A stretch of DNA of 64,000 nt from an uncultured Schlesneria sp. Its GTDB lineage: Bacteria; Planctomycetota; Planctomycetia; Planctomycetales; Planctomycetaceae. The stretch is from assembly GCA_903834925.1 (NCBI GenBank), contig CAILLA010000128.1, positions 1 through 64,000 on the forward strand, in the 5' to 3' direction. The translations under genes and the position numbers were made by a program. Shown piece after piece: positions 1 to 64,000 of this stretch. The notes below the pieces were generated by a model, which saw only the letters and a program-made list of their open reading frames with translations, was not told where the DNA came from and made no database searches. Positions within the stretch are counted from its first letter, which is position 1; every line of letters begins with the position of its first letter.

Positions 1-281
1 CCACGCTTTCGCAGACGGGGTTGGTCAACGGTGCTCCCGGTCCTGGTGGTGGTTATTGGCTCGCACGGCCTCCACAAGAAATCACCTTGAACGATGTGAT
101 CACACCGTTCGAACGCCTCGATACAACGCTGATGTGCCCCTTTGGGGAAGACTGGTGCGGCACCGGCCCACACTGCCCGCTGCACAATCAATTTGTCCAA
201 TTTCGGCAGCAGATGTCAGATTTTCTTCAAAAGACGACGCTGGCCCAATTTCAAAAAACTCCCGGGCCGAGGTTGAAGTAA
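1..281 (+). CDS. Rrf2-family transcriptional regulator, 3' end only
   Basis: The gene enters from the left edge, reads in the frame that begins at base 3, and stops with TAA at 279-281. The visible part contains GLVNGAPGPGGGYWLARPP followed by EITLNDVI, which matches the winged-helix wing and dimerisation start of Rrf2/IscR regulators. Three cysteines follow in the order C-x6-C-x5-C with a nearby His (CPFGEDWCGTGPHCPLH). IscR and NsrR hold an Fe-S cluster with a similar Cys pattern, so redox or iron-sulfur sensing is plausible but inferred. The helix-turn-helix N-terminus lies outside the window. The target genes cannot be told from here. Confidence 0.85.
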   Translation, partial: TLSQTGLVNGAPGPGGGYWLARPPQEITLNDVITPFERLDTTLMCPFGEDWCGTGPHCPLHNQFVQFRQQMSDFLQKTTLAQFQKTPGPRLK

Positions 282-327
282 GTCGAGAAAAACATCGTCA
301 CAAATTTCTGATGTCCGTTACTGGTTC

Positions 328-372
328 GACGCTAGCAGCATCGGCCACGTGGCCGACGCTGCTAGCGTCGGC
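328..372. repeat. REP-like 45-bp palindrome, copy at 328
   Basis: This near-perfect inverted repeat has arms of the type GACGCTAGCAGCRTCGGC around a CACGTGG centre. The same palindrome recurs at 1960, 2451 and several times between 55790 and 56982 around a RAYT-type transposase gene. This copy is followed by about 110 bp that are also found after the copy at 2451. Confidence 0.85.
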
Positions 373-482
373 ATAAGCCGCCAAAGCGGCGACCGAGTAT
401 TAACGGACGTGCCAAACGATCAACGTTCCCGTTTGATGCAATGTCGAGAAGACGCGAAACAGGGGCAGAGTTGAGGCGGGTT

Positions 483-838
483 CTCGGTCACCCCGATGTG
501 GTTTTGAATCGTATTTTTACGGGTCCGATCCTAGGGCGGCGGCCGCCCCAGGCTACGCTCGGCCGCCGCTCTGCGGCTTAAGATGCACACGCAGCATGCG
601 CGGCAACGATCGCTGTCTCCCACCGAATGCGGCAACCTCGAATCCTCCACCGACCTCGAATCCTCCACCGACCTCGAATCGGCCACCGACCTCGAATCGG
701 CCACCGTCCTCGAATCGGCCATCAACCGGCTAACATTCTTTAGCCGCTTCGCGGCGACCGAGTAAAGCCCGGGGCAGCTTCTGCCCCGGGTTGTGACAGA
801 CATAAATCAATCAAAAAGCCCCATTCGGGGCGACCGAG
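483..838. repeat. 300-360 bp hairpin-rich repeat element, copy 1
   Basis: The left end CTCGGTCACCCCGATG and the right end CCATTCGGGGCGACCGAG are inverted relatives of each other. Inside are two strong hairpins, one with arms CCTGGGGCGG/CCGCCCCAGG and one with arms CCCGGGGCAG/CTGCCCCGGG. Between them is a GC-rich variable core. Three more copies start at 2602, 4031 and 5127. No credible gene lies within; open frames across it come from the repeats. The rest of 282-1113 holds only the palindrome at 328 and two hairpins near 1000. Confidence 0.85.
636..725. repeat. 18-bp tandem repeat, five units, in the core of element copy 1
   Basis: Five units of the form CCTCGAATCGGCCACCGA run head to tail, with CC/GG variation at positions 10-11. 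Copy 2 of the element has only three units in the same place. The 36-bp length difference between the two copies (356 and 320 bp) equals exactly two units. Confidence 0.85.
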
Positions 839-972
839 ATTCGACGCTCACGCCGCACGATCAATATTCCCGTTCCGCTCGCAATTGACGGCTAAAAAAT
901 CGGCGAACAGGAGGCACGACAAGCCAACGACCTGCGAACGACCTGCGAACGGTGAGTGAATGACGACGAAAC

Positions 973-1018
973 ACAAGCGTCCACGGGCAACCAGTTACGG
1001 CCACCCGTGGACGCTTGT
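973..1018 (-). terminator. Strong hairpin downstream of the PEP-CTERM gene
   Basis: A perfect 15-bp stem (ACAAGCGTCCACGGG with its complement) closes a 16-nt loop. It lies about 95 bp past the stop of the minus-strand PEP-CTERM gene. There is no long T-tract, so a terminator role is possible but not shown. Confidence 0.45.
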
Positions 1019-1071
1019 TATCGAAGAATTACGTTTAGCCAGGCAATTCAGCGTCAAGCTTCGCAACGAAC

Positions 1072-1097
1072 GTAGCATGGGCTTCAGCCCGTGCTAC
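1072..1097. repeat. Small hairpin GTAGCATGGGCT..AGCCCGTGCTAC
   Basis: A 12-bp stem with one mismatch and a 2-nt loop lies directly downstream of the stop at 1114. It may be a second transcription end signal or a short dispersed repeat. Only one copy was noticed here. Confidence 0.5.
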
Positions 1098-1113
1098 TCA
1101 AACGTTCAGACGA

Positions 1114-1701
1114 TCAAGCAGCAAGCTTCGACGTGCGACGGCGGAACACGGCGTATCCCATACCCGAAACGCATGCGACGCATACCAGGGCCAAAGTGGA
1201 AGGCTCAGGGACTGCGACCGGTGCGGTTTCGGTGACCGAGACGGCATCAAGAAGCCATGCGCCAGGCGGATTCGCCATGACGAAACTTAGGTCTGTGGAC
1301 GTCGATGTCGCGGTCACGGTATAGGAGTAAGTAAAGTAGGTACTATGGGTGGTATTACTGATTGTCGCCAACAAGTTGCCCCCGAAATATACCTCAAAGG
1401 AATCATTAGAACCGCCATAAACGTCTGCTAATGCGAACGTGATCGTTTCCGACCCATTGACCGTTGTTGAAAGAGTCTGAGTAAGGATGCGCGCTTCTGA
1501 GTTGGCTAAGACCGCCACCCAACTTCCTTCATAGGGATTGATACTGGAACTATCAAGGACATTGTTTGCAGTGGCGACCCCCGACCAACCGCTGAAGTTG
1601 CCAGACTCGAAACCACCGTTCTGAACGAGGTTACTCGCCGAAGCCACGGAACCGATGCTCAACACCAGCACAGAAATTAATAACCGAATTCTCACTCTCA
1701 T
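1114..1701 (-). CDS. PEP-CTERM sorting domain protein
   Basis: This 195-aa protein starts with a signal peptide (MRVRIRLLISVLVLSIGSVA) and continues LVQNGGFESGNFSGW, typical of secreted carbohydrate-binding-like beta-sandwich proteins. The C-terminus has the tripartite PEP-CTERM signal: VPEPST, a hydrophobic helix, then RRR. Such proteins are exported and processed at the membrane by exosortase, usually with exopolysaccharide production. No exosortase gene is in the window. A purine-rich GGGGGAG lies just before the ATG. An in-frame GTG two codons later would have better spacing. The substrate or partner is unknown. Confidence 0.88.
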   Translation of the reverse strand: MRVRIRLLISVLVLSIGSVASASNLVQNGGFESGNFSGWSGVATANNVLDSSSINPYEGSWVAVLANSEARILTQTLSTTVNGSETITFALADVYGGSNDSFEVYFGGNLLATISNTTHSTYFTYSYTVTATSTSTDLSFVMANPPGAWLLDAVSVTETAPVAVPEPSTLALVCVACVSGMGYAVFRRRTSKLAA

Positions 1702-1959
1702 TCTCCCCCTGCTTGATCACTCGCGGCCAACTGCAAAATACAAATTTTGCGAAAACAAGATGGCCGCTTCGCATCCGTTGATGCTGGTAACAAGTGCAGT
1801 GTATGAGTGTAAAAAAAAATTTGTATTTTCAACCCAATGAGACCATACGTGAATATACCTAGGATACAAGAGCTTCTTGTTTGCACGCATACCAATCGTT
1901 TTAATACACACGCCTTTCGTCCAATCAGGGTTCTATTGTCCACTGCAAGTTGACGGTCC

Positions 1960-2004
1960 GACGCTATCAGCGTCGACCACGTGGCGAACGCTGATAGCGT
2001 CGGC
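1960..2004. repeat. REP-like palindrome, diverged copy at 1960
   Basis: The arms read GACGCTATCAGCGTCG and CGCTGATAGCGTCGGC, a variant of the palindrome at 328 and around 56500 (TATC in place of TAGC). Unlike the copies at 328 and 2451, it is not followed by the 300-360 bp element. The surrounding 1702-2450 holds no credible gene. Confidence 0.75.
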
Positions 2005-2265
2005 AAAAGCCTTAGAGAGACGTGAAAACGAAACTCCACCCCCTGAGCAGCTCATCGTCCAACACACGTCTGAGTTCAAAATTCTGCGGCAAATGTCGAC
2101 ACCCCAGATTTTTGCAAAGTGTTGAATAATCTATACCAGATCGCCAAGAATGAAATCGTTTAGACGATGAGGCTAGGGGACGCTGGAGACATGTTTTTTC
2201 GCGAGCGTCCTGTGGCTGCATCGATACTCTCCATTTGTTAATATTGCGTTAACATTGTGTTCCCT

Positions 2266-2291
2266 CGTTCCCAAGCTCCAGCTTGGGAACG
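2266..2291. repeat. Palindrome with CGTTCCCAAGCT arms
   Basis: A perfect 12-bp inverted repeat has a 2-nt loop. A partial relative, CAGGAACTTGGGAACG, ends near 2442, so 2266-2442 may be one small inverted-ended element. From memory, this type of palindrome is scattered in other bacterial genomes. That was not checked. Confidence 0.6.
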
Positions 2292-2450
2292 CCTGTCTTG
2301 GAAGCTCTGCTTCCCGATTGGGGCGGTCGGCAACCAATGTGACACCATCAAATGTCATCGCAACCCCGAACTGTAGGCCATTGCGCGAATCGCGAAGCGG
2401 AGCTTCGAAGAGGTTCGTTTCCAAGCAGGAACTTGGGAACGAGTAATTCC

Positions 2451-2495
2451 GATGCTAGCAGCATCGGCCACGTGGCCGATACTGCTAGCGTCGGC
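2451..2495. repeat. REP-like palindrome, copy at 2451
   Basis: This copy has the same palindrome as at 328 (GATGCTAGCAGCATCGGC arm and CACGTGG centre). It is followed by the same spacer, including GCGACCGAGTATTAACGG, and then by the 300-360 bp element. Palindrome, spacer and element thus form a duplicated unit of about 470-510 bp. Confidence 0.85.
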
Positions 2496-2601
2496 AAAAG
2501 CCGCAGCGCGGCGACCGAGTATTAACGGACGCGCCAAACGTTCAACGTTTGCGTTTGGTGCTCTATCGAGAAGACGCAAAACAGGGCCAGAGTTGCGGGT
2601 T

Positions 2602-2921
2602 CTCGGTCACCCCGATGGGGTTTGGGATCGTATTTTTACGCGTCCGATCCTGGGGCGGCGGCCGCCCCAGGCTACGCTCGGCCGCCGCTCTGCGGCTTAA
2701 GACGCACACGCCGCATGCGCGGCAACGATCGCTGTCGCCCACCGAATGCGGCAACGTCGAATCCTCCACCGACCTCGAATCGGCCATCGTCCTCGAATCG
2801 GCCACCAACCGGCTAACATTCTTTAGCCGCTTCGCGGCGACCGAGTAAAGCCCGGGGCAGCTTCTGCCCCGGGTTGTGACAGACACAAATCAAACAAAAA
2901 GCCCCATTCGGGGCGACCGAG
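2602..2921. repeat. 300-360 bp hairpin-rich repeat element, copy 2
   Basis: Ends, two strong hairpins and core layout match copy 1, with three 18-bp tandem units instead of five. Similarity to copy 3 continues past the right end (AATCACAAATCAAATTGACC near 2973 compares with the sequence near 4385), up to the stop codon of the next minus-strand gene. Confidence 0.85.
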
Positions 2922-3020
2922 ATTCGACGCTCATCAACGCCGACGACAACCACCTGTAAATCATCATCCATTAATCACAAATCAAATTGACCTAACTGTC
3001 GCTATACAACGAACATCATC

Positions 3021-3914
3021 TTACACCAAAGCTCGAATCTTCTGTAACGCGTGTCTGGCTGCGGCATCGAGATTCGCTTCACTTCCGCCACCTCGGATCG
3101 GGGAACAGATTTCATAGGCAACGTCGCCCTGAAAGCCACCCTCCTTCAAGCCACGAAAGAAGCCGTCGAGATCGAGAAATCCCTCGCCCAGAGGCACCGC
3201 TTTCACCGCTGCCGGTTCGATGGGCTGATAATTGATCAACGCGGGCCGGTATTGCCATCGCGGAAGACGGATATAATCGGCAAGCGTGGTCTGAACCATT
3301 CGCGGAGCCATCTCTTTCGCGGCCTGATACAGATCCGCACCATGCAGGGCGATCGACCACGGATCGAACATCGCCTTCGCGTTCGGGTGGTTGATGTCGT
3401 CCAGCAATTCGCCGAACGCCGCGACGTCGACACCGACATCGTGATGGTTCTGGATGCCGAGGATCAGTCCGAAGTCCGCACAGACGGCGGCACATTCGCG
3501 AAGAGCCGTCACACATTTGGTCCAGTCGGTGTGATGATCTGCAAGATCGGTGTAGTAGCCGGTGAAGACACGGATAATTCTTGCTCCCAGTGCATGACCC
3601 AGTTCCGCGAGTTGGCGAACATTCAGGATCTGCATCTCGACGAACGGAACTTCCTTCGCCTGGGACCCCGCTGTGAAATCAGTATAGCCAGCGATTGTCG
3701 CGATATGCAGATTCAACCGGTCAGCCACCGACTTAATCTCGCGGACCGATTCGCCGTTCGGATAATCCACTGGCGAAAGATGCGGGCGTTTTGCACCAAG
3801 CTCCACAGCGGGATACCCGAGTGCCGCAGCCTTTTCCAGGAATGGAATCAGGTCGAGCTTGTGCTGCCCCCAACCTCCGGCATAGCTGACCGAAAATAAT
3901 ATGGGCGTGTTCAA
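3021..3914 (-). CDS. Sugar phosphate isomerase/epimerase (xylose isomerase-like TIM barrel)
   Basis: The protein of about 297 aa reads LNTPILFSVSYAGGWGQ at its start and has the order expected of an AP-endonuclease-2/xylose-isomerase-like barrel: FLEKAAALGYPAVELG, ARIIRVFTG, GLILGIQNHHD, NAKAMFDPWSIALHG and DVAYEICSP. Conserved Glu, His and Asp residues in these strands would bind a divalent metal. A TTG start at 3914 is chosen because GGAG precedes it by about 10 bases; the frame stays open to another TTG at 3980. Planctomycetes carry many such enzymes, and the substrate cannot be read from the sequence. Repeat elements lie on both sides. Confidence 0.85.
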   Translation of the reverse strand: MNTPILFSVSYAGGWGQHKLDLIPFLEKAAALGYPAVELGAKRPHLSPVDYPNGESVREIKSVADRLNLHIATIAGYTDFTAGSQAKEVPFVEMQILNVRQLAELGHALGARIIRVFTGYYTDLADHHTDWTKCVTALRECAAVCADFGLILGIQNHHDVGVDVAAFGELLDDINHPNAKAMFDPWSIALHGADLYQAAKEMAPRMVQTTLADYIRLPRWQYRPALINYQPIEPAAVKAVPLGEGFLDLDGFFRGLKEGGFQGDVAYEICSPIRGGGSEANLDAAARHALQKIRALV

Positions 3915-4030
3915 CTGGCATCTCCATGATTCCTTGTCACCGCGTTTTTCAAGCCACGCGGCAACATCATAACCAGGCAATTCGGTGTGGTAAGATGAAA
4001 ATGCGATGGTGACCGAACCGGTTCTCGGCT

Positions 4031-4333
4031 CTCGGTCACCCCGATGGGGTTTGGGGTCGTATTTTTACGCGTCCGATCCTGGGGCGGCGGCCGCCCCAGG
4101 CTATGCTCGGCCGCCGCTCTGCGGCTTAAGACAGGTGGATCGCATTCGCGGCAAAACGGTCTCTGGTGCAAAACGGCGGCGGCAACGTCGAATGCTCCAA
4201 CGACCGCGATTGGCCTTCGACACGCCAGCATTCTTTAGCCGCGTAGCGGCGACCGAGTAAAGCCCGGGGCAGCTTCTGCCCCGGGTTGGGACAAACACAA
4301 ATCAATCAAAAAGCCCCATTCGGGGCGACCGAG
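4031..4333. repeat. 300-360 bp hairpin-rich repeat element, copy 3
   Basis: This copy has the same inverted ends and hairpins as copies 1, 2 and 4, but a different core without the 18-bp tandem units. Its left flank (GATGAAAATGCGATGGTGAC) resembles the left flank of copy 4, and its right flank resembles that of copy 2. It ends 100 bp downstream of the IS200-like transposase stop. Confidence 0.85.
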
Positions 4334-4433
4334 ATTCGACGCTTATCAACGCCGACGGAATCTAACGCAGCATCATCACTCATTCATCACAAATCAAATT
4401 GACCCAACTGGCGGCATCCAAACAACAGCATCC

Positions 4434-4901
4434 CTAACCAATGTGTTCCTCATCGAAGACATATTTTAGATCAAACTCGATTTGGTGTTTTCGCAATAAT
4501 GCAAGGAACTCTTCCTTGAACGACTGTTTTCGATGATGTTCTTCCTGATTGCGGATGTATGACTGCACTTTATCAACTTGCGATGAGCTCACCGAAAACG
4601 CACCGTATCCGGTCTGCCATTCAAAGCGTTGCTTGGCAGTCGTTCGTTCATTGATCCATTTCGATGAATCTGCCTTAACATCGCGAAGAACGTCCATAAT
4701 CGCATGTTTCGGGCTGAGTTTTGCAAGGATATGAATGTGGTCCGCTGTACCTCCGATCTCCAATGGAATTCCATCTCGCTTAACGAGAATTCCGCCGACG
4801 TAGGCGTAAAGATCGGACTTCAAATCAGCAGAAATTGTCGCGCGCCGATATTTTGTCGAATAAATGATGTGATAAACCAGATTCGTAAATGTATTGGACA
4901 T
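4434..4901 (-). CDS. IS200/IS605-like Y1 transposase (TnpA)
   Basis: This 155-aa protein starts MSNTFTNLVYHIIYSTKYRR, typical of TnpA_IS200. It has the HUH metal-binding pair (H55-I-H57 in TADHIHIL) and a catalytic tyrosine, Y115, in YIRNQ, with the family Gln four residues later. The length is normal and no frameshift is seen, so it could be active. Start ATG 4901 has GGAG upstream. Such enzymes move single-stranded DNA by recognising subterminal hairpins. No tnpB follows. The gene sits between element copies 3 and 4, whose hairpins could be its substrates; that link is inference. Confidence 0.92.
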   Translation of the reverse strand: MSNTFTNLVYHIIYSTKYRRATISADLKSDLYAYVGGILVKRDGIPLEIGGTADHIHILAKLSPKHAIMDVLRDVKADSSKWINERTTAKQRFEWQTGYGAFSVSSSQVDKVQSYIRNQEEHHRKQSFKEEFLALLRKHQIEFDLKYVFDEEHIG

Positions 4902-5126
4902 TTTGCGGTACTCCACGGAGTTTTAGAGTGACAGGACGAATCGACCGTTGCTCGTCTCGACTGAAGATTTTGGAATATCATAACAAAATACTCTTTATTT
5001 TCCATTAAAATAATTATGGGAAACATCGCGGGCAACGAAGATTCGTTGCGCATGCCAAACCCTGCCATTGGTCCAATACCATCATCAATTGAGAATGATG
5101 AAAAGTCGATGGTAACCGACCGGAAT

Positions 5127-5464
5127 CTCGGTCACCCCGATGGGGTTTGTGGTCGTATTTTTACGCGTCCGATCCTGGGGCGGAGGCCGCCCCAGGCTAC
5201 GCTCGGTCACCGCGATGCGGCTTAAGACACGCGGATCGCTATGCGTCTTGACACCTGTTGACTGCGTACACGGCAACAGTCTCTGGTGCAAAACGGCGGC
5301 AGGAACGTCGAATGCTCGAACGACCGCGATCGACCGTCGATCGGCCACCGATCGGCCACCTTTTTTTAGCCGCGTAGCGGCGACCGAGCATAGCCTGGGG
5401 CAGCTTCTGCCCCAGGTATCGTCAGACCAAAACCTGACAAAAAGCCCCATTCGGGGCGACCGAG
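5127..5464. repeat. 300-360 bp hairpin-rich repeat element, copy 4
   Basis: The inverted ends and both hairpins are present, slightly diverged (CCCCAGG in place of CCCCGGG in the right hairpin). The core shares CTCTGGTGCAAAACGGCGGC with copy 3. It lies about 225 bp upstream of the transposase start. The rest of 4902-5707 shows no gene. Confidence 0.83.
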
Positions 5465-5707
5465 ATTCGACGATGATCAACGCCGACAAAAAACACGTTC
5501 AAAACTTCATTTCCCGACCGCATCGATAGAGATCGTCGTTCTATGCCGGATGACCCGCCTCCGTTCAGATATTAAAAATAGCCGGAACTCTTCCTTTGCT
5601 ACTGCCGCTAATGCATAATCGCCCTCGTGGCACGGAGGTCAATTTGGCGATGGGGTGAGCTCCGAAAGGAGACTGAAATCAAACCCCATGGCGATTGGAA
5701 GTGAAAA

Positions 5708-8143
5708 ATGTCCAGTAAATCGCAGCGCAGGAAGGAACGGCACGAGCAAAAGCGCAAGGAAAAGCGAAATAAACAGGCGCAGTCACAGCGACGACCGGCT
5801 GAAATCCTGCGGACGGTCGAACTTAACGTCGGTAGTAACGCTCGACATCGACAGCGGTTGGCTCAACAAGTTCCCCGAGCCTGGCCGAATGAGACGCCAG
5901 AAGATGTCGCCGTATTTGATGATATTGTGTTCGCCACGTTGCCGCCAGAAATCGCTCAACAAGTGACAGCGGTTCGCGATGCACTGCGAGATGCAACAGA
6001 GTCACGTGGGGACGAGGCGATCAAACGGACTTCCGTGATTTCCCGCAGCAGTCCGCTCAGTGAATGGCGATTGTTCATTCGTGGGCTTGTCGATTGGCTG
6101 GCAGGCGAAACGGAACCGGCGAGCGAGTCATGGAAACGACTTGACCCCCAGCGGCGACCTGGTCGTATCGCGACAACAATGATGGTCGCATTACGCACTG
6201 ATCTCGAAGAAGTCTCTCATCCCACAGTCAACCCCGAACCGGCTGCGGCGACGAGCGAACCGGCAAACGCGACTCCAACGTTGCCATGGGACCGATGGGA
6301 CGATCAACTGCTTTACCATGCCAAACTGCTGAGGCGTGTCCGCTTTGATCGGGCCGCCTTGCGCGTCGCCGAAGCGGGCGTGAAAGTCCCTGAACCACCA
6401 CAAAAATTGCGGTTGGGGCCAAAAAAGCTGCAATGGCTAAAACAGTTTATTAAAGAGTATCGAGACACAGAACCCGATCTGACCGCCGCACTTTCGCAGA
6501 CGGCACTGGGAAGAGCTTCCGTTCAGACTTACTCTGATCTATTCGATGATGCAGCCCGGTCGTTTGCCGGCCCGCCGCACGATCCCAAGAATCAGCTGCT
6601 CACTTTTCATTATTACCGCCGTTTCGAGGATGATTTCTCGGCTGAGACAACCTCAAAGAGGGCTTTGGAACAGTATTTGAATGTTGATCTCCCTCAAAAC
6701 GAATCCCTTCCTCAACCTCTCCGCAAAGCCATCGCCAGTCAGATCCATTACTATGAAGCGATGAATTTGATGAATCCCAAAGGGGACCGCGGCGGGATGA
6801 TGGATTTCTTTTTCGACGCGCCACGCGAAGATACCAAGGGGATTCGCACACATTTCAAAGCAGCGGTCAAAGCGGCTCCCACGAATCGGCCTGCACACGT
6901 GGCTTACCACGAATGGATCGATTCCAAGCTGGACGACGAAGATCTGACGCAAGCCAAACGAGAGCCGCTCGAAAAAGAATTAGCCGAGGTGATGCGAAGC
7001 TGGTCGAAAGGTCTGCCTGAAGACGTCGAGCCGCGATTGTGGCTGGTCGATTATTTGCTCGAAAACGAGCAAATGGACGAAGCCAAGCCGCACGTCGATT
7101 TGCTGGCTGCTTGCCGCGTGGATGACCCGCGCGTCCGTGCGACGCCGTGGAAATGGCAGCTGCTTGAGGCGATGCGGTTATGTCGCCGGAAAGCATGGCT
7201 GGCCGAGGTGCCGGCGCGACTGGATGAAGCCGAAGCCGCGTGGCCAGCCTGGTTGCCGAAACAATGGCTTCCCTATTTGAGAGCTGCTTACACATTGCGA
7301 AGTGCCCAGGCCGAAGCGTTTGAAAGCCAGCGTCAGCAAGTCTGCCAGGCCAACGGCGTGGCCCGCGACTCACTGACTGACACCTGCATGATGCTGGGTG
7401 CCGCTCAGATGATGCGTGTCCCGGCGGCGGACCTTAAACCGCTACGAGCCTCCCTCGATCAAGCGTTGAAGCAAATCAAAACGTTGCCTCTCGAAGAACT
7501 GATGAAAGTCGGCGGCTTTTTCTGGGATTTGCATCGCGTGCAACTTGTCTATCCGGCGTATCGTATGCACGGAAGGAATATCGGAAAGGAAATGTTCGCT
7601 CGCATTGGACAGAATTCCAATCCAGTACTGGACGGCGTTAATGACGAGTTAGTTCAAAAGGCGATCCTGTGGGGATCAGAATATCGGTTCTGGCCGTCCG
7701 GCTATGACACAAAACAATATCCCTTTTTCTTAAACCCCGTAGTCCAGAAGCAACCGGTATTTACCGCAGCACGGGTGAACGCGTTTCTCAAAGAGCGACG
7801 TCACTGGGGATACGAGAAATATACAGGTTTGGGTCCTCTTTTACGCGAGGCAGCCCAGTCACAACGCGACGCCTATTATCGCCATTGGTTTACCAAACTG
7901 GCTGACGAACTGGACGAAATCACGGAAACCGAAAAGGCTCGGTTCGGAAGGTTCCCGTTTGGAAATTTGTTTGGAAGTATGGGTGGCGATGATGATGACG
8001 ACGAGGATGGTTTCGATCTCGACGACGACGACGACGATGATGATGATCTCGACTTCGATCCAGGCTGCTACTGCCCCGATTGCCAGGCAGCCCGATTAGC
8101 CTATGCGAATAGGCAGCAGACCAACAAAGAGACACCGTTTTAG
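5708..8143 (+). CDS. Large uncharacterised protein of the chaperone operon
   Basis: This 811-aa protein has a Lys/Arg/Gln-rich N-terminus (about residues 1-30), a long region probably built of alpha-helical hairpins and rich in Trp and Leu, an Asp-rich stretch near residues 760-785, and a C-terminal CYCPDCQAARLAYANR that could bind a metal. I do not recognise a named domain; the body resembles TPR-like or helical-repeat scaffolds. It is first in a same-strand run with J-like, GrpE-like, DnaK-like and zinc-ribbon genes, the next gene starting only 18 bp after its stop. A client-binding or scaffold role for that Hsp70 is inferred from position alone. Confidence 0.85.
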   Translation: MSSKSQRRKERHEQKRKEKRNKQAQSQRRPAEILRTVELNVGSNARHRQRLAQQVPRAWPNETPEDVAVFDDIVFATLPPEIAQQVTAVRDALRDATESRGDEAIKRTSVISRSSPLSEWRLFIRGLVDWLAGETEPASESWKRLDPQRRPGRIATTMMVALRTDLEEVSHPTVNPEPAAATSEPANATPTLPWDRWDDQLLYHAKLLRRVRFDRAALRVAEAGVKVPEPPQKLRLGPKKLQWLKQFIKEYRDTEPDLTAALSQTALGRASVQTYSDLFDDAARSFAGPPHDPKNQLLTFHYYRRFEDDFSAETTSKRALEQYLNVDLPQNESLPQPLRKAIASQIHYYEAMNLMNPKGDRGGMMDFFFDAPREDTKGIRTHFKAAVKAAPTNRPAHVAYHEWIDSKLDDEDLTQAKREPLEKELAEVMRSWSKGLPEDVEPRLWLVDYLLENEQMDEAKPHVDLLAACRVDDPRVRATPWKWQLLEAMRLCRRKAWLAEVPARLDEAEAAWPAWLPKQWLPYLRAAYTLRSAQAEAFESQRQQVCQANGVARDSLTDTCMMLGAAQMMRVPAADLKPLRASLDQALKQIKTLPLEELMKVGGFFWDLHRVQLVYPAYRMHGRNIGKEMFARIGQNSNPVLDGVNDELVQKAILWGSEYRFWPSGYDTKQYPFFLNPVVQKQPVFTAARVNAFLKERRHWGYEKYTGLGPLLREAAQSQRDAYYRHWFTKLADELDEITETEKARFGRFPFGNLFGSMGGDDDDDEDGFDLDDDDDDDDDLDFDPGCYCPDCQAARLAYANRQQTNKETPF

Positions 8144-8161
8144 TAACAAGGAATCTCACGG

Positions 8162-8503
8162 ATGAATTCTCCGACAACGACTGATCCATTTATCATCCTG
8201 GGGGTTTCTCCGAATGCAGGTGAAGCGGAAGTTCGTGCCCGGTATCTGGAACTGGTGAAGAAATATCCGCCCGAGCATGAACCGGATAAGTTTCGGGAAA
8301 TCCGGGCGGCATTCGAGGCGGCCAAGGACCCACTCTTGATCGCTAAACGCCTGGTGGCACCACCTCCTGGGGACACAGCGCCGGAATGGTCGACCGTATT
8401 GGACGTACAAAAACGGAATCCACCTCGGCTAACCCCTGCCTTCATTTTGAGTCTGGGCAATCGGGCTTCCACCGACGCAGTTCCGCTTTCCATGGCAGAC
8501 TGA
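8162..8503 (+). CDS. J-domain-like protein lacking the HPD motif
   Basis: This 113-aa protein begins DPFIILGVSPNAGEAEVRARYLELVKK and continues KFREIRAAFEAAKDP, the helix II-helix III pattern of DnaJ J domains. Where canonical proteins have YHPD it reads Y35-P-P-E38, so the HPD tripeptide that stimulates Hsp70 ATPase is missing. A Pro-rich segment follows, without G/F or zinc-finger regions. It lies between the 811-aa gene and the GrpE-like gene in one operon. It may dock on the neighbouring DnaK paralogue by another surface, or be a regulator; this is inference. Confidence 0.82.
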   Translation: MNSPTTTDPFIILGVSPNAGEAEVRARYLELVKKYPPEHEPDKFREIRAAFEAAKDPLLIAKRLVAPPPGDTAPEWSTVLDVQKRNPPRLTPAFILSLGNRASTDAVPLSMAD

Positions 8504-8551
8504 ACGGCCTGAATCAGATTTCCGAAGACATTACAACAAGACAAATGCCAC

Positions 8552-9283
8552 ATGAATGACTCTACATTTCAGCGAGATTCGAATACGCAAGCAGGTCATG
8601 CAGGTGTCCCCACGACTGACGACGTACCACAGTTTGGAGCGTTAGACATTGTCGAGGCTTTCACCGCGATGCGGCATGAATGGCGCGGTCAGACCAAAGA
8701 GAGTCTCGCACTGGCGGATCAGATTCAAGCTGCCGTGACGAGCATTCAATCGCTTGAATCAAAGCTGCTGGAGTCTGTTGAGAATACTCGTCCTGCCGGG
8801 AATGACTCCGGCGACCGCGATCAAGCCAAACCGCTTGTGCAGATCATTATCGACACCGATCATCAACTTTCCAGGGCCATCACTGCGATCACACAGTGGG
8901 AAACGAATCGTCGATTGCAAGCCGAAGCCGATGCGAAAGCGGTCGAACGGTACTTCGCCGGAATGAATGGCATGGCCCGCTGGCTGGCCCGCCCGCTAAT
9001 GACATTCGTCACCGAACAACGCGCTGCTCCTGATGCATCGGCAGAAAACCCCGCGATCAAGGGACTCGATCTGGTGCTGGCTCGGCTTCGCCGAACGATG
9101 AACGAACATGAAATTCAACGTCTCGACACCGAAGGGCAAGCGTTCGACGCAGAGACCATGCATGCGATTGGATCGGTCGCGACAACGGATTGCCCCTCGG
9201 GACACGTTGCGGAACAACTTTCACCGGCGTATCGCTGGCAAGGCCGACTCTTGCGTTTTGCCGACGTGCGACTGGCAAAATAA
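8552..9283 (+). CDS. GrpE-like nucleotide exchange factor
   Basis: The 243-aa protein has an N-terminal helical region (about residues 30-140), then GLDLVLARLRRTMNEHEIQ and a C-terminal part with EGQAFDAETMHAIGSV, CPSGHVAEQLSPAYRWQGRLLRFADVRLAK. That order matches the GrpE four-helix and beta-wing domains (F-D-P..HEA, P-G-T-V, G-Y, R-V-L-R-x-A-x-V). GrpE releases ADP from DnaK. Sequence outside these motifs is strongly diverged. Position between J-like and DnaK-like genes supports the call. An ATG start at 8552 leaves a 48-bp gap to the gene before. Confidence 0.8.
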   Translation: MNDSTFQRDSNTQAGHAGVPTTDDVPQFGALDIVEAFTAMRHEWRGQTKESLALADQIQAAVTSIQSLESKLLESVENTRPAGNDSGDRDQAKPLVQIIIDTDHQLSRAITAITQWETNRRLQAEADAKAVERYFAGMNGMARWLARPLMTFVTEQRAAPDASAENPAIKGLDLVLARLRRTMNEHEIQRLDTEGQAFDAETMHAIGSVATTDCPSGHVAEQLSPAYRWQGRLLRFADVRLAK

Positions 9284-9331
9284 AACCGAGATTGAATAGA
9301 CAATTTCCATAAAGCAATAAAGGAGTATTTC

Positions 9332-11149
9332 ATGGCCGACAGTCAAGATCCGATCGTCGGGATCGACCTGGGAACCACCAACAGCGTGGTGGCAATCGTG
9401 ATTGATGGAAAGGCCCAGGTCCTGGAAGAAGCGGGAGAAAAACTGCTCCCTTCGGTGGTCGGAATCAACCCGCAGGGACAGCTCGTTACAGGAGTTGCCG
9501 CACGGAATCAACTTGCGGCCTTTCCAGATCATACGATCGCCTCGATCAAACGGAAGATGGGAACGATGGACCCCGTATCGCTTGGCGATCAGAAATTTAC
9601 TCCGCCGGAAATCAGCGCCATGATTCTGCGCCGATTGCGTGACCGGGCCAGCCGCGCGATCGGCCAGCAGGTGAACCGGGCCGTGATCACTGTCCCTGCT
9701 TTTTTCGATGAAAACCAGCGTCAGGCGACTCGTGAAGCGGCGGCACTCGCGGGACTGACGGCGGAACGCATCATCAACGAACCAACCGCCGCGACGCTGG
9801 TGTATCACGCCGGTTCGCACGATCGCAAACAGATTGCCGTCTATGATTTCGGCGGGGGGACGTTCGACGTCTCCATCGTCCGGATGGAAGCTGGCGTGAT
9901 TGAAGTGCTCAGCAGTCGCGGCGATGTCCATCTGGGGGGCGACGATCTCGACCAGGTGTTAGTCAACCACATCGCTGACAAGTTTCAGACCGAGCATGGA
10001 GTGAACTTGCGCGAGAGCTCCCACTCGCGATTCCGCTTGTTGCAGGCGTGTGAGGCGGCCAAATGCCGACTCTCTACGGAAGAAACCGTGCAGATTACCG
10101 AGGAATTTATTACCGAAAAGGCTGGCCAGCCCCTGCATCTGACCACAACGATCACTCGAAAAGAGTTTGAAATGATGATCGAACCGTTCGTGGAACGGAC
10201 GATCCAGAGCCTTGATGAAGCGCTGCGCGAGGCACGGGTGACGATCCATCAATTGGATGACCTGGTGCTGGTGGGAGGTTCGACGCGGATTCCGCTGGTG
10301 GAAGAACGTCTGCGTGAAGAATTTCAGCGAGAACCGAGCCGGGCGGTCGACCCGGATCTGGCGGTCGCACTGGGTGCCGCTGTCCAGGCGGCCATGATTG
10401 AAGGCCGATCAGTCGGGCCGGTTCTGGTCGACGTGACGGGACACACGCTGGGAATTGAAGCGTGTGAAGCGATGACATACGCGGGACCGCAATTGGTCTT
10501 TTCCCCGATTATTCATCGGAATACGCCGCTGCCAGCACGCTATGAACAAGCCTATTCAACGATGTACGAGGATCAGGAGGAGGTGGAAATCCACGTGCTG
10601 CAAGGGGAACGGCCCGAGGTCCATCGCAACCAATCGATTGGAAAGTTTCGGCTGGAACTCAAAGATGCCAGTGGAGATCGAAGTAAGATCGTGGTTCGGT
10701 TCGATTTGACCCTGGACGGTGTCCTGAAAGTCACCGCGACTCAACCCGCAACTGGTGTCAGTCACGTGCTGACGATTAACAATGCACTCAGTCAGTTCCA
10801 GGCGGACGAACGAGTCCGAGCGGAATCACGTCTGGGTGCGATGTTCAACGCTTCGGACGAATTCTTTGACGAAGGCGAGCACCCTACCTCAATCCAGTGG
10901 GAAGCCGACGAGTTGGCATTGGAGCCGACCGCGACATCCGTCGATTCTGAGACTGCTGCACTGAGGTTTCCCGAGGCCGTTGCGCTCCTGAAGAAAGCAG
11001 AATCACTGAAATCGTCTGTCGATGGCGAGGATGCAGAGGATCTGGAGTCAATTTGCGAGAATCTGATAAATGCCATGACCAGCGACGATGCTGCGGCCGT
11101 GGCAGGTCTCAGTGCAGAACTGGATGATTTGTTATTCTATGTCCGATGA
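9332..11149 (+). CDS. Hsp70 family protein (DnaK paralogue)
   Basis: This 605-aa protein has the full ATPase signature set: VGIDLGTTNSVVAI near the N-terminus, RAVITVPAFFDENQRQAT, INEPTAATLVYH, VYDFGGGTFDVSIV and LVLVGGSTRIPLV. A DnaK-like substrate-binding beta domain follows (HTLGIEA, RNTPLPARYEQAYST, VLQGERPEVHRN, FRLELKD). The C-terminal lid is short and lacks the usual disordered DnaK tail. It is preceded by dedicated J-like and GrpE-like genes, so it looks like a specialised chaperone rather than the main DnaK. AAAGGAG sits before the ATG. Its end overlaps the next gene by 11 bp. Confidence 0.93.
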   Translation: MADSQDPIVGIDLGTTNSVVAIVIDGKAQVLEEAGEKLLPSVVGINPQGQLVTGVAARNQLAAFPDHTIASIKRKMGTMDPVSLGDQKFTPPEISAMILRRLRDRASRAIGQQVNRAVITVPAFFDENQRQATREAAALAGLTAERIINEPTAATLVYHAGSHDRKQIAVYDFGGGTFDVSIVRMEAGVIEVLSSRGDVHLGGDDLDQVLVNHIADKFQTEHGVNLRESSHSRFRLLQACEAAKCRLSTEETVQITEEFITEKAGQPLHLTTTITRKEFEMMIEPFVERTIQSLDEALREARVTIHQLDDLVLVGGSTRIPLVEERLREEFQREPSRAVDPDLAVALGAAVQAAMIEGRSVGPVLVDVTGHTLGIEACEAMTYAGPQLVFSPIIHRNTPLPARYEQAYSTMYEDQEEVEIHVLQGERPEVHRNQSIGKFRLELKDASGDRSKIVVRFDLTLDGVLKVTATQPATGVSHVLTINNALSQFQADERVRAESRLGAMFNASDEFFDEGEHPTSIQWEADELALEPTATSVDSETAALRFPEAVALLKKAESLKSSVDGEDAEDLESICENLINAMTSDDAAAVAGLSAELDDLLFYVR

Positions 11150-11357
11150 ACCCAGCTTCCGTTGTCCCGTCTGCCGCGCCACTCAGACCCTGCGCGAAAC
11201 CTGTCGCCGGTGTCAGGCAGACTTGAGTCTGGTGGTGCGAGCCCATCGCAGGTTGGCCTATTTGAAACACCTGCATGCGCAAACACTGGCCAACAGCGAT
11301 CTTGAGAGCGCAGAGCAGTTTGTGGCTGAGCTACGCTGGCTTGCGCCGTCTCGCTGA
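11139..11357 (+). CDS. Small zinc-ribbon protein after the DnaK paralogue
   Basis: This 72-aa protein has the CPVC and CRRC pairs 13 residues apart near its N-terminus, a rubredoxin-like zinc knuckle, followed by an Arg/Leu/Ala-rich helix (HRRLAYLKHLHAQ). The start codon overlaps the end of the DnaK paralogue by 11 bp, so the two are probably translationally coupled. The role is unknown. Joint regulation with the chaperone genes is likely. It could be a client adaptor, but nothing in the sequence proves that. The 265 bp after it hold no visible feature. Confidence 0.78.
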   Translation: MSDEPSFRCPVCRATQTLRETCRRCQADLSLVVRAHRRLAYLKHLHAQTLANSDLESAEQFVAELRWLAPSR

Positions 11358-11622
11358 CCAACGGTCTCTGGTCGACACTCACAACGATAAGTCCAGTCAA
11401 AAAACTTCTCGTTTTTTGCAATGCGGATGGTTCGACCGACTGGCCGAAGTTTGTTAAAACAACAATCGGTATGATTGAAATTCGTCGTTCGCTAATGGAC
11501 CGAAATTCATATGAAATTGATATTGTCTTAACATTAATCGCGATGATCGGGGTCATCATTCCTGGCGAGGTTTTGCAAACGTCGGAGCGTACGAATGGTT
11601 CGTCATGCAGAGGATTTTCCGA

Positions 11623-12504
11623 ATGACGGCACGAATTCTCATTGTTGACGACTCGCCGATTGATCGAAGGCTGGTCGAATTCTTCTTGAGAAAAGGGATC
11701 GTCGACGCTTCGGTATCGAGCACTGACAACGGCCAAAAGGCGCTCGACGTGATTATTTCCGAAATTCCAGACCTCATCATCACCGATCTGCAAATGCCCG
11801 GGATGAACGGATTGGAATTTGTGGAACATCTCCAAGCTCGAAGATGCATGATACCGGTGATCCTGTTGACGGGTGCAGGTACCCAAGAGATGGCCGTTCA
11901 CGCTCTGAAAACAGGAGCCGTCAATTACGTTCCGAAAGGGGGCATCGACAAGCATCTGGTCGAGACCGTCAAACACGTTCTGTCATTGTCTCAATGGCAA
12001 CGGAATCCGAGTCGAGGACTCACAACTCTCGATCTTCTTGAATCACACTTCACACTGGAAAATGACGCTTCCTTGATTTCTCCACTGATCGCCTATTTGC
12101 AAGAGCAACTCGAAGCGGTTCGGTTTTCCGATCAATTGCAAATCATCCGGATTGGAATGGCCATTTACGAATCGCTGACGAACGCGATTTTTCAAGGTAA
12201 TCTGGAACTTCGGCAAACGGATGAAGCCTTTTTTTTGCATTTCGCGATGGAACGTCATCGGGTTGAACCGTATGCTTCACGGCGCGTCCGATTGACATCT
12301 CGTCTTTCCGGCACAGAAGCCTGCTTTGTCGTGACCGATGATGGCTTAGGTGATAACCCGTTAGAAAGGCAAAGCCCAACCAGCGAAATGAACTTGGAAC
12401 AGATTGGAGGACGCGGACAGTTACTGATCCACAGTTTTATGGACGAAGTGACTCAAAACTCGAAGGGGAACGAAATCACGATGACCAAACGGTTTCTGCC
12501 ATAG
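11623..12504 (+). CDS. Response regulator with C-terminal ATPase (anti-sigma-like) domain
   Basis: This 293-aa protein starts with a CheY-like receiver: [12 protein letters not shown], phospho-acceptor D55 in [18 protein letters not shown] and VPKGG. A linker leads to a GHKL/HATPase domain with an N-box ([15 protein letters not shown]), a G1 box (TDDGLGDN) and a G2-like [15 protein letters not shown], as in RsbW/SpoIIAB-like kinases. The ATG at 11623 (MTARILIV) is preferred to 11605. The combination suggests phosphorylation-controlled binding to a partner such as an anti-anti-sigma factor. It lies 31 bp before a hybrid kinase gene on the same strand, its likely partner. Confidence 0.88.
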
Positions 12505-12535
12505 AATTCAGTGTCGTCAACAGCAGTCGCTAACA

Positions 12536-15500
12536 ATGCATTCTGAGGGCCAGACACGCATGAACCAATTGCTTAAGATCATGTCCAGTTCCAGTTCCAG
12601 TTCCGACGAATTCTTCTCGACCGCACGAGGTCGACAGCTCGCCCTGGAACAACGGACTCGTCAATATCGGTTCACCGACCGCTTACTCGCTTGTTTGCTC
12701 GCTTGTGAATTTGTCGCGGGGATTGCGACGGCATTATGGATTTCGCCGTATGCGTGGGCAGGTCTGGACCGGCAATTGCACCCGCATGTCCTGGCAGCAG
12801 TGTTACTCGGATCGCTGATCATCAGCTTTCCAATTTTTCTGGCGAAATTTCATGCGGGAATGCCACACACAAGGCACATTATCGCCATCGCTCAGATGCT
12901 GATGGCCGGCTTACTAATTCACCTCACAGGTGGTCGGATTGAGACTCACTTTATTGTGTTTGGGTCACTCGCTTTTCTGATGTTTTACCGGGATTGGCGG
13001 GTTCTGATTACCGCATCGTTCGTGACCGCGACGGACCATCTCGTGCGAGGGTATGTCTGGCCGGTCTCCATTTACGGCGACGAAGTATTGAGTCACTGGC
13101 GGTGGATCGAACACTCGGGCTGGGTGATTTTCGAGGACATTTTCCTGATTTTTGCCTGTCTGCAAAGTATTCGCGAGACAAATCTGATCGCTGAACGGCA
13201 AAGTCAGCTGGAAACCACCAACGAAATTGTTGAAACCGAAGTTTACCAGCGAACGGCCGAGATCACTCGAAATCAATTATCGCTTAGAGACAGCGAACAG
13301 CGAATGCGGGCCATTCTCGATGCGGCAGTCGACGCTGTGATTACGATCGATGGTCGAGGCATCATCGAATCTGCGAATCCTGCGACCGAGCGACTGTTCG
13401 GCTATCCTCCGATGGAATTGGTCGGGAAAAACATCAACATGCTGATGCCCGCTCCGTTTCGCGCCGAACATGACGGTTATCTGGCTCGATACCAGTTATC
13501 GGGAGAAAAACATGTGATCGGGATTGGCCGCGAAGTTGACGGCATTCGCAAAGACGGAACCATTTTTCATGCGGAACTCACCGTCAGCGAAGTCGAATTA
13601 GATAACGGTCGTATCTTCACGAGCTTTGTTCGCGACATTACTGACCGCATGCGATTTGCCGCCGCTCTCAGGGAGCGGACGATGTTGTCCGAATTGACGG
13701 GCAGGATTGGAATGGCACTCACGACGAGCGGTCCCCTGCAAGAAACTTTGCAGGCTTGCGCTGATGCGATCATTCTTCACCTTGATGCGGCGTTCGTTCG
13801 TATCTGGACGATCTCGGAACCTGGTGACCTTCTCGAATTGCAGGCAAGTGCTGGACTTTATACTCATCTGAATGGAACACACGCTCGAATCCAGATCGGT
13901 CAATTCAAGATTGGCAAGATTGCAAAGGAACGAAAACCTCATTTGACCAACGATGTCTTAAGCGAATCCGATGACGAAGAACGAGAATGGGCACGACGAG
14001 AGGGGTTGGTTTCTTTCGCGGGTCACCCGCTCATCGTCGAAAATCGACTGGTCGGGGTCATGGGAATGTATGCCTGGCACCCTTTGTCTGAGACCGCATT
14101 CTCAACCCTTACGTCCATTGCCGATGGGATCAGCCTTGGTATCGAACGCAAATTTTCTGATGTCACAGTGAAACGTGCACTCGTCGCGGCTGAACACGCC
14201 AACCGGGCAAAAAGCGAATTCCTCGCCAACATGAGTCACGAGATCCGTACGCCAATGAATGGCATCATCGGAATGGCGGATCTGGCTCTCGATACACCGT
14301 TGAATGCCGAGCAGCGGGAGTATCTGGACGCGGTGAAGTCGTCCGCCGATTCGCTACTACGCATCATCAATGACATTCTGGATTTTTCGAAGGTTGAGTC
14401 CGGCAAATTTGAACTTGACCCACAGCCATTCCAGCTACGCGAATCGTTGGGCGAAACGATGAAAACACTTGCCGCCCGCGCTCATGAAAAGAACCTCGAA
14501 CTTTATTGGCATATTGCAACCGACATTCCCGATTGGCTTGTCGGGGATGCGGGACGCCTTCGACAGGTTCTGGTCAACCTCGTCGGCAATGCCATCAAAT
14601 TCACCGAACAAGGTGAGGTTGGCGTCATGGTCGAACTTGCCAGTCGGACGGAATCGAATGCTACGTTGCATTTCTCTGTGCGGGATACCGGTATTGGGAT
14701 TCCGCCGGATAAGCAGTCGATCATTTTCGAGCCATTTTCTCAAGCAGACATTTCCACGACCCGCTCATACGGTGGGACCGGATTGGGCCTTTCCATTTCC
14801 AAACAGCTTGTCCAGTTGATGGGCGGTGAAATGGCTTTGACCAGCACTGAAAATGAAGGAAGTACGTTCTATTTTACAATCGAATTCCCGGTGGCGGTCG
14901 CTCCAGCCGAAGCCACTAATACCAGTTCGTCGGTTGAACTGGATGGATTGCGGGTTTTGGTCGTCGATGACAACCCCACCAATCGGCGAATTCTGGAAGA
15001 AGTACTGAAGAGCTGGAAAATGATTCCGACGCTCGCGGACGGCGGGCCCGCTGGACTGGAGGAATTGCACAAGGCCGCGAATGAAAACAAACTATTCGAC
15101 CTGATCCTGACTGATTGCCACATGCCCAAGATGGACGGTTTCATGTTCGTTGAAGAACTGAAAAAGTTCCCTGAGCTTGCTCGTTCTGTCATCATGATGC
15201 TGACTTCATCTGACCGGCAGGGGGCCAATGCGCATTGCCGCGACCTCGGCATATCGGCGACCCTTTTAAAACCGCTGAAGCAGTCAGAGTTGCGAGAAAC
15301 AATCATCAATTCACTTGGCCTGAAAGATCGGGATCAGACTGGTCTGGCAGCTGTTCGATTAATCGCCGAGCCAGTGCCAATTCAACGGCTTCGAGTCCTA
15401 TTGGCGGAAGATAATTTGATCAATCAGCGAGTGGCGACTCGGTTTCTGAACAAGCTTGGCCACACGGTTCAGGTTGTTGAAAACGGTCAAAAGGCGATCG

Positions 15501-16201
15501 AGGCATTACAGTCGGATGAATTCGACGTTGTCCTGATGGATATCCAAATGCCTGTCATGGATGGCTTCAAAGCGACGGCCCTCATTCGCCAACAGGAAGA
15601 ACTGACAGGACGCCACATTCCGGTGATCGCCATGACCGCTTACGCAATGTCTGGAGACCGTGAACGCTGTCTCGCTGCTGGCATGGACGATTATGTCAGC
15701 AAGCCGATCAATGAAACTTCCGTTGCCAAAGCGTTTTCTCTTTTGCAAAAATACAATCGTTCGCCGATCGAAGTGCAAGGCGTCCTCCCGACCAGCGAGT
15801 CACTGGAGATCGAATCGGGACCGCCAGCCGTCGATTTTCAGGCAGCGCTCGAAAAATTCGACGGTGACAGTGGATTCATGAATGAGATTTGTCAATTAAT
15901 CCTCGATTCAACTCCGGAATTAACCGCCTCTCTGAAATCGGCTGTCGAACAACAAGACTGCGAAGCGGCAGGCAAAGCCGTCCATACGATCAAAGGAAGC
16001 GTCTCGAATCTCTGTGCCGACCCGGCTTACCAGGCGGCGAATCGATTGGAGCAGATTTGCCTGAACCACGAAACGGCTCAACTTGCAAACGGTTATCAGG
16101 ATTTGATTCGTCAGATCGACCGGCTGATGGCCGCGTTAAAAAATCGCCTGGCGAACTCTGATATCGACGTTAGCAGTGTCGGAGCTGCGCCAGCAGTCTA
16201 A
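12536..16201 (+). CDS. Membrane hybrid sensor histidine kinase (PAS-GAF-HisKA-HATPase-REC-REC-Hpt)
   Basis: This 1221-aa protein has several N-terminal membrane helices (about residues 45-220), a PAS domain ([17 protein letters not shown]), a GAF domain (about 400-545), HisKA with H568 in [15 protein letters not shown], HATPase boxes ([23 protein letters not shown]), two receivers with D860 ([10 protein letters not shown]) and D1002 ([10 protein letters not shown]), and an Hpt domain with H1150 in HTIKGS. All phosphorelay residues are present, so an intact His-Asp-His-Asp relay is expected. The signal is unknown. The preceding receiver-ATPase gene may receive the phosphoryl group; this is inference from position. 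An N-terminal poly-Ser run ([10 protein letters not shown]) is unusual. Confidence 0.95.
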
Positions 16202-16227
16202 CTCAGCATACTGTGCAACGGCTCGGC

Positions 16228-16869
16228 TTAATTCGATGGAATCGGATCGGCTTTCAGGGGGCATCCGTATGTCGGGCACTCACGGGGGCTGCCGACCATT
16301 GAATGACGGGCAAGTTCTGTGACGATGGCCCGCCCAGGACTATCGCCTTCATGGCCGCGTCCTGCGGTGATCCCTCCATTGAAAATCAATTTTTCCTCGG
16401 CGTCGTAAACCAGGCAGTGACCAGATGTCGTGACGCCGAACTCTGTGGCCAGTTTTGCTTCCGGGTCAGTCACAACGCGCAGCCCCGGTATCGCGTTCGC
16501 ATTTTCCCAGAGTGCGGTCTTGTGCCACTCCGGCGGACAGCCGGGGGGAACTACAAACAAAGCGGTAAAGTCAATTTGATCACGACATCGTGCCGCAAGA
16601 CGCGCCAGTTCATTGATACTTGCCCGTGAGCATGGACACCGTGGATGAACGAACATGACCAGTAAAGGTCGCGACGATTGGCGAGGAAATTCAGAGATCG
16701 TTGGAAAAGATCGAGGTGGCCCGGCAGCCGCACCCGGTATTGCACTGTAACTCACAAGGAGAGCCGTCCCGGCAACGACACTACAAATCCAGATGGCCAT
16801 CATGACATTGATCGCCCAAAGGGACTTGGGGAACATCCATGGGTTAGTCATTTTTTTCGATGAATTCAT
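16228..16869 (-). CDS. Membrane-anchored thioredoxin-fold protein
   Basis: From the ATG at 16869 this is 213 aa, and the frame stays open to an ATG at 16956. One membrane helix (LWAINVMMAIWICSVVAG) is followed by a thioredoxin-like domain: SRPLLVMFVHPRCPCSRASI has a CPC pair in the usual CxxC position, then TDPEAKLATEFGV, SGHCLVYD and GGITAGRGHEGD. A late CPTYGCPL adds another Cys pair. The protein is probably periplasmic or facing outside, acting in thiol-disulfide exchange or metal handling. The Cys-Pro-Cys arrangement differs from classical CxxC, so the chemistry is uncertain. It is convergent with the hybrid kinase. Confidence 0.8.
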   Translation of the reverse strand: MNSSKKMTNPWMFPKSLWAINVMMAIWICSVVAGTALLVSYSAIPGAAAGPPRSFPTISEFPRQSSRPLLVMFVHPRCPCSRASINELARLAARCRDQIDFTALFVVPPGCPPEWHKTALWENANAIPGLRVVTDPEAKLATEFGVTTSGHCLVYDAEEKLIFNGGITAGRGHEGDSPGRAIVTELARHSMVGSPRECPTYGCPLKADPIPSN

Positions 16870-17095
16870 TGTGAATTCGCGATCATCAATCAAAGGAAGG
16901 TAGGGCCATACGAAAAACGCCACATCTCTTATTGTAGCCGTTACTACCATGATCACAGAGGGAAACAGAGATTAACCGTTGACGCGGCATCAGAGCTTAG
17001 TCGCTTAAAGTCGGCCTGTTGTTATTGAACGTGTCGCGGCGAAGGCACCCGGGTCGCTCATCGCCCCAACCGGGACCACTCACAAATACCGACAA

Positions 17096-19753
17096 TTATT
17101 TACTCTTTTCAGCAGCAGGAATTTTGCGCATTTCTGCAGCGAATTCATCGAGTTGATCAAGATTCGCAACTTTGTGGTTCCGGCGAAGCCAGATTTCGTA
17201 AGAAATCCTCACGGGTGGTGTCGGCAAGGGCTTGGTCCAAAGCAGTCCGTCGCCGCTGATCATAGCCGTCGACTTCTTCCCATCGGCGCGGATACGAATT
17301 TGGATCTCGGCCTTCGCTTTTGAAAAGGTGAGGAACACATATTCGTCGCTACTAATCCCGGCCGCTTCGCGTTTCCATTTTAAGGATTCCATCTGAGTCA
17401 TGAATTTCTCACCCAGTTTAGGCGGTGTTGTGTCGTCTACTTCAAGCTTGATCTGCTTCTGATCGACGTCAAAAATCACGGCCTTCGAACCAGCGGGTAA
17501 AGCCAAATCTGCTGCTTCGATACCAGATTCGGCAGGCTTTTCGCTGGCAACGTCAGGCTTCTGAAGCTGCCATGACGTTCTCAGTGCATCGCCGACAATT
17601 ATACGGGTTCCGCCTTGCTCCAATGACGTGAGACGAATCAAGACATCCTGTTGTCCCCGAATGTAGGGAAGCCATCCTTTATCATCGACGATTTTTCTTC
17701 CTGCTTCTCGTGGCAACCAACCTTCAGCTGCCATCTGCAGATCGAAGAACTCCGTCGTTTGTTGCAAATTCAACTTTGTGTTGGCGACTAACTGCAGATC
17801 CGTAGAAGAATCAAATTCAATCCAGCCTGCATCGGGTGGGATGGGCAATGACTTGTTTGAAACGCTCACATTGGTTTGCACAAACAACTCTTGAGTCGAA
17901 TCAGCCGGATAGCCAATCGAAACAGTCAATACGCTTCCCCCTTGCACCATCGAAAAGCTGCGAGACCGAGGGTCTTCACTGCTCGAAGAGGCGAGCCGTG
18001 AATAAGGGGTCCAGCCCGCATCATGAAATTGCTTCAACAAGGCAACTTCGACGTCGATTAATTCAGCTCGAGTGCGATAAGAAACCAACGAGAATGAACT
18101 ATAGGCACTCTTGGAGTCAGTCTCAGAGATCTTTGGCAGCCAGCGCACGTCGTAGTTGCCGGCAAAATGTAAGCTGACCTGTAAGCCCGACTCAGAACCC
18201 GACGGATCAGTCGTCGTTGGAGTGAACGATACGTTTAACAGGCAATCATCTTTTCGGAATATCAATCCGGGTTGTGATCCAACAGTCGGAGCCACTTCCG
18301 TCCAACCGTTTTTTTCCAGAAGATATCGATAGAACTGTTCCGCTTCGGTTTGTGTTGCTCGAACTGCATAGGCACATATTCCATAGTTGCTCCATTGCAC
18401 CACGGCACCAGGCAAACCCGGAAATGAGCGAATATCGATGACTCGTTGAAATTGAGCAGAGGATAAAGATCTGTGGTGACCTGCGGCAGTCGAACGTAAT
18501 TCCGGCAACGCGATCGGTTGCGTTCCAATCGTCTCTGCCGCGTTGGACTGACCCCAGATTCGAACTCGTCCTTGCTCGGAAGCGATGAGAAGTGAATTGC
18601 TGTCAGGCAACCATTCCAATGCCGCCGTTTGGTCACCGTCGGCGTCGATCACTTGTACGACGGTGTGCGTCGCGGCATCCCAGATTCGAACAAGCGAATC
18701 CCCGGAATAAGTCGCAATCCACTTTCCATCCTGTGAAAAAGCGATCAGATGGGCGCCAGCACCTCGCAGGGTCGATCCGGTTAACTGGGATTTCTCAACG
18801 TCCCACAACTGGACTGTCGAGTCCTGATCATTGAATGCAAGAAGACGGCGATCAGGCGATAATGCTAATGCGGGCCCCCTCACATATTCGGTCGTCAGGG
18901 CGGTTTCTTTGCGGCCGGTTTCGACATTCCAGATATTGGCCGCACTTCCTGCCGACGCCAATAAGCTGTCTGAAAGAAATACCAGTCGAGTGATTTCCTG
19001 TTCGTCCATCTTCACGGTTTTGAGCTTTTTCCCCTCGGGTAGTTCCCAGAGATAAACTTCCCCGGAATAACTTGTCGTGGCAAGTTGTTTTGAATTTGGA
19101 GAGAACGCCAGTTGAGTCAGATGACCTTGATGCGCTTTGATGGCGATCACTTCACGCTGGTCGCTGATTGTCCAGATGCGGACAGTTCCTTTTTGATCGC
19201 CAGCCGCAATCCACTTTCCGTCGGCGGAAAACGCAACCGAACGGATTGGTCGTTCGACTTCGTCAGACTTGTAATTTGCGAGCAGTTCGACGATCGGTTG
19301 CGCGTCTTTGGTGTTCCAGAGCGTCAGCTTGGCCCCGCCCAGTAAATACAGCTTCCCATCAGGACTGATCGCCGCACTTTGTACGGCAGGATCAGCAAAC
19401 CCGTCATTACAGACCAAAAGTTGTAATGGCTCATACTCAGCAATCCCCCATTTGGCAATCTGTTCGGCCGTCGGCTTCACTAGTGCCTTGGGAGCCGGAA
19501 CGACAGGCGGACTCGCAACGGGAACTGGCGCTGCGACTGAGGGCACAACCTTGTCATGTTGGACCGTGTCCGGTTGCAAATCGACATCCGATGAGATCGG
19601 CTTCGCAACAGGAGGTTCGACTGCCGTAGAACTTTTGCCAGCAGTCGGGAAGCCAGCGGGTGACAAGTCTACCGAAGATTTTACACCACATCCTTGAACC
19701 GCAAACATACTGAGAAGAGGAAGAAGAAATCGAAGATCGTTCGATGAAGACAT
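17096..19753 (-). CDS. WD40-repeat lipoprotein
   Basis: From the ATG at 19753 this is 885 aa; upstream in-frame starts exist at 19795 and 19810. The N-terminus has a signal peptide ending in AVQGC, a plausible lipobox. After a Pro/Val-rich linker, about seven WD40 blades follow (AAISPDGKLYLLGG, VAFSADGKWIAAGD, LAFSPNSKQLATTS, LALSPDRRLLAFND, IAFSQDGKWIATYS), each ending in xWD or xWN. The C-terminal 500 residues show no domain I know; they contain repeated paired segments (EAEQFYRYLLEKNGWTEV, AELIDVEVALLKQFHDAGWT, TTEFFDLQMAAEGW) that look like diverged copies of one unit. Function unknown. Confidence 0.85.
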   Translation of the reverse strand: MSSSNDLRFLLPLLSMFAVQGCGVKSSVDLSPAGFPTAGKSSTAVEPPVAKPISSDVDLQPDTVQHDKVVPSVAAPVPVASPPVVPAPKALVKPTAEQIAKWGIAEYEPLQLLVCNDGFADPAVQSAAISPDGKLYLLGGAKLTLWNTKDAQPIVELLANYKSDEVERPIRSVAFSADGKWIAAGDQKGTVRIWTISDQREVIAIKAHQGHLTQLAFSPNSKQLATTSYSGEVYLWELPEGKKLKTVKMDEQEITRLVFLSDSLLASAGSAANIWNVETGRKETALTTEYVRGPALALSPDRRLLAFNDQDSTVQLWDVEKSQLTGSTLRGAGAHLIAFSQDGKWIATYSGDSLVRIWDAATHTVVQVIDADGDQTAALEWLPDSNSLLIASEQGRVRIWGQSNAAETIGTQPIALPELRSTAAGHHRSLSSAQFQRVIDIRSFPGLPGAVVQWSNYGICAYAVRATQTEAEQFYRYLLEKNGWTEVAPTVGSQPGLIFRKDDCLLNVSFTPTTTDPSGSESGLQVSLHFAGNYDVRWLPKISETDSKSAYSSFSLVSYRTRAELIDVEVALLKQFHDAGWTPYSRLASSSSEDPRSRSFSMVQGGSVLTVSIGYPADSTQELFVQTNVSVSNKSLPIPPDAGWIEFDSSTDLQLVANTKLNLQQTTEFFDLQMAAEGWLPREAGRKIVDDKGWLPYIRGQQDVLIRLTSLEQGGTRIIVGDALRTSWQLQKPDVASEKPAESGIEAADLALPAGSKAVIFDVDQKQIKLEVDDTTPPKLGEKFMTQMESLKWKREAAGISSDEYVFLTFSKAKAEIQIRIRADGKKSTAMISGDGLLWTKPLPTPPVRISYEIWLRRNHKVANLDQLDEFAAEMRKIPAAEKSK

Positions 19754-19956
19754 TTTTTGACTTTTGTTTACAAGGTTATGGGTGATGCGACTCATTGGAA
19801 AATAAGACAACTGGACAGAGTAACTTTATCGTCTCATGGATTCACCGTGAATCGACCCGTCTATTCCCGGTGAGGGAAACGACCTTCGAACAACAAGTTC
19901 TCCCTTTGAAGGATTGCCGGCGCGATCCCTCACGAAATCCCTGAGAGACGAACCCA

Positions 19957-20169
19957 TTATTTGCTCTGATCAACCGCGAGAATTTGGCGAGATTTGGACT
20001 TGAGAATCACGACGAATATCCCATAGGAAACATACTTACCGTACTCCTGCTGTTCATCAGGTGTGATCGTCCCACCGGAAGAGCGACTGGCAAGATAGTC
20101 CACTCGATTTTGTAGCTTGTGATCCGCTTTCAAACACAGAATACGGCGAGCATCTCGGCCGTCAGACAC
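19957..20169 (-). CDS. Small conserved-type hypothetical protein
   Basis: This 70-aa protein starts with GTG; no earlier start is possible before an in-frame stop. Residues ILCLKADHKLQNRVDYLASRS are followed by GTITPDEQQEYGKYVSYG and ILKSKSRQIL. The L-T-P-x-E-x-x-E-Y...L-x-x-K-x-R pattern is one I recall from short planctomycete proteins of unknown role. Its edges and codon pattern are plausible, but there is no functional evidence. It lies alone between the WD40 lipoprotein and the FG-GAP gene. Confidence 0.55.
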   Translation of the reverse strand: MSDGRDARRILCLKADHKLQNRVDYLASRSSGGTITPDEQQEYGKYVSYGIFVVILKSKSRQILAVDQSK

Positions 20170-20290
20170 TCGCCGAGAGAATCGACAATGCGATCAAGAG
20201 CAGGGGTAGTATTCGTAGGTTTCACGCCCGCATTGTATCATGACCCAGGTTCCAATCCAGAGAAAATTCGATCCTTTGTGAAATGATTTA

Positions 20291-22270
20291 ATGAACGCAA
20301 AACCACTTTGGTTATCACTGTTATGCGTGATGTTATTTGCGGTATCCCTTTTCGCCGATGGGCTCGAAAGGTTGCCTTACAACAACCCCGGCCTGACAGT
20401 CGATCTTGGCGTCGGATTGTGGGCCTGGCCTGTGCCATGTGATGCCGATGGTGATGGAGACTTCGACTTGATCGTCTCTTGCCCCGACAAACCGTCAAAT
20501 GGAGTCTGGCTGTTCGAGAACACAACGGGCGACACATCGGCCAACAAGATGCCAGTCTTTAGAGCCGCTCGACGACTGAGTTCCACGGTCCACTACGTGA
20601 TGCCAAGTTACATCAACGGCACGTTGCGAATACTGACACCGGGATTTGAATACGTGAACTTCGAGAAGACGGGATTGCAACAGCGGGTTGAACTCCCCGT
20701 TCAAAAGAACTTTTATCAACCTGGCTGGTCTCAAACAAAAGGTCCGAAGATCCGTCACAATCAGTGGCGATACGTGGACGTCGATGGCGATGGCGCAATT
20801 GATCTCGTGACGGGTATTGAAGACTGGAGCGAATACGGTTGGGATGACGCCTTCAATTCACGCGGTGAATGGACCAATGGTCCGCTGCATGGTTTTGTCT
20901 TGCTGCATCGCAATCTCGGTACGACCGACGCTCCAAAATATGAACAACCAAGTAAGCTCGAAGCGGGTGGAAAACCGATTGATACGTTTGGTTGCCCCTC
21001 GCCAAATTTCGCCGACTTCGACAATGACGGCGACCTTGATCTGCTTTGTGGCGAGTTTCTGGACGGCTTTACTTACTTTGAAAATGTCGGCTCCAGAACC
21101 AGGCCTGGGTACCGAGCGGGGCAACGTGTCACGACGTCTGACGGCGCACTTCTAAAGATGGATCTCGAAATGATTGTTCCGATCGCATTCGATTGGGACA
21201 AAGATGGCGACATGGATTTGATCGTCGGGGACGAAGATGGACGCGTTGCCTGGATCGAAAACCTCAATCGCAAAAGTGAGGGTAATTCACAATCGCGTTT
21301 GCCATTCAACTTTGCACCACCGAGATACTTTCAACAAGAGGCCGACACGCTGAAGTGTGGAGCGCTCGCAACTCCCTGTGGCGTCGACTGGGATGGCGAC
21401 GGCGACATCGATATTGTTTCGGGCAATACAGCAGGTTACATCGAGTTTTTCGAAAATCTGAGTGGCATTGGTATCGCCCAACCAAAATGGGCAGCCCCAG
21501 TCAGGCTTCAGGTCGACGAAAAAACATTCCGAGTTATGGCGGGACCAAACGGAAGTATACAAGGCCCCGCTGAAGCCAAGTGGGGATACACAACGCTCAA
21601 TGTTGCCGATTGGGACGGCGATGGCCTGCCTGACATCATTCTGAATTCCATACTGGGTCGAGTGCAGTGGATGAAGAACGTTGGCACTCGCACTCAGCCG
21701 AAACTTTCCTCGCCCCAACCGATTCAGGTGGAATGGACGAATGGTCCGCAAAAGCCAGCCTGGACATGGTGGCAACCCGCAGGCAAAGACCTTGTCACTC
21801 AATGGCGAACAACACCGGTCGTAAACGATTTCACGGGCGATGGGTTGCTCGATCTGGCCATCCTGGACAGTGAAGGCTACTTCGCTCTGTTTGAACGATT
21901 CCGGCAAGATGGGCAATTATTACTCAAACCACCAGAGCGAGTTTTTACCGACGCCATTGGAAAACCGTTACGCTTCAACGAACGGACAGCAGGAGCGAGC
22001 GGGCGGCGCAAGATCGCGGTGATTGATTGGGATGGAGACGGTCAATTGGATATTTTGCTCAACTCCGCAAACGCCGACTTCTATCGCGGACTCGGCAAAC
22101 GCGATGGCGTATGGCGTTTCCAGCGAGAAGGAACGCTCGCACCACAGAATATCGAAGGCCACGACGTCAGCCCGACGACCGTCGATTTCGACGGAAATGG
22201 AATCCCTGACTTCCTCGGCGGAGCCGAGGATGGCCGGTTCTATTTCCTGAAAAATCCACGCCAAAAATGA
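20291..22270 (+). CDS. Secreted FG-GAP/VCBS repeat protein
   Basis: This 659-aa protein starts with a signal peptide (LWLSLLCVMLFAVSLFADG) and contains about nine calcium-loop repeats of the type DxDxDGxxD: DADGDGDFDLIVS, DVDGDGAIDLVTG, DFDNDGDLDLLCG, DWDKDGDMDLIVGD, DWDGDGDIDIVSG, DWDGDGLPDIIL, DFTGDGLLDLAIL, DWDGDGQLDILL and DFDGNGIPDFLGG. This is an integrin-alpha-like beta-propeller, exported and calcium-stabilised. Planctomycetes have many such proteins, often with unknown ligands. No enzyme domain is attached. It stands as a single gene. Confidence 0.92.
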   Translation: MNAKPLWLSLLCVMLFAVSLFADGLERLPYNNPGLTVDLGVGLWAWPVPCDADGDGDFDLIVSCPDKPSNGVWLFENTTGDTSANKMPVFRAARRLSSTVHYVMPSYINGTLRILTPGFEYVNFEKTGLQQRVELPVQKNFYQPGWSQTKGPKIRHNQWRYVDVDGDGAIDLVTGIEDWSEYGWDDAFNSRGEWTNGPLHGFVLLHRNLGTTDAPKYEQPSKLEAGGKPIDTFGCPSPNFADFDNDGDLDLLCGEFLDGFTYFENVGSRTRPGYRAGQRVTTSDGALLKMDLEMIVPIAFDWDKDGDMDLIVGDEDGRVAWIENLNRKSEGNSQSRLPFNFAPPRYFQQEADTLKCGALATPCGVDWDGDGDIDIVSGNTAGYIEFFENLSGIGIAQPKWAAPVRLQVDEKTFRVMAGPNGSIQGPAEAKWGYTTLNVADWDGDGLPDIILNSILGRVQWMKNVGTRTQPKLSSPQPIQVEWTNGPQKPAWTWWQPAGKDLVTQWRTTPVVNDFTGDGLLDLAILDSEGYFALFERFRQDGQLLLKPPERVFTDAIGKPLRFNERTAGASGRRKIAVIDWDGDGQLDILLNSANADFYRGLGKRDGVWRFQREGTLAPQNIEGHDVSPTTVDFDGNGIPDFLGGAEDGRFYFLKNPRQK

Positions 22271-22425
22271 CGTGTGGAATGTATTGAACATGGCTTTCCC
22301 CGTGACTTGCCCATGCAATACCGTTATTCTCGTGGCGTCATGATCACTTGGTTTTGACTTTTCAAAAGACCCCTGTGATTCAGCAGAATCAAAATCGTTT
22401 TCTTTCATTCGACGATCAAATTCCG

Positions 22426-22647
22426 ATGGCTCAATCACTCGATCCTCGTCAAATTGAAATTCCTGACGACGATGTCATTGACTTGATGAAGTCAAAAACT
22501 CCTACCGAAAGGTTAGGGATGGCCTTTGAGAGTCATCGCCTTGTTCGAATGAGGCTGGCGGGCCATTTTCGTACCCTGTATCCGCAATGGACCGAAGCCG
22601 AGGTAGAAAAAGCGATCGCGAGGAGATTTTTGAGTGGGGCAATCTGA
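22426..22647 (+). CDS. Small protein paired with a nucleotidyltransferase (antitoxin-like)
   Basis: This 73-aa protein reads MAQSLDPRQIEIPDDDVIDL then TPTERLGMAFESHRLVRMRL and LYPQWTEAEVEKAIARRFL. It resembles short proteins that commonly precede nucleotidyltransferase genes and could be an antitoxin or partner. The ATG at 22426 is preferred over a longer frame from 22348, whose extra part lacks conserved features. Its end overlaps the next gene by 14 bp, which implies coupling. The functional class is inferred from context. Confidence 0.7.
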   Translation: MAQSLDPRQIEIPDDDVIDLMKSKTPTERLGMAFESHRLVRMRLAGHFRTLYPQWTEAEVEKAIARRFLSGAI

Positions 22648-23194
22648 GCTCGTCATTTACGCGACTGAGTTGCTGGAAAGTCTCAACGTCAAATACATGT
22701 TGGTTGGGTCGATCGCCAGCATGGCCTACGGTGAATCACGATTCACTCTGGATATCGATATTGTTGTTGACTTGCCACCCAGCCTGGTAAAGGCGCTTTG
22801 TGCCGGATTTCCCGATCCGGATTATTATGTGAGTCTTCCCGCAGCGGAGGACGCGGTTCGCAGGCGAGGCCAGTTCAATGTGATTCAGCCAAAATCAGGC
22901 CTCAAGATTGACTTCATGGTTGCTCGCGATACGGAATGGGGCCTGCACCAACTCACGCGCCGAATCCAAGTGCAACTTGTTCCTGACCACTGGGGCTACA
23001 CGGCGGCGCCCGAGGATATCATCATCGGGAAACTGCTTTACTATGCGGAAGGGGGATCCGAAAAACATATTCGCGATATCGTGGCCATGTTAAAAATCAG
23101 CGACAGCTTGATTGATCGCGATGACGTGACAATGTGGGCAGAGAAACTCAGCGTCAATGAGATCTGGCAAGAGATCCTTCGAAAAGTCAATTGA
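22634..23194 (+). CDS. Nucleotidyltransferase-fold protein (MNT/AbiEii-like)
   Basis: This 186-aa protein starts at a GTG with AGGAG 7-8 bases upstream. The N-terminal half has YMLVGSIASMAYGESRFTLDIDIVVDL, the G-S and D-x-D signature of minimal nucleotidyltransferases, then KIDFMVARDTEW, which supplies the third acidic residue. The C-terminal half (PEDIIIGKLLYYAEGGSEKHIRDI) is the helical part seen in toxin-like relatives. These enzymes may add nucleotides to tRNA or proteins; type IV or VII toxin-antitoxin systems use them. The upstream 73-aa protein is the probable partner. Confidence 0.85.
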   Translation: MGQSELVIYATELLESLNVKYMLVGSIASMAYGESRFTLDIDIVVDLPPSLVKALCAGFPDPDYYVSLPAAEDAVRRRGQFNVIQPKSGLKIDFMVARDTEWGLHQLTRRIQVQLVPDHWGYTAAPEDIIIGKLLYYAEGGSEKHIRDIVAMLKISDSLIDRDDVTMWAEKLSVNEIWQEILRKVN

Positions 23195-23248
23195 CGACCT
23201 TTCGCGATAAAACGCGATCTGGAGAAATCTTAAAACGGTAGCCAAAAC

Positions 23249-23593
23249 ATGATTCGAAATGAGAACGAATACCGGGAGGCTGTTCGTCAGTTGAACGAAC
23301 AAGAAGCCCGTTTGAATCAGCAGGCCGCTGAGCTTCGCAAGATGGATCTCAGCCGATCTGAAATCACACGAGTGCTTGATCCTGTTCGCTCATTTCACGC
23401 ACAACTGAAAGAAGAAGTCACCTCCTATGAGCGGCTTAAACGCGGCGAATTCAACGCTCTTCCGATGGCCTATGACAATTCCGGTTTACGCTCGTCAATT
23501 CACGCCATTTCTTGCCAATACCACACTAAGATCGGGAAATGCCTCGCCTTTTTTACACTAAACAACGTCCGTGCCGAATCTTCCGACCTGTAA
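23249..23593 (+). pseudogene. Truncated HTH-type antitoxin remnant
   Basis: The first 70 residues (MIRNENEYREAVRQLNEQE, then SRSEITRVLDPVRSFHAQL and YERLKRGEFNAL) match the N-terminal coiled part of an XRE-family antitoxin type I recall. The HTH domain that normally follows is missing; after FNAL the sequence is unrelated and ends at a stop 44 residues later. It is either a truncated gene or a pseudogene. It lies just downstream of the nucleotidyltransferase pair, so this spot has collected toxin-antitoxin debris. No matching toxin gene is seen. Confidence 0.6.
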
Positions 23594-23594
23594 A

Positions 23595-24113
23595 TTACTG
23601 CTTCTTGTTTTTCACCATTTGCTCAGCAAGCTCCTTTTGCGAAAAGACCAGTTGAAAGTGTTTCCAAATCGGAGCATCACGAATCCATTTTGTATAAATT
23701 AGTAGAGGCTCGCCGCTGAATGATTTACCAAAGCAGATTGTCGAGTGGTCGGCAACTTTTGCAGAAATCGTCGGAGACCACGAGTAACCTTGTGACATAC
23801 TCTTTAGCCCACGAGCACCGTGATGTCCGTCCCATGAAACGGTGACGGAATAAAAAACGCTGGAATCGAATGTGTGTTCTAATTCACTTCGAATTGCCAC
23901 GGTACTTCGAATGAGCGAATATTCGGAATCGTCGGGCTGTCGATGAGCGGCGTGCTCGATTGCGAGCAACTCGTTGGCGTATTCAGTGTTGATGAATTTC
24001 CCAAAGTTGCTCAACCGAGAATATTTCTCCCAGACGACAACGAGCATCAGTGCGACAAGTACTGCCGCAGATAATTTCAGCCATCGTCGGCATCGCTTGG
24101 AGATCTTGGCCAT
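23595..24113 (-). CDS. Hypothetical single-pass membrane protein
   Basis: This 172-aa protein has an N-terminal basic segment (MAKISKRCRRWLK) and one membrane helix (LSAAVLVALMLVVVW). The rest is probably outside the cytoplasm, with no cysteine pair or known motif; it includes VFYSVTVSWDGHHGARGL and ISAKVADHSTICFGKSF. It is convergent with the truncated antitoxin, whose stop lies 1 bp away. I do not recognise the family. Confidence 0.65.
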   Translation of the reverse strand: MAKISKRCRRWLKLSAAVLVALMLVVVWEKYSRLSNFGKFINTEYANELLAIEHAAHRQPDDSEYSLIRSTVAIRSELEHTFDSSVFYSVTVSWDGHHGARGLKSMSQGYSWSPTISAKVADHSTICFGKSFSGEPLLIYTKWIRDAPIWKHFQLVFSQKELAEQMVKNKKQ

Positions 24114-24136
24114 GGTTTAGATTTCCAACCCAAGTT

Positions 24137-24385
24137 TCAGACACCGGCTTCCCTCAGAATTTCCTCGGCCGTCGCCTGGAACGGCGATGCGCCAAATCGC
24201 CCCAATGCGACGACAAATTCCGCTCGCGATATTCCGGCAATCTCTGCTGTGAGGCCCTGCGAGACCCTTCGTAACTCGTACCATTTCACCGCCGCTGCTA
24301 ACCGCATTTCTTTGGCAAACCCAACGGAGTCCTGACGCATCGCCGCCAAGGCACCGTCCGGCACTTCGATTGTCATGGAAGCCAT
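24137..24385 (-). CDS. UPF0175 family antitoxin-like protein
   Basis: This 82-aa protein reads MTIEVPDGALAAMRQD, FAKEMRLAAAVKWYELRRVS and ISRAEFVVALGRFGASPFQ. That is the UPF0175 layout: a beta-strand N-terminus, then the LRLAAA-x-x-WYE helix and an HTH-like SRAEF-L segment. Family members are thought to be antitoxins, usually beside a PIN-domain toxin, which is absent here. The frame is open upstream to 24535, but family resemblance starts at the ATG codons at 24385 or 24376. Confidence 0.8.
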   Translation of the reverse strand: MASMTIEVPDGALAAMRQDSVGFAKEMRLAAAVKWYELRRVSQGLTAEIAGISRAEFVVALGRFGASPFQATAEEILREAGV

Positions 24386-25172
24386 CGTAGTGAAATCCAC
24401 AAACTCCGGAAATTCTATCGCGGCGCCAACATCGTCAAAATGAAAATCAGCACGCCTGCATCCAGTGTACCGCAAGCGGAAGGTTTTGAAATTGGTCTGA
24501 TAGATTTGCAAAATGATTTCCCGAGTCACTTCCAAACGTTAAGAAATTTGGCGTTATTTCCCGGTTACATGCGACAAATGATATTGTCTTGTTATTGTAT
24601 TTCTATGTTTTATTGTGGGAGTTGGCGATTCCGGACGAAGAATCCGGGGATTGACATCCCCGGCTCGCCTGGGAAAGGAGTCAGATTTGGTTCTGGAAAT
24701 CTCCAGGCCAGTTCTGGTTTTGTGATTTACAACAGCGACTTTGATCTTTGACAACTCGGTGCAAATTTTCATACGGCTCACCCCGTCGTCCGATTGAGAC
24801 GGCGGCGGCCCGTGGGCGGTTCGTTGTACGCGCGTCGGGTGCGGTCGAGTCTTCGAAGCCCGCCATCCTGCCAATATTTTGGTAGGACTTCGAAGACTTG
24901 GATCACTGATGTCGACACTCGTATCAATTAAACTCAAAAGAGTTTAGCCACAGATGCACACAGAACCACACAGATAAAGAGTAGTAAATCCCATGAACAC
25001 AGTTGAAAAACACCTTTGCCTGAATTTTCCTTTTCTTTGCATTTAATCGTCATTGTTGCCTAAACATTCCCATAGTTGCCCAAGGGTTTTTGAAAAAATC
25101 ACTTCGAAAGACTTTCACAGGGACTCGCTGTCATGATTCAATACCTCGGCAACGATCGCATCGTTCTCGAAC

Positions 25173-25209
25173 AATGCTCATCACGCGGGAGCGATGATGG
25201 CTACTTTGG
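25173..25209. repeat. Solo end of a MITE-like repeat
   Basis: AATGCTCATCACGCGGGAGC followed by GATGATGGCTACTTTGG matches the right arm of the elements at 29968-30141 and 58987-59157. No opposite arm is found nearby, so this looks like a remnant. The rest of the long gap 24386-25330 holds no gene; it has only a weak hairpin near 24650 (GGGGATTGACATCCCC). Confidence 0.75.
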
Positions 25210-25330
25210 GCTGACGTGAAATGTCGCGGGAATTTCCGAATTCTCTGAGAATGGACTTTCGACGTCTAATAAATGACGGTAAAAGTCTTAATACAGTTCG
25301 AAATTTGCTTTCAATTGGACGGAAAGCGTG

Positions 25331-26743
25331 ATGCATCAATTTGCAGATCTACAACCAAAACGATTTTCTCGACGGCGTGCGCTGCAAATCGGTTCGGCAG
25401 GCATACTTGGGTTATCCCTGCCGGAATTGCTGGCATTGAAGGCTCGGGCCGGTTCTGACAATCTTGCTCCCGCAGCGAAGAATGTGATGGTGATCCTGGA
25501 GCAGGGGGGCTTGTCTCACATGGACACGTGGGACCCCAAGCCAGATGCTCCGTCTGATCACCGAAGCCCGTTCAAACCGATCTCGACGAATGCTCCGGGT
25601 ATTCAGTTCACCGAACTTCTGGCGAACACATCACGCGTTGCGAACAAACTAGCCGTCGTCCGTTCCATGCGGCATCCGAAATCGGGCGCGAACGGACATC
25701 CCGACGGAACTCAGTACATGCTCTCGGGTTCGCATCCCAATAGTCCAGTGGAGATGCCCGATATCGGTTGTATCGTCACAAAACTGATCGGCAGCAAATG
25801 TCGCGACCTGCCGCCCTATATCATGGTGCCGGGAAACGATGAGCAAAACGCGTCTGCTCGAACCGGGTTCCTTCCGGCTGCGTCGCGAGTCTTCAAGACC
25901 GGTGGCAACGATGTTTCGGCACCGAATTGGAAAGTGGCTGACCTGTTACCTCGACGCGAGAATTCGGGGCTTCGCTTGAACGGCCGTCGTGAGATGCTGG
26001 CTTCACTCGATGCGAGATTCTCCATCAATCATAACGTCGAAGGGATGGATCGATTCTATTCCCAGGCATTCGACACGTTGACCAGTCCCGGTGTTGAAAA
26101 TGCATTCAATCTTGCCACAGAATCCACGGCGACGCGCGAACTGTATGGGCAAGGCCATCGTGGGGCATGTTATCTTGTCGGACGCAAGTTGATCGAAGCG
26201 GGTGTGCGTTTTGTGACTGTCGATGCTCGCTGGCCACTGACGGACGAAACACCTGGCGGCTTTAACCTGAACTGGGATCATCACGACTTGATTTACACGT
26301 CGGGTTCATGCGGGACGATTCGCAATAAAGCAGGCGGGGAAGGGCGTTATGGAATTGGCCACTGGGTCATGATGGGAAGTACCGACCGAGCCTTCGCCGC
26401 ATTGATCGAAGATCTCGATCAACGGGGATTGCTGGCGGAAACACTGGTCTGTTTTGTGACGGAATTTGGTCGAACACCAAGGCTGAATCAATTCGGTGGC
26501 CGCGATCACTGGACCGATGCATATTCGATTGTCTTTGCCGGCGCAGGTGTCCCTGGTGGTCGCATCATCGGTCGTTCGGATGCGGAAGGTGGTTATGTCC
26601 TCGACGATCCGCACACGCCGGAAGAATACGCCTCGACCATTTATGAAAAGCTGGGGATTGACCGGTCAAAGCCACTTTATACATCAGCCAATCGCCCTGT
26701 GTATTTTGCTCATGCCGACGACCCGATCTCAGGTGTGATGTGA
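25331..26743 (+). CDS. DUF1501 Tat-exported protein
   Basis: This 470-aa protein starts with a twin-arginine-type leader (RFSRRRALQIGSAGILGLSL) and has the DUF1501 hallmarks: NVMVILEQGGLSHMDTWDPK, YMLSGSHPNSP, LIEAGVRFVTVDARW, NLNWDHHD and VTEFGRTPRLNQFGGRDHW. The fold is related to alkaline phosphatase/sulfatases and these proteins are exported. In planctomycetes they usually follow a DUF1549/DUF1553 cytochrome gene, as at 62393. Here no such gene is adjacent, so this copy stands alone. An ATG at 25331 follows a GTG; GGAAAG precedes both. Confidence 0.92.
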   Translation: MHQFADLQPKRFSRRRALQIGSAGILGLSLPELLALKARAGSDNLAPAAKNVMVILEQGGLSHMDTWDPKPDAPSDHRSPFKPISTNAPGIQFTELLANTSRVANKLAVVRSMRHPKSGANGHPDGTQYMLSGSHPNSPVEMPDIGCIVTKLIGSKCRDLPPYIMVPGNDEQNASARTGFLPAASRVFKTGGNDVSAPNWKVADLLPRRENSGLRLNGRREMLASLDARFSINHNVEGMDRFYSQAFDTLTSPGVENAFNLATESTATRELYGQGHRGACYLVGRKLIEAGVRFVTVDARWPLTDETPGGFNLNWDHHDLIYTSGSCGTIRNKAGGEGRYGIGHWVMMGSTDRAFAALIEDLDQRGLLAETLVCFVTEFGRTPRLNQFGGRDHWTDAYSIVFAGAGVPGGRIIGRSDAEGGYVLDDPHTPEEYASTIYEKLGIDRSKPLYTSANRPVYFAHADDPISGVM

Positions 26744-26797
26744 CGGTCGTGCCGCGTAGGATTTTTCGTCCATAAGAGAGACAAACGAAAAAGACCT

Positions 26798-26895
26798 GTG
26801 CCACTGCTTGACCGTACTCGGTCAAGCAGTGCTCTTTGATTCGGGGTTTACCAGTCAAAGACACTGCGTCGGAGAAGACTCCGATGCAGTGGCAC
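26798..26895. repeat. 98-bp MITE-like repeat with GTGCCACTGC ends
   Basis: The ends GTGCCACTGC and GCAGTGGCAC are perfect inverted repeats of 10 bp. The left end also forms a 13-bp hairpin (CACTGCTTGACCG with its complement, 4-nt loop). A second copy at 29864-30206 has the same ends but carries an insertion. It lies in the gap between DUF1501 and the nitroreductase, downstream of both genes. Confidence 0.85.
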
Positions 26896-26908
26896 AACCT
26901 GTCGATAG

Positions 26909-27460
26909 TTATTTCAATCGCCGCAGGAATGAATCAACCGGTTGCCGATTCTGTTCGGGGATGACTGACGGATAACCGTACCAGATCAAACCGACAACGC
27001 GTTCCAGGTTGGGGTCGATTCCGAGTATTTCGAAAAACTTTTCATGGCGAGTGACATCTCCGGTGGACCATTTCGTCCCGATGTCGCTCGACCACAATCC
27101 AAGCATCAGGTTTTGAACAAAGCAGCAGCAGGCCGCATAATCTTCATCGTGTCGGAATTGATCGTCCGAGCGAATGCAGGTGACGGCGAGCCATCCAGGG
27201 ACGGCAGACCACGACTTTTGTTTCGAGTCAGCCTCAGCCTGGCCTTTCTTCGTCGCAATGATACTTGAGTTCAAATCGATGACAGCACGGGCGGTTTCAA
27301 GGCCAAGCCAATAAACTCGCCACGGTTCCGTCTTCTTATGATTCGGTGCCCAACGAGCCAACTCAAGTGCGTTCTCAATTTCGTGCGCCGGAGGGACTTC
27401 CGGGCGAAACGCTCCAATCGTTCTTCGTCCACGAATGACATTGCTGATATTCAAATCCAT
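26909..27460 (-). CDS. Nitroreductase family protein (FMN-dependent)
   Basis: This 183-aa protein has the nitroreductase layout: IRGRRTIGAFRPEVPPAHEI at the N-terminus, ELARWAPNHKKTEPWRVYWL, a central AACCCFVQNLMLGLWSSDIGTKW and VVGLIWYGYPSV. The paired Arg and Asn residues would hold the FMN phosphate. The size fits a small homodimeric nitro/flavin reductase of the YdjA-like type. The substrate is unknown. It follows the ABC permease on the same strand with an 80-bp gap, so co-transcription is possible. Confidence 0.88.
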   Translation of the reverse strand: MDLNISNVIRGRRTIGAFRPEVPPAHEIENALELARWAPNHKKTEPWRVYWLGLETARAVIDLNSSIIATKKGQAEADSKQKSWSAVPGWLAVTCIRSDDQFRHDEDYAACCCFVQNLMLGLWSSDIGTKWSTGDVTRHEKFFEILGIDPNLERVVGLIWYGYPSVIPEQNRQPVDSFLRRLK

Positions 27461-27540
27461 TGTCTGTTCTCGGTTGAATCTATTTGAATTTTCTGATCAG
27501 AAAAGATTAATGCAGATGAGTGTTCCAATCTTTCTTGTGT

Positions 27541-28863
27541 TCATCCTCGCCTGATTGCTTCCATCGGCGACATTTTTAACGCCCATATCGCAGGATACAA
27601 ACCACCGATCATTCCCAGCACCGTACTGAAGATTAAGCTGAAGAGTAACAGGCCAGGGCTGGCGTAGAGATGCAGTTTGGTCGGGAAAATCGCATTCAGA
27701 AGTTGAACCGCAATCCAGCCTGCCAGACACCCGAGTACACCGCCGCTCAGTCCCAGCAGGGCACTTTCCCAGGTGATCAGTTTCATTACGTCCCACGCCG
27801 ACCAGCCGTTGGCCTTCAGAACGCCGAATTCGATTAGTCGCTCGGCGACACTCATCAGCATGGTGTTAAGAATGCTCAGCAGCGCGATCACGACACCGAT
27901 ACCTGTCATCAGATAAAGAAAGATGTCGAGGTCCGAACTGAATTCCGCGATTTTGTCACCCCAGTCCTGTGCCGACCGAACTTCGATTGCTTCTTCGATC
28001 GGCGCTGTTTCAGTCTCAGTTTTCGACGCCGCTTGAAGTGGTTGATCAGGGGCTTTGTTAGCCGAAGCACCATTTCCCTGTAATAACTTGGCAGCAGCAT
28101 TCAGCATGTTGATCGCTCCCGCTTCGGGAAATGCCACCATGGCGTTCGCTCGCCAATCGTCCGCTCGCCGACCGCGAAAGTGCTTGCAGATGTCTTGCGT
28201 CAATTGTGATTTTGGAACCGTTCCGTCGGCCTCGATGTAAACAGACGAAATTAATGCGTCATCGAAATGACCGATTTTCCGGACGCTTTCACTATCCAGG
28301 ACGATGGCGACATCGAGCAACAAAGATCCACAATGATAGATCCCGACAATCGTCAGATCGAATCCATCGACTCGCAGGTTATCTCCAACCTTCTTATGAA
28401 AGGCTTCGGCGATTGTTCGGCTGATGACGCAATTCATTGTCCCGACATCTTCCCGCGTCAGGAAACGTCCCTGCGTTATATCGTCTCGATAGACTGCGAG
28501 TTTCAGTTTCAATGTCGCGTCGATATCAGTTCCAAACAGAAATCGAGGAGGGCTGAAGGTCGGTTTGCCTTCGACCAGTTGAGCACGTGCCCAGACTTCC
28601 ATGCGTGCGGTTCGAACCCCGGGTATCGCGGCGATTTCTTGACACCACCCGACTGGCAACCGAGAAAAAAGCGGGATGGGGGCACCAGGTTGCATTGCCG
28701 CCAGTCCGGGAATTCGGCTAAAGGTTTTTCCGACCGTATCATCGATTCCCGTGGCGATGGAAAACAGGCCGACCATCCCCGCAATGGCAACGGTCAACCC
28801 CAGCAAAGCAAGAATCGAACGAACCGGGCGGCTGACGAGATTTCGAAACGCAAACCGAAGCAT
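27541..28863 (-). CDS. ABC transporter permease (FtsX/MacB type)
   Basis: This protein of about 440 aa has an N-terminal membrane helix (SILALLGLTVAIAGMVGLFS), a large external MacB-like domain (about 45-310) and three C-terminal helices: LYLMTGIGVVIALLSILNTM, SALLGLSGGVLGCLAGWIA and LLLFSLIFSTVLGMIGGLYP, ending in the ALKMSPMEAIRRG typical of FtsX-family permeases. These work with a separate ATPase in export of lipoproteins, peptides or drugs, or as mechanotransducers. No ATPase gene is adjacent in the window. It starts 22 bp after the methyltransferase gene, on the same strand. Confidence 0.9.
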   Translation of the reverse strand: MLRFAFRNLVSRPVRSILALLGLTVAIAGMVGLFSIATGIDDTVGKTFSRIPGLAAMQPGAPIPLFSRLPVGWCQEIAAIPGVRTARMEVWARAQLVEGKPTFSPPRFLFGTDIDATLKLKLAVYRDDITQGRFLTREDVGTMNCVISRTIAEAFHKKVGDNLRVDGFDLTIVGIYHCGSLLLDVAIVLDSESVRKIGHFDDALISSVYIEADGTVPKSQLTQDICKHFRGRRADDWRANAMVAFPEAGAINMLNAAAKLLQGNGASANKAPDQPLQAASKTETETAPIEEAIEVRSAQDWGDKIAEFSSDLDIFLYLMTGIGVVIALLSILNTMLMSVAERLIEFGVLKANGWSAWDVMKLITWESALLGLSGGVLGCLAGWIAVQLLNAIFPTKLHLYASPGLLLFSLIFSTVLGMIGGLYPAIWALKMSPMEAIRRG

Positions 28864-28885
28864 CACAAGCTTTCAACAATAAAAA

Positions 28886-29665
28886 TCACACTCGCTGCAA
28901 AACGTAAACGATGTCCTCTGTATCGTCCGTGATGTCGATTGGCCAATCGAGGTCATATCGAAAGTCAAACATTTCCAATAACCGCAAACGAGGTTCACTG
29001 GCAATCAGCGAAAACATCTGTTCGGCGGTGTAGGTCCTGAAAATCGTCTCGTCGGTGATCCGGAACTGTTTTGTAGGAGTATAGACATCATAAGTGACGC
29101 CGATGCGTTCCTGTCGTTTTTTTAGATTGGTTTCGATCGTCCAGAGATTGGAGACCACCGACAAATTGCCTCGGGATGACGACCAGGATTCGGAAGTGCA
29201 TTTTGCCGGTGTTTTCGGCGTCAGATGCAGGCCAAGGAAAAAAAGTCCCCCTTTATTCAGGGCGTCTGCGACACAGCGGAAATGAGCTTCCGCCGTCTCT
29301 TCCGACGGCAAATGTCGAAACGTATTGATCATATTAAACGCGGCGTCGACCTTTTTCTTGACGGTAAAATCCGCCATATCGCCGACGTATGTGGTTTCGG
29401 GAAAACCTGCTTTTTTCAGCCGAGCGTTGCAATACGCGATTGCCTTTTCATTCAGGTCGTTGCCGGAAATTTCGTAACCGGACTTGGCAAATTGGATCAC
29501 CAGTCGACCGGTACCGCACGCGGGTTCAAATAACCGTTTGACTGGACGTTTGGAATAACGTTCGAAGCAGTTTTTCAAAAACTTGAATTCCGCAGCCCAG
29601 TCGGAACCGAAGATCAAGTCATAGTATTTCGGGTAGTCATAAAGGTGACCGGCGATCGTTTCCAT
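28886..29665 (-). CDS. Class I SAM-dependent methyltransferase
   Basis: The 259-aa protein has SAM-binding motif I in RLFEPACGTGRLVIQFAKSG, motif II region ISGNDLNEKAIAYCNARL, VGDMADF (Asp contacting adenine), DAAFNMINTFRHL and GGLFFLGLHL. The C-terminal part (QMFSLIASEPRLRLLEMFD, VYVLQRV) fits small-molecule methyltransferases. The target is unknown. It precedes an FtsX-type permease with a 22-bp gap on the same strand, which suggests co-expression. Confidence 0.9.
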   Translation of the reverse strand: METIAGHLYDYPKYYDLIFGSDWAAEFKFLKNCFERYSKRPVKRLFEPACGTGRLVIQFAKSGYEISGNDLNEKAIAYCNARLKKAGFPETTYVGDMADFTVKKKVDAAFNMINTFRHLPSEETAEAHFRCVADALNKGGLFFLGLHLTPKTPAKCTSESWSSSRGNLSVVSNLWTIETNLKKRQERIGVTYDVYTPTKQFRITDETIFRTYTAEQMFSLIASEPRLRLLEMFDFRYDLDWPIDITDDTEDIVYVLQRV

Positions 29666-29863
29666 GAATCGGTACAGGCTCCAAAAAATGCGAGGTCTTT
29701 GGCAAATGGATTGTCACCTGTCATCAGGTGAAGTTGAGTGAGCTTTGGAGTGTAGCCGAACGATCGGTCGATATGAAACGAAGAGCAGTTGAAACAAGAT
29801 TCACTGACACGTGGCGCCGTTAAGGATGTTTTGTCGCAAATCAGGGACAATGATAAGAGTCTT

Positions 29864-30206
29864 GTGCCACTGCTTGACCGTACCCGGTCAAGCAGTGCTC
29901 TTCGATTATGGATTTCCAGGGCAAAGCCACTACGTCGGAGAAGACTCCAAAGAGGCTGCGCCCCAGACCAAAGTAGCCATCATCGCTCCGCGTGATGAGC
30001 ATTGCTCAAGAACCGGACGAATACTATTCAGCATGTTTTTCAATTCATAAATTCAAACGAAGCAACTGTTACGAGGCTGAAGCAACGATTGAATCTTTTT
30101 CGACAAATGCTCATCACGCGGAGCGATGATGGCTACTTTGGAAGAAATCCTGAAACTGACTCATTGAGTCAAGCTTCAAACACGAAGAAGTCCGATGCAG
30201 CGGCAC
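29864..30206. repeat. MITE-like repeat with GTGCCACTGC ends, interrupted by a second element
   Basis: The left part (29864 to about 29948) matches the 98-bp repeat at 26798, including the 13-bp hairpin and CGTCGGAGAAGACTCC. The matching right end (GATGCAGCGGCAC) resumes only at about 30194. The extra 240 bp contain the inverted element at 29968-30141, so a second element appears inserted near GAAGACTCC. The whole gap 29666-30323 has no gene. Confidence 0.82.
29968..30141. repeat. MITE-like element with 35-bp inverted ends, copy A
   Basis: The left arm CCAAAGTAGCCATCATCGCT plus CCGCGTGATGAGCATT and the right arm starting at 30105 are near-perfect reverse complements, 174 bp end to end. The same arms bound 58987-59157 and one arm lies at 25173. 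It has no coding capacity, as expected for a nonautonomous element. Confidence 0.85.
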
Positions 30207-30323
30207 CTCGGGTTGGTACCATTATAAAAATCCTGGCTTCTCCCATCACTACCTTCCAAACAAACAATCCAACGCGAAAGCGATCCACCTATTCTTAACC
30301 CATCCCGCGACGCGCGTGAAAAT

Positions 30324-32045
30324 TTACTGGGGGGTGGACCAACCGTCGCGGCGTTGGTCGGCGACTCCTGTTCGTTTGCCGGTTTCCAGGTTCACGGAGA
30401 TTGAATGAGCATCTCCCTGTCGTTTTGGTGTGGGGTTGATTTGATGCCCCATTTCACGAAGCCGGTCGATTTGCTGTTGATGATTTTCGAGCAAACCGGC
30501 CTCCATCGTGATGGTGTCTGGCATCCAGGCGTGGTGTAAACGTGGTGCATCGACTGCATCTCGCAGCGGCATTTCGAATTCGAGGACGTTCAAGAGAACA
30601 CAGAATACGGTATTGATGATCGTTCGACCGCCAGGACTGCCGGTCACTAAGGTCACGCGCCCATTTTTTGAAACGACAACGGGGGTCATTGAACTGAGCA
30701 TACGCTTTCCAGCGACGACCAGATTCGGTTTCGTGCCAATCAGGCCTTGTGAATTCGTGATGCCCGGTTGAGGATTGAAATCGCCCATTTCATTGTTTAA
30801 CAGGAATCCCGCACCTCGAACGACAATTCGTGAGCCCCAGCTGTCTTCCAACGTGTAGGTGTTCGAGACCGCCATTCCGTCCCGATCCATGACACTGAAA
30901 TGAGTTGTATTGGGAGCTTCCTCTGGCGACAGGATTTCAGCGCCTAACTTCGCAGACGAAGTGGCATTTGTGAGTGAAATGGAACTCGCCAATTCAGAGG
31001 CATATTCCTTCGTCGTGAGCTGTCCGGGAATTTTGGTAAACGCGGGATCGCCGAGCCAACGTGCTCGGTCGTAGTAGGCTCGGCGCATGCTTTCGATCAT
31101 GACGTGAATCGTTTTGGCAGACCAACGTCCATGTTGCCGAAGATTGAAGGTCTCAACGATATTGAGCATTTCGACCAAGGCGGTTCCACCGGAACTTGGC
31201 GGAGGTGAGGCGAAGATGTCGAACCCGCGATAGGTTCCGTGAATGGGTGTGCGGATTTTGGCCTGATACCCGGCGAGATCGGCTTTGGTAATGACGCCTC
31301 CACCCAGTTTCATCTCGGCGTCGAATGCATCAGCGATTTTCCCGGTGTAGAACGCGTCGGCACCATCCGATGCGATTAAAGCGAGTGTATTTGCCAGGTC
31401 GGTTTGAACAAGCCTGTCGTCAGCCTTCCAGGGCCGCTGACCATTGTCTTGTCCGTATATGCGTCGAAGTTCTGGATTGTCAGGGGAGGTTTCAATGAGT
31501 TGATTCAACGCGCGTGCCAGTTCCGCACGGATTTGAAAGCCATCGCGAGCCAGGGCAACTGAGGGTTCGACAAGATCTTTCCACGCGAGTCGACCGAATT
31601 GCTCGTGCGCCAGCTTGAGTCCACGAACGGTTCCGGGAACGCCGACGAGTCGGTATTGAGAGCCGATCCCATTGGCGAACATGTCGACAGTGGCAGCAGC
31701 GGGAGCGATCTCACGATAATCAACGACGACCGGTCGTTCGCCACCACCGGGATGGATCAGCATAAATCCGCCACCGCCAATGTTGCCCGCTTCCGGCCAG
31801 GTCACGGCGAGGGCAAATGCGGTGGCAACGGCGGCATCGACGGCGTTGCCGCCCGAGTTCAAGATTGTGCGACCAACTTCGGAGGCAGGCTTTGAGACGG
31901 AGACGACCATCCCCAGGTCAGATTGAGTAGTGAGACCACTCGCTGGGGATTCGTCTGCGTAAGTATTCGACAAGCGGAACGTCAGGCAAACCGACATTGC
32001 AAATGCAGCTTGAACAAAAGAGCGATTGACGGGAGAGATTCTCAA
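30324..32045 (-). CDS. ggt: Gamma-glutamyltransferase (secreted)
   Basis: This 573-aa protein has a signal peptide (about residues 1-30) and the GGT landmarks: SGGNAVDAAVATAFALAV, GNIGGGGFMLIHPGG, LVGVPGTVRGL, PPSSGGTALVEMLNI, the autoprocessing site at T380 in NTTHFSVMDRDG, and SSMTPVVV, with GSPGGRTI near the end. The precursor cleaves itself before the Thr, which becomes the nucleophile. The enzyme hydrolyses or transfers gamma-glutamyl groups, for example from glutathione, outside the cytoplasm. The start is TTG, supported by GAGG 8 bases upstream. Confidence 0.95.
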   Translation of the reverse strand: MRISPVNRSFVQAAFAMSVCLTFRLSNTYADESPASGLTTQSDLGMVVSVSKPASEVGRTILNSGGNAVDAAVATAFALAVTWPEAGNIGGGGFMLIHPGGGERPVVVDYREIAPAAATVDMFANGIGSQYRLVGVPGTVRGLKLAHEQFGRLAWKDLVEPSVALARDGFQIRAELARALNQLIETSPDNPELRRIYGQDNGQRPWKADDRLVQTDLANTLALIASDGADAFYTGKIADAFDAEMKLGGGVITKADLAGYQAKIRTPIHGTYRGFDIFASPPPSSGGTALVEMLNIVETFNLRQHGRWSAKTIHVMIESMRRAYYDRARWLGDPAFTKIPGQLTTKEYASELASSISLTNATSSAKLGAEILSPEEAPNTTHFSVMDRDGMAVSNTYTLEDSWGSRIVVRGAGFLLNNEMGDFNPQPGITNSQGLIGTKPNLVVAGKRMLSSMTPVVVSKNGRVTLVTGSPGGRTIINTVFCVLLNVLEFEMPLRDAVDAPRLHHAWMPDTITMEAGLLENHQQQIDRLREMGHQINPTPKRQGDAHSISVNLETGKRTGVADQRRDGWSTPQ

Positions 32046-32345
32046 TGTTCATTCCTCTTTTCAAGAGCGGTTCGATCCGACAGTTGTCAGGATTGATCGT
32101 CAAATAATCAAGGCTGAGATGCTGTTCTCGCGGTTTCGGATTTGCTTTTGAAAACCGATTGCTGATCGTCCTGCCAAGCAAGATCTTGCAGTTTATTCAG
32201 CTCTGCGAATTGCCAATGCATCGCGCATCGTGTGACAATGCGTGACATTCATTACCCGGTCTCAGGCGAAGTTAAGATCTGAAGATTGTTTTGCTTGAAA
32301 CAGGTCTCATTGATTTCCGCACAACACTCGAAAGGAATTTTCCCA
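32046..32345. other. Divergent intergenic region, promoters expected
   Basis: This 300-bp gap lies between the start of the gamma-glutamyltransferase gene (minus strand) and the start of the small coiled-coil gene (plus strand), so promoters for both should be here. I see no convincing repeat, RNA or operator. Confidence 0.5.
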
Positions 32346-32792
32346 ATGAAGGTATTTCGAATCCAACCCATGTTTCTAGTGTTTGGAATTCTCGTGTTGG
32401 CAATGAGCCTCAAGTCCAATGAAGTCACCCCACAGGCTACTGCAGCCTCCGACGAAAAAGGGGCAAAACTCCACCAACTGCGAAAAGACAAAGTGGACGT
32501 CTTGCAGCTTATTGTGACCTATTGCGAGAACGGGTTTAAGAAGGGGGAGATCAGTTACCAGCAACTTTGCGACGCCAGACTACCGTTGCGTCGAGCGCAA
32601 CTCGAAGCGTGTGCAGCCGACGCTGAGCGGATTGCCGTGCTTGAGAAGTCGTTGAAAGAAGCCAAGGAGAATGAAGTCGTTGTTCAGCAGATTGAAAAAG
32701 TTTCGGGTGAAATGAGTAAAATGGACGTGCAGCGAGCCCGTGCAGATTGTCTGGATATTGAAATCGAATTAGAACGCCTGAAATCGAAGTGA
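32346..32792 (+). CDS. Small exported coiled-coil protein
   Basis: This 148-aa protein has a signal or anchor sequence (QPMFLVFGILVLAMSLKS) followed by a long charged helix region (KLHQLRKDKVDVLQLIVTYC, QLCDARLPLRRAQLEACAAD, VQQIEKVSGEMSKMDVQRAR). AAGGAA lies 8 bases before the ATG. The heptad-rich helices resemble one hairpin of a TolC- or CusC-type outer membrane protein, as in short planctomycete proteins of unknown role. No binding site is visible. Confidence 0.75.
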   Translation: MKVFRIQPMFLVFGILVLAMSLKSNEVTPQATAASDEKGAKLHQLRKDKVDVLQLIVTYCENGFKKGEISYQQLCDARLPLRRAQLEACAADAERIAVLEKSLKEAKENEVVVQQIEKVSGEMSKMDVQRARADCLDIEIELERLKSK

Positions 32793-32848
32793 ATGGCGCA
32801 CTTCGAGCGTACCTATTTTCGCTTCCGGCTTATACTTCGTCGGCCGTG

Positions 32849-33673
32849 TCAGTTGGGAAATCCTGCTGCCGAGAAATCGATGTCTGAATAATAATTCCGC
32901 ATTCGCGCAAGCGAGGCTTTCTGGGCTTTCGAAAGTTTGTCACCGCGACCGATCACCCCTTTGTTCAGACGAGTCGGTTGGTAGGCCGTTCGATCGACCG
33001 CTGCTTGTGCTTTGCTTTGGGAACGGGGCAGTCCGAATTGTTCGCAGATCCTTAGAAGTTCGCCACAAGGATCGAGCTTTAGGTTTTCGTACTGACAGAC
33101 GTACGCCGTTTTGTTACGGACAAGCTCGCTGGCAAACCAGCCTGCATAAAAGTTGAAGTACCACGGTGCAACCATGTCGACAATGAACTGGAGCCGGGTT
33201 GCTTCGTCCAGCAGGCTCCAATGCAGTTCGTCCATATAGGCCATCGGACAAACTGTTGATTCATGGAGGAAATGATCGCAACAACTGACGACGGTGTCGT
33301 GAATGTCTCTTGTCTGAATGATGGGCCAGATTGATGCTCGACTGATCAGTTCCAATGTTGGTTTAGAAGCCCGCGTATGCTGGTGCCGCCAGAGCACTTT
33401 GTCGATCGATGCGGCCTCGGCCAATGCCCGCAAACTCGGCTCTTGTTCCCGACGATCGAACGAGTGGGTCAACGACCGGGATTCCCATCCCAGGTAGTTT
33501 TCCAGCATGGCCGAAAGCCAGGTTGAACCGGTTTTTGGTGCGGCAATGACCCACATCTGCGTCTGAGTCTTACGCAGCATCGAATAAATGAAATTGTCGG
33601 AATAGACTAGCGGCGACGGTTTATTCAACAGCGTCGAAAGAATCGAACTTGGCCGAAAGTCAACAAAATTCAT
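32849..33673 (-). CDS. Sulfotransferase family protein
   Basis: This 274-aa protein has the 5'-phosphosulfate binding loop at residues 46-53 (PKTGSTWL) after WVIAA, and the 3'-phosphate motif in IIQTRDIHDTVVSCCDHFLH. VCQYENLKLDPCGELLRIC matches the late part of P-loop sulfotransferases. These enzymes move sulfate from PAPS to a sugar, lipid or small molecule. The acceptor is unknown. It is convergent with the coiled-coil gene (56-bp gap). Confidence 0.88.
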   Translation of the reverse strand: MNFVDFRPSSILSTLLNKPSPLVYSDNFIYSMLRKTQTQMWVIAAPKTGSTWLSAMLENYLGWESRSLTHSFDRREQEPSLRALAEAASIDKVLWRHQHTRASKPTLELISRASIWPIIQTRDIHDTVVSCCDHFLHESTVCPMAYMDELHWSLLDEATRLQFIVDMVAPWYFNFYAGWFASELVRNKTAYVCQYENLKLDPCGELLRICEQFGLPRSQSKAQAAVDRTAYQPTRLNKGVIGRGDKLSKAQKASLARMRNYYSDIDFSAAGFPN

Positions 33674-34026
33674 GCAACAGTCGTCCTTGACACGTTGAAA
33701 AAATCAAATGCGGTTTCGAAAGACGCAGTTTGAGAATTGTTGAATGAAAAGGGAAATTTGAAAATTCAGGTGACGATTTGAGCGAGCTGCTGTGATGCTC
33801 TTATCGCAGGACTCAGTTAGTATGAGCAATATGAATTCGCCTTCAAATGGGATGATTTACGTCGATTTCAGGTTGAATACTGACGAATCCGCCATTTTTG
33901 CCAGATATCCACTCAAAATCGCCTCGCCGCTTTAGACATTTGTACTTAACGCAACATTGTTACCATGGCTCGCCCGACAGTATTGGACGTCGGTTACCTG
34001 TATCCTGAAAGCCCGAGACAACGCTC
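33674..34026. other. Divergent intergenic region
   Basis: This 353-bp gap separates the starts of the sulfotransferase gene (minus strand) and the lectin-esterase gene (plus strand). It is AT-richer than the genes, as promoters often are. No repeat, hairpin or RNA gene was recognised. Confidence 0.5.
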
Positions 34027-36282
34027 ATGAACGAACAAATTGCCATCAGACATGAATATCGATGGTGTGTGATCCTGTTGGCTCTGTTTGGCGGAAACAT
34101 CGCCAATTGCCACTTAAACGCTGAGGATTGGGGAGCCTATTCGATTATTCCCGCGAGTGCTCCATCGCTCGTTCTCGAAGCGGTTGGAACGGGTGTTGAT
34201 GAAGGGACGATCGTCTCAATTGGCAAGCCGGGCAAAACATCAAATCAAAAATGGATCATCACACCCAAGGGGGATAACCTTTATTCGGTCAAACCGAGTT
34301 CAGCGTCCGAGCTTGTCTTATCTGCCGCGCGCGGGGCTACGGCTCATGGAACTGCGATTGTCCTCGAAAAGGACAAAGGAGAGCCTTGGCAACTTTGGGA
34401 GTTGAAGAAGCATGACAGTGGCTTCTACAGCTTGATCCCCAAACACGCGCCTCAGATGGGGTTGGATCACTTCGGCGGAAAACAGAGTCCCGGTGCGAAA
34501 ATTGACTTGTGGACATACAAAGCAGACGACCAGCATCTGCATTGGATCATTAAGCCACTCGCTGGAACGGTTTCTTCAACAGCAGGCAGTTCGACAGAGA
34601 CGGAATCGACTTACGTCATTCCTGAGATCAAACCAGAAGATGTCCCTGCGGGGGAAGTCAAGTCTTTTTTGTTTACTGACAGTGCCATCTATCCAGGGAC
34701 GGTTCGAGATGTGACCGTATTTGTTCCAGCTCAATATGATCGATCCAAGCCCGCTTGCGTCTATGTCAAAACGGACGGCTACAACCCTCACGAAAAGGGG
34801 ATTCTCGAAACGCTGATCGCGACAAAAGAAATCCCCGTAACAGTCGGTGTGTTTGTCAGGCCAGGTGACTTGCCTGCTACGGTGAAGAACACGATGGGCC
34901 GCCGAAATCGGTGCTTTGAATACGATGGGGTCGGGGATCATCACGTTCGTTTTCTGGTCGATGAACTCTTGCCATTCATCGCCAAAAAATTCGATTTGAA
35001 CTTATCCAACAGCGGAAATGATCGGTGTATCGCTGGTGGAAGTAGCGGTGGGATTGCTGCCTTTAACGCCGCTTGGGAGCGTCCCGATGCATTCAGTCGA
35101 GTCTATGCCAATAGCGGTAGTTTCGTTGCGTTTCGGGGTGGCCATGAATTCCCGACACTGGTGCGTAAGTTCGAAGCCAAGCCGATTCGCGCGTTTCTCA
35201 CGACAGGGATGAGAGACATGGAAAACTGTGCTGGCGACTGGTTTCTGCTTGATCAGGAGATGGACAAGTCATTGCGATTTTCGGGATACGATTACAAATT
35301 CCGGATCATTAACGGCGGGCACGTTGCAGGCTATTACGAGAATTTTCCCGAGGCGATGAGCTACATCTGGAAAGACTGGCCTCAACCAGTCAAGGCTGGA
35401 CCGAGTGCTCCTCGGGCGCAAGAAATCATTATTCCCGATGAGAACTGGGAACTGGTCTCACAAAACCGGACGTCGGGCATCGGCCCCACTTTCAACGCGA
35501 AGGGTGAAGTCCTTTTTGTCGATCCGTCCGCAAATCAGATTCACTTAATTGACGTTAACGGAAAGATGACGGAATTCCTGTCGGATGCCGGTCAGGCAAA
35601 CGGCCTTTCCGTCGGGCCGGACGGCCAACTGTATACCGCTTCGAGCAAGACCGGAAAGGTGATGCGTTATGGATTCAAGGGCGATGGCAGTTTTGATACC
35701 GAGGGACGGTTGGTTGTCGATGGATTGCCGGGTGAGCACGTGCTTGCGACTCCAACGGGTGGATTGTATGTGACCAGCAACGCAACCTCGTCTCAAGAAT
35801 CGGGGTCGGTCTGGTTTGTCAAAGACGGTAAAAAGACAGAGGTCGGCACAGGCATCAAGCTCGCCACGGGACTGGCTTACCGGCCTGATCAATGGCTGCT
35901 TTCGGTGGCTGACGGACATTCGAAATGGGTGCATAGCTTCCAGATCAATACGGATGGGACTCTGACAAACCAGGAACGCTTTTTCTGGTTACATGTCCCG
36001 GACTGGGAAGACGACGCGGGCGGTCAGTCGGTCTGTTATGCGAAAGAAGGTCAGCTGCTGGTCGCGACTCGCTGGGGAGTTCAGATTTGTGCCGATGATG
36101 GTCCGACTCAAGTAATACTACCGCTCCCTGACCGAAGTCGCATTTTCGGTCTCTGTTTTGGCGGGAAGGATTTCGATACTCTTTTCGCGTTCAGTGCCGA
36201 CAAAATCTGGAGGCGTAAGTTAAAGCTTCACGGGATCGGCGCATTCTCACCCTGGATGCCAGCACATGGGTCCAAACTGTAA
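34027..36282 (+). CDS. Secreted beta-trefoil lectin - esterase - SMP30 propeller fusion
   Basis: This 751-aa protein has an N-terminal signal (WCVILLALFGGNIANC). Residues about 35-180 contain three QxW-type trefoil repeats (NQKWIITPKG, WQLWELKKHD, HLHWIIKPLA). Residues about 200-455 form an enterochelin-esterase-like alpha/beta hydrolase: VTVFVPAQYDRSKPACVYV, nucleophile Ser in CIAGGSSGGIAAFNA and a late His in INGGHVAGYY. The remaining part is an SMP-30/gluconolactonase-like propeller (VLFVDPSANQIHLID, GLSVGPDGQLYTASSKTG, GLYVTSNATS, CADDGPTQVILPLPDRSRIF). Together these suggest degradation of a carbohydrate ester outside the cell. It is followed 11 bp later by a lactate permease gene. Confidence 0.88.
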   Translation: MNEQIAIRHEYRWCVILLALFGGNIANCHLNAEDWGAYSIIPASAPSLVLEAVGTGVDEGTIVSIGKPGKTSNQKWIITPKGDNLYSVKPSSASELVLSAARGATAHGTAIVLEKDKGEPWQLWELKKHDSGFYSLIPKHAPQMGLDHFGGKQSPGAKIDLWTYKADDQHLHWIIKPLAGTVSSTAGSSTETESTYVIPEIKPEDVPAGEVKSFLFTDSAIYPGTVRDVTVFVPAQYDRSKPACVYVKTDGYNPHEKGILETLIATKEIPVTVGVFVRPGDLPATVKNTMGRRNRCFEYDGVGDHHVRFLVDELLPFIAKKFDLNLSNSGNDRCIAGGSSGGIAAFNAAWERPDAFSRVYANSGSFVAFRGGHEFPTLVRKFEAKPIRAFLTTGMRDMENCAGDWFLLDQEMDKSLRFSGYDYKFRIINGGHVAGYYENFPEAMSYIWKDWPQPVKAGPSAPRAQEIIIPDENWELVSQNRTSGIGPTFNAKGEVLFVDPSANQIHLIDVNGKMTEFLSDAGQANGLSVGPDGQLYTASSKTGKVMRYGFKGDGSFDTEGRLVVDGLPGEHVLATPTGGLYVTSNATSSQESGSVWFVKDGKKTEVGTGIKLATGLAYRPDQWLLSVADGHSKWVHSFQINTDGTLTNQERFFWLHVPDWEDDAGGQSVCYAKEGQLLVATRWGVQICADDGPTQVILPLPDRSRIFGLCFGGKDFDTLFAFSADKIWRRKLKLHGIGAFSPWMPAHGSKL

Positions 36283-36293
36283 AGAGCGAATTG

Positions 36294-37973
36294 ATGGATT
36301 GGGTTCAGGTTTACGATCCGTGCGGCTCGCCGTTCTGGTCAACGCTGCTTGCCGCATTACCGATCATTACTTTGCTGGGCCTACTTGCCGGCGGGGTTGA
36401 TGCCCCGAAATCAGCGCTAGCGGGATTGGTTGCCGCTTTATTGGTGGCGATTTTCGGGTTTGGCATGCCTGCCGTCGCAGCGATTGCTTCGGCGATTTAT
36501 GGAGCCTGTTTTGGACTGTTACCGATTGGATGGATCGTTGTCGCGGCAGTGTTTCTGTTTCATCTGACAGTCATGGGCGGACAATTTGAAGTCGTGAAAC
36601 GATCGGTCGTGGCGCTGTCCCCGGATCGCCGCGTGCAGGCACTGTTAATTGCATTTTGTTTCGGGACATTTATTGAAGGGGCCGCCGGGTTTGGCACGCC
36701 CGTCGCCATTTGCTCGGCGCTGATGATCGGGCTGGGTTTCTCGCCACTTTATGCGGCGGGCCTCGCTTTGATCGCCAATACGTCACCTGTTGCGTTCGGA
36801 GCTTTGGGAACGCCGATTATTACACTGGCAAAAGTCTCTGGCCTCGATGAAATGGCATTATCTCAGATGGCAGGGCGACAACTTCCGTTATTCTCACTGA
36901 TCGTTCCCGTCTGGCTCGTGGCAATCATGTCGGGATGGCGCGGAGTTGTAGGATGCTGGCCTGCAATCGTTGTTTGCGGCGGGACATTCGCATTTTTGCA
37001 ATTTGTCATGGCAAATTTTCACGGTCCCGCTTTGGTTGATGTTGTCGGAGGATTGGGATCACTGATTGTTCTTGCGGTGATGTTACGGTTCTGGCAACCC
37101 AAGACGATCTGGCGTTTTCCGAGCGAACCGGTCGTTGTGACGGTTTCCTCACAATCGCGATTGACCACAGACAAGATCATTTACGCATGGATGCCCTGGG
37201 TCTTTTTATCGGTGTTCGTTTTTACGTGGGGTTTCCTGAAAGTGCCGTTGAGTGGTGGCCCTGACAATGAACCGAATGCATTGGCGGGGTATACGAAATT
37301 CGCTTTGCGGGTCCCCGGACTTCACAACCGGGTGTATCGAACAGCCCCGGTCGCTCCTGTCGCCGATGGAGCCGACCGAGCGGCCGAGGCGGAGAAAGCG
37401 GTGTTCGAGATTCCCTGGCTTGGCACAACAGGTACGGGAATCTTCCTCGCCGCGTTGCTGACCGCATTCTGGTTGAGAATTCCCGCCAAGGAATTTGTCA
37501 GGCAGTTCGGTTGTACCGTTTGGGAAATGCGTTGGGCCTTGTTCACGATCGCAGCGATGCTTGCCTTGGCTTTTACGACCAAATACGGCGGTAGCGACGC
37601 CACAATGGGGCTGGCTTTCACACGGACTGGACCGCTTTACCCCTTTTTTGCCCCGCTTTTGGGTTGGTTGGGTGTTGCATTGACTGGTAGTGACACCTCG
37701 TCGAATGCCTTGTTTGGTAGCTTGCAACGCATTACCGCAGAGCAATTGGGGCTGAACCCGACTTTAATCGTTGCTTCGAACAGTACTGGCGGAGTCATGG
37801 GAAAGATGATCGATGCCCAAAGCATCGTTGTCGCGGCGGTGGCGACGGATCAAAAAGGGGGCGAAGGAGCAATTCTACGGTTTGTCTTTCTGCACAGCGT
37901 CGTACTTGCAGCGTTAGTTGGTGCCTTGACGATGATTCAGGCATATTTTTTGACTTGGATGATCCCGGGCTGA
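36294..37973 (+). CDS. L-lactate permease family transporter
   Basis: This 559-aa protein has about 12 membrane helices. The LctP signature is clear: FGTFIEGAAGFGTPVAICS and GLALIANTSPVAFGALGTPI, with LTGSDTSSNALFGSLQ and SNSTGGVMGKMIDAQSIVVA near the C-terminus. Family members carry L-lactate, D-lactate or glycolate with protons. A hydrophilic insert at about 325-365 (VAPVADGADRAAEAEKA) is probably a loop. The gene begins 11 bp after the esterase fusion, so co-transcription is likely; perhaps the hydrolase frees a hydroxy acid, which is speculation. Confidence 0.93.
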   Translation: MDWVQVYDPCGSPFWSTLLAALPIITLLGLLAGGVDAPKSALAGLVAALLVAIFGFGMPAVAAIASAIYGACFGLLPIGWIVVAAVFLFHLTVMGGQFEVVKRSVVALSPDRRVQALLIAFCFGTFIEGAAGFGTPVAICSALMIGLGFSPLYAAGLALIANTSPVAFGALGTPIITLAKVSGLDEMALSQMAGRQLPLFSLIVPVWLVAIMSGWRGVVGCWPAIVVCGGTFAFLQFVMANFHGPALVDVVGGLGSLIVLAVMLRFWQPKTIWRFPSEPVVVTVSSQSRLTTDKIIYAWMPWVFLSVFVFTWGFLKVPLSGGPDNEPNALAGYTKFALRVPGLHNRVYRTAPVAPVADGADRAAEAEKAVFEIPWLGTTGTGIFLAALLTAFWLRIPAKEFVRQFGCTVWEMRWALFTIAAMLALAFTTKYGGSDATMGLAFTRTGPLYPFFAPLLGWLGVALTGSDTSSNALFGSLQRITAEQLGLNPTLIVASNSTGGVMGKMIDAQSIVVAAVATDQKGGEGAILRFVFLHSVVLAALVGALTMIQAYFLTWMIPG

Positions 37974-38109
37974 CAAATTACCTGGCCATCCGTTAAACGT
38001 CAGGGGGTTTGCCAGTGTCATCCGAAAGAATCATGTTTTGACATCGTCTCCTGCTTGATTTCGATGGCCCTTTCTTTCAGAATCCCAGTTAGACCGGTGG
38101 AACCGGTGA

Positions 38110-38787
38110 GTGCCGGGACGAATATTCAAGCGACTGCGGAGCGATGGCCAGATGTCGATCGAACGTGCAGAAAAATTAAAAGAAGTACTGACGGACAAGT
38201 TTGTCGTCGTTGATGCTGACATTCCAGAGCTTCGTCGGTTTGAAAATTGGACCGGTAAAGTCAGAACGGTCAACATGAATTGTCGAGCTTTGGTCGAGTT
38301 TGATGGCCCGGTCGATATCGGCTGGTACGATATTGATCCTGATTATCTGAAGGTCGTCGACGCACCCGTCAAGAAAGCCCCGGCGCCCGCTGCGAAGGCC
38401 GCTCCTGCGGCAAAAGCAGCTCCCGCCGAGGCCAAACCTGTCGCAAAGCCAGCAGCCACGGCTGGAAAAAGTCCGCTTGATGCAATCCGTGCCCAACAGG
38501 CCGCGAAAGCAGGAGCGGTCCCGGCGGCAGCAGGAGCAGCGAAACCTTCGCCGCTGGATATGATCCGCAAGCAGCAGGCTGCGAAGGCTGCCGCAGCCGC
38601 GCCGGTTGAGACCGCGCCCGCAGCACCCGCAGCTGTTGCAACACCAGAAGTTGCTGCCCCTGAACCGATCCCGGTTGTCGTAGCCCCTGTTGAGACACCG
38701 AAGCCGATTCCCACAACAGGTGCCGATGGCAAGCCACTTTCCAAGCTTGAGATGATTCGCCTTCAAGGCGCTGCCAAGAAGCAGTAA
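38110..38787 (+). CDS. Ala/Pro-rich protein with a conserved N-terminal domain
   Basis: From GTG 38110 this is 225 aa; an ATG at 38152 (MSIERAEKL) is also possible. The first 75 residues are ordinary and look structured ([50 protein letters not shown]). After this come Ala/Pro/Lys-rich low-complexity segments with two copies of a motif, [15 protein letters not shown] and [14 protein letters not shown], and a third similar end [15 protein letters not shown]. The domain may bind nucleic acid or a partner; I do not recognise it. It ends 32 bp before hemL on the same strand. Confidence 0.75.
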
Positions 38788-38819
38788 CGATTTTCCTAAC
38801 TCGCTGTCAGATTGACTTC

Positions 38820-40118
38820 ATGACTTTCACTCAGCGGCAGAGTCAGGAACACTTCCTGCGTGCCCAAAAATCCATTCCAGGCGGTGTCAACAGCCCCGCC
38901 CGAGCGTTCGGGGCAGTCGGCGGGTCGCCTGTTGTCATGGATCGCGCCGACGGAGCCTATCTCTTCGACATCGATGGCAACCGGTATATCGACTATATCG
39001 GATCGTGGGGTCCCCACATTCTGGGTCACCGGCATCCCGCTGTAATTGATGCGATTCATGCGGCTCTTGCTAAAGGGACGAGCTTTGGTGCCCCATGCGA
39101 GCTGGAAACCCAACTTGCCGAATTGGTGATCGACGCCGTACCGTCGATTGAACGCGTTCGCATGGTGAATTCCGGTACCGAAGCAACGATGAGTGCCATT
39201 CGTGTGGCGCGAGGATTCACCGGTCGAAATGTACTCGTCAAGTTTGCCGGTTGTTATCACGGACACGTCGATAGTTTGCTTGTGAAGGCCGGAAGTGGCG
39301 CGTTGACATTGGGAACACCATCAAGTCCGGGAGTTCCGCCAGGATGTACTGCCGACACGATCGTGCTTGAATACAATGATCCCCAACGACTTGACGAGGC
39401 ATTTACTGCACGAGGGAAAGAGATTGCCGCGATCATTTTGGAGCCGGTTGTGGGAAACATGGGAGTTGTCATTCCAACTCCAGAATTTCTAAAGGCTCTT
39501 CAAAACGTCTGTCAAAAATACGGGTCTCTGTTGATTTTCGACGAGGTGATGACGGGATTCCGCGTTGCCTATGGCGGCGCACAGGCTCGTTTCGGAATCC
39601 GGCCCGATCTGACAACATTGGGAAAGATCATCGGCGGAGGCCTTCCCGTTGGAGCCTACGGCGGTCGTGCGGACATCATGAATGTTGTTTCTCCCGTCGG
39701 CCCGGTTTATCAGGCAGGAACGCTGTCCGGGAATCCGGTTGCGATGGCGAGTGGAATTGCGACATTAACCAGGCTCAAAGAATCCAACCCGTATCCACAG
39801 TTGGAATCGATGACAAAGTTGCTGGTAACCGGGCTTTCAAAACTGGCAACGGACGCGGGAATTCCACATACGATCCCACAAGTCGGCAGCATGTTTACTT
39901 TGTTTTTTAACCCTTCCGTAGTGACAAACCTGGAAGTTGCATCGAAGAGCGACACCAAGGCCTTTGCACGTTACTTCCATGCCATGCTCGAGCGAGGGAT
40001 TTATCTGGCTTGTAGTCAGTTTGAAGCCAATTTTGTTTCCGCAGCCCACACAGACGCGGATCTGAACGCCACGCTGAATGCTGCCAAGCAAGCATTCAAA
40101 ATCGTCGCAGCGGCTTGA
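38820..40118 (+). CDS. hemL: Glutamate-1-semialdehyde 2,1-aminomutase
   Basis: This 432-aa protein matches class-III PLP aminotransferases of the HemL type end to end: [95 protein letters not shown] and PLP lysine K269 in [18 protein letters not shown]. It converts glutamate-1-semialdehyde to 5-aminolevulinate in the C5 route to haem. The length is normal. An ATG start gives the usual N-terminus. No other haem gene is adjacent. Confidence 0.97.
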
Positions 40119-40279
40119 TTGAATTACGAAGTCACCAAGCGGTTGTTCCCGACTGGAGGTATGTGTGGCAACGGTTTGGCTTGTGGGAAGGGACTAACGG
40201 AATCATCATAGACTTCTAATGCAACGCGAAACTCACATCGGTGATTCGCCTCTTGGCAATTCGCATCAAGGTGATCGTA

Positions 40280-43200
40280 ATGGCTCGTATCTATCCTGTT
40301 GTGGTCGGTTGTCTGATTGCGATTTTTTTTGGATTCCAAGTCGTTGCGGCCGAGCCGAAAGCCGTTGATTTCAATCGCGACATCCGTCCGATTCTCTCGG
40401 ACAATTGCTTCGCGTGTCACGGCCCAGACGAAGCGAACCGGAAAGGTGGATTGCGGCTCGACAGGCCTGAACAGGCCATCGTCCCTGCGGAATCGGGCGA
40501 AGTAGCGATCGTTCCTGGACAGCCTTCTGCCAGCAACCTGATCAATCGCGTGACCAGTACAAATCCAGATTTTGTTATGCCACCGCCATCTTCTAAGAAG
40601 GGATCGCTCTCAATAGACCAGATCAAGTTGCTGGATCGGTGGATTACTCAAGGTGCCGAATACACATCGCACTGGGCGTTTAAGGCTCCCGTTCGACCTC
40701 AAGTACCAGATTTTTCAGCAAACGAATCAAATTGGGTGAGGAACCCGATCGATGCTTTCATCCTGACAAAACTCAAATCAGAAGGGTTAACGCCATCAAG
40801 CCCGGCAGACCGCATTACCTGGCTGCGACGGCTTAGCCTGGATGTTGTCGGTCTGCCACCGTCGATTTCGGATGTCGATGGCTACCTTGCAGACAACAGT
40901 TCGGATGCTGACACGAAGCAGATTGAGCGACTGCTGAAGTCGCCTCATTACGGCGAGAGATGGGGGCGACACTGGCTTGACGCCGCGCGATACGCGGATT
41001 CGGACGGATTTGAAAAGGATAAATCGCGACAAGTCTGGTTCTACCGTGATTGGGTTGTGAATGCATTGAATCGAGACTTGCCCTACGACCAGTTTATCAT
41101 TGAGCAAATTGCAGGAGATCTGCTTCCAGATCCGACTCAAGACCAGATTGTCGCAACGGGATTCCTGAGAAATTCGATGCTGAATGAAGAAGGAGGAGTC
41201 GATCCAGAGCAATTCCGGATGGATGCGATGTTCGACCGGATGGATGCGATCGGCAAAAGCATTCTGGGACTGACAATCCAGTGTACCCAATGCCATTCGC
41301 ACAAATACGACCCCATGACGCACGAAGAGTACTACCGTCTCTTCGCGTTCCTCAATAATGATCATGAAGAACAGCGGGTGGTTTATACAAACGACGAACT
41401 TATCAAGATTGCAGGATTGAAGGCCCAAATGGCCGAGATTGAACGGCAGCTTAAACAACAAACCCCTGACTGGCAAAACCGCCTTGACGCTTGGGAGCTT
41501 GCCACGAGGGTGAATGATGCTTCGAATGGTGTCGTTGAAGGGCGGGGGGGACAAAAAACCAAGTGGACGACATTAAGCCTGGTCAATACGGGCGATAACG
41601 GTCAGCGGTATTTTGATATGGGAGACGGATCAATCCTCGCTCAAGGGTATGCTCCAACAAAGTACTCGACGACACTCAGGGGGACGACCAATTTGACGGG
41701 AATGACGGCAGTTCGTTTAGAGCTGTTGAACGACCCGAATCTGCCATGTAATGGTCCTGGGCGATCGTTTATGGGGACATCAGCCTTAACCGAGGTCTCT
41801 GTGGAAGTGGCTGAGACCGGCCATCCCGAGAACAAGCGGACGGTCAAATTCGTACGGGCAACCGCCGACTATGGAAATCCCGAGCGTGAACTGGAATCGA
41901 ACTTTTACGATAAATCGAACAAGCGTCGTGTAACCGGCCCCGTCAATTTTGCGATCGATGGCAATGATGACACGGCATGGGGAATTGACGCGGGGCCGGG
42001 TCGCCGGAATGTTCCTCGAAACGCGGTCTTTGTTGCGGATCAACCATTCGGATATGAAGGCGGGACAACACTGAACATTGCTCTCAAGCAGAATCACGGG
42101 GGTTGGAACAGCGATGATCATATGAATAACAACCTCGGACGATTTCGGCTTTCCGTCACGACAGCGACCAATCCCGAAGCGGATCGAGTACCAAAATCGG
42201 TTCGCGAAGTGCTAGCCATTCCTCGTGATCAACGAACCACAGAACACACTGCGTCAGTGTTTTCTTACTGGCGAACGACCGTTCCTGAATTTCACTCGGC
42301 GAACGAACAGATTGAAGCACTTTGGCGGGAATGGCCGATTGGATCGACCACTTTGACTTTGCAACATCGGAAAGTGCCACGCGAGACACGGGTGTTGAAG
42401 CGGGGGGATTTCCTCAAGCCAGAAAAACCTGTGACGCCCGGCGTTCCCGCGTTCCTGCATCCGCTACCGCGCGAAGGCGAATCACAGAATCTGAACCGGC
42501 TGACATTGGCAAATTGGCTGGTTGATCGACGAAGTCCGACGACTGCTCGTGTCATCGTGAACCGCGTCTGGCAGGCCTATTTCGGAACCGGTCTTGTCGG
42601 TACCCCGGAAGATATTGGTACACAGAGCGAACCTCCAAGTCACCCCCAGCTACTTGATTGGCTTGCTGTCGAACTGATGGAGCCGTCATTGATCCTTCCA
42701 GGTGAGACGGATTTAAGGCCGTGGAGTCTCAAGCATCTGCATCGGTTGATTCTGGGCAGTTCTCTCTATCATCAGTCGAGTCAGATCTCGCCGGAATTAT
42801 TTGAACGCGACCAGTTCAATCGGTTGCTCGCCAGGGGGCCGAGGCTACGAGTCGAAGGCGAGGTCGTACGCGATATCGCACTCAGTGCCAGTGGTTTGTT
42901 AAATGAGAAACTGGGTGGTCCCAGCGTGTTCACCCCGGCACCGTCATTTCTGTTTTTGCCCCCTGCAAGTTATGGCCCGTTCACCTGGACCGATGCGACG
43001 GGTCCAGATCGATACCGACGCGGGCTGTATACATTCAGGCGACGTTCGACGCCGTACCCGATGCTGACAAACTTCGACGTTCCAAACGCCGATTTTTCAT
43101 GCGTCAGGCGCCCCCGATCAAATACGCCGCTTCAAGCACTGACAACACTCAACGAAACACTTTTCATGGAAGCCGCACGTGGCCTGTCGCTCCTGACGCT

Positions 43201-43480
43201 TAAAGAAGGAGGGGCAGATGAACATGCTCGATTGACATTTGCGTTTCGAAGATGTGTTTCGCGTCCCCCTATGCAAATCGAACAGGAAGTCCTGAGCGCG
43301 ATGCTTGCCCGGCAAAAGGCGAGATTTCAAGGCAACGATTCCAAGCCATGGGATCTGGCAGCCAACGACCCGGATCATCCTCCTGAGCTTCCACCTGGGT
43401 CAACCCCGTCCGACGTCGCTGCATGGACTGTTGTCAGCAGAATTCTTTTGAATCTGGATGAAACGATGACAAAAGAATAG
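40280..43480 (+). CDS. Cytochrome-c-like DUF1549/DUF1553 protein (PSD1 type)
   Basis: This 1066-aa protein starts with a signal peptide (VVVGCLIAIFFGFQVVAA), then a planctomycete cytochrome c domain with the haem motif in ILSDNCFACHGPDE. DUF1549 follows (SPHYGERWGRHWLDAARYAD, IEQIAGDLLPDPTQDQIV, CTQCHSHKYDPMTHEEYY with a second CxxCH), a middle carbohydrate-binding-like domain (about 430-690), then DUF1553 (VIVNRVWQAYFGTGLVGT, NTPLQALTTLNE). It is exported and probably acts in breakdown of polysaccharides or similar polymers. In contrast to 59299-63817, no DUF1501 gene follows; an LRR protein gene does. Confidence 0.93.
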   Translation: MARIYPVVVGCLIAIFFGFQVVAAEPKAVDFNRDIRPILSDNCFACHGPDEANRKGGLRLDRPEQAIVPAESGEVAIVPGQPSASNLINRVTSTNPDFVMPPPSSKKGSLSIDQIKLLDRWITQGAEYTSHWAFKAPVRPQVPDFSANESNWVRNPIDAFILTKLKSEGLTPSSPADRITWLRRLSLDVVGLPPSISDVDGYLADNSSDADTKQIERLLKSPHYGERWGRHWLDAARYADSDGFEKDKSRQVWFYRDWVVNALNRDLPYDQFIIEQIAGDLLPDPTQDQIVATGFLRNSMLNEEGGVDPEQFRMDAMFDRMDAIGKSILGLTIQCTQCHSHKYDPMTHEEYYRLFAFLNNDHEEQRVVYTNDELIKIAGLKAQMAEIERQLKQQTPDWQNRLDAWELATRVNDASNGVVEGRGGQKTKWTTLSLVNTGDNGQRYFDMGDGSILAQGYAPTKYSTTLRGTTNLTGMTAVRLELLNDPNLPCNGPGRSFMGTSALTEVSVEVAETGHPENKRTVKFVRATADYGNPERELESNFYDKSNKRRVTGPVNFAIDGNDDTAWGIDAGPGRRNVPRNAVFVADQPFGYEGGTTLNIALKQNHGGWNSDDHMNNNLGRFRLSVTTATNPEADRVPKSVREVLAIPRDQRTTEHTASVFSYWRTTVPEFHSANEQIEALWREWPIGSTTLTLQHRKVPRETRVLKRGDFLKPEKPVTPGVPAFLHPLPREGESQNLNRLTLANWLVDRRSPTTARVIVNRVWQAYFGTGLVGTPEDIGTQSEPPSHPQLLDWLAVELMEPSLILPGETDLRPWSLKHLHRLILGSSLYHQSSQISPELFERDQFNRLLARGPRLRVEGEVVRDIALSASGLLNEKLGGPSVFTPAPSFLFLPPASYGPFTWTDATGPDRYRRGLYTFRRRSTPYPMLTNFDVPNADFSCVRRPRSNTPLQALTTLNETLFMEAARGLSLLTLKEGGADEHARLTFAFRRCVSRPPMQIEQEVLSAMLARQKARFQGNDSKPWDLAANDPDHPPELPPGSTPSDVAAWTVVSRILLNLDETMTKE

Positions 43481-43555
43481 ACATCAGGATCGATCTTCAA
43501 CCCCAGCCAGACGTGGCAGTCGACCCGCGCAGTTTTACGGAGACCAGTGTAGACG

Positions 43556-44173
43556 ATGTTAGAACGAGTTGCGGCGGTGTCAATTATTATCGGAACGGTT
43601 CTCGGAGTGATCGGACTTTGTTGGATGTTCATTCGTCTGATCGAAGTCTGGCTGCGAAAAATGCCCTGGAAGCGTTTGAAGGCACCTGCATTACTGATCC
43701 TGCTTTCCTTGCTGATGACCGGATTGCCGATCGTAGTCAATTCGGCGCTGATCCGCGTGACCAGCCTCGGGCCGTTGGAAAAAATCGTGGCTGGGGAAAG
43801 GCATATCACTCTGACCGGATGGGATCGTCAAGACTACTCGGTCATTGCAAGCCGGACGGATACCATCGTCTTGCAAATGGCGAATGCCGATGTGAAGGAT
43901 GAAACTCTCAGGTATCTTCCTGGCCTGAAACAATTGCGCGAATTGGATTTGAATAATTCCCAAATCTCAGATGCGGGTCTGAAGGAAATTTCAGAGTTGC
44001 CAAAACTGCGAGATTTGCGTCTTGCTCGGACCAAGATCACCGACGATGGATTCCGACAATATTTGCTCGGTAAAGAAAGCCTGATGAATCTCGATTTGAC
44101 CGAAACTGGAGTCGCTTCAAAGACAGTCCGTGAATGGAAAGCGGCAAATCCCGAACGCAAGGCATTGAAGTAG
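43556..44173 (+). CDS. Leucine-rich-repeat membrane protein
   Basis: This 205-aa protein has two N-terminal membrane helices (AVSIIIGTVLGVIGLCWMFI, APALLILLSLLMTGLPIVV) and a short LRR domain of ribonuclease-inhibitor type: LRYLPGLKQLRELDLNNSQI, GLKEISELPKLRDLRLARTK and GFRQYLLGKESLMNLDLTET. LRR domains usually bind proteins. It lies 75 bp downstream of the PSD1-type gene on the same strand. No enzyme motif is present. The function is unknown. Confidence 0.82.
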   Translation: MLERVAAVSIIIGTVLGVIGLCWMFIRLIEVWLRKMPWKRLKAPALLILLSLLMTGLPIVVNSALIRVTSLGPLEKIVAGERHITLTGWDRQDYSVIASRTDTIVLQMANADVKDETLRYLPGLKQLRELDLNNSQISDAGLKEISELPKLRDLRLARTKITDDGFRQYLLGKESLMNLDLTETGVASKTVREWKAANPERKALK

Positions 44174-44381
44174 CTTCGGGAAACCACGCAAACTTGTGTC
44201 TTTGGCTTCAATCCTTAAAAAAAGCCTTTTCGTCTGGATCAGTTTCTGACATTCTGATAGGATTTTGTCGAATTCCGCGTTACCTTTTTGCGTTTGATGG
44301 CAATTCAACATTAGAGAGTTGTTATAGTTTTCAAAGTTTCTGCGACGCAGAACGCAACGTTGATTTGTCTGTGTTGGTGGG

Positions 44382-44404
44382 AAAACAGGTAATCCTGTTT
44401 TTTT
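44382..44404 (+). terminator. Rho-independent terminator
   Basis: An 8-bp stem AAAACAGG/CCTGTTTT with a TAAT loop runs into a run of T. It lies about 210 bp after the LRR gene and 100 bp before the FHA gene. The rest of the 44174-44505 gap shows no gene. Confidence 0.7.
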
Positions 44405-44505
44405 GCAGGAACTTTGGAAAGACGTGATCGTCGAAATCCTTTTTTACGTTGCTTTGGAGCGGGTGGTTGAAAGACCAAGACGCTTACGAGAGGATCGACA
44501 AGAGA

Positions 44506-46395
44506 ATGCCAATTACGCTTGCAGTCCACGGACGAACGCCGATTACCGTTGGTGACGAGGAAATTTCGCTCGGTAGCGATCCTGGTTGTCAGGTATCGTT
44601 TGCCGATGTCGACGAGATCAAGCCAAACCATGCGGTCATTCGTGAAATTGGTGGTAAATGGCTGATCGAAGCTCGCGAGGCTGAATCTTTAGTTGTTGGC
44701 GATGCGAAACCCGCACGTATCCACTATTTAAAACCTGGAGACGTGATTCGTCTGACAGAGAATAGTCCCCCGGTCACATTTCAACCAATCGACGATATCC
44801 TTCCCGTGGCACTTGATCCCGACGTACCCTCAATGAGGTTGCTGCTCGACGACGACGATTCACCATTGTCTGGATCAATTCGGACCCGTCAGCCGCCATT
44901 GTCCGGAACAATCCCAGCGACGGGATCAGCCTCTTCGGGAAAATCAGGTGCGGTCAAACCGCCATCATCTGGAACGATACGGTCGGTGAAATCACCAACG
45001 AATGGTGCTTCGCCCGCAAAACGATCGGACGCCAAAACCACTCAAGGAGCGAAGCGACCTGGTAGCAGTGGCCAGATCCCCGTTCGAAAGCCGAGTGAAG
45101 ACGAAGTCGATGCAGATCTGCCAGTCCTCCGACGAACGTCTTCTTGGGATGACCTTCCCGAAGCGCCACGTCGCCGTCGCTCGAGCGATCAAGACGAAAT
45201 GCAATGGATTATGATGATCGTCGGACGTTGTGTTGCCGGCGGTCTGGCCTTGCTCGTGCTGTGGCTTTTAACGAGTTTCCTCTGGAGAGCGCTCAGTCAA
45301 CCGAATCTCAATGGCCTGCCAAGTGTCGATAATCAACAGAATCAGGAAACACCCGTTACCAACGTTGCTCCCGTTCCGGCAACTGTGCAGCCGCCATCGC
45401 GCCCCAAGCCCGCACCAATCGATAAACCGCAGGCAACAAAAGCGACGGAGAAAAACGAAAAGTCTGACGACCCGGTGCAGTCCGAAAAGAAGGATGGAGA
45501 TGCATCAGATGATGATGACCCGATGGAAATGGAATCCAATCCATCAATGTCACAACCGGTCGAGAAGACTGCGTCAAGCGATGAATCTGACGATACTTCC
45601 ATGTCCCCTTTATTACAGACGACGGTAGACAGTCTTTACGCCATCATCCTTGAGGAACCAGATGGAAATGGCCAATGTCAAATTGGTACTGCCTGGGCTG
45701 CGTCTGACCGACATCTCGTTACTTCTGCATCCATCGCAACCATGATTGAGAAATACCGAAAGCAAAAACGAGTCGCTTTCGCGTATCAACCAACCTCCAA
45801 GCGAAAGATTCCGATCAAGATTGTCCGGGTTCACGCCACATATCGGCAGGCAACCGAAGCGGCAGAAGAAGCTGCTGATCTTGCTCATGAAAAGAAGCTT
45901 GAAAACGCGCAAAAGATGCAGCTGCGTTACAATTTGGCCGTGCTCGACGTAAATCCCACTGACGCTCTTGAGACTCAGTTGCCGTTGTTTACGCGACCTC
46001 TCAAGAACACCAAAGAGACTTCATTTACGATGGTCGGATTCCCCTTTGAAAACGAAGACGATGAATCGGGCAATTCGCTGACCTACAAGTCCGATATTGT
46101 TGGATCACCGAAGGAACGCCGCTCGAAAAAGCTGGCGGCTAAAATGGGAACAATGCCCAAGAATAGCAAAGAATTGGGTGTTACGGTTCAATTCAGTACG
46201 ACGGACGAGGATTGGTCTGGATGTCCAATCGTGAATAAGGATCACAAAGTGGTCGGCATTTACGGTGAGTTATCACAGCCAAAAGGAGCGAACGGAAAAC
46301 GCCCGGCAAGGGAACGAGCGGTCGTCTCGATCCTTCACTTGTTGGAACTCGCTCCAGAAATCAATCTGCACCAGAAACGAATAAATGACGAGTGA
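44506..46395 (+). CDS. FHA-domain membrane protein with a trypsin-like domain lacking catalytic residues
   Basis: From the ATG at 44506 (MPITLAVHGRTP) this is 629 aa; a TTG at 44449 would add 19. Residues 1-100 form an FHA domain (ISLGSDPGCQVSF, IKPNHAVI, VVGDAKPARIHYL). A Ser/Pro/Lys-rich linker leads to one membrane helix (MIVGRCVAGGLALLVLWLLT), an acidic segment, and a C-terminal domain of trypsin fold: GTAWAASDRHLVTSASI, LRYNLAVLDV and DWSGCPIVNKDHKVVGIYGE. Compared with DegP-type proteases the His is S409 and the Asp is N476, while S571 is kept. It probably binds phosphothreonine inside the cell and senses or binds proteins outside. Confidence 0.83.
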   Translation: MPITLAVHGRTPITVGDEEISLGSDPGCQVSFADVDEIKPNHAVIREIGGKWLIEAREAESLVVGDAKPARIHYLKPGDVIRLTENSPPVTFQPIDDILPVALDPDVPSMRLLLDDDDSPLSGSIRTRQPPLSGTIPATGSASSGKSGAVKPPSSGTIRSVKSPTNGASPAKRSDAKTTQGAKRPGSSGQIPVRKPSEDEVDADLPVLRRTSSWDDLPEAPRRRRSSDQDEMQWIMMIVGRCVAGGLALLVLWLLTSFLWRALSQPNLNGLPSVDNQQNQETPVTNVAPVPATVQPPSRPKPAPIDKPQATKATEKNEKSDDPVQSEKKDGDASDDDDPMEMESNPSMSQPVEKTASSDESDDTSMSPLLQTTVDSLYAIILEEPDGNGQCQIGTAWAASDRHLVTSASIATMIEKYRKQKRVAFAYQPTSKRKIPIKIVRVHATYRQATEAAEEAADLAHEKKLENAQKMQLRYNLAVLDVNPTDALETQLPLFTRPLKNTKETSFTMVGFPFENEDDESGNSLTYKSDIVGSPKERRSKKLAAKMGTMPKNSKELGVTVQFSTTDEDWSGCPIVNKDHKVVGIYGELSQPKGANGKRPARERAVVSILHLLELAPEINLHQKRINDE

Positions 46396-46446
46396 ACGTT
46401 GTACCGCGGAGAAAAAGGCCCTTGCCACTTCATAAGCGGCTGACGA

Positions 46447-47400
46447 CTATCGGTTACAGTCACAGTTGACCGCCGGTTCAATCTGCTGAGAAAGGTTCAT
46501 TCGTTGAATCCTTTCGATTCGTGAGGCCCCACATTTTTGGCAGTGAATAAACTGGGCGGCATTCCAGACATCCATAAAAACACGTGTCGTCGGGCTGATA
46601 CCCCGAACGTATTCGAGACCTCGTTCCAGGATTTGCTCCATGCTTTGAATCCTCGGTCGTGAGAATTCACCCGATGCATGCAAGGTTTCCATCAACCCGT
46701 TTCCGGCCCGCGTAGGGATCAGGCTGATGCAACTTGCTCCGATTCCTACGGCGTGCTTTATTGATTGAAAAGCCCATTCGATCCCCGATTCTTCGTCCAG
46801 CCCCGGTGGCTTCAACATCAAGAACGTTCTGACAGCGATCTGATTTTCGATTAGCATTCGAGCTGCTTTATCAAAGTCATCGACGGTCATGCGTTTGTTG
46901 AGACTCGCCAGGATTGCTGGATGGATCGTCTCTAAACCGATGGCGACTTCGAGGTTTGTTCCGATCAAATCTCGAAATCGAAGGCATTGATCGTCGGTAA
47001 ATCGTGGGTGGTTCTCGACAATCACCGTTTTGAATGGCCTGACGCGTCTGGCAATTTCCGCATAATCTTCCCGAGGAATTGCCTGTGGATCAAAAAAATT
47101 CCCTGCATTGTAGAGTTTTACGTGGCTTGCTGCCGGTAACCGCTCGCACGCGTAATCAATCTGAGCTGGTATTGCGCCGACCGGGACACGCTCATCCAGA
47201 GTATTTCGCCACAGATCACACATCGTACATCGAAAAGGGCATTCCCGGTTGGTGAGGAAAATCGTTAAGACATTATCAATCGTTCCGGTGGAAGATCGCT
47301 CTGGCTCGACGAGATAGGCATACGGTTTCCACGGGTCCATCGGATTTTTCCGAGACCGAACCGCGAGGACATCTCTGTCGGTAATTTGCGGCCACGGCAT
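46447..47400 (-). CDS. Radical SAM protein, Elp3/RaSEA-like
   Basis: This 317-aa protein has the 4Fe-4S/SAM cluster site CPFRCTMC (Cx3Cx2C) in LTIFLTNRECPFRCTMCDLW, then KLYNAGNFFDPQAIPREDY, VIVENHPRF, LEVAIGLETIHPAILASLNK, VRTFLMLKPPGLDEESGIEW and SLIPTRAGNGLME. A C-terminal CQKCG and CDC may bind a metal. The layout resembles radical SAM proteins related to archaeosine RaSEA and Elp3. The substrate is not known. It is divergent from lnt, with 91 bp between starts. Confidence 0.85.
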   Translation of the reverse strand: MPWPQITDRDVLAVRSRKNPMDPWKPYAYLVEPERSSTGTIDNVLTIFLTNRECPFRCTMCDLWRNTLDERVPVGAIPAQIDYACERLPAASHVKLYNAGNFFDPQAIPREDYAEIARRVRPFKTVIVENHPRFTDDQCLRFRDLIGTNLEVAIGLETIHPAILASLNKRMTVDDFDKAARMLIENQIAVRTFLMLKPPGLDEESGIEWAFQSIKHAVGIGASCISLIPTRAGNGLMETLHASGEFSRPRIQSMEQILERGLEYVRGISPTTRVFMDVWNAAQFIHCQKCGASRIERIQRMNLSQQIEPAVNCDCNR

Positions 47401-47491
47401 CTGAAATCATTCTCCCTCAAACATCGGCTTCCCTGAATTGTCACATTGGACTAACTTAACCCGATCCAACAATCCAGGGAGGGAGTCGGAC

Positions 47492-49342
47492 ATGGCGACG
47501 GTCACAATGAACGAGACAAGGCACGAAACAGATCGGTCGGTTCGCGAGATTATCGCATCAGCTCGAATCGTCCGACAGAATACGAAGACTCGCGTTGGCG
47601 TGCGAGGTGCATTGGGAATGTCATTACTCTCGGGACTGTTGATGTGGCTTTGTTTCACGCCCGTCGATGCCAGTCCGCTTGCATGGCTGGCTCCATTACC
47701 ATTGTTACTGCTTGTTCGAATCGAAGAGCGAACTCGCTGGATGTATGGCGCAATCTATGCCGGAAATGCTGCCAGCCAGCTCGCAATGCTGCAATGGATG
47801 CGTCTTGGTGATCCAACGATGTATATCGCGTGGGCAGCTCTTTCGTTCTATCTCGCCCTTTATTCTGTCGTCTTTGTAGCCGCTTCACGAATCGCCGTTC
47901 ATCGCTGGTCACTTCCACTCGTCGCCGTTGGGCCGATCGTTTGGACCGGCCTCGAATACCTGCGAGCACACTTGATGACCGGCTTTGCCTGGTACTTTCT
48001 TGGTCATTCACAATATCGCTGGCTGGAACTAATTCAGATCAGCGATCTCGTTGGAGCTTACGGCGTCAGTTTTGTAATCGTCACCTCAGCGGCGGCCCTG
48101 ACGCTGCTGGTGCCTCACAACTGGTTAATTCGTCTCCGACTGGTTCTCCCGTCAACCGGGCCGATCACGGCCTCGGGTTTAAGTCTTTCGGATCTCGTCC
48201 AGGTCACTTTGGCATTCGGTGTATTCGCTTCTACACTGGGCTACGGCTATGCACGTCGCGCTCAAGCCGACTTTCAGCCGGGGCCACGAATCGCATTGAT
48301 TCAAGGAAATTTCGTCGCGTCATTGCGACAGGAACCTCCTTCTCACGACGATGTTTATCTGACGCACTTAAGGCTGAATTCCCGTGCTGTCAGGGAACAG
48401 GCACAAATCATAATCTGGCCCGAAGGAATGTTCCCCTGGCCGATGATGCTACCCGCCAATGATTTGACGAATGATGATCTGCGTCAACTTGTCCCCGGCG
48501 TAAAACCCGAGATGTGGCACGACAACACCGTGAGTTCGGTACTTCTCGAAGAAAGCCAGCGGTCTGGAGCGGCATTGATCTTTGGCATCAATTCCGTTGA
48601 AGCCACAAAGAACAATATCGCTCAACACAATTCAGCGGTGTTCGTCAGACCTGATGTTGGAATTGCCGGCCGCTATGACAAGATGCATCTTGTCCCGTTC
48701 GGCGAGTACATTCCGCTTGTTGGAGTTCTCCCGTTCCTGAAGGCATTTTCTCCCTACAGCGAATCCAGCGGTATGGTGCCGGGGAAAGAAGCAGCCGTTT
48801 TCGAATACGGAAACTGGCGTCTGGCCCCAGTAATCTGTTTCGAGGATACTGTGCCACATCTCGTGCGACAGATCGTTGCGTCCGGGTCAGATTCTGATCG
48901 AGGGAAGTCCATCGACATCCTGGTCAATTTAACCAACGACGGTTGGTTTCATGGCTCAAGTGAACTCGATCAACACTTGATAACGGCAGCGTTCCGTGCG
49001 GTCGAGTGCCGAACACCGCTGGTTCGAGCTGTCAATACCGGCATTTCCGCCGTGATTGATGGCGATGGGGCGATTCGCGAACCGGACCTGTTTATCGACG
49101 GAGACGTTCGCAAAAATTCCGAGAAGCCGCCACGAACCACCTCTCGTGATTCGAAAACCGGTGCGTGGCACAAACAGCTTAACGCCGCACTCATTCATAC
49201 CGTCCCTTTGGATGGTCGTCGCAGTCTTTACGTCCGTTATGGTGACTGGTTCGCCATGATTTGCATGTTGGCAACGTTCGCTGCCGCAGCGTCAATGTTT
49301 GTACCAAAACGTAATCAACAAGATTTGGTTGTGCCGGTTTAA
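47492..49342 (+). CDS. lnt: Apolipoprotein N-acyltransferase
   Basis: This 616-aa protein has N-terminal membrane helices ([20 protein letters not shown] and further ones to about residue 260) and a nitrilase-type domain. The catalytic triad is visible: E311 in [12 protein letters not shown]397 in [16 protein letters not shown] and C449 in [11 protein letters not shown]. It adds the third acyl chain to lipoproteins in the inner membrane. FFC-like sequences [18 protein letters not shown] and [20 protein letters not shown] fit. The ATG at 47492 has GGAGGGAG upstream. The C-terminus ends in a last membrane helix ([18 protein letters not shown]). Confidence 0.95.
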
Positions 49343-49569
49343 TCATCAGTTCCCTGCACAAGCATTGCCCACTTAAAGAAAGTAACGCGTGATCACGTCA
49401 AATCCTCAACCATGAGGTTTTGATGAAGATTCATTGAACCATCGTCATCACGATGGCCGGAACCGTCTCAAGTCGCTAACGTGACACCGAGATTGTCATG
49501 TCCCGGTCGCACAATCGATGTTGGCCCCGATATGGCGCGGATATTTTTCGCCTTCAGGGGATAAACGCG

Positions 49570-52074
49570 ATGCGACGACGCTCGTTTCAGTTAGCAATCA
49601 TTCTTGCCACAGCGGCTATCGGATCGGCTTGGCCAAGTTTTGGACAAGAACCTCCCGTTGCCAAAACGATCTGGCCGGGCCTCATGCGCGATGGTACGGT
49701 CCTGTTACCGAACGGCTGGTCGATCAAAGCGGCTGGACGTCAGTCTCGACTGGGTGATCTCCCGGTTCTTGCGGAACTGCACCCAACCGACTCTGTGATT
49801 GCCGTTTTGCATGCCGGGTACGGCGAACACGAAGTCGTAACCGTCGATGCGAATAGTGGCAAGGTAATTGGCCGAATTTCGATGCCGGAAACGTTCGCTG
49901 GCCTCGTCTGGGCTCGCGACGGGAAATCGCTATTCGTAGGAGGCGGGTGGGATGACGTCATCTATCGATTCGATTACGCGGATGGATTGCTGTCGCATCA
50001 AGTGAAGATCGGCTACCCGAAACCGCTTGGTGATCGGCAACGTCGAACACCAGCAGGCTTGGTGCTCTCAAAGGATGGACAGACAATCTGGGTGGCGAAT
50101 GTCATTGGCAATACCGTCGCCAAGTTCAAAACGAGCGACGGTACGCTCGATAGCGAATGGACACTCACCAAGGATTCCTACCCTTATGGGCTGGTATTGG
50201 ATGAGTCCCGCAATCGGCTTTATGTCAGTCTTTGGGGTAAAGCCCAAGTCGCCGTCATCGATAGTCGATCGGGCGAAATCCAGGCGAGCTGGAAATCGGA
50301 AGAACATCCCAACGAAATGCTTTTGGCCCGCGACGGAAGTGTATTGTACGTCGCCAACGCGAATCGAAACTCAGTTTCTGTCTTTAATACTGAGTTGGGA
50401 AAAGCGGTCGAAGTTATTGGAACGGCCATCGACCCCCGAGCACCCAGCGGCAGTACTCCCAGTTCGCTTTCCCTGACATCCGATGAATCGGTCTTGTTCA
50501 TCGCGAACTCAAATACGAATAACCTCGCTGTCATAAACGTTAAAGAGCTTGGAGCCAGCACACCGCTCGGGTTCATCCCTACTGGCTGGCATCCGACATC
50601 CGTTCGACTTTCCCACGACAATAAAACAATCTATGTTCTGAATGGCAAAGGTCAGTCGTCCAAGGCAAACCGCGACGGGCCGAACCCGCTGGCAAAAGGG
50701 GATCGGCTGCGAGACTACATTGGTGGCCTGTTCCATGGGACACTATCGATCATCCCGATGCCCGGCCCACAGGAAATGGCGGCCTATTCCAAGACTGTTT
50801 ATGATTGCAGTCCGCTCAAACGCGAAGATCCCACTGCAGTCGTCGGTGACACTGCACCCGGTAACCCAATTCCAGCAAAAGTCGGTGAGCCCTCTCCCAT
50901 CACTCATTGCGTCTATATCATCAAAGAAAACCGGACATATGACCAGGTTTTCGGAGACATCCCGGAAGGAAACGGCGAGCCAAGCATTTGTCTGTTCCCC
51001 GAATCCATCACTCCAAACCATCACGCCTTGGCCAAGGAATTCGTGTTGCTCGACAACTTCTACGTCGATGGCGAAGTCAGCGCCGATGGACACGAATGGA
51101 CCATGGGAGCTTACGCCAGCGACTACGTCGAACGAACCTGGCCACTCAGTTACCGAGGCGATCGTCGGGTTCCGTATCCCTCGGAAGGAGCACTGGAAAT
51201 CGCTCGTCCTTTCGGCGGCTACCTCTGGGATCGTGCCGCTGAAAAAGGTGTCACTTACCGTAGCTACGGCGAATTCACGCAGAACGGAGCGACTCCCGCC
51301 GATCCTGGTGTGACTAAGATCAAGACTCTTGAGGGTCACTTTGATCCCTTATTTCGCAGCTACGATCTCAATTACCCCGACGTGCTTCGAGCCGAGCGTT
51401 TCCTGACGGAGCTCGCAGAGTTCGAGAAAGCCGGAGAAATGCCGAAATTGATCGTGATGCGGCTTCCTAACGATCATACGTCTGGAACCAGGCCCGGCAG
51501 TCCGACCCCGACAGCCTATGTCGCCGATAACGATTTGGCGTTGGGACGAGTCGTTGAGGGACTTTCGAAAAGTCAGTTCTGGAAATCGATGGCAATTTTT
51601 GTGGTCGAGGATGATGCCCAGAACGGTTCAGACCACGTCGATGCTCATCGGACAATCGCCTTCGCCATCAGTCCCTACATCAAGCGACATTCCGTCGACT
51701 CAACGATGTACAGCACGTCGTCGATGCTGAGAACAATGGAATTGTGCCTTGGTCTTGAGCCGATGAGTCAATTCGATGCCGCTGCACGGCCCATGTCGAA
51801 CGCATTCACAGACAAACCCGATTTGACTCCGTTCATTCATCGGCCCGCGACGTTCGATTTGAACGAGAAAAACCTGGCATCAGCGTGGGGAGCCGATGCC
51901 TCCATGAATCTTGATCTGGAAATCGAAGACCGAGCTGACGATCTGGTCTTTAACGAAATTATCTGGAAAGCGGTCAAAGGTCCAGATTCAGAAATGCCCC
52001 CGCCAGTTCGAGCCGCCTTTGTCTTCCCCACCCCTAAGCACGACGATGACGACGACGAAGATGCCGATGATTGA
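49570..52074 (+). CDS. YVTN/YncE-like propeller fused to a phosphoesterase domain
   Basis: This 834-aa protein starts with a Sec/Tat-like leader (MRRRSFQLAIILATAAIGSA). Residues about 40-400 form a YncE-like propeller (VWARDGKSLFVGGGWDDVIY, LVLSKDGQTIWVANVIGNTV, YVANANRNSVSVFNTELGK, FIANSNTNNLAVINVKELG). Residues about 440-740 belong to the phospholipase-C/phosphoesterase family: HCVYIIKENRTYDQVFGDI, LDNFYVDGEVSADGHEW, LPNDHTSGTRPGSPTPTAYV and VVEDDAQNGSDHVDAHR. The end is acidic (HDDDDDEDADD). It is exported and possibly removes phosphate from lipids or other substrates. Confidence 0.92.
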   Translation: MRRRSFQLAIILATAAIGSAWPSFGQEPPVAKTIWPGLMRDGTVLLPNGWSIKAAGRQSRLGDLPVLAELHPTDSVIAVLHAGYGEHEVVTVDANSGKVIGRISMPETFAGLVWARDGKSLFVGGGWDDVIYRFDYADGLLSHQVKIGYPKPLGDRQRRTPAGLVLSKDGQTIWVANVIGNTVAKFKTSDGTLDSEWTLTKDSYPYGLVLDESRNRLYVSLWGKAQVAVIDSRSGEIQASWKSEEHPNEMLLARDGSVLYVANANRNSVSVFNTELGKAVEVIGTAIDPRAPSGSTPSSLSLTSDESVLFIANSNTNNLAVINVKELGASTPLGFIPTGWHPTSVRLSHDNKTIYVLNGKGQSSKANRDGPNPLAKGDRLRDYIGGLFHGTLSIIPMPGPQEMAAYSKTVYDCSPLKREDPTAVVGDTAPGNPIPAKVGEPSPITHCVYIIKENRTYDQVFGDIPEGNGEPSICLFPESITPNHHALAKEFVLLDNFYVDGEVSADGHEWTMGAYASDYVERTWPLSYRGDRRVPYPSEGALEIARPFGGYLWDRAAEKGVTYRSYGEFTQNGATPADPGVTKIKTLEGHFDPLFRSYDLNYPDVLRAERFLTELAEFEKAGEMPKLIVMRLPNDHTSGTRPGSPTPTAYVADNDLALGRVVEGLSKSQFWKSMAIFVVEDDAQNGSDHVDAHRTIAFAISPYIKRHSVDSTMYSTSSMLRTMELCLGLEPMSQFDAAARPMSNAFTDKPDLTPFIHRPATFDLNEKNLASAWGADASMNLDLEIEDRADDLVFNEIIWKAVKGPDSEMPPPVRAAFVFPTPKHDDDDDEDADD

Positions 52075-52102
52075 GGTACGAAGATCGCGTAGTCAACGTA
52101 GT

Positions 52103-52119
52103 GGCGGCTTCCAGCCGCC
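52103..52119. repeat. Small hairpin GGCGGCT/AGCCGCC
   Basis: A perfect 7-bp stem with a TCC loop lies 28 bp after the stop of the YVTN/phosphoesterase gene. It resembles short REP-type hairpins or a transcription end without a T-tract. The rest of 52075-52467 holds only the inverted element at 52203. Confidence 0.5.
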
Positions 52120-52202
52120 GCGTCCAGATCTGATGAAACGCCCAAACTGGCAACGGGAAATGTCGTTGCCGTTATCATCGGAATTCCGGTAGTCGAAACT
52201 AA

Positions 52203-52304
52203 GGGTGCCACGGTTTTGGAGTCCTCCACAAGGCCGTGTCTTCATAGGTCTCTAACACGTCCCAAGAGCACGGCCTTACCGAAGACGGTAAAACCGTGGC
52301 ACCC
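52203..52304. repeat. 102-bp MITE-like inverted repeat
   Basis: The ends GGGTGCCACGGTTTT and AAAACCGTGGCACCC are perfect 15-bp inverted repeats. A second inverted pair (AAGGCCGTG/CACGGCCTT) lies inside. It is noncoding and sits between two convergent genes. Confidence 0.83.
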
Positions 52305-52467
52305 TTTCCACGAATTTCTGTTCCGAATGCACTTAGCCCCCAGCAACCCAACCATCACATCTTCAGGTAGTTTCATCAGCACCCGCCGAGCCCTCCCGGC
52401 CACTACGCGCGAACGATTATCCTATTCTGAACTCGTCGTGCGACGCGCATCAACCGGCTGCGCCGGT

Positions 52468-54291
52468 TTAGTTCGATTCGGACTCCGATTCTGACTTTTC
52501 CGCTGGTATCGATTCCGCCACCGGCAATTCAAAGCAGGCCATTTCTTCGGCGTTGCGGATGAACAGTTTTCCGTGCGCGATGACGGGATGATTCCAGGTC
52601 TTTCCCTCAATCGCTTTGATTTTTGCGATCTCCTCATGCGTTTCTGGTTTGGCCGCGACAAGTGCCACTTCGCCTGTCTCTGTCAAAATGAGCAGTTGCT
52701 GGTCGTCTGCCAGAAGCAGGACCTGGCCGTTGCCATAACCACGAGCTCGCCATTTGATCTTTCCATCGGCCAGGCTAACACACATGAAGACACTGCCATC
52801 GAATCCATAAAGGTAGTCACCCGATACAACAAGATCGTTGTAGTAAGGCTTGATCGATTTCGTGGTCCAAAGTTCCTCTACATTCCACTTGTCGCCGTCA
52901 CGGGTGACGTGCAGACGTCGCGTTCCCCCCGCCATGCCTGTTCCAAGAAGCACATCCGTGTCGCTCAGAACCGTTGGCTGAACAACTCGAGCTTGTTCCA
53001 CCGGCCATTCGTTTTTCCAGAAGACGACTCCTGATCCGGGGTCAAATGAGAACAGCCCAGTGTTCGTGGCAATCAGCAATTGCTCAACCTCCCCAATCCT
53101 GGCGGCTTGAGTCGAACAATAACTTTGCAAGCCTTCGCCAGACGACCAGGCCAGCTTGCCCGAGTCGATGTGATACGCCAGAACAGCCTTACCGTCCGGT
53201 CCACCGGCATAGACGGACACGAGATCTTGAAGCACAAATGGCGAGCTGGAAAATCCCCACTGAGGGATCTTTGCCTGGGAATCGGCGGCAATGTCGGCCC
53301 CCCAGTAAAGTTTTCCAGTGGCCGCATTCAGACAATTAAGCCGTCCATTGGCACCCATCGCATAAATCCGTCCCTCATGAAACGTCGGAGTTGCCCGAGG
53401 ACCCGGACCTGCAACGACTTCTTCAAATCGAGTCGTGTCGCGATGAGACCAGACCTCTTCACCGTTGTCAGCGTCATAACAAATCACAAATTCGTCTTCG
53501 CCACGCTGCTCTTGCGTGAACAGTCGGTTACCAACCACGGCAAACGATGACCAACCTGGTCCAACCCGATGTCGCCACAACTCGCGCGGCGGCACTTTTT
53601 CCCAATCGCTCCGAATCCTGACCCCGTCCAGTTGACCATTTCGCTGCGGACCGCGAAAGCCCGACCAATCACCCTCGCTTAACGTCAGGTCGGCAATCGA
53701 AGCAGATTCGATGGACGAGGATGGCTTCGATACCGTCTTCAATTCTGATAACAGTTTTGCTTCAGGAGTGGGGGTCCATTTCCAATTGATGTTTGATGTG
53801 AAACTACCGTCCATGCCGTCGACACGAAGCAAAGAGTAATAAGCACCGACCGCCAGGAAACTCAGCAGCAGACCAATCCTGCGAACAGGCCAGGCCAGCG
53901 TCCAGCTTAGTATTAACCAACCGACCCAAATCAAAGCCACCACCGGCAACGCATACATGATCAGTGCCATCGGGGGAAAATTTTTCCCCGCAATTTTCAT
54001 GGTCGCGGCGGCGACCGTCAGAAACGCTCCCACTCCCAGCAATCGATCGCCCCACCGCAAGCGGCTGCCAAACAACCACCAAAGATTCAGTAGCAACGTG
54101 ACGATCATCGGGGCAATGATGAGACCACCAAAGAATTTCGAAGGAGCTGGTTCGCCGGTCGACGCCCAGACGCGAGCCACCCCGAGTGCCGCCAGGATCA
54201 CGATCGCTGGCCAGAGGCGAAGTCGATTTCGGTCAACTTCTTTCGGCAATTCCGTGGGAATGGAATCGACTTGCGTTACAACCTCACTCAT
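52468..54291 (-). CDS. Membrane-anchored PQQ-type beta-propeller protein
   Basis: From the ATG at 54291 (GGTGAG upstream) this is 607 aa. Four or five membrane helices occupy about residues 25-150 (LWPAIVILAALGVARVWAST, LIIAPMIVTLLLNLWWLFGS, MALIMYALPVVALIWVGWLI). The C-terminal propeller has BamB/PQQ-like blades (GWSSFAVVGNRLFTQEQRGE, ICYDADNGEEVWSHRDTTRF, LNCLNAATGKLYWGADI, SGVVFWKNEWPV, CVSLADGKIKWRARGYGNGQ). No PQQ-dehydrogenase metal site is evident. The protein is probably structural or a sensor. A Glu/Ser-rich tail (SEKS-type) ends it. Confidence 0.88.
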   Translation of the reverse strand: MSEVVTQVDSIPTELPKEVDRNRLRLWPAIVILAALGVARVWASTGEPAPSKFFGGLIIAPMIVTLLLNLWWLFGSRLRWGDRLLGVGAFLTVAAATMKIAGKNFPPMALIMYALPVVALIWVGWLILSWTLAWPVRRIGLLLSFLAVGAYYSLLRVDGMDGSFTSNINWKWTPTPEAKLLSELKTVSKPSSSIESASIADLTLSEGDWSGFRGPQRNGQLDGVRIRSDWEKVPPRELWRHRVGPGWSSFAVVGNRLFTQEQRGEDEFVICYDADNGEEVWSHRDTTRFEEVVAGPGPRATPTFHEGRIYAMGANGRLNCLNAATGKLYWGADIAADSQAKIPQWGFSSSPFVLQDLVSVYAGGPDGKAVLAYHIDSGKLAWSSGEGLQSYCSTQAARIGEVEQLLIATNTGLFSFDPGSGVVFWKNEWPVEQARVVQPTVLSDTDVLLGTGMAGGTRRLHVTRDGDKWNVEELWTTKSIKPYYNDLVVSGDYLYGFDGSVFMCVSLADGKIKWRARGYGNGQVLLLADDQQLLILTETGEVALVAAKPETHEEIAKIKAIEGKTWNHPVIAHGKLFIRNAEEMACFELPVAESIPAEKSESESESN

Positions 54292-54416
54292 GGAACACTC
54301 ACCCTTATCAATGTGTATCGGGTTATTTTGAAGCGAAGACGACAAAGGATGAAAGTTGCCCCGTGTCGATTAACCAGCACAGGGGAGTTGTCTTCGTTTT
54401 ACGAGGGAAATTCAAT

Positions 54417-55130
54417 ATGAAATCATCGGTCGAAGAGATCCGTCAGCGGTTCGACGCTGACGTTGATCGCTTTTCAAATCTCCAGACAGGTCAGTCGGCC
54501 ACGGTAGACGCCCCGCTCGCCATGGAACTGGTTGCCCAGGCGGCAGCGGCAGTCACTCCGCACGCAAAACATGTCGTCGATGTCGGCTGCGGTGCCGGTA
54601 ATTACACACTGAAGTTGCTCGAACAAATTCCAAACCTCGATGTCACGCTGATTGACCTCAGCCAACCCATGCTTGATCGAGCGGTCCAGCGAGTTCAACC
54701 GATAACCCAAGGCCGAGTTACCAGCATTCAAGGAGACATTCGTGAGATTTCACTGTGCGAATCCGGTTGCGACGTGATCCTGGCAGCGGCTGTTTTACAT
54801 CATCTGCGGACGGACGCAGAATGGGAACGCGTATTTTCGGCGTTTCATCGAGCACTCAGGCCAGGGGGCTCAATCTGGATTTTTGATCTGATCGAAAGTT
54901 CCATCGGTGAAGTTCAGTCACTGATGTGGAAGCGATACGGAGACTATCTGGCGAATTTCAAAGACGAAGCGTATCGAGACCACGTCTACGCCTATATTGA
55001 ACAAGAAGACACGCCACGTCCGCTAATGTTTCAATTAGACCTGTTACGGAAAGTCGGCTTTCAACAGGTGGAAATCTTGCATAAAAACAGTTGCTTTGCG
55101 GCATTTGGTGCAGTGAAGGGCCGTCAATAA
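54417..55130 (+). CDS. Class I SAM-dependent methyltransferase
   Basis: This 237-aa protein has motif I VVDVGCGAGNYTLKLLEQI, LDVTLIDLSQPMLDRAVQRV, IQGDIREISL, VILAAAVLHHLRTDAEWERV and LRPGGSIWIFDLIES, all typical of ubiE-like or tellurite-resistance-like methyltransferases. GAGG lies 10 bases before the ATG. The substrate is unknown. It is divergent from the PQQ-propeller gene and is followed by the DUF2721 gene 40 bp later on the same strand. Confidence 0.9.
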   Translation: MKSSVEEIRQRFDADVDRFSNLQTGQSATVDAPLAMELVAQAAAAVTPHAKHVVDVGCGAGNYTLKLLEQIPNLDVTLIDLSQPMLDRAVQRVQPITQGRVTSIQGDIREISLCESGCDVILAAAVLHHLRTDAEWERVFSAFHRALRPGGSIWIFDLIESSIGEVQSLMWKRYGDYLANFKDEAYRDHVYAYIEQEDTPRPLMFQLDLLRKVGFQQVEILHKNSCFAAFGAVKGRQ

Positions 55131-55170
55131 ATCCTTTCCAACCCGGTCATCATCAGGCTCAAACATCAAT

Positions 55171-55689
55171 ATGGACTCAAATCCGTTCGCCGTACTGTCG
55201 CTGATCGTCGCCCCGGCCATCCTGACCAACGCAACATCGGTTCTCATCATGAGCACCAGCAACCGATTGGCACGAGGAGTCGATCGAGCCAGAGAGCTTT
55301 CGAAGCAGCTCGAGGAAACGACCGACTTCGAATGCACGGACGCCAAACGACGACTTCGTGAGCTCACAGCGACCGAAGAACGGACGTTACTTTTACTGCA
55401 CTGTTTGCGAAGCTTTTATATCGCGTTAGGGGCATTCGCGTCATCGGCCTTTACGTCACTGATCGGCGCGGTTCTCGCCCCGGCGCAACTGGCCATGTTC
55501 GTGGTCCCCCTGGAAATCGCAGCCGTGGTCGCCGGAATGGTCGCCGTCAGCTCTATGGTTCACGGTACCGTCTTACTTCTGCGAGAAACACGGATCGCCG
55601 TCCAAGTGATTACCCAACGAGCCGCGAATGTCCGCGAACGAATGAGCAAGAGTCAACCACTGGTCAACGACCTGGATAAACAAGTCTGA
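55171..55689 (+). CDS. DUF2721 family membrane protein
   Basis: This 172-aa protein has three membrane helices: N-terminal FAVLSLIVAPAILTNATSVL, then IALGAFASSAFTSLIGAVL and EIAAVVAGMVAVSSMVHGTV. Between the first and second is a charged loop (NRLARGVDRARELSKQLEET). DUF2721 proteins have this N-x-R-x-x-R...R-x-x-x-L arrangement; their function is unknown. It follows a methyltransferase gene on the same strand. Confidence 0.85.
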   Translation: MDSNPFAVLSLIVAPAILTNATSVLIMSTSNRLARGVDRARELSKQLEETTDFECTDAKRRLRELTATEERTLLLLHCLRSFYIALGAFASSAFTSLIGAVLAPAQLAMFVVPLEIAAVVAGMVAVSSMVHGTVLLLRETRIAVQVITQRAANVRERMSKSQPLVNDLDKQV

Positions 55690-55789
55690 TTTGGCCGCCA
55701 TCATCTCCAACCAGGCGAGCCCCGGATGTGAATCCAGTGATTCATAGACCGGATCATTCAACAAAAGTTGGATTCTCTTGAGGACCATT

Positions 55790-56075
55790 CCGACGCTGGC
55801 AGGGCCACGTGGGCGACGCTGCTAGCGTCGGACTTCCCGTATTGGTAGTTTAACGAACATGCCGACGCTGGCAGCGTCAGCCATGTAGCCGATCCTGACG
55901 CCATCGGAAAACACTGTTTATTACCAAGTTCGTGGTCTGGTTTTGCTGATTGCGGTCGACGCTAGCAGCGTCGGCCACGTAGCCGACGCTGCTAGCGTCG
56001 GAATTCATGGGTCTCGGACTTCAAATATTGGCATTTTGATAAAGCTTGCCGACGCTGGCAGCGTCGGCCACGGGT
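55790..56075. repeat. Cluster of REP-like palindromes upstream of the RAYT gene
   Basis: The copies are at 55790-55832 (four bases missing in the left arm), 55861-55909 (degenerate), 55957-56002 (near perfect) and a half copy at 56049-56075. The arms are GACGCTAGCAGCGTCGGC-type with centre CACGTAG or CACGTGG. Copies alternate with short unique spacers such as TTGGCATTTTGATAAAGCTT. The half copy ends just before the ATG of the transposase gene. No gene lies in 55690-56086. Confidence 0.88.
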
Positions 56076-56086
56076 CGGGGCCTGGC

Positions 56087-56863
56087 ATGTCACATCGTGA
56101 AGTCATCACGCGAGGAAGCCTTCTTCACTGGTACAGGCCGGGTAAAGTTCACTTCGTGACGTATCGTTTAGCCGGGACTTTACCTATCGAACTCATTCGT
56201 CGTTTGAGAACTGAACGAGATGAGCGACTCGCCCGGCCGACAGCACCGGGCGTGTCTTACGGTAAGGCGAAGGAAAATGCTCATAAGCAATTCTTTGCTG
56301 CCTATGACAAGTACCTTGATCAATCATTGTGCGTTCGCTGGCTGGAAGAACCTGCAGTGGCCGAGATTGTCGTTGAGAATCTGTACCATCATCACCAAGT
56401 CAAATATCAGTTGCTGGAATACGCCGTGATGCCGAATCATGTGCATGTTTTGATTTTGCCGATAGAGTCTGACGCGGGCGGTGCTGGGAACCTGACTGAC
56501 GCTAGCAGCGTCGGCCACGTAGCCGACGCTGCTAGCGTCGGAAGCACCACTGGCGAGTGCGATTCCGACTTTTTTTCGGACGAAACCACGGACTCGAAGA
56601 GTCCGCTCAGCACGATTATGCATAGCCTGAAAAGCTATACGGCGAACGAAGCGAATAAAATCCTGAAACGTGACGGCGCATTTTGGCAACGCGAATCCTA
56701 TGATCATTGGGTACGCGATGTCGCGGAACTTTCTCGGATTGCCGAGTACATCGCCCATAATCCTGTGGCTGCCAAACTCGTGAAAAATGCTTGGGATTGG
56801 CCATACTGTTCCGCCTACGACCGGAAACATCCACGAGATAAATGTTTGGCGGAATGGTGGTGA
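56087..56863 (+). CDS. REP-associated tyrosine transposase (RAYT, Y1 type)
   Basis: This 258-aa protein has the RAYT layout: HFVTYRLAGTLP, LLEYAVMPNHVHVLILP with HUH pair H118/H120, SLKSYTANEANKILKRDGAF, WQRESYDHWVR and catalytic Y221 in RIAEYIAHNPVAAKLV, with N225. A REP palindrome lies in frame inside the gene and adds DASSVGHVADAASVG (residues 138-152) between the HUH and Tyr parts. The start ATG at 56087 follows the last upstream palindrome. RAYTs are thought to move or maintain REP repeats, and here six or more palindromes surround the gene. Confidence 0.92.
   Translation: MSHREVITRGSLLHWYRPGKVHFVTYRLAGTLPIELIRRLRTERDERLARPTAPGVSYGKAKENAHKQFFAAYDKYLDQSLCVRWLEEPAVAEIVVENLYHHHQVKYQLLEYAVMPNHVHVLILPIESDAGGAGNLTDASSVGHVADAASVGSTTGECDSDFFSDETTDSKSPLSTIMHSLKSYTANEANKILKRDGAFWQRESYDHWVRDVAELSRIAEYIAHNPVAAKLVKNAWDWPYCSAYDRKHPRDKCLAEWW
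56497..56542. repeat. REP-like palindrome inside the RAYT gene
   Basis: This copy has the same near-perfect palindrome as at 55957, located within the transposase reading frame. It inserts 15 codons without changing the frame and is flanked by Gly/Asn/Thr-rich linker codons. Confidence 0.9.
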
Positions 56864-56869
56864 ATTGCA

Positions 56870-56982
56870 GTAGCCGATGCTGCCAGCGTCGGAGGTTCGT
56901 TTTTCGATTTTGTTTGCCGAATTCGTGGGTTGGTTCCGACGCTAGCAGCGTCGGCCACGTAGCCGACGCTGCCAGCATCGGA
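56870..56982. repeat. REP-like palindromes downstream of the RAYT gene
   Basis: A half copy is at 56870-56893 and a full copy at 56938-56982 (arms GACGCTAGCAGCGTCGGC and CGACGCTGCCAGCATCGG). The full copy ends 13 bp before the stop of the minus-strand ThiF-like gene. Confidence 0.88.
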
Positions 56983-56994
56983 CAAAATGCCGAC

Positions 56995-58056
56995 TCATCC
57001 CCCGACATACCTGGCATACAGTCCACGGGCAGTGCTGATGTCGTCGGTCCCTTGGATGATGGCTCGGCCGTCTCGGAAGATGGTGATTTCGTACGACGGG
57101 TCGGACAGGGTCAGGCGAACCAGGAAGGGATTGCGCGTGATTGCTCCTGATTGTTCCAGCTTTTTCGCGAGATCTTCGAGCAACAGACTTGTCGGTTGAG
57201 CCGGTGAGATCTGGACCGAATTTCTACCGCAAAGTTTCGTCGATTGTGATGCGTTGCCGCCGTGAAGCCAGTCGCGTCGGCCTTGTACGCAGGCGGGACA
57301 CTCGCTTCGCTCACGCAGGTTTGCGAGGTTCATTTGCCTGAGCGTTCCTTCCCAGACATCAACGATCGTGAGTTGAGGTAACACCAGATCTTTGCGGCCT
57401 GCCAGAATCTTGAGCGCTGTGGTCGCTTGTAACGCGGTCACCATGTGGATTGCTGGTGCAATAACGCCTGCCGTGTCGCAGGTTTCGGTGGCTCCGGGCT
57501 CGGGAGGTGTTTCGATGACGCAGCGCAGGCAGGCCGATTCGTTGGGAAAGATTGCCATCGTCTGACCGTGGCTTCCGACGCAACCTGCATAAACCCAGGG
57601 GATGCTCAAGTCTAGTGCGAGATCGTTGATCAGGAACCGAATCTCAAAGTTGTCGCTCCCATCCAGAATCAAATCGACATCCTGAGCGAATCCGCGAATG
57701 TTACGCCAGTCGATATCCGCGACATGCGGATCGAGCGTCACCTGTGAGTTGATCCGGGCCAATTTCTTCGCGGCGACAATCGATTTCGGCAGATGGTCAA
57801 CGACGTCTTGTTCATCGAACAGAACTTGACGCTGAAGATTCGTCAGGTCGACAAAATCGCGGTCGACAATTCGTAAGAAGCCGACCCCCGCGCGAACAAG
57901 CGTATCGGCGAGCACCGTTCCTAATGCCCCGCAGCCGCACAGGAGCACTCTTGAACCGCGTATCCGTTCCTGGCCTTCGGTTCCAATTCCAGGAAAACGA
58001 ATCTGACGGCTGTAACGTTCGAGAGGATTCGGTGTTTGTTGGTCTGTCGTTGTCAT
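56995..58056 (-). CDS. ThiF/MoeB-family adenylyltransferase
   Basis: This 353-aa protein is an E1-like enzyme: RYSRQIRFPGIGTEGQERI, nucleotide loop LLCGCGALGTVLADTLVRAG, RIVDRDFVDLTNLQRQVLFD, DLILDGSDNFEIRFLINDLA, the Cys in ETCDTAGVI, and zinc cysteines CLRC and CPAC. It would adenylate the C-terminus of a ThiS- or MoaD-like sulfur carrier, or another peptide. Residues after about 265 form an extra C-terminal domain, unlike the shorter MoeB/ThiF relatives. Its start codon directly abuts the stop of the upstream DTW gene (0-bp gap), so the two form an operon. No ThiS/MoaD gene is in the window. Confidence 0.9.
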   Translation of the reverse strand: MTTTDQQTPNPLERYSRQIRFPGIGTEGQERIRGSRVLLCGCGALGTVLADTLVRAGVGFLRIVDRDFVDLTNLQRQVLFDEQDVVDHLPKSIVAAKKLARINSQVTLDPHVADIDWRNIRGFAQDVDLILDGSDNFEIRFLINDLALDLSIPWVYAGCVGSHGQTMAIFPNESACLRCVIETPPEPGATETCDTAGVIAPAIHMVTALQATTALKILAGRKDLVLPQLTIVDVWEGTLRQMNLANLRERSECPACVQGRRDWLHGGNASQSTKLCGRNSVQISPAQPTSLLLEDLAKKLEQSGAITRNPFLVRLTLSDPSYEITIFRDGRAIIQGTDDISTARGLYARYVGG

Positions 58057-58728
58057 TTAGTGTTTGCGAGCCTCTGCGGGAATGCCTGAATGAATACATT
58101 GTTCGGCAGGAAGTTTTCCTTTGGACCAGAGCGTTCGTTCGACCATGACTCGCATCACTTGTTCTAATTGTTCCTGCGCTTCACGACTTTCCAAAACGCC
58201 GATCGCGCGGGCAATCGCTTCCAATGTGCAAACCCCAGACTCATTCCGTTGAGTCCTCAAATAATATTCGGAGGGAGGACCGGCACACAGCTTGACCCTG
58301 GGAATGCCGACCAGGGCTGGTTCGCGTCGCATGAATTTTGTCGTCTGTCTCCAGTTCGCATCAGGGACGATCAACAAGACGGGTGAGGTTAAAGTGGCGG
58401 CAAACTCGGGAGTCAGTTCAATCGCATTGGGACTGGGATAGAGCAGCAGCGAGGTCATCCCAGGCAGATGCAAACTTTCGGGTGATAGTCGTTCGTCTCT
58501 CTTTCCGTGAATCTGAATCTCACTGTTCGTCAAGGCTTTATTGGTCAGCTTGGCCGTGTTGGTCGTGAGTGGTTCTTCGAAGGTATGCATCAAAATCATG
58601 ACCCGCGTCTGGAGCGTGATTTTCGGAATCCACTTGCAAAAACAAAGCGGCTTACGAATCTCGCAGCGTGGACAACGGTGTTCGGCAATACCTGGTCGCA
58701 TAGGTCGGTTAGCAAAGTCGAAAGGCAA
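58057..58728 (-). CDS. DTW-domain protein, probable tRNA acp-transferase (TapT-like)
   Basis: This 223-aa protein has the DTW-domain features: HRCPRCEIRKPLCFCKWIPK (zinc-type cysteines), RVMILMHTFE, LLLYPSPNAIEL, LIVPDANWRQTTKFMRR with the D-x-x-W core, and CTLEAIARAIGVLE. DTW proteins such as TapT move an aminocarboxypropyl group from SAM to tRNA uridine. The start is TTG at 58728; ATG at 58701 is an alternative. Its stop abuts the ThiF-like start. Confidence 0.85.
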   Translation of the reverse strand: MPFDFANRPMRPGIAEHRCPRCEIRKPLCFCKWIPKITLQTRVMILMHTFEEPLTTNTAKLTNKALTNSEIQIHGKRDERLSPESLHLPGMTSLLLYPSPNAIELTPEFAATLTSPVLLIVPDANWRQTTKFMRREPALVGIPRVKLCAGPPSEYYLRTQRNESGVCTLEAIARAIGVLESREAQEQLEQVMRVMVERTLWSKGKLPAEQCIHSGIPAEARKH

Positions 58729-58986
58729 AATTCGTTCGGGCTCCTGGATCGCCCGTCAATCATTCATATCTGCAGATCATAAAACAAACTTTGGCTTCCC
58801 CATAGTCGGCACGCCCGACATGGCAACGCTGTGAAGGAATTTTGCGGCGAGATTTACAGTGAAGCAAGCGTTCCGACGAAACCCCACCGCCCCTGCGGCG
58901 GTGGTAATCGGGCCTTTGCACCAGCACCAACCATCATTCTCCGACACACAATATCAGGTAAATTCCGGGACGTTTCACCTCAGACG

Positions 58987-59157
58987 AATGTAGCCATCAT
59001 CGCTCCGCGTGATGAGCATCTGTCGAGAAAAAGCCGATTGTTGCCGCAGCCTCGGTCCATTTTGGCAGACCGTAAGTTCGAACAAATGCAAAGCGCCGTG
59101 TCGATTGTAAGTCGTCCGTGAAATGCTCATCGCGCGGAGCGATGATGGCTACTTTGG
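58987..59157. repeat. MITE-like element with 35-bp inverted ends, copy B
   Basis: The left arm AATGTAGCCATCATCGCTCC and the right arm starting at 59121 match those of the element at 29968-30141. Flanking GATG/GCAATGGCAC-like sequence after 59165 resembles the outer repeat end at 30194, so the same nested structure may exist here in decayed form. The rest of 58729-59298 shows no gene. Confidence 0.83.
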
Positions 59158-59298
59158 AAGAAATCAAATGCAATGGCACCGCACGACCATATCCGTAATC
59201 ATTGGACTCGAAATCGATTTCGATAGACAATGGTTGGTTCCATCGAAAACAATAAAATCTTTGCGTTGACGTTCAAAACCCCAAGTAAAAGAACCTCG

Positions 59299-62200
59299 AT
59301 GAAATGTGATCGTAGAATCTTTGTTGTGCGACGCGTTGCAAGCGGTCTGCTTGCTGCGATGGTTCTCGTCTGTCGTCTCGCGTCGGGACAAGAGGGGACC
59401 ACTGGCATTGATGCGGCAATTACAACGAATGCCAGCGACATTGAGTTCTTTGAAAAGGAAATCCATCCTCTGCTGAAACAGAAATGTTACACCTGCCACA
59501 GTCATGAATCGGGCAAGGCCAAAGGGGGGTTGGTACTTGATTCTCGCAATGGCTGGAAGAACGGTGGAGGTTCGGGACCTGCCATCGTTCCCGGAAAGCC
59601 CGATGAAAGTCTGTTGATTAAGGCGGTCCGTTATGGCGAATACCAGATGCCACCCCAGGGAAAACTGACAGACAGTGAAATCGCCTTGCTTGAAAAATGG
59701 GTGACGATCGGTGCACCGGACCCGCGCCAATCTAAAGATCCGAAAGTGAATCCTAAAAAGCCTTGGGCATTGCAGCCGATTCAAAAACCAGCTGTTCCCA
59801 CGATCAAGGAGAGTGGCTGGCCAAAAGATGACATTGATCATTTCATTCTGGCTGGATTGGAAGGGGCAGGGCTTAGTCCATCGTCGAATGCGGATCGATA
59901 TTCTCTGTTGCGGCGAATCACGTTCGATCTGACGGGATTGCCACCTACCCCTCAAGAGATCGAAGCCTTTGTGGACGATCCATCTGAGCAGGCGTATGCA
60001 CAGGTTGTTGACCGTCTGCTGGCTTCACGAGAGTTTGGAGCACACTGGGCTCGGCATTGGTTCGATCTCGCGTGTTATGCCGACCTGGCGGATATCGATG
60101 GCAACGTTTTGATTCGCGATGCCTGGCGATATCGGGACTACGTGATTGCTGCGTTCAATTCCGATAAGCCGTTGGATCGATTCATCCATGAACAGATTGC
60201 GGGCGACTTGTTGCCTTACGATAGCGTTTCGCAGCAGCGGGAACAGATCATTGCGACGGGATACCTCGCGATCGGTCCGTGGACTCTTCAAAACTACATC
60301 AAAGGCCAATTGGCGGCGGATGTCGTTGATCATCAGATCGACCGGATTGGGCGAACATTTCTTGGGCAGACGCTTTCGTGTGCTCGTTGTCACGATCACA
60401 AGTTCGACCCCGTACCGACTCGGGATTACTACGCGCTCGCGGGGATTTTTCAGAGCACTCGAACAACCGCCTATGACGGACCGGGTGTCTGGAGCCAGAT
60501 CACTCATGTCACTCTTCCGGACTTGCCGGAAACGGCTGTCGAATTTGAGCGAGTCTCGCGTGAGGTGACTCAGCGGCAAGAACAATTGAAGGTCGAACTG
60601 GCCGCACTCCTTCAAGACGATGCCGAACAACGATTTACAAAAAAGGTGTCGAGTGACAGTGCCAATTCGCTTCGACTTGAAGCCGGAATCGCGGCGAACG
60701 AAACGGGCAAAACGTACCGCGTTTCCTTTTTTGCCGGCCCGTCGGTCTGGGGTGAACCGAGTCAGGCAACTGCCGACGGGGACGGATTACTGTTCCAAGT
60801 ACTGCGTCACGATGGCACGGTGCTGGCCTATCATGTCCATCGACCCAAGGCTTGGTCCGCAACGCCGGATGCTCAACAGTTAAGTGAAGCCTCGTTTACG
60901 TACTCTGGAGACGGTTCGGGGGATGTAACGCTGCAAATCACTTCCAGCGACTACACCGGTCGTTTCAGCGGTGCGATTGATAACCTGTCGATTGTCGATT
61001 CCGATACATCAAAAGTCCTGTTCGAACAGGATTTTAACGGGTGTCAGCTTGGTGACTTGAAAGGGAAACAAGCGGCAACCGGGTTGCCGGTCTTTGCGAA
61101 GTGTTCTTTTCCGGGTTGGGTCGGTGGTGGGATCAACAATTCGCACACGGTCGATATCGGCAAGGATGGAAAACCCAACATCGTCTTACAGATTTACAGC
61201 GGGCCGCCTGTCCCTTCAAACAATCCGCAGATCGTGAAAGTACGAGATGAATTAGAAAGCCTGGCCAAACGCATGGATGCGGCTCGACCGGGTCAGTCTC
61301 AAGCCATCGCGGTGAAGGATATTCCAACTCCGAGCAACGGCCCGATCTTTCGTCGCGGTGATTTCCAGTCACCAGGCGAAATCGTCCCACGCGGTTTTCT
61401 TGGTGCGGTCCCTGTTTCGACACACTACGAAATTCCAGCGGGAAAAAGTGGGCGTTTGCAATTGTCCCAGTGGTTGACCGATTCGAATAATCCACTCACA
61501 GCGCGAGTCCTCGTCAATCGAGTCTGGCATCACGTGTTCGGAAAAGGTCTGGTTCGCTCGGTCGATTATTTCGGTGTGAATGGGGAAACACCAAGTCATC
61601 CGGAATTGCTCGATTTCCTTTCGTTACGGTTACGCGAAGAAGATCACTGGTCGTTGAAGAAGACCGTTCGTCACTTGGTGATGTCGCACACCTATCAGAT
61701 GTCTTCGGCACACAACGCCATGGCTGCCGCAACAGACCCTGAAAACAAATTCCTTTGGCAAATGCCTCGACGTCGGCTTGATGCCGAGTCGATCCGGGAT
61801 GCGATGCTTTCTGCGAGTGGCGAACTGGATTTCGGTTTCGGTGGACCTTCGCTGGGGCTTGAACTCAAAGACAATGTTCGAGGTGCTGGAGGTAATGTGA
61901 ACCCCGCAACTTGGGGTGGCCAGATTGCTGACAACATCAAGAACCGTCGGTCTGTCTATCTTCCACTGCTCCGCCAACGTCCATCGGGTGAGCTTGAGAT
62001 TCTCAGCACGTTTGATTTTCCACACCCAAGTGAAATCGTCGGGGCACGCCCAAACACCACTGTTGCGACCCAGGCACTTTTTCTGATCAATGCACCGTTC
62101 GTCAAACATCAGGCAGAAAAGCTGGCCGAGCGTTTGGCCAGGGAAGAACCCGACGATCAGAAACGGATCAACCGCCTGTATCTGCTGACCATCAGTCGCC

Positions 62201-62358
62201 CGGCGGAGCCAGACGAAATCGAAATGGCGCTGGCCTTTCTTAATCAATGCACGCAGGACCTTGCATCCGCATCTGCACCGGATAAAGCGAGATCAGCGGC
62301 ATGGGGACAGTTGTGCCACGCCGTGCTCGGCTCCAATAACTTCCTGTTCCGCGAGTAA
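59299..62358 (+). CDS. Cytochrome-c-like DUF1549/DUF1553 protein (PSD1 type)
   Basis: This 1019-aa protein has a signal peptide (VASGLLAAMVLVCRLASG), a haem motif in LKQKCYTCHSHE, then DUF1549 (WARHWFDLACYADLADID, IHEQIAGDLLPYDSVSQQRE, SCARCHDHKFDPVPTRDYYA with a second CxxCH), a middle carbohydrate-binding-like domain (about 465-640) and DUF1553 (VLVNRVWHHVFGKGLVRS, RPNTTVATQALFLINAPF). The frame stays open upstream to 59230. It precedes a DUF1501 gene by 34 bp, the usual arrangement in planctomycetes. Together they probably act outside the cytoplasm on a complex polymer. Confidence 0.93.
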   Translation: MKCDRRIFVVRRVASGLLAAMVLVCRLASGQEGTTGIDAAITTNASDIEFFEKEIHPLLKQKCYTCHSHESGKAKGGLVLDSRNGWKNGGGSGPAIVPGKPDESLLIKAVRYGEYQMPPQGKLTDSEIALLEKWVTIGAPDPRQSKDPKVNPKKPWALQPIQKPAVPTIKESGWPKDDIDHFILAGLEGAGLSPSSNADRYSLLRRITFDLTGLPPTPQEIEAFVDDPSEQAYAQVVDRLLASREFGAHWARHWFDLACYADLADIDGNVLIRDAWRYRDYVIAAFNSDKPLDRFIHEQIAGDLLPYDSVSQQREQIIATGYLAIGPWTLQNYIKGQLAADVVDHQIDRIGRTFLGQTLSCARCHDHKFDPVPTRDYYALAGIFQSTRTTAYDGPGVWSQITHVTLPDLPETAVEFERVSREVTQRQEQLKVELAALLQDDAEQRFTKKVSSDSANSLRLEAGIAANETGKTYRVSFFAGPSVWGEPSQATADGDGLLFQVLRHDGTVLAYHVHRPKAWSATPDAQQLSEASFTYSGDGSGDVTLQITSSDYTGRFSGAIDNLSIVDSDTSKVLFEQDFNGCQLGDLKGKQAATGLPVFAKCSFPGWVGGGINNSHTVDIGKDGKPNIVLQIYSGPPVPSNNPQIVKVRDELESLAKRMDAARPGQSQAIAVKDIPTPSNGPIFRRGDFQSPGEIVPRGFLGAVPVSTHYEIPAGKSGRLQLSQWLTDSNNPLTARVLVNRVWHHVFGKGLVRSVDYFGVNGETPSHPELLDFLSLRLREEDHWSLKKTVRHLVMSHTYQMSSAHNAMAAATDPENKFLWQMPRRRLDAESIRDAMLSASGELDFGFGGPSLGLELKDNVRGAGGNVNPATWGGQIADNIKNRRSVYLPLLRQRPSGELEILSTFDFPHPSEIVGARPNTTVATQALFLINAPFVKHQAEKLAERLAREEPDDQKRINRLYLLTISRPAEPDEIEMALAFLNQCTQDLASASAPDKARSAAWGQLCHAVLGSNNFLFRE

Positions 62359-62392
62359 TCAAACAACAATCCCGTGATCGGTGAAGTCTGTC

Positions 62393-63817
62393 ATGAACCT
62401 TTTCAATACTGCTAAAAACGTCTCACGGCGAGATTTTCTTGATACCTCGGCTTGCGGCATCGGGGCGATCGCCTTAAATGCGATGCTGCAGGAACTAGCC
62501 CACGCGGAACAACCACGTGGAGCAGCGGGGGTGTCGGCTCTCAGTCCGAAGCAGCCTCATTTTCCGGCCCGCGCCAAGCGAGTCATCTTTCTGTTTATGA
62601 ACGGCGGTCCGTCACAGATGGACCTGTTCGACTACAAACCGCGTCTCAAAGAAGGAGCAGGCAAGCCGATCCCTTATCAGCTGCCGAACACTGAAGCGAC
62701 GGTCGGCCTGGATAACCCAACCCTGCTGGGACCGGTCTCCAGCTTTACGCACCGGGGCGAGTGCGGGTTGTACATGAGCGAGTTGCTACCACACTTGGGT
62801 CGGCTTGCTGACGACCTTTGCGTTTTGCGTGGAATGGCGGCGGATAGCCCGAATCATCCTGTCGCGATCCGACAGCTCCACACAGGGAATCTATTTGACC
62901 CTGTCCCTTCCATGGGGGCCTGGGTGTCGTATGGGCTCGGTACCGAGAATCAAGAACTCCCTTCGTACATTACGATCTTGCCGGGCGAAGGCGAGCGGAA
63001 CTACAGCAGCGCCTTTCTTCCTGCGATTCATCAGGGAACGGCCATTCAAAACGTCGAGTCGTCACCCGACAAGGCACCCATCCGACATCTAACTGACGTG
63101 ACACTCCCCGAAAAGGTTCAGCGTCGGCGGATCGACATGATCCAGTCGATGAATCGACGACAACTGGATCGACTTCAGGCCGATCAGCAGATGGAAGGGG
63201 TGATCGAGTCGTTTTTACTCGCCGTTCGCATGCAGGCGGAAACTCCGCGACTGGTCAATCTGGCCGACGAGTCGAAATCGACTCTTGAACTGTACGGTAT
63301 TGGAGACAAGCCGACCGATCAATTCGGACGCCAGTGTCTGCTCGCACGGCGATTCGCCGAGGCCGGTGTGCGATTCGTGCAGGTGACCCTCGGTGGCTGG
63401 GACCATCACAATGGAATTGCAAAAAACCTGCCTGAACGCTGCGCCGTCTCGGACAAGCCCGTTGCCGGACTTCTGACCGATCTCAAGTTGCGAGGATTAC
63501 TCGATGACACGCTGGTCATCTGGGGCGGTGAGTTTGGTCGGACGCCACACGCACAGTTCGGCGACGGACGTGAACACAATCCGCATGGATTCACGATGTG
63601 GATGGCAGGAGGCGGCGTCAAAGGGGGGATCGCGCATGGCGTGACGGATGACTTTGCCTACCGCACTCTTGAAGGGAAGGTTCATATTAATGACCTGCAC
63701 GCCACCATGTTGCACCTGCTGGGTCTCGACCACGAACGCCTGACGTTCGACCATCACGGCAGGCCCTTCCGCCTGACAGACGTGGCCGGTCATGTGGTGA
63801 AAGAAATTCTCACGTAA
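62393..63817 (+). CDS. DUF1501 Tat-exported protein
   Basis: This 474-aa protein has a twin-arginine leader (SRRDFLDTSACGIGAIALNA) and DUF1501 motifs: RVIFLFMNGGPSQMDLFDYK, SNHPVAIRQLHTGNL-type His sites near residue 160, RFVQVTLGGWDHHNG, VIWGGEFGRTPHAQFGDGRE and NDLHATMLHLLGLDHERLT. The fold is that of sulfatases/alkaline phosphatases. It lies 34 bp after its PSD1 partner. GTGAAG precedes the ATG at 62393. Confidence 0.94.
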   Translation: MNLFNTAKNVSRRDFLDTSACGIGAIALNAMLQELAHAEQPRGAAGVSALSPKQPHFPARAKRVIFLFMNGGPSQMDLFDYKPRLKEGAGKPIPYQLPNTEATVGLDNPTLLGPVSSFTHRGECGLYMSELLPHLGRLADDLCVLRGMAADSPNHPVAIRQLHTGNLFDPVPSMGAWVSYGLGTENQELPSYITILPGEGERNYSSAFLPAIHQGTAIQNVESSPDKAPIRHLTDVTLPEKVQRRRIDMIQSMNRRQLDRLQADQQMEGVIESFLLAVRMQAETPRLVNLADESKSTLELYGIGDKPTDQFGRQCLLARRFAEAGVRFVQVTLGGWDHHNGIAKNLPERCAVSDKPVAGLLTDLKLRGLLDDTLVIWGGEFGRTPHAQFGDGREHNPHGFTMWMAGGGVKGGIAHGVTDDFAYRTLEGKVHINDLHATMLHLLGLDHERLTFDHHGRPFRLTDVAGHVVKEILT

Positions 63818-63865
63818 TCATCGCGCGATCACGTCGCTCCACTTCACACAATCTACGAGGTTCAA

Positions 63866-64000
63866 ATGCGTTATCTGACGTCTATTAAGGCGAGACCGCG
63901 AACATTGCGGCTGACGTTGTTGCTGGCGGTTGTCTTGATGCTGTTCGGCGATGAAATTCTCTTCGCCGATATTGCCCCCTTTCCATTGAGTGGCGGAACG
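63866..64000 (+). CDS. Start of a secreted protein, cut by the window edge
   Basis: Forty-five codons are visible: a basic start (MRYLTSIKARPRTLRL), a hydrophobic signal (TLLLAVVLMLFG) and then ADIAPFPLSGGT. GAGG lies 6 bases before the ATG. The remainder is outside the window, so the product cannot be named. Confidence 0.65.
   Translation, partial: MRYLTSIKARPRTLRLTLLLAVVLMLFGDEILFADIAPFPLSGGT

Follow-up and report, generated by a model that had tools for sequence, protein, structure and literature searches.

Accessory Hsp70 sets, J-domain proteins without the HPD motif and small zinc-ribbon partners of Hsp70 are all already known. J-domain function is considered to require the HPD motif. 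In the available part of a 2026 review (PMC13254874), replacements in HPD are described as abolishing stimulation, HPE apart, Pam16 is cited as inhibitory and a designed J analogue without HPD is reported to stimulate Hsc70; whether deviations from HPD are accidental or selected is called enigmatic there. The docking contacts given in the accessible sections of another review (PMC8215388) are those of DnaJ H33 with the DnaK L391 backbone, of P34 with P419 and of D35 with R167 and Q378. In the available texts on individual systems, MxDnaK2 (SglK) of M. xanthus shares its operon with a dedicated GrpE, MXAN_6672, the main DnaK being separate (PMC11019930), the cyanobacterial accessory Hsp70 system DnaK1–DnaJ3 has links with type IV pili and with polysaccharide (PMC9239167), and Ruc (Rv0991c) is a small protein that carries a zinc ribbon and acts together with DnaK (PMC7448276). 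No description of the five-gene module analysed below was found in the open PMC literature, including the accessible portions of PMC8265645 and PMC12316311.

Gene content and layout of the operon

Inspection of the open reading frames in the window, the whole 64,000-nucleotide stretch of DNA that was analysed, placed five plus-strand genes in a tight run at positions 5708–11357, in the order T-J-E-K-Z:

T, 5708–8143, plus strand: 811 aa; predicted TPR-solenoid protein with a basic N-terminus, an acidic tail and a C-terminal CxCxxC (CYCPDC)
J, 8162–8503, plus strand: 113 aa; J-domain without HPD, with YPPE instead (PF00226, profile alignment, motif counts)
E, 8552–9283, plus strand: 243 aa; GrpE family, with a family-specific N-terminal half (PF01025, model, structural matches)
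K, 9332–11149, plus strand: 605 aa; Hsp70 paralogue (PF00012, below the DnaK equivalog cut-offs, separate clade)
Z, 11139–11357, plus strand: 72 aa; zinc ribbon with Cys, Arg and Asp residues invariant among relatives

The intergenic gaps were 18 nt (T/J), 48 nt (J/E) and 48 nt (E/K), and K and Z overlapped by 11 nt, the start of Z being an internal ATG of an 89-aa ORF listed from 11088.

Directly 3′ of Z and on the same strand, Pfam matches identified a response regulator with HATPase_c_2 and a 1221-aa hybrid histidine kinase (11605–16201); these two genes are outside the conserved block. An IS200/IS605-type Y1 transposase gene (4434–4916, minus strand) lies immediately upstream, on the opposite strand to the operon. 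No CIRCE element was found in the window, the sites returned by a promoter scan were no commoner than in shuffles, and the PHROGs and PADLOC searches gave no match indicating a phage or defence system.

Distribution and conserved gene order

The module was surveyed in planctomycete genomes by class and phylum, in plasmids (J, Z) and in phages (K). Among 59 relatives, the genome of the window (G000) included, T was present in 12 and Z in 14; 12 genomes had both, none had T only, two had Z only and 45 had neither (Fisher p 8e-11, uncorrected for relatedness). Both Z-only matches were weak, one at E 0.002 and holding two stops, the other at E 0.008. A second, divergent GrpE (55–64 bits) was found in 12/12 T-positive genomes of this set. 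With only 12/59 positive, most relatives lack the module, which is therefore dispensable. Within the window's genus, two of the 14 other members carried the close form (G007, G013), one the distant form (G010) and 11 none, and this patchiness suggests frequent loss or transfer.

A class-wide search matched 32/148 genomes at E ≤ 0.01, from which matches below 21 bits in G059, G044 and G170 were left out, as was a 58-bit match in G134 at a locus with a frame-broken remnant and no gene of the module. The remnant (L070, approximately 5400–5600) is Z-like and may mark a lost module. Z scored above 50 bits in 28/148 genomes of the class and was accompanied by at least one further module gene in 28/28, several of these having a contig end inside the module or parts on separate contigs (G127, G051, G115, G152). 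The phylum-wide search matched 13/246 genomes, G000 included, at E ≤ 1e-6. Among the 12 other loci from this search, seven had TJEKZ (including L126, with overlapping ORF calls), L118 had TJE, K in two pieces and Z, and one genome had the order KZTJE (G301; L125); L120 and L122 stop at contig edges, and G213 (L127) holds a distant variant in which K and E are weak. One further locus came from a named record, a Fuerstiella sp. MAG (L024).

Profiles run on all ORFs gave T-J-E-K-Z on one strand in 30 distinct genomes, that of the window included. Overlaps of 4 nt between genes were frequent among these loci, and the outer flanks mostly differed between loci while the five genes stayed together. 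In four genomes TJEK were together with Z distant (G064, G125, G160, G164), and in two JEKZ were together with T distant (G132, G168). All five parts were thus found in six genomes with broken linkage, which argues for a shared function. T-J-E-K-Z is a real module, with an order beyond chance. Outside the planctomycetes, J gave only partial J-domain matches on plasmids, including a Paracoccus Hsp70–J pair (L115) whose 747-aa J protein had a weak and partial J match; Z had no match on plasmids, and K gave only generic DnaK-like matches in phages, below 60% identity.

K is an accessory Hsp70 distinct from canonical DnaK

K matched PF00012 at 479 bits (cut-off 20.6) over residues 8–582 of 605, corresponding to a full-length NBD and SBD, and carries both ATPase signatures, GIDLGTTNS and VYDFGGGTFD. 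It scored below the equivalog cut-offs for DnaK (TIGR02350, 497 vs 822.55 bits; NF001413, 512 vs 648) and for HscA (TIGR01991, 418 vs 708.55 bits). The window's own genome (9.02 Mb, 307 contigs) had 11 Hsp70-family matches; the best, a canonical dnaK located elsewhere, scored 853 bits and K scored 470. One canonical DnaK per genome exceeded the TIGR02350 cut-off in 8/8 genomes with the module and 3/3 others searched, and the module K was additional to it in the same 8/8 (479–527 bits, TIGR02350). The canonical grpE is apart from the module and adjoins a DnaJ with intact HPD (L081).

A tree of 60 Hsp70s placed the 33 module Ks in one clade (support 100/99) and grouped the 11 canonical DnaKs apart from them (support 95/97); this separate grouping indicates that K represents a separate old Hsp70 line. 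Most module Ks have a nearly flush C-terminus, formed by the short aromatic motif LFYL or one like it, unlike canonical DnaKs, which end in a longer low-complexity tail.

These results bear out much of the original prediction, made from the window alone. The five co-encoded genes, with Z overlapping K, are confirmed by the ORFs and the conserved order. The proposal of an accessory set beside the main DnaK agrees with the distinct K clade and with the separate canonical dnaK in every genome tested, and the five genes do co-occur in other planctomycetes beside it (30 genomes with the order, 8/8 with DnaK). The prediction had named two findings that would count against it, namely that this was the only DnaK or that the flanking genes varied freely. 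Canonical dnaK was found in the window's genome and all 11 others searched, and the five-gene order was conserved while the outer flanks mostly differed.

Residues of K at the J docking site

K residue numbers were placed on the alignment by motif, following the E. coli sequence. R167, T173, Q378, L391 and D393 were kept in 33/33 module Ks, as was P419 (33/33). Near the interdomain linker, L392 was replaced by V or I (33/33), L397 by H (33/33) and T417 by P (29/33). Residue 397 was L in 11/11 canonical DnaKs and H in 8/16 other Hsp70 paralogues, and L397H was accordingly rejected as a signature of the module Ks only. Of the residues numbered here, the available text of PMC8215388 names only R167, Q378, L391 and P419.

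J has a J-domain without the HPD histidine

J matched PF00226 at 28.9 bits against a cut-off of 27.8, and the J-domain profile matched 31/31 relatives of J at E ≤ 0.01. In the profile alignment to DnaJ chains, ‘qfPPe’ of J lay over ‘qyHPD’ without a gap. The motif was readable in 31 of 32 J proteins and unreadable in one, and a later count covered 39 readable and two unreadable sequences. Histidine was present at the HPD position in 0/39 readable J proteins once other classes had been added, its replacements being P in 31, S in six, T in one and G in one. The proline of HPD was kept in 31/31 readable J proteins and D/E likewise in 31/31; the pattern used for the 39 sequences requires P at position two, so the conservation of the proline rests on the count of 31. 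In a few members, such as L033 and L116, an H stands one residue earlier, and for these a shifted reading of HPD is conceivable.

The ratio pN/pS for J was 0.35 between the window and L025, 0.11 between L057 and L058 and 0.36 between L055 and L056. These values (0.11–0.36 in three pairs) indicate that the J domain is under constraint by purifying selection. By its profile matches, J also retains the J-domain fold.

E and Z proteins

E matched PF01025 at 64.6 bits (cut-off 25.8) in its C-terminal half, and the GrpE profile matched 31/31 of its relatives. The model of E (mean pLDDT 81.2) has a GrpE head with long helices, and GrpE chains were its best matches in the structure search. The N-terminal stretch is conserved and family-specific.

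In Z, residues C9, P10, C12, C22, R23, R24, C25 and D28 were invariant in 34/34 sequences, and the pattern CPxC-x9-CRRC-xxD was likewise found in 34/34. The Z of the window had only sub-threshold matches to Pfam zinc ribbons. It is not a Ruc/FmdB ribbon, having CxxC-x9-CxxC rather than CxxC-N17-CxxC and scoring 12.1 bits against a TIGR02605 cut-off of 31.3. The longer relatives of Z matched TPR models weakly, and a TPR-like extension was present in many.

A signalling gene lies 3′ of Z on the same strand in 8/34 Z loci (the window, L032, L035, L050, L059, L066, L069 and L071), and these genes differ in type. In four loci Z is followed by a response-regulator protein of 410–430 aa (L066, 3226–5801; L069, 3158–5480; L071, 10527–12045; L035, 10578–12978), and a subtilase-like gene comes next in L066, L069 and L035, identified by Pfam for L069 only. 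In L066 and L071 Z is apart from TJEK and beside the response regulator, so Z may have a second role.

T protein

The T of the window had a sub-threshold match to TPR_19 (18.6 bits vs cut-off 25). For the T family (A8), TPR_19 matched 17/31 members and the best E value for TPR_2 was 6.7e-14. The model of T is an all-helical solenoid with a mean pLDDT of 80.8, which matched TPR and other helical-repeat chains with score Z up to 11.6, a level that the comparison tool calls common for repeats; no specific structural relative stood out in this comparison. Of the five proteins T is the largest and the least conserved. Between its two main forms conservation is poor (15–19% identity to the T of the window), and its best-conserved stretch is short (residues approximately 66–153). 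An added CxCxxC motif was found in the close T group. An acidic stretch near the end (at least eight acidic residues in 15) was present in 16/31 relatives, the T of the window not counted, and an acidic tail was therefore ruled out as a defining feature of T.

The TPR solenoid fold commonly binds partner proteins. By its profile matches and model, T belongs to a TPR-solenoid family, for which a role as adaptor or scaffold would be likelier than one as client.

Other Hsp70 loci

A second accessory Hsp70 line was noticed, in which a K gene is followed first by a gene of 242–322 aa and next by one for a J-like protein of 531–561 aa with KPE at the HPD position. Its loci are L082 (7910–12232, in the window's own genome, G000:C173), L128 (3911–8081) and L129 (3331–7945), and the three-gene order was common to 3/3 genomes examined. 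At L079 (5746–13101), the gene after two adjacent Hsp70 paralogues encodes a protein of 1076 aa that combines a double zinc ribbon with weak TPR matches and so parallels T and Z in fused form.

Proposed function and alternative explanations

The module probably encodes a dedicated accessory Hsp70 machine, separate from canonical DnaK/DnaJ/GrpE, in which the J-domain would be either rewired or a pseudo J-domain and a TPR protein would be the adaptor. In such a machine K would be the ATP-driven chaperone and E would reset it through nucleotide exchange. J would dock on K through its retained P-(D/E) and K residues R167 and Q378, without the HPD histidine, and T (often acidic-tailed) and Z (often with a TPR-like end) would recruit specific clients to K, or link it to a cellular site. 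We infer that the five proteins may assemble into a single complex, that the choice of client may lie with T and Z and that J may still work on K, whether it is a rewired activator or a tether that gives no stimulation. Weighing against the machine, the loss of HPD could mean that J has no action on K; the dispensability of the module, the poor conservation of T between its two main forms and the loci in which Z stands apart count against it too. This loss was absent from the original account, and the operon described there as complete is so by gene count only, its J lacking the motif. Likewise, T and Z, described as unknown partners, belong to families with TPR and zinc-ribbon signatures and are not altogether unknown; the window's own copies have sub-threshold Pfam matches. 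Of the suggestion that T is a client or scaffold, the scaffold or adaptor half fits a TPR-solenoid family better and the client half is less likely.

Tentatively, J may activate the Hsp70 encoded with it despite having no HPD histidine, the loss of HPD being evolved wiring rather than decay, as the J–K pair, with K changed beside the docking site, has been kept across the phylum. It is about as likely, and as open to doubt, that within this machine J is a pseudo-J of type IV, like Pam16, which binds K or another J-domain protein without triggering ATP hydrolysis; a general DnaJ or the substrate would then drive K, and J would be a brake or an anchor. The replacement of HPD in every readable J is consistent with this, as are the inhibitory Pam16 and the abolished stimulation by replaced motifs, HPE apart, in the available part of PMC13254874, where the designed HPD-less analogue that stimulates Hsc70 nevertheless points the other way. 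The genome also keeps a canonical HPD-bearing DnaJ beside grpE (L081), which could serve as the general DnaJ of a pseudo-J arrangement. However, a mere anchor would have no need of the P and D/E that J has kept, nor of their partners R167, Q378 and P419 in K.

It is unlikely that T is instead the main client, an aggregation-prone or large helical protein for whose folding alone the other four genes would exist. The gene for T always accompanies the others, adjacent to them or within the same set, and T is their largest and least conserved partner, as a client might be, but its family has a fold that commonly binds partners, TPR folds are usually stable, and its conserved stretch is short, as a binding surface would be. 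Less likely again is that the five genes are a neighbourhood co-inherited by operon transfer, with J, T or Z acting in another process such as signalling. The patchy distribution and the signalling gene 3′ of Z in 8/34 Z loci would fit such a neighbourhood, but the signalling genes vary in type, and the six genomes that hold all parts with broken linkage indicate co-occurrence beyond neighbourhood.

Comparison with known systems

The module shares with the canonical DnaK-DnaJ-GrpE system the Hsp70, J-domain and GrpE families and the J-contact residues of K. It differs in its separate locus, in a K below the DnaK equivalog cut-off, in a J without HPD and without further DnaJ domains, and in the added TPR and zinc-ribbon genes. 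MxDnaK2 resembles it in being accessory to a separate main DnaK and in sharing an operon with a dedicated GrpE, but in the available text of PMC11019930 that operon is bicistronic with no neighbouring J gene, whereas the module has five genes, including J, T and Z. Cyanobacterial DnaK1 is likewise an accessory Hsp70, and a J protein is its dedicated partner; in the accessible sections of PMC9239167, however, dnaK1 lies between grpE and dnaJ11 while its working partner is DnaJ3, and a sole GrpE is common to the main system and DnaK1. Ruc, as described in the available part of PMC7448276, is like Z a small zinc-ribbon protein, but has CxxC-N17-CxxC, whereas the spacing in Z is CxxC-x9-CxxC, its second pair reads CRRC and many of its relatives end in a TPR-like extension. 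With the module, TPR and zinc-ribbon proteins would join the known accessory factors of bacterial Hsp70.

Type IV or pseudo-J proteins such as Pam16, as presented in the accessible sections of PMC13254874, resemble J in having HPD replaced within a J-domain. Unlike them, J is co-encoded with what is likely its own Hsp70 and GrpE and has lost the H while keeping P and D/E phylum-wide. An HPD-less J in one operon with its likely partner Hsp70 and GrpE, across a phylum, makes the question of whether such loss is selected or accidental testable, and the module is a test case for how Hsp70 chaperones are switched on.

Follow-up and report, generated by a model that had tools for sequence, protein, structure and literature searches.

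RAYT (TnpAREP) enzymes of subclass 2.4, described by Quentin (2018, PMC6006769) and corresponding to RAYT group 4 in the grouping of Bertels 2017 cited there, carry NH[IFV]H and WQ motifs, a YIxNNP motif and a variable beta3-alphaC insertion, for which in-frame REP inserts between beta3 and alphaC have already been reported. Their REPs also flank the gene, have a GTRG foot and, in the canonical long form, three G-C pairs at the stem base; the hosts named are mainly Cyanobacteria, Bacteroidetes and various phyla. Di Nocera 2013 (PMC3733652) describes 24 families of GTAG-tagged REPs, and other bacteria are known to have orphan REPs with no RAYT (PMC3733652, PMC6006769).

The DNA analyzed here is a stretch of 64,000 nucleotides (the window) from an uncultured Schlesneria sp.; its genome is denoted G000, and the other G and L labels denote the genomes and loci compared. 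In all probability the window carries a REPtron, i.e., a RAYT/TnpAREP gene closest to subclass 2.4 together with its cognate REP family, the subclass being assigned from motifs, insert and REP features. The pair is real and functional-looking, and it is an ordinary example of the known REP/RAYT kind. It shares with subclass 2.4 the two motifs (as NHVH and FWQ), the variable insertion, the REPs both flanking and in frame inside the gene, the GTRG foot and the canonical long REP with its three basal G-C pairs, but it has YIAHNP where YIxNNP is published and its host belongs to the Planctomycetota. With the GTAG REPs of PMC3733652, to which it is likened by general features, it has in common the GTAG/GTGG foot, an 8-bp stem with a loop of 3, inverted dimers, one-arm stem variants resembling their heterodimers, and an intergenic preference with some copies in frame in ORFs; unlike those dimers, the feet in the window abut without a spacer. 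The Rickettsia palindromic elements (RPE), described in the same paper, are likewise palindromic repeats kept in frame in proteins, but they are CGTC-tagged and without a known dedicated transposase. The E. coli TnpAREP (4ER8) has the same fold and HUH-Y1 core, whereas its identity to the window protein is 13%, it is without the insert, and the E. coli REP stem is bulged while that of the window is not. The earlier note on this DNA suggested that the pairing may be undescribed; a REP/RAYT pair is indeed present in a planctomycete, but this type of pairing has already been published, as have GTAG repeats in Planctomycetes (PMC6006769, PMC3733652). The features of the window are as follows (no strand is given for doublets).

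326..371: REP doublet, intergenic; in-place match in G005, single hairpins in G001 and G002
1958..2003: REP doublet, intergenic; pattern search
2449..2494: REP doublet, intergenic; pattern search
55789..55832: REP doublet 1, left arm shortened; 97.9% identical to the sole doublet at the G005 locus
55862..55908: REP with a degenerate partner; pattern search of the window
55956..56001: REP doublet 2, feet inward; pattern search of the window
56049..56071, minus strand: single REP with a GTGG foot, immediately 5′ of the RAYT start; pattern search
56087..56863, plus strand: RAYT/TnpAREP gene, 258 aa; NHVH at residues 117-120, FWQ (W200), YIAHNP (Y221)
56496..56541: in-frame REP doublet within the RAYT ORF, encoding DASSVGHVADAASVG, between beta3 and alphaC
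56870..56892, plus strand: single REP with a GTAG foot, immediately 3′ of the RAYT stop; pattern search
56936..56981: REP doublet 3′ of the RAYT; orthologous copy in G002
56995..58056, minus strand: ThiF/MoeB-like gene (Pfam ThiF, 2e-70), outside the element; syntenic anchor for comparing the locus within the genus

Positions 55789-56982 hold ten well-matched copies or half-copies of the 19-nt hairpin CCGACGCTnnnAGCGTCGG, each beside a GTRG foot (unit starts at 55813, 55862, 55956, 55983, 56049, 56496, 56523, 56874, 56936 and 56963), plus degenerate partners. Four of the ten form two near-perfect foot-to-foot doublets outside the gene and two form the doublet inside the RAYT frame, one is paired with a degenerate arm, and the other three stand alone or beside a decayed partner; the three doublets near the window start add six further units. 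The earlier note had reported palindromic repeats on both sides of the RAYT and three distant copies. The repeats are real (32 strand-matches to the hairpin CCGACGCTRSCAGCGTCGG with up to 3 mismatches in the window, compared with 0.04 expected from shuffles), and so are the distant copies at 326-371, 1958-2003 and 2449-2494; repeats do lie on both sides of the gene, but the in-frame doublet at 56496-56541 had been missed. The CACGTAG and CACGTGG taken for variable centres are each a pair of feet (GTGG or GTAG, read one on each strand) that meet without a spacer as CCAC/GTRG.

These repeats had been described as a 45-bp palindrome, the anatomy of which is that of two head-on 19-nt hairpins, CCGACGCTAGCAGCGTCGG-CCAC/GTRG-CCGACGCTGCTAGCGTCGG. 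We analyzed covariation in 65 doublets from 4 species; the copies are related, so that the contrast, clear as it is, carries no formal probability. Within the 19-nt stems 27 compensatory cells were counted, compared with a shuffle mean of 8.9 and maximum of 16 (pair 5-15 is C-G in 41 and T-A in 13 doublets, and pair 32-42 is C-G in 46 and T-A in 10), whereas pairing of the arms of the 45-46-nt palindrome gave 8 cells against 11.3 by shuffle. These results support the 19-nt hairpin, and not the 45-bp palindrome, as the structural unit. That the 45-bp palindrome is itself the unit, as a MITE or an IS end rather than a pair of REPs, is highly improbable: the long fold reaches -29.6 kcal/mol and loop position 9 covaries with position 38 across the doublet, but the long pairing shows no covariation of the arms, single units and feet-outward pairs exist, and the A/T stem variant is mostly confined to one arm (it occurs in both arms together in 1 of the 65 doublets). 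The palindrome was rejected as the unit on the covariation evidence. Across the doublet it is the loops at positions 9 and 38 that match and not the stems, so that the partners of a doublet tend to be of one subtype. According to the REPIN concept of Bertels and Rainey, from 2011, a doublet reportedly replicates as a unit.

The whole-genome count that the earlier note had proposed was made by pattern search, as were the other genome-wide counts. In G000 (9.02 Mb, 307 contigs), foot plus hairpin (GTRGCCGACGCTGSYAGCGTCGG, up to 3 mismatches) gave 110 matches and a reversed-pattern control gave 0. Only 7 of 39 REP sites lie inside ORFs of at least 150 aa, compared with 54% of random positions, so the REPs avoid genes and are mainly extragenic; a large number fall between convergent genes. 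Both the doublets and the RAYT genes are frequently found at contig ends (L320, L340, L343, L376 and several RAYT loci), and because assemblies break at both, the repeat counts are lower bounds. An Rfam search returned nothing at the REPs. Active spread, which had been suggested, is unsupported, because the copy at 326-371 is common to other species.

Several other observations were made in passing. An ORF of more than 1000 aa, by its sequence an RND-type efflux transporter (L338, G000:C173:19200-22300), contains two window-family REPs in frame within one of its loops (at 1511-1589). An Acido-Lenti-1 RNA (RF01687) matches window 5368-5416 on the minus strand, with 38.8 bits and a gathering score of 37 (Rfam). 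Window 372-900 and 2495-2930 are near-duplicate intergenic segments rich in hairpins tagged CGACCGAG (e.g., AAAGCCCCATTCGGGGCGACCGAG), many similar copies of which are present in G001, G002 and G005, and window 2260-2443 holds a separate dispersed repeat, CGTTCCCAAGCTCCAGCTTGGGAACG, that has dozens of partial matches in G001 and in G002, where it abuts a window-family REP.

The RAYT gene has the features of a Y1-family HUH enzyme, with the HUH motif (NHVH 117-120) and the single catalytic Tyr (Y221). Both are kept in 31 homologues, among which H120 is nearly invariant and the remaining NHVH, W200 and Y221 positions are invariant; the Y motif reads YIAHNP in G000, YIANNA in G008 and YIANNP in G002. 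Pfam gave a Y1_Tnp match (2.3e-6), 4ER8 was the only match in a PDB sequence search, and it was also the top fold match of the AlphaFold (AF2) model (Foldseek, E 9.3e-7). The NCBIfam model NF047646 (REP_Tyr_transpos) matched residues 170-241, downstream of the insert, with 73.2 bits, below its curated cut-off of 80; this counts as a near miss that concerns the annotation threshold and is no biological feature, the fold and PDB matches still indicating a TnpAREP. A PHROGs search returned a weak unknown family and nothing else. The dN/dS of the RAYT was 0.08-0.14 across comparisons (0.14 with G008 over the whole gene, 0.12 with G002 over the C-terminal half), and the gene is under purifying selection.

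The in-frame REP occupies residues about 138-152, between beta3 (118-125) and alphaC (173-193), within a loop (131-167) that has a pLDDT below 50 in the AF2 model; being in frame and in a disordered loop, the doublet is probably tolerated. The G002 RAYT also has a REP doublet at this place. In the G008 orthologue the beta3-alphaC place holds about six 27-bp units in tandem, and a lone REP lies near the N-terminus. More distant homologues carry other hairpins there, namely GTAG-GGCAAGCGGCCTCGCTTGCC in three copies in L222 and GTAGAGCGAAGTGCCACTTCGCTCT in L230 and L236, with shorter signs in others.

By analogy with the E. coli enzyme 4ER8 (PMC8266576), we infer that the window RAYT recognizes, cleaves and mobilizes these REPs. 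Each REP consists of a GTRG tetranucleotide and a 19-nt hairpin, and in a doublet two REPs meet at their feet; the HUH enzyme most likely recognizes the single-stranded foot plus the hairpin, would cleave at a foot-directed site and would rejoin the ssDNA elsewhere, so that the REPs would be non-autonomous substrates of the RAYT.

The 19-mer is present in 18 of the 119 relatives searched, and close relatives of the window RAYT are found in G002, G008 and G067. Among the surroundings of about 100 RAYT-like genes from 13 genomes, the hairpin lies beside the RAYT only in G000, G002 and G008, in the last of these in a different genomic setting. The proposal that this planctomycete has a REP family and a RAYT belonging to it is thus supported, the hairpin flanking the window RAYT and two close orthologues and none of about 100 others. 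The RAYTs of G067 and of five other planctomycetes, 47-51% identical to that of the window, each lie beside a different GTRG hairpin of their own (GTAG-AGCAAGCG in G067). These associations bear on the view that takes the hairpins for ordinary intergenic structures, whether bidirectional terminators or mRNA stabilisers, clustered by chance and unrelated to the RAYT, which we consider very unlikely. The many sites between convergent genes and the hairpins in relatives without the window RAYT would fit it, but the clustering of ten units within 1.2 kb at a single type of gene, the same arrangement in the different setting of G008, in-frame copies inside three orthologous RAYTs, the absence of the hairpin from about 100 other RAYT-like loci and the different GTRG hairpin beside each related RAYT all speak against it.

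Copy number behaves differently from physical association. The earlier note had taken an equal frequency of the palindrome in relatives lacking the RAYT as grounds against the pairing, and on this test the pairing as first proposed is not supported: the repeat is just as common in some relatives that are without the window RAYT (G005 60 hairpins, G010 73, G044 231). Feet-inward doublets number 33 in G005, 32 in G000, 15 in G002, 10 in G044, 9 in G001, 4 in G070, 2 in G022, 1 in G008 and at most 1 in G010. G005 and G001, with 33 and 9 doublets, are without the window RAYT, so that copy number does not track its presence. In the genus, at least 10 hairpins were found in 3 of 3 RAYT carriers and 3 of 12 non-carriers (0.044, hypergeometric by hand, ignoring phylogeny). 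Copy number is therefore weak evidence for the pairing, and the physical association is strong. The conflict is mostly resolved by the architecture of the repeats: in G044 (L175-L192) the 231 copies are paired feet-outward with CCCGTGG, in G010 (L155-L170) the 73 copies are mostly single with a GTAA foot, which indicates that the same hairpin core serves different repeat families, and G005 has one doublet left where G000 and G002 have the RAYT. No adjoining RAYT was found at the hairpin loci of G044 and G010.

It could also be that another transposase mobilizes the repeats and the window RAYT is a passenger, and the genomes examined, with about 6-20 RAYT-like matches each, and the hairpins of G005, G010 and G044 would leave room for this. 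An alternative cognate RAYT was sought in 13 genomes, but no other RAYT-like gene fetched had the hairpin within about 1.5-2 kb, and the window RAYT is under purifying selection; a passenger role thus seems remote, and a cognate pair is the preferred reading.

The fate of the RAYT in relatives was followed at the ThiF/MoeB-like gene, which is present in 15 of 15 genomes of the genus. Between G000 and G002 the dS of the RAYT (0.55) equals that of neighbouring thiF (0.57), which argues that the two were inherited together. Beside thiF, the G002 locus runs from an upstream flank through a doublet and the C-terminal RAYT half to a single REP and the last doublet. At the same locus G005 has a flank like that of G002 (234/299 aligned positions), followed by a lone doublet with 97.9% identity to window 55789-55835, and past it a flank like that after the last doublet of G002 (58/83); in G001 the REP is absent from the thiF locus. 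The simplest reading is that recombination or slippage between doublets removed half of the RAYT in G002 and all of it in G005. Alternatively, the RAYT may have been gained, by insertion of the gene into a doublet in the ancestor of G000 and G002, rather than lost in G005. Under the loss reading, doublets flanking and within the RAYT would make the gene prone to deletion, with the REPs left behind. At window 1-3600, a search for an empty/filled pair of a single REP yielded no clean empty site, because each of G001, G002 and G005 has one or more hairpins there. Tandem units of about 142 bp (TTAGGCAACTCTGGCGGAGC...) were also seen beside the thiF locus in G005 and G002 (L207:1-900 and rc(L206):100-400).

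An unexpected result was the presence of RAYTs in frame inside housekeeping proteins. The first cases came from RAYTs in long open frames, and a search of 392 Planctomycetota genomes added more; in all, at least 20 planctomycete genomes and one Verrucomicrobiia bin proved to have host proteins that contain an entire RAYT in frame, often with REP-like hairpin linkers. Complete cases by Pfam/NCBIfam are HsdR in G003 (L380:253-4236; a congener in one contig), a DUF1156 methylase in G078 (L381) and DnaE in the Verrucomicrobiia bin (L285:2130-6812); the same models identify a RAYT in PglX of G109 (L382), with PglX cut by the contig end. Family models further identify as hosts AlaRS in G164 and G184, PurH in G279 (L429), a DinG-like helicase in G255, Eco57I-type enzymes in G280, G473 and G186, and an OYE-type oxidoreductase in G374. 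Hosts named by reading the sequence alone are AlaRS in G235, ValRS in G408 and G422, PglX in G150 and G473, DUF1156 methylases in G473 and G177, and FabZ in eight genomes; one of the three DUF1156 methylase frames was read only in part. The loci are L419, L426 and L463 (alaS), L432 and L458 (valS), L395, L400, L404, L406, L435, L445, L451 and L455 (fabZ), and further L418, L420, L421, L423, L424, L425, L427, L428 and L459. The 919-aa frame that precedes a RAYT in G228 (L430) probably exists by chance and was discounted.

FabZ, AlaRS and ValRS are each occupied at one and the same site in several genomes, and the nested RAYTs lie in frame with no stop codon. In G164 and G184 (genomes about 88-90% complete) no alaS was found besides the nested one, and the AlaRS profile stops at 652 or 655 and resumes at 654; in G235 alaS is split between two frames, so that sequencing error or decay is possible there. 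At the DNA level, short hairpins form the linkers of six nested FabZ units; their orientation is opposite on the two sides, and several have a GTAG foot. The nested RAYTs of FabZ and AlaRS are interleaved on the tree, and between G235 and G357 FabZ is 97% identical (pS 0.20), whereas the nested RAYTs are 71% identical (pS 0.58) and belong to different clades, which suggests that the FabZ site has been occupied or replaced repeatedly. The open frames point to a putative fusion of host enzyme and RAYT at the protein level.

We find it reasonably likely that the REP/RAYT elements of the phylum are translatable mobile elements, in which single REPs, doublets and complete units of GTAG-type hairpin, RAYT and inverted hairpin would enter loops of host proteins in sense and in frame and would persist as nested domains in an intein-like manner without a recognized splicing domain. 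The in-frame REP of the window RAYT would be a small version of this behaviour. A partial literature search found no prior report of RAYTs nested in host proteins, and there is no formal evidence for movement of RAYT units (PMC6006769). The window pair, whose orthologues differ in REP sequence and one relative of which apparently had its RAYT deleted at its own repeats, is suited to a test of how RAYTs recognize REPs and of why REPs outlive RAYTs. If the wider reading is true, RAYT units themselves move, by an intein-like strategy without known splicing, and the RAYTs nested in sole-copy or housekeeping enzymes make the movement of domesticated RAYTs as units directly testable.
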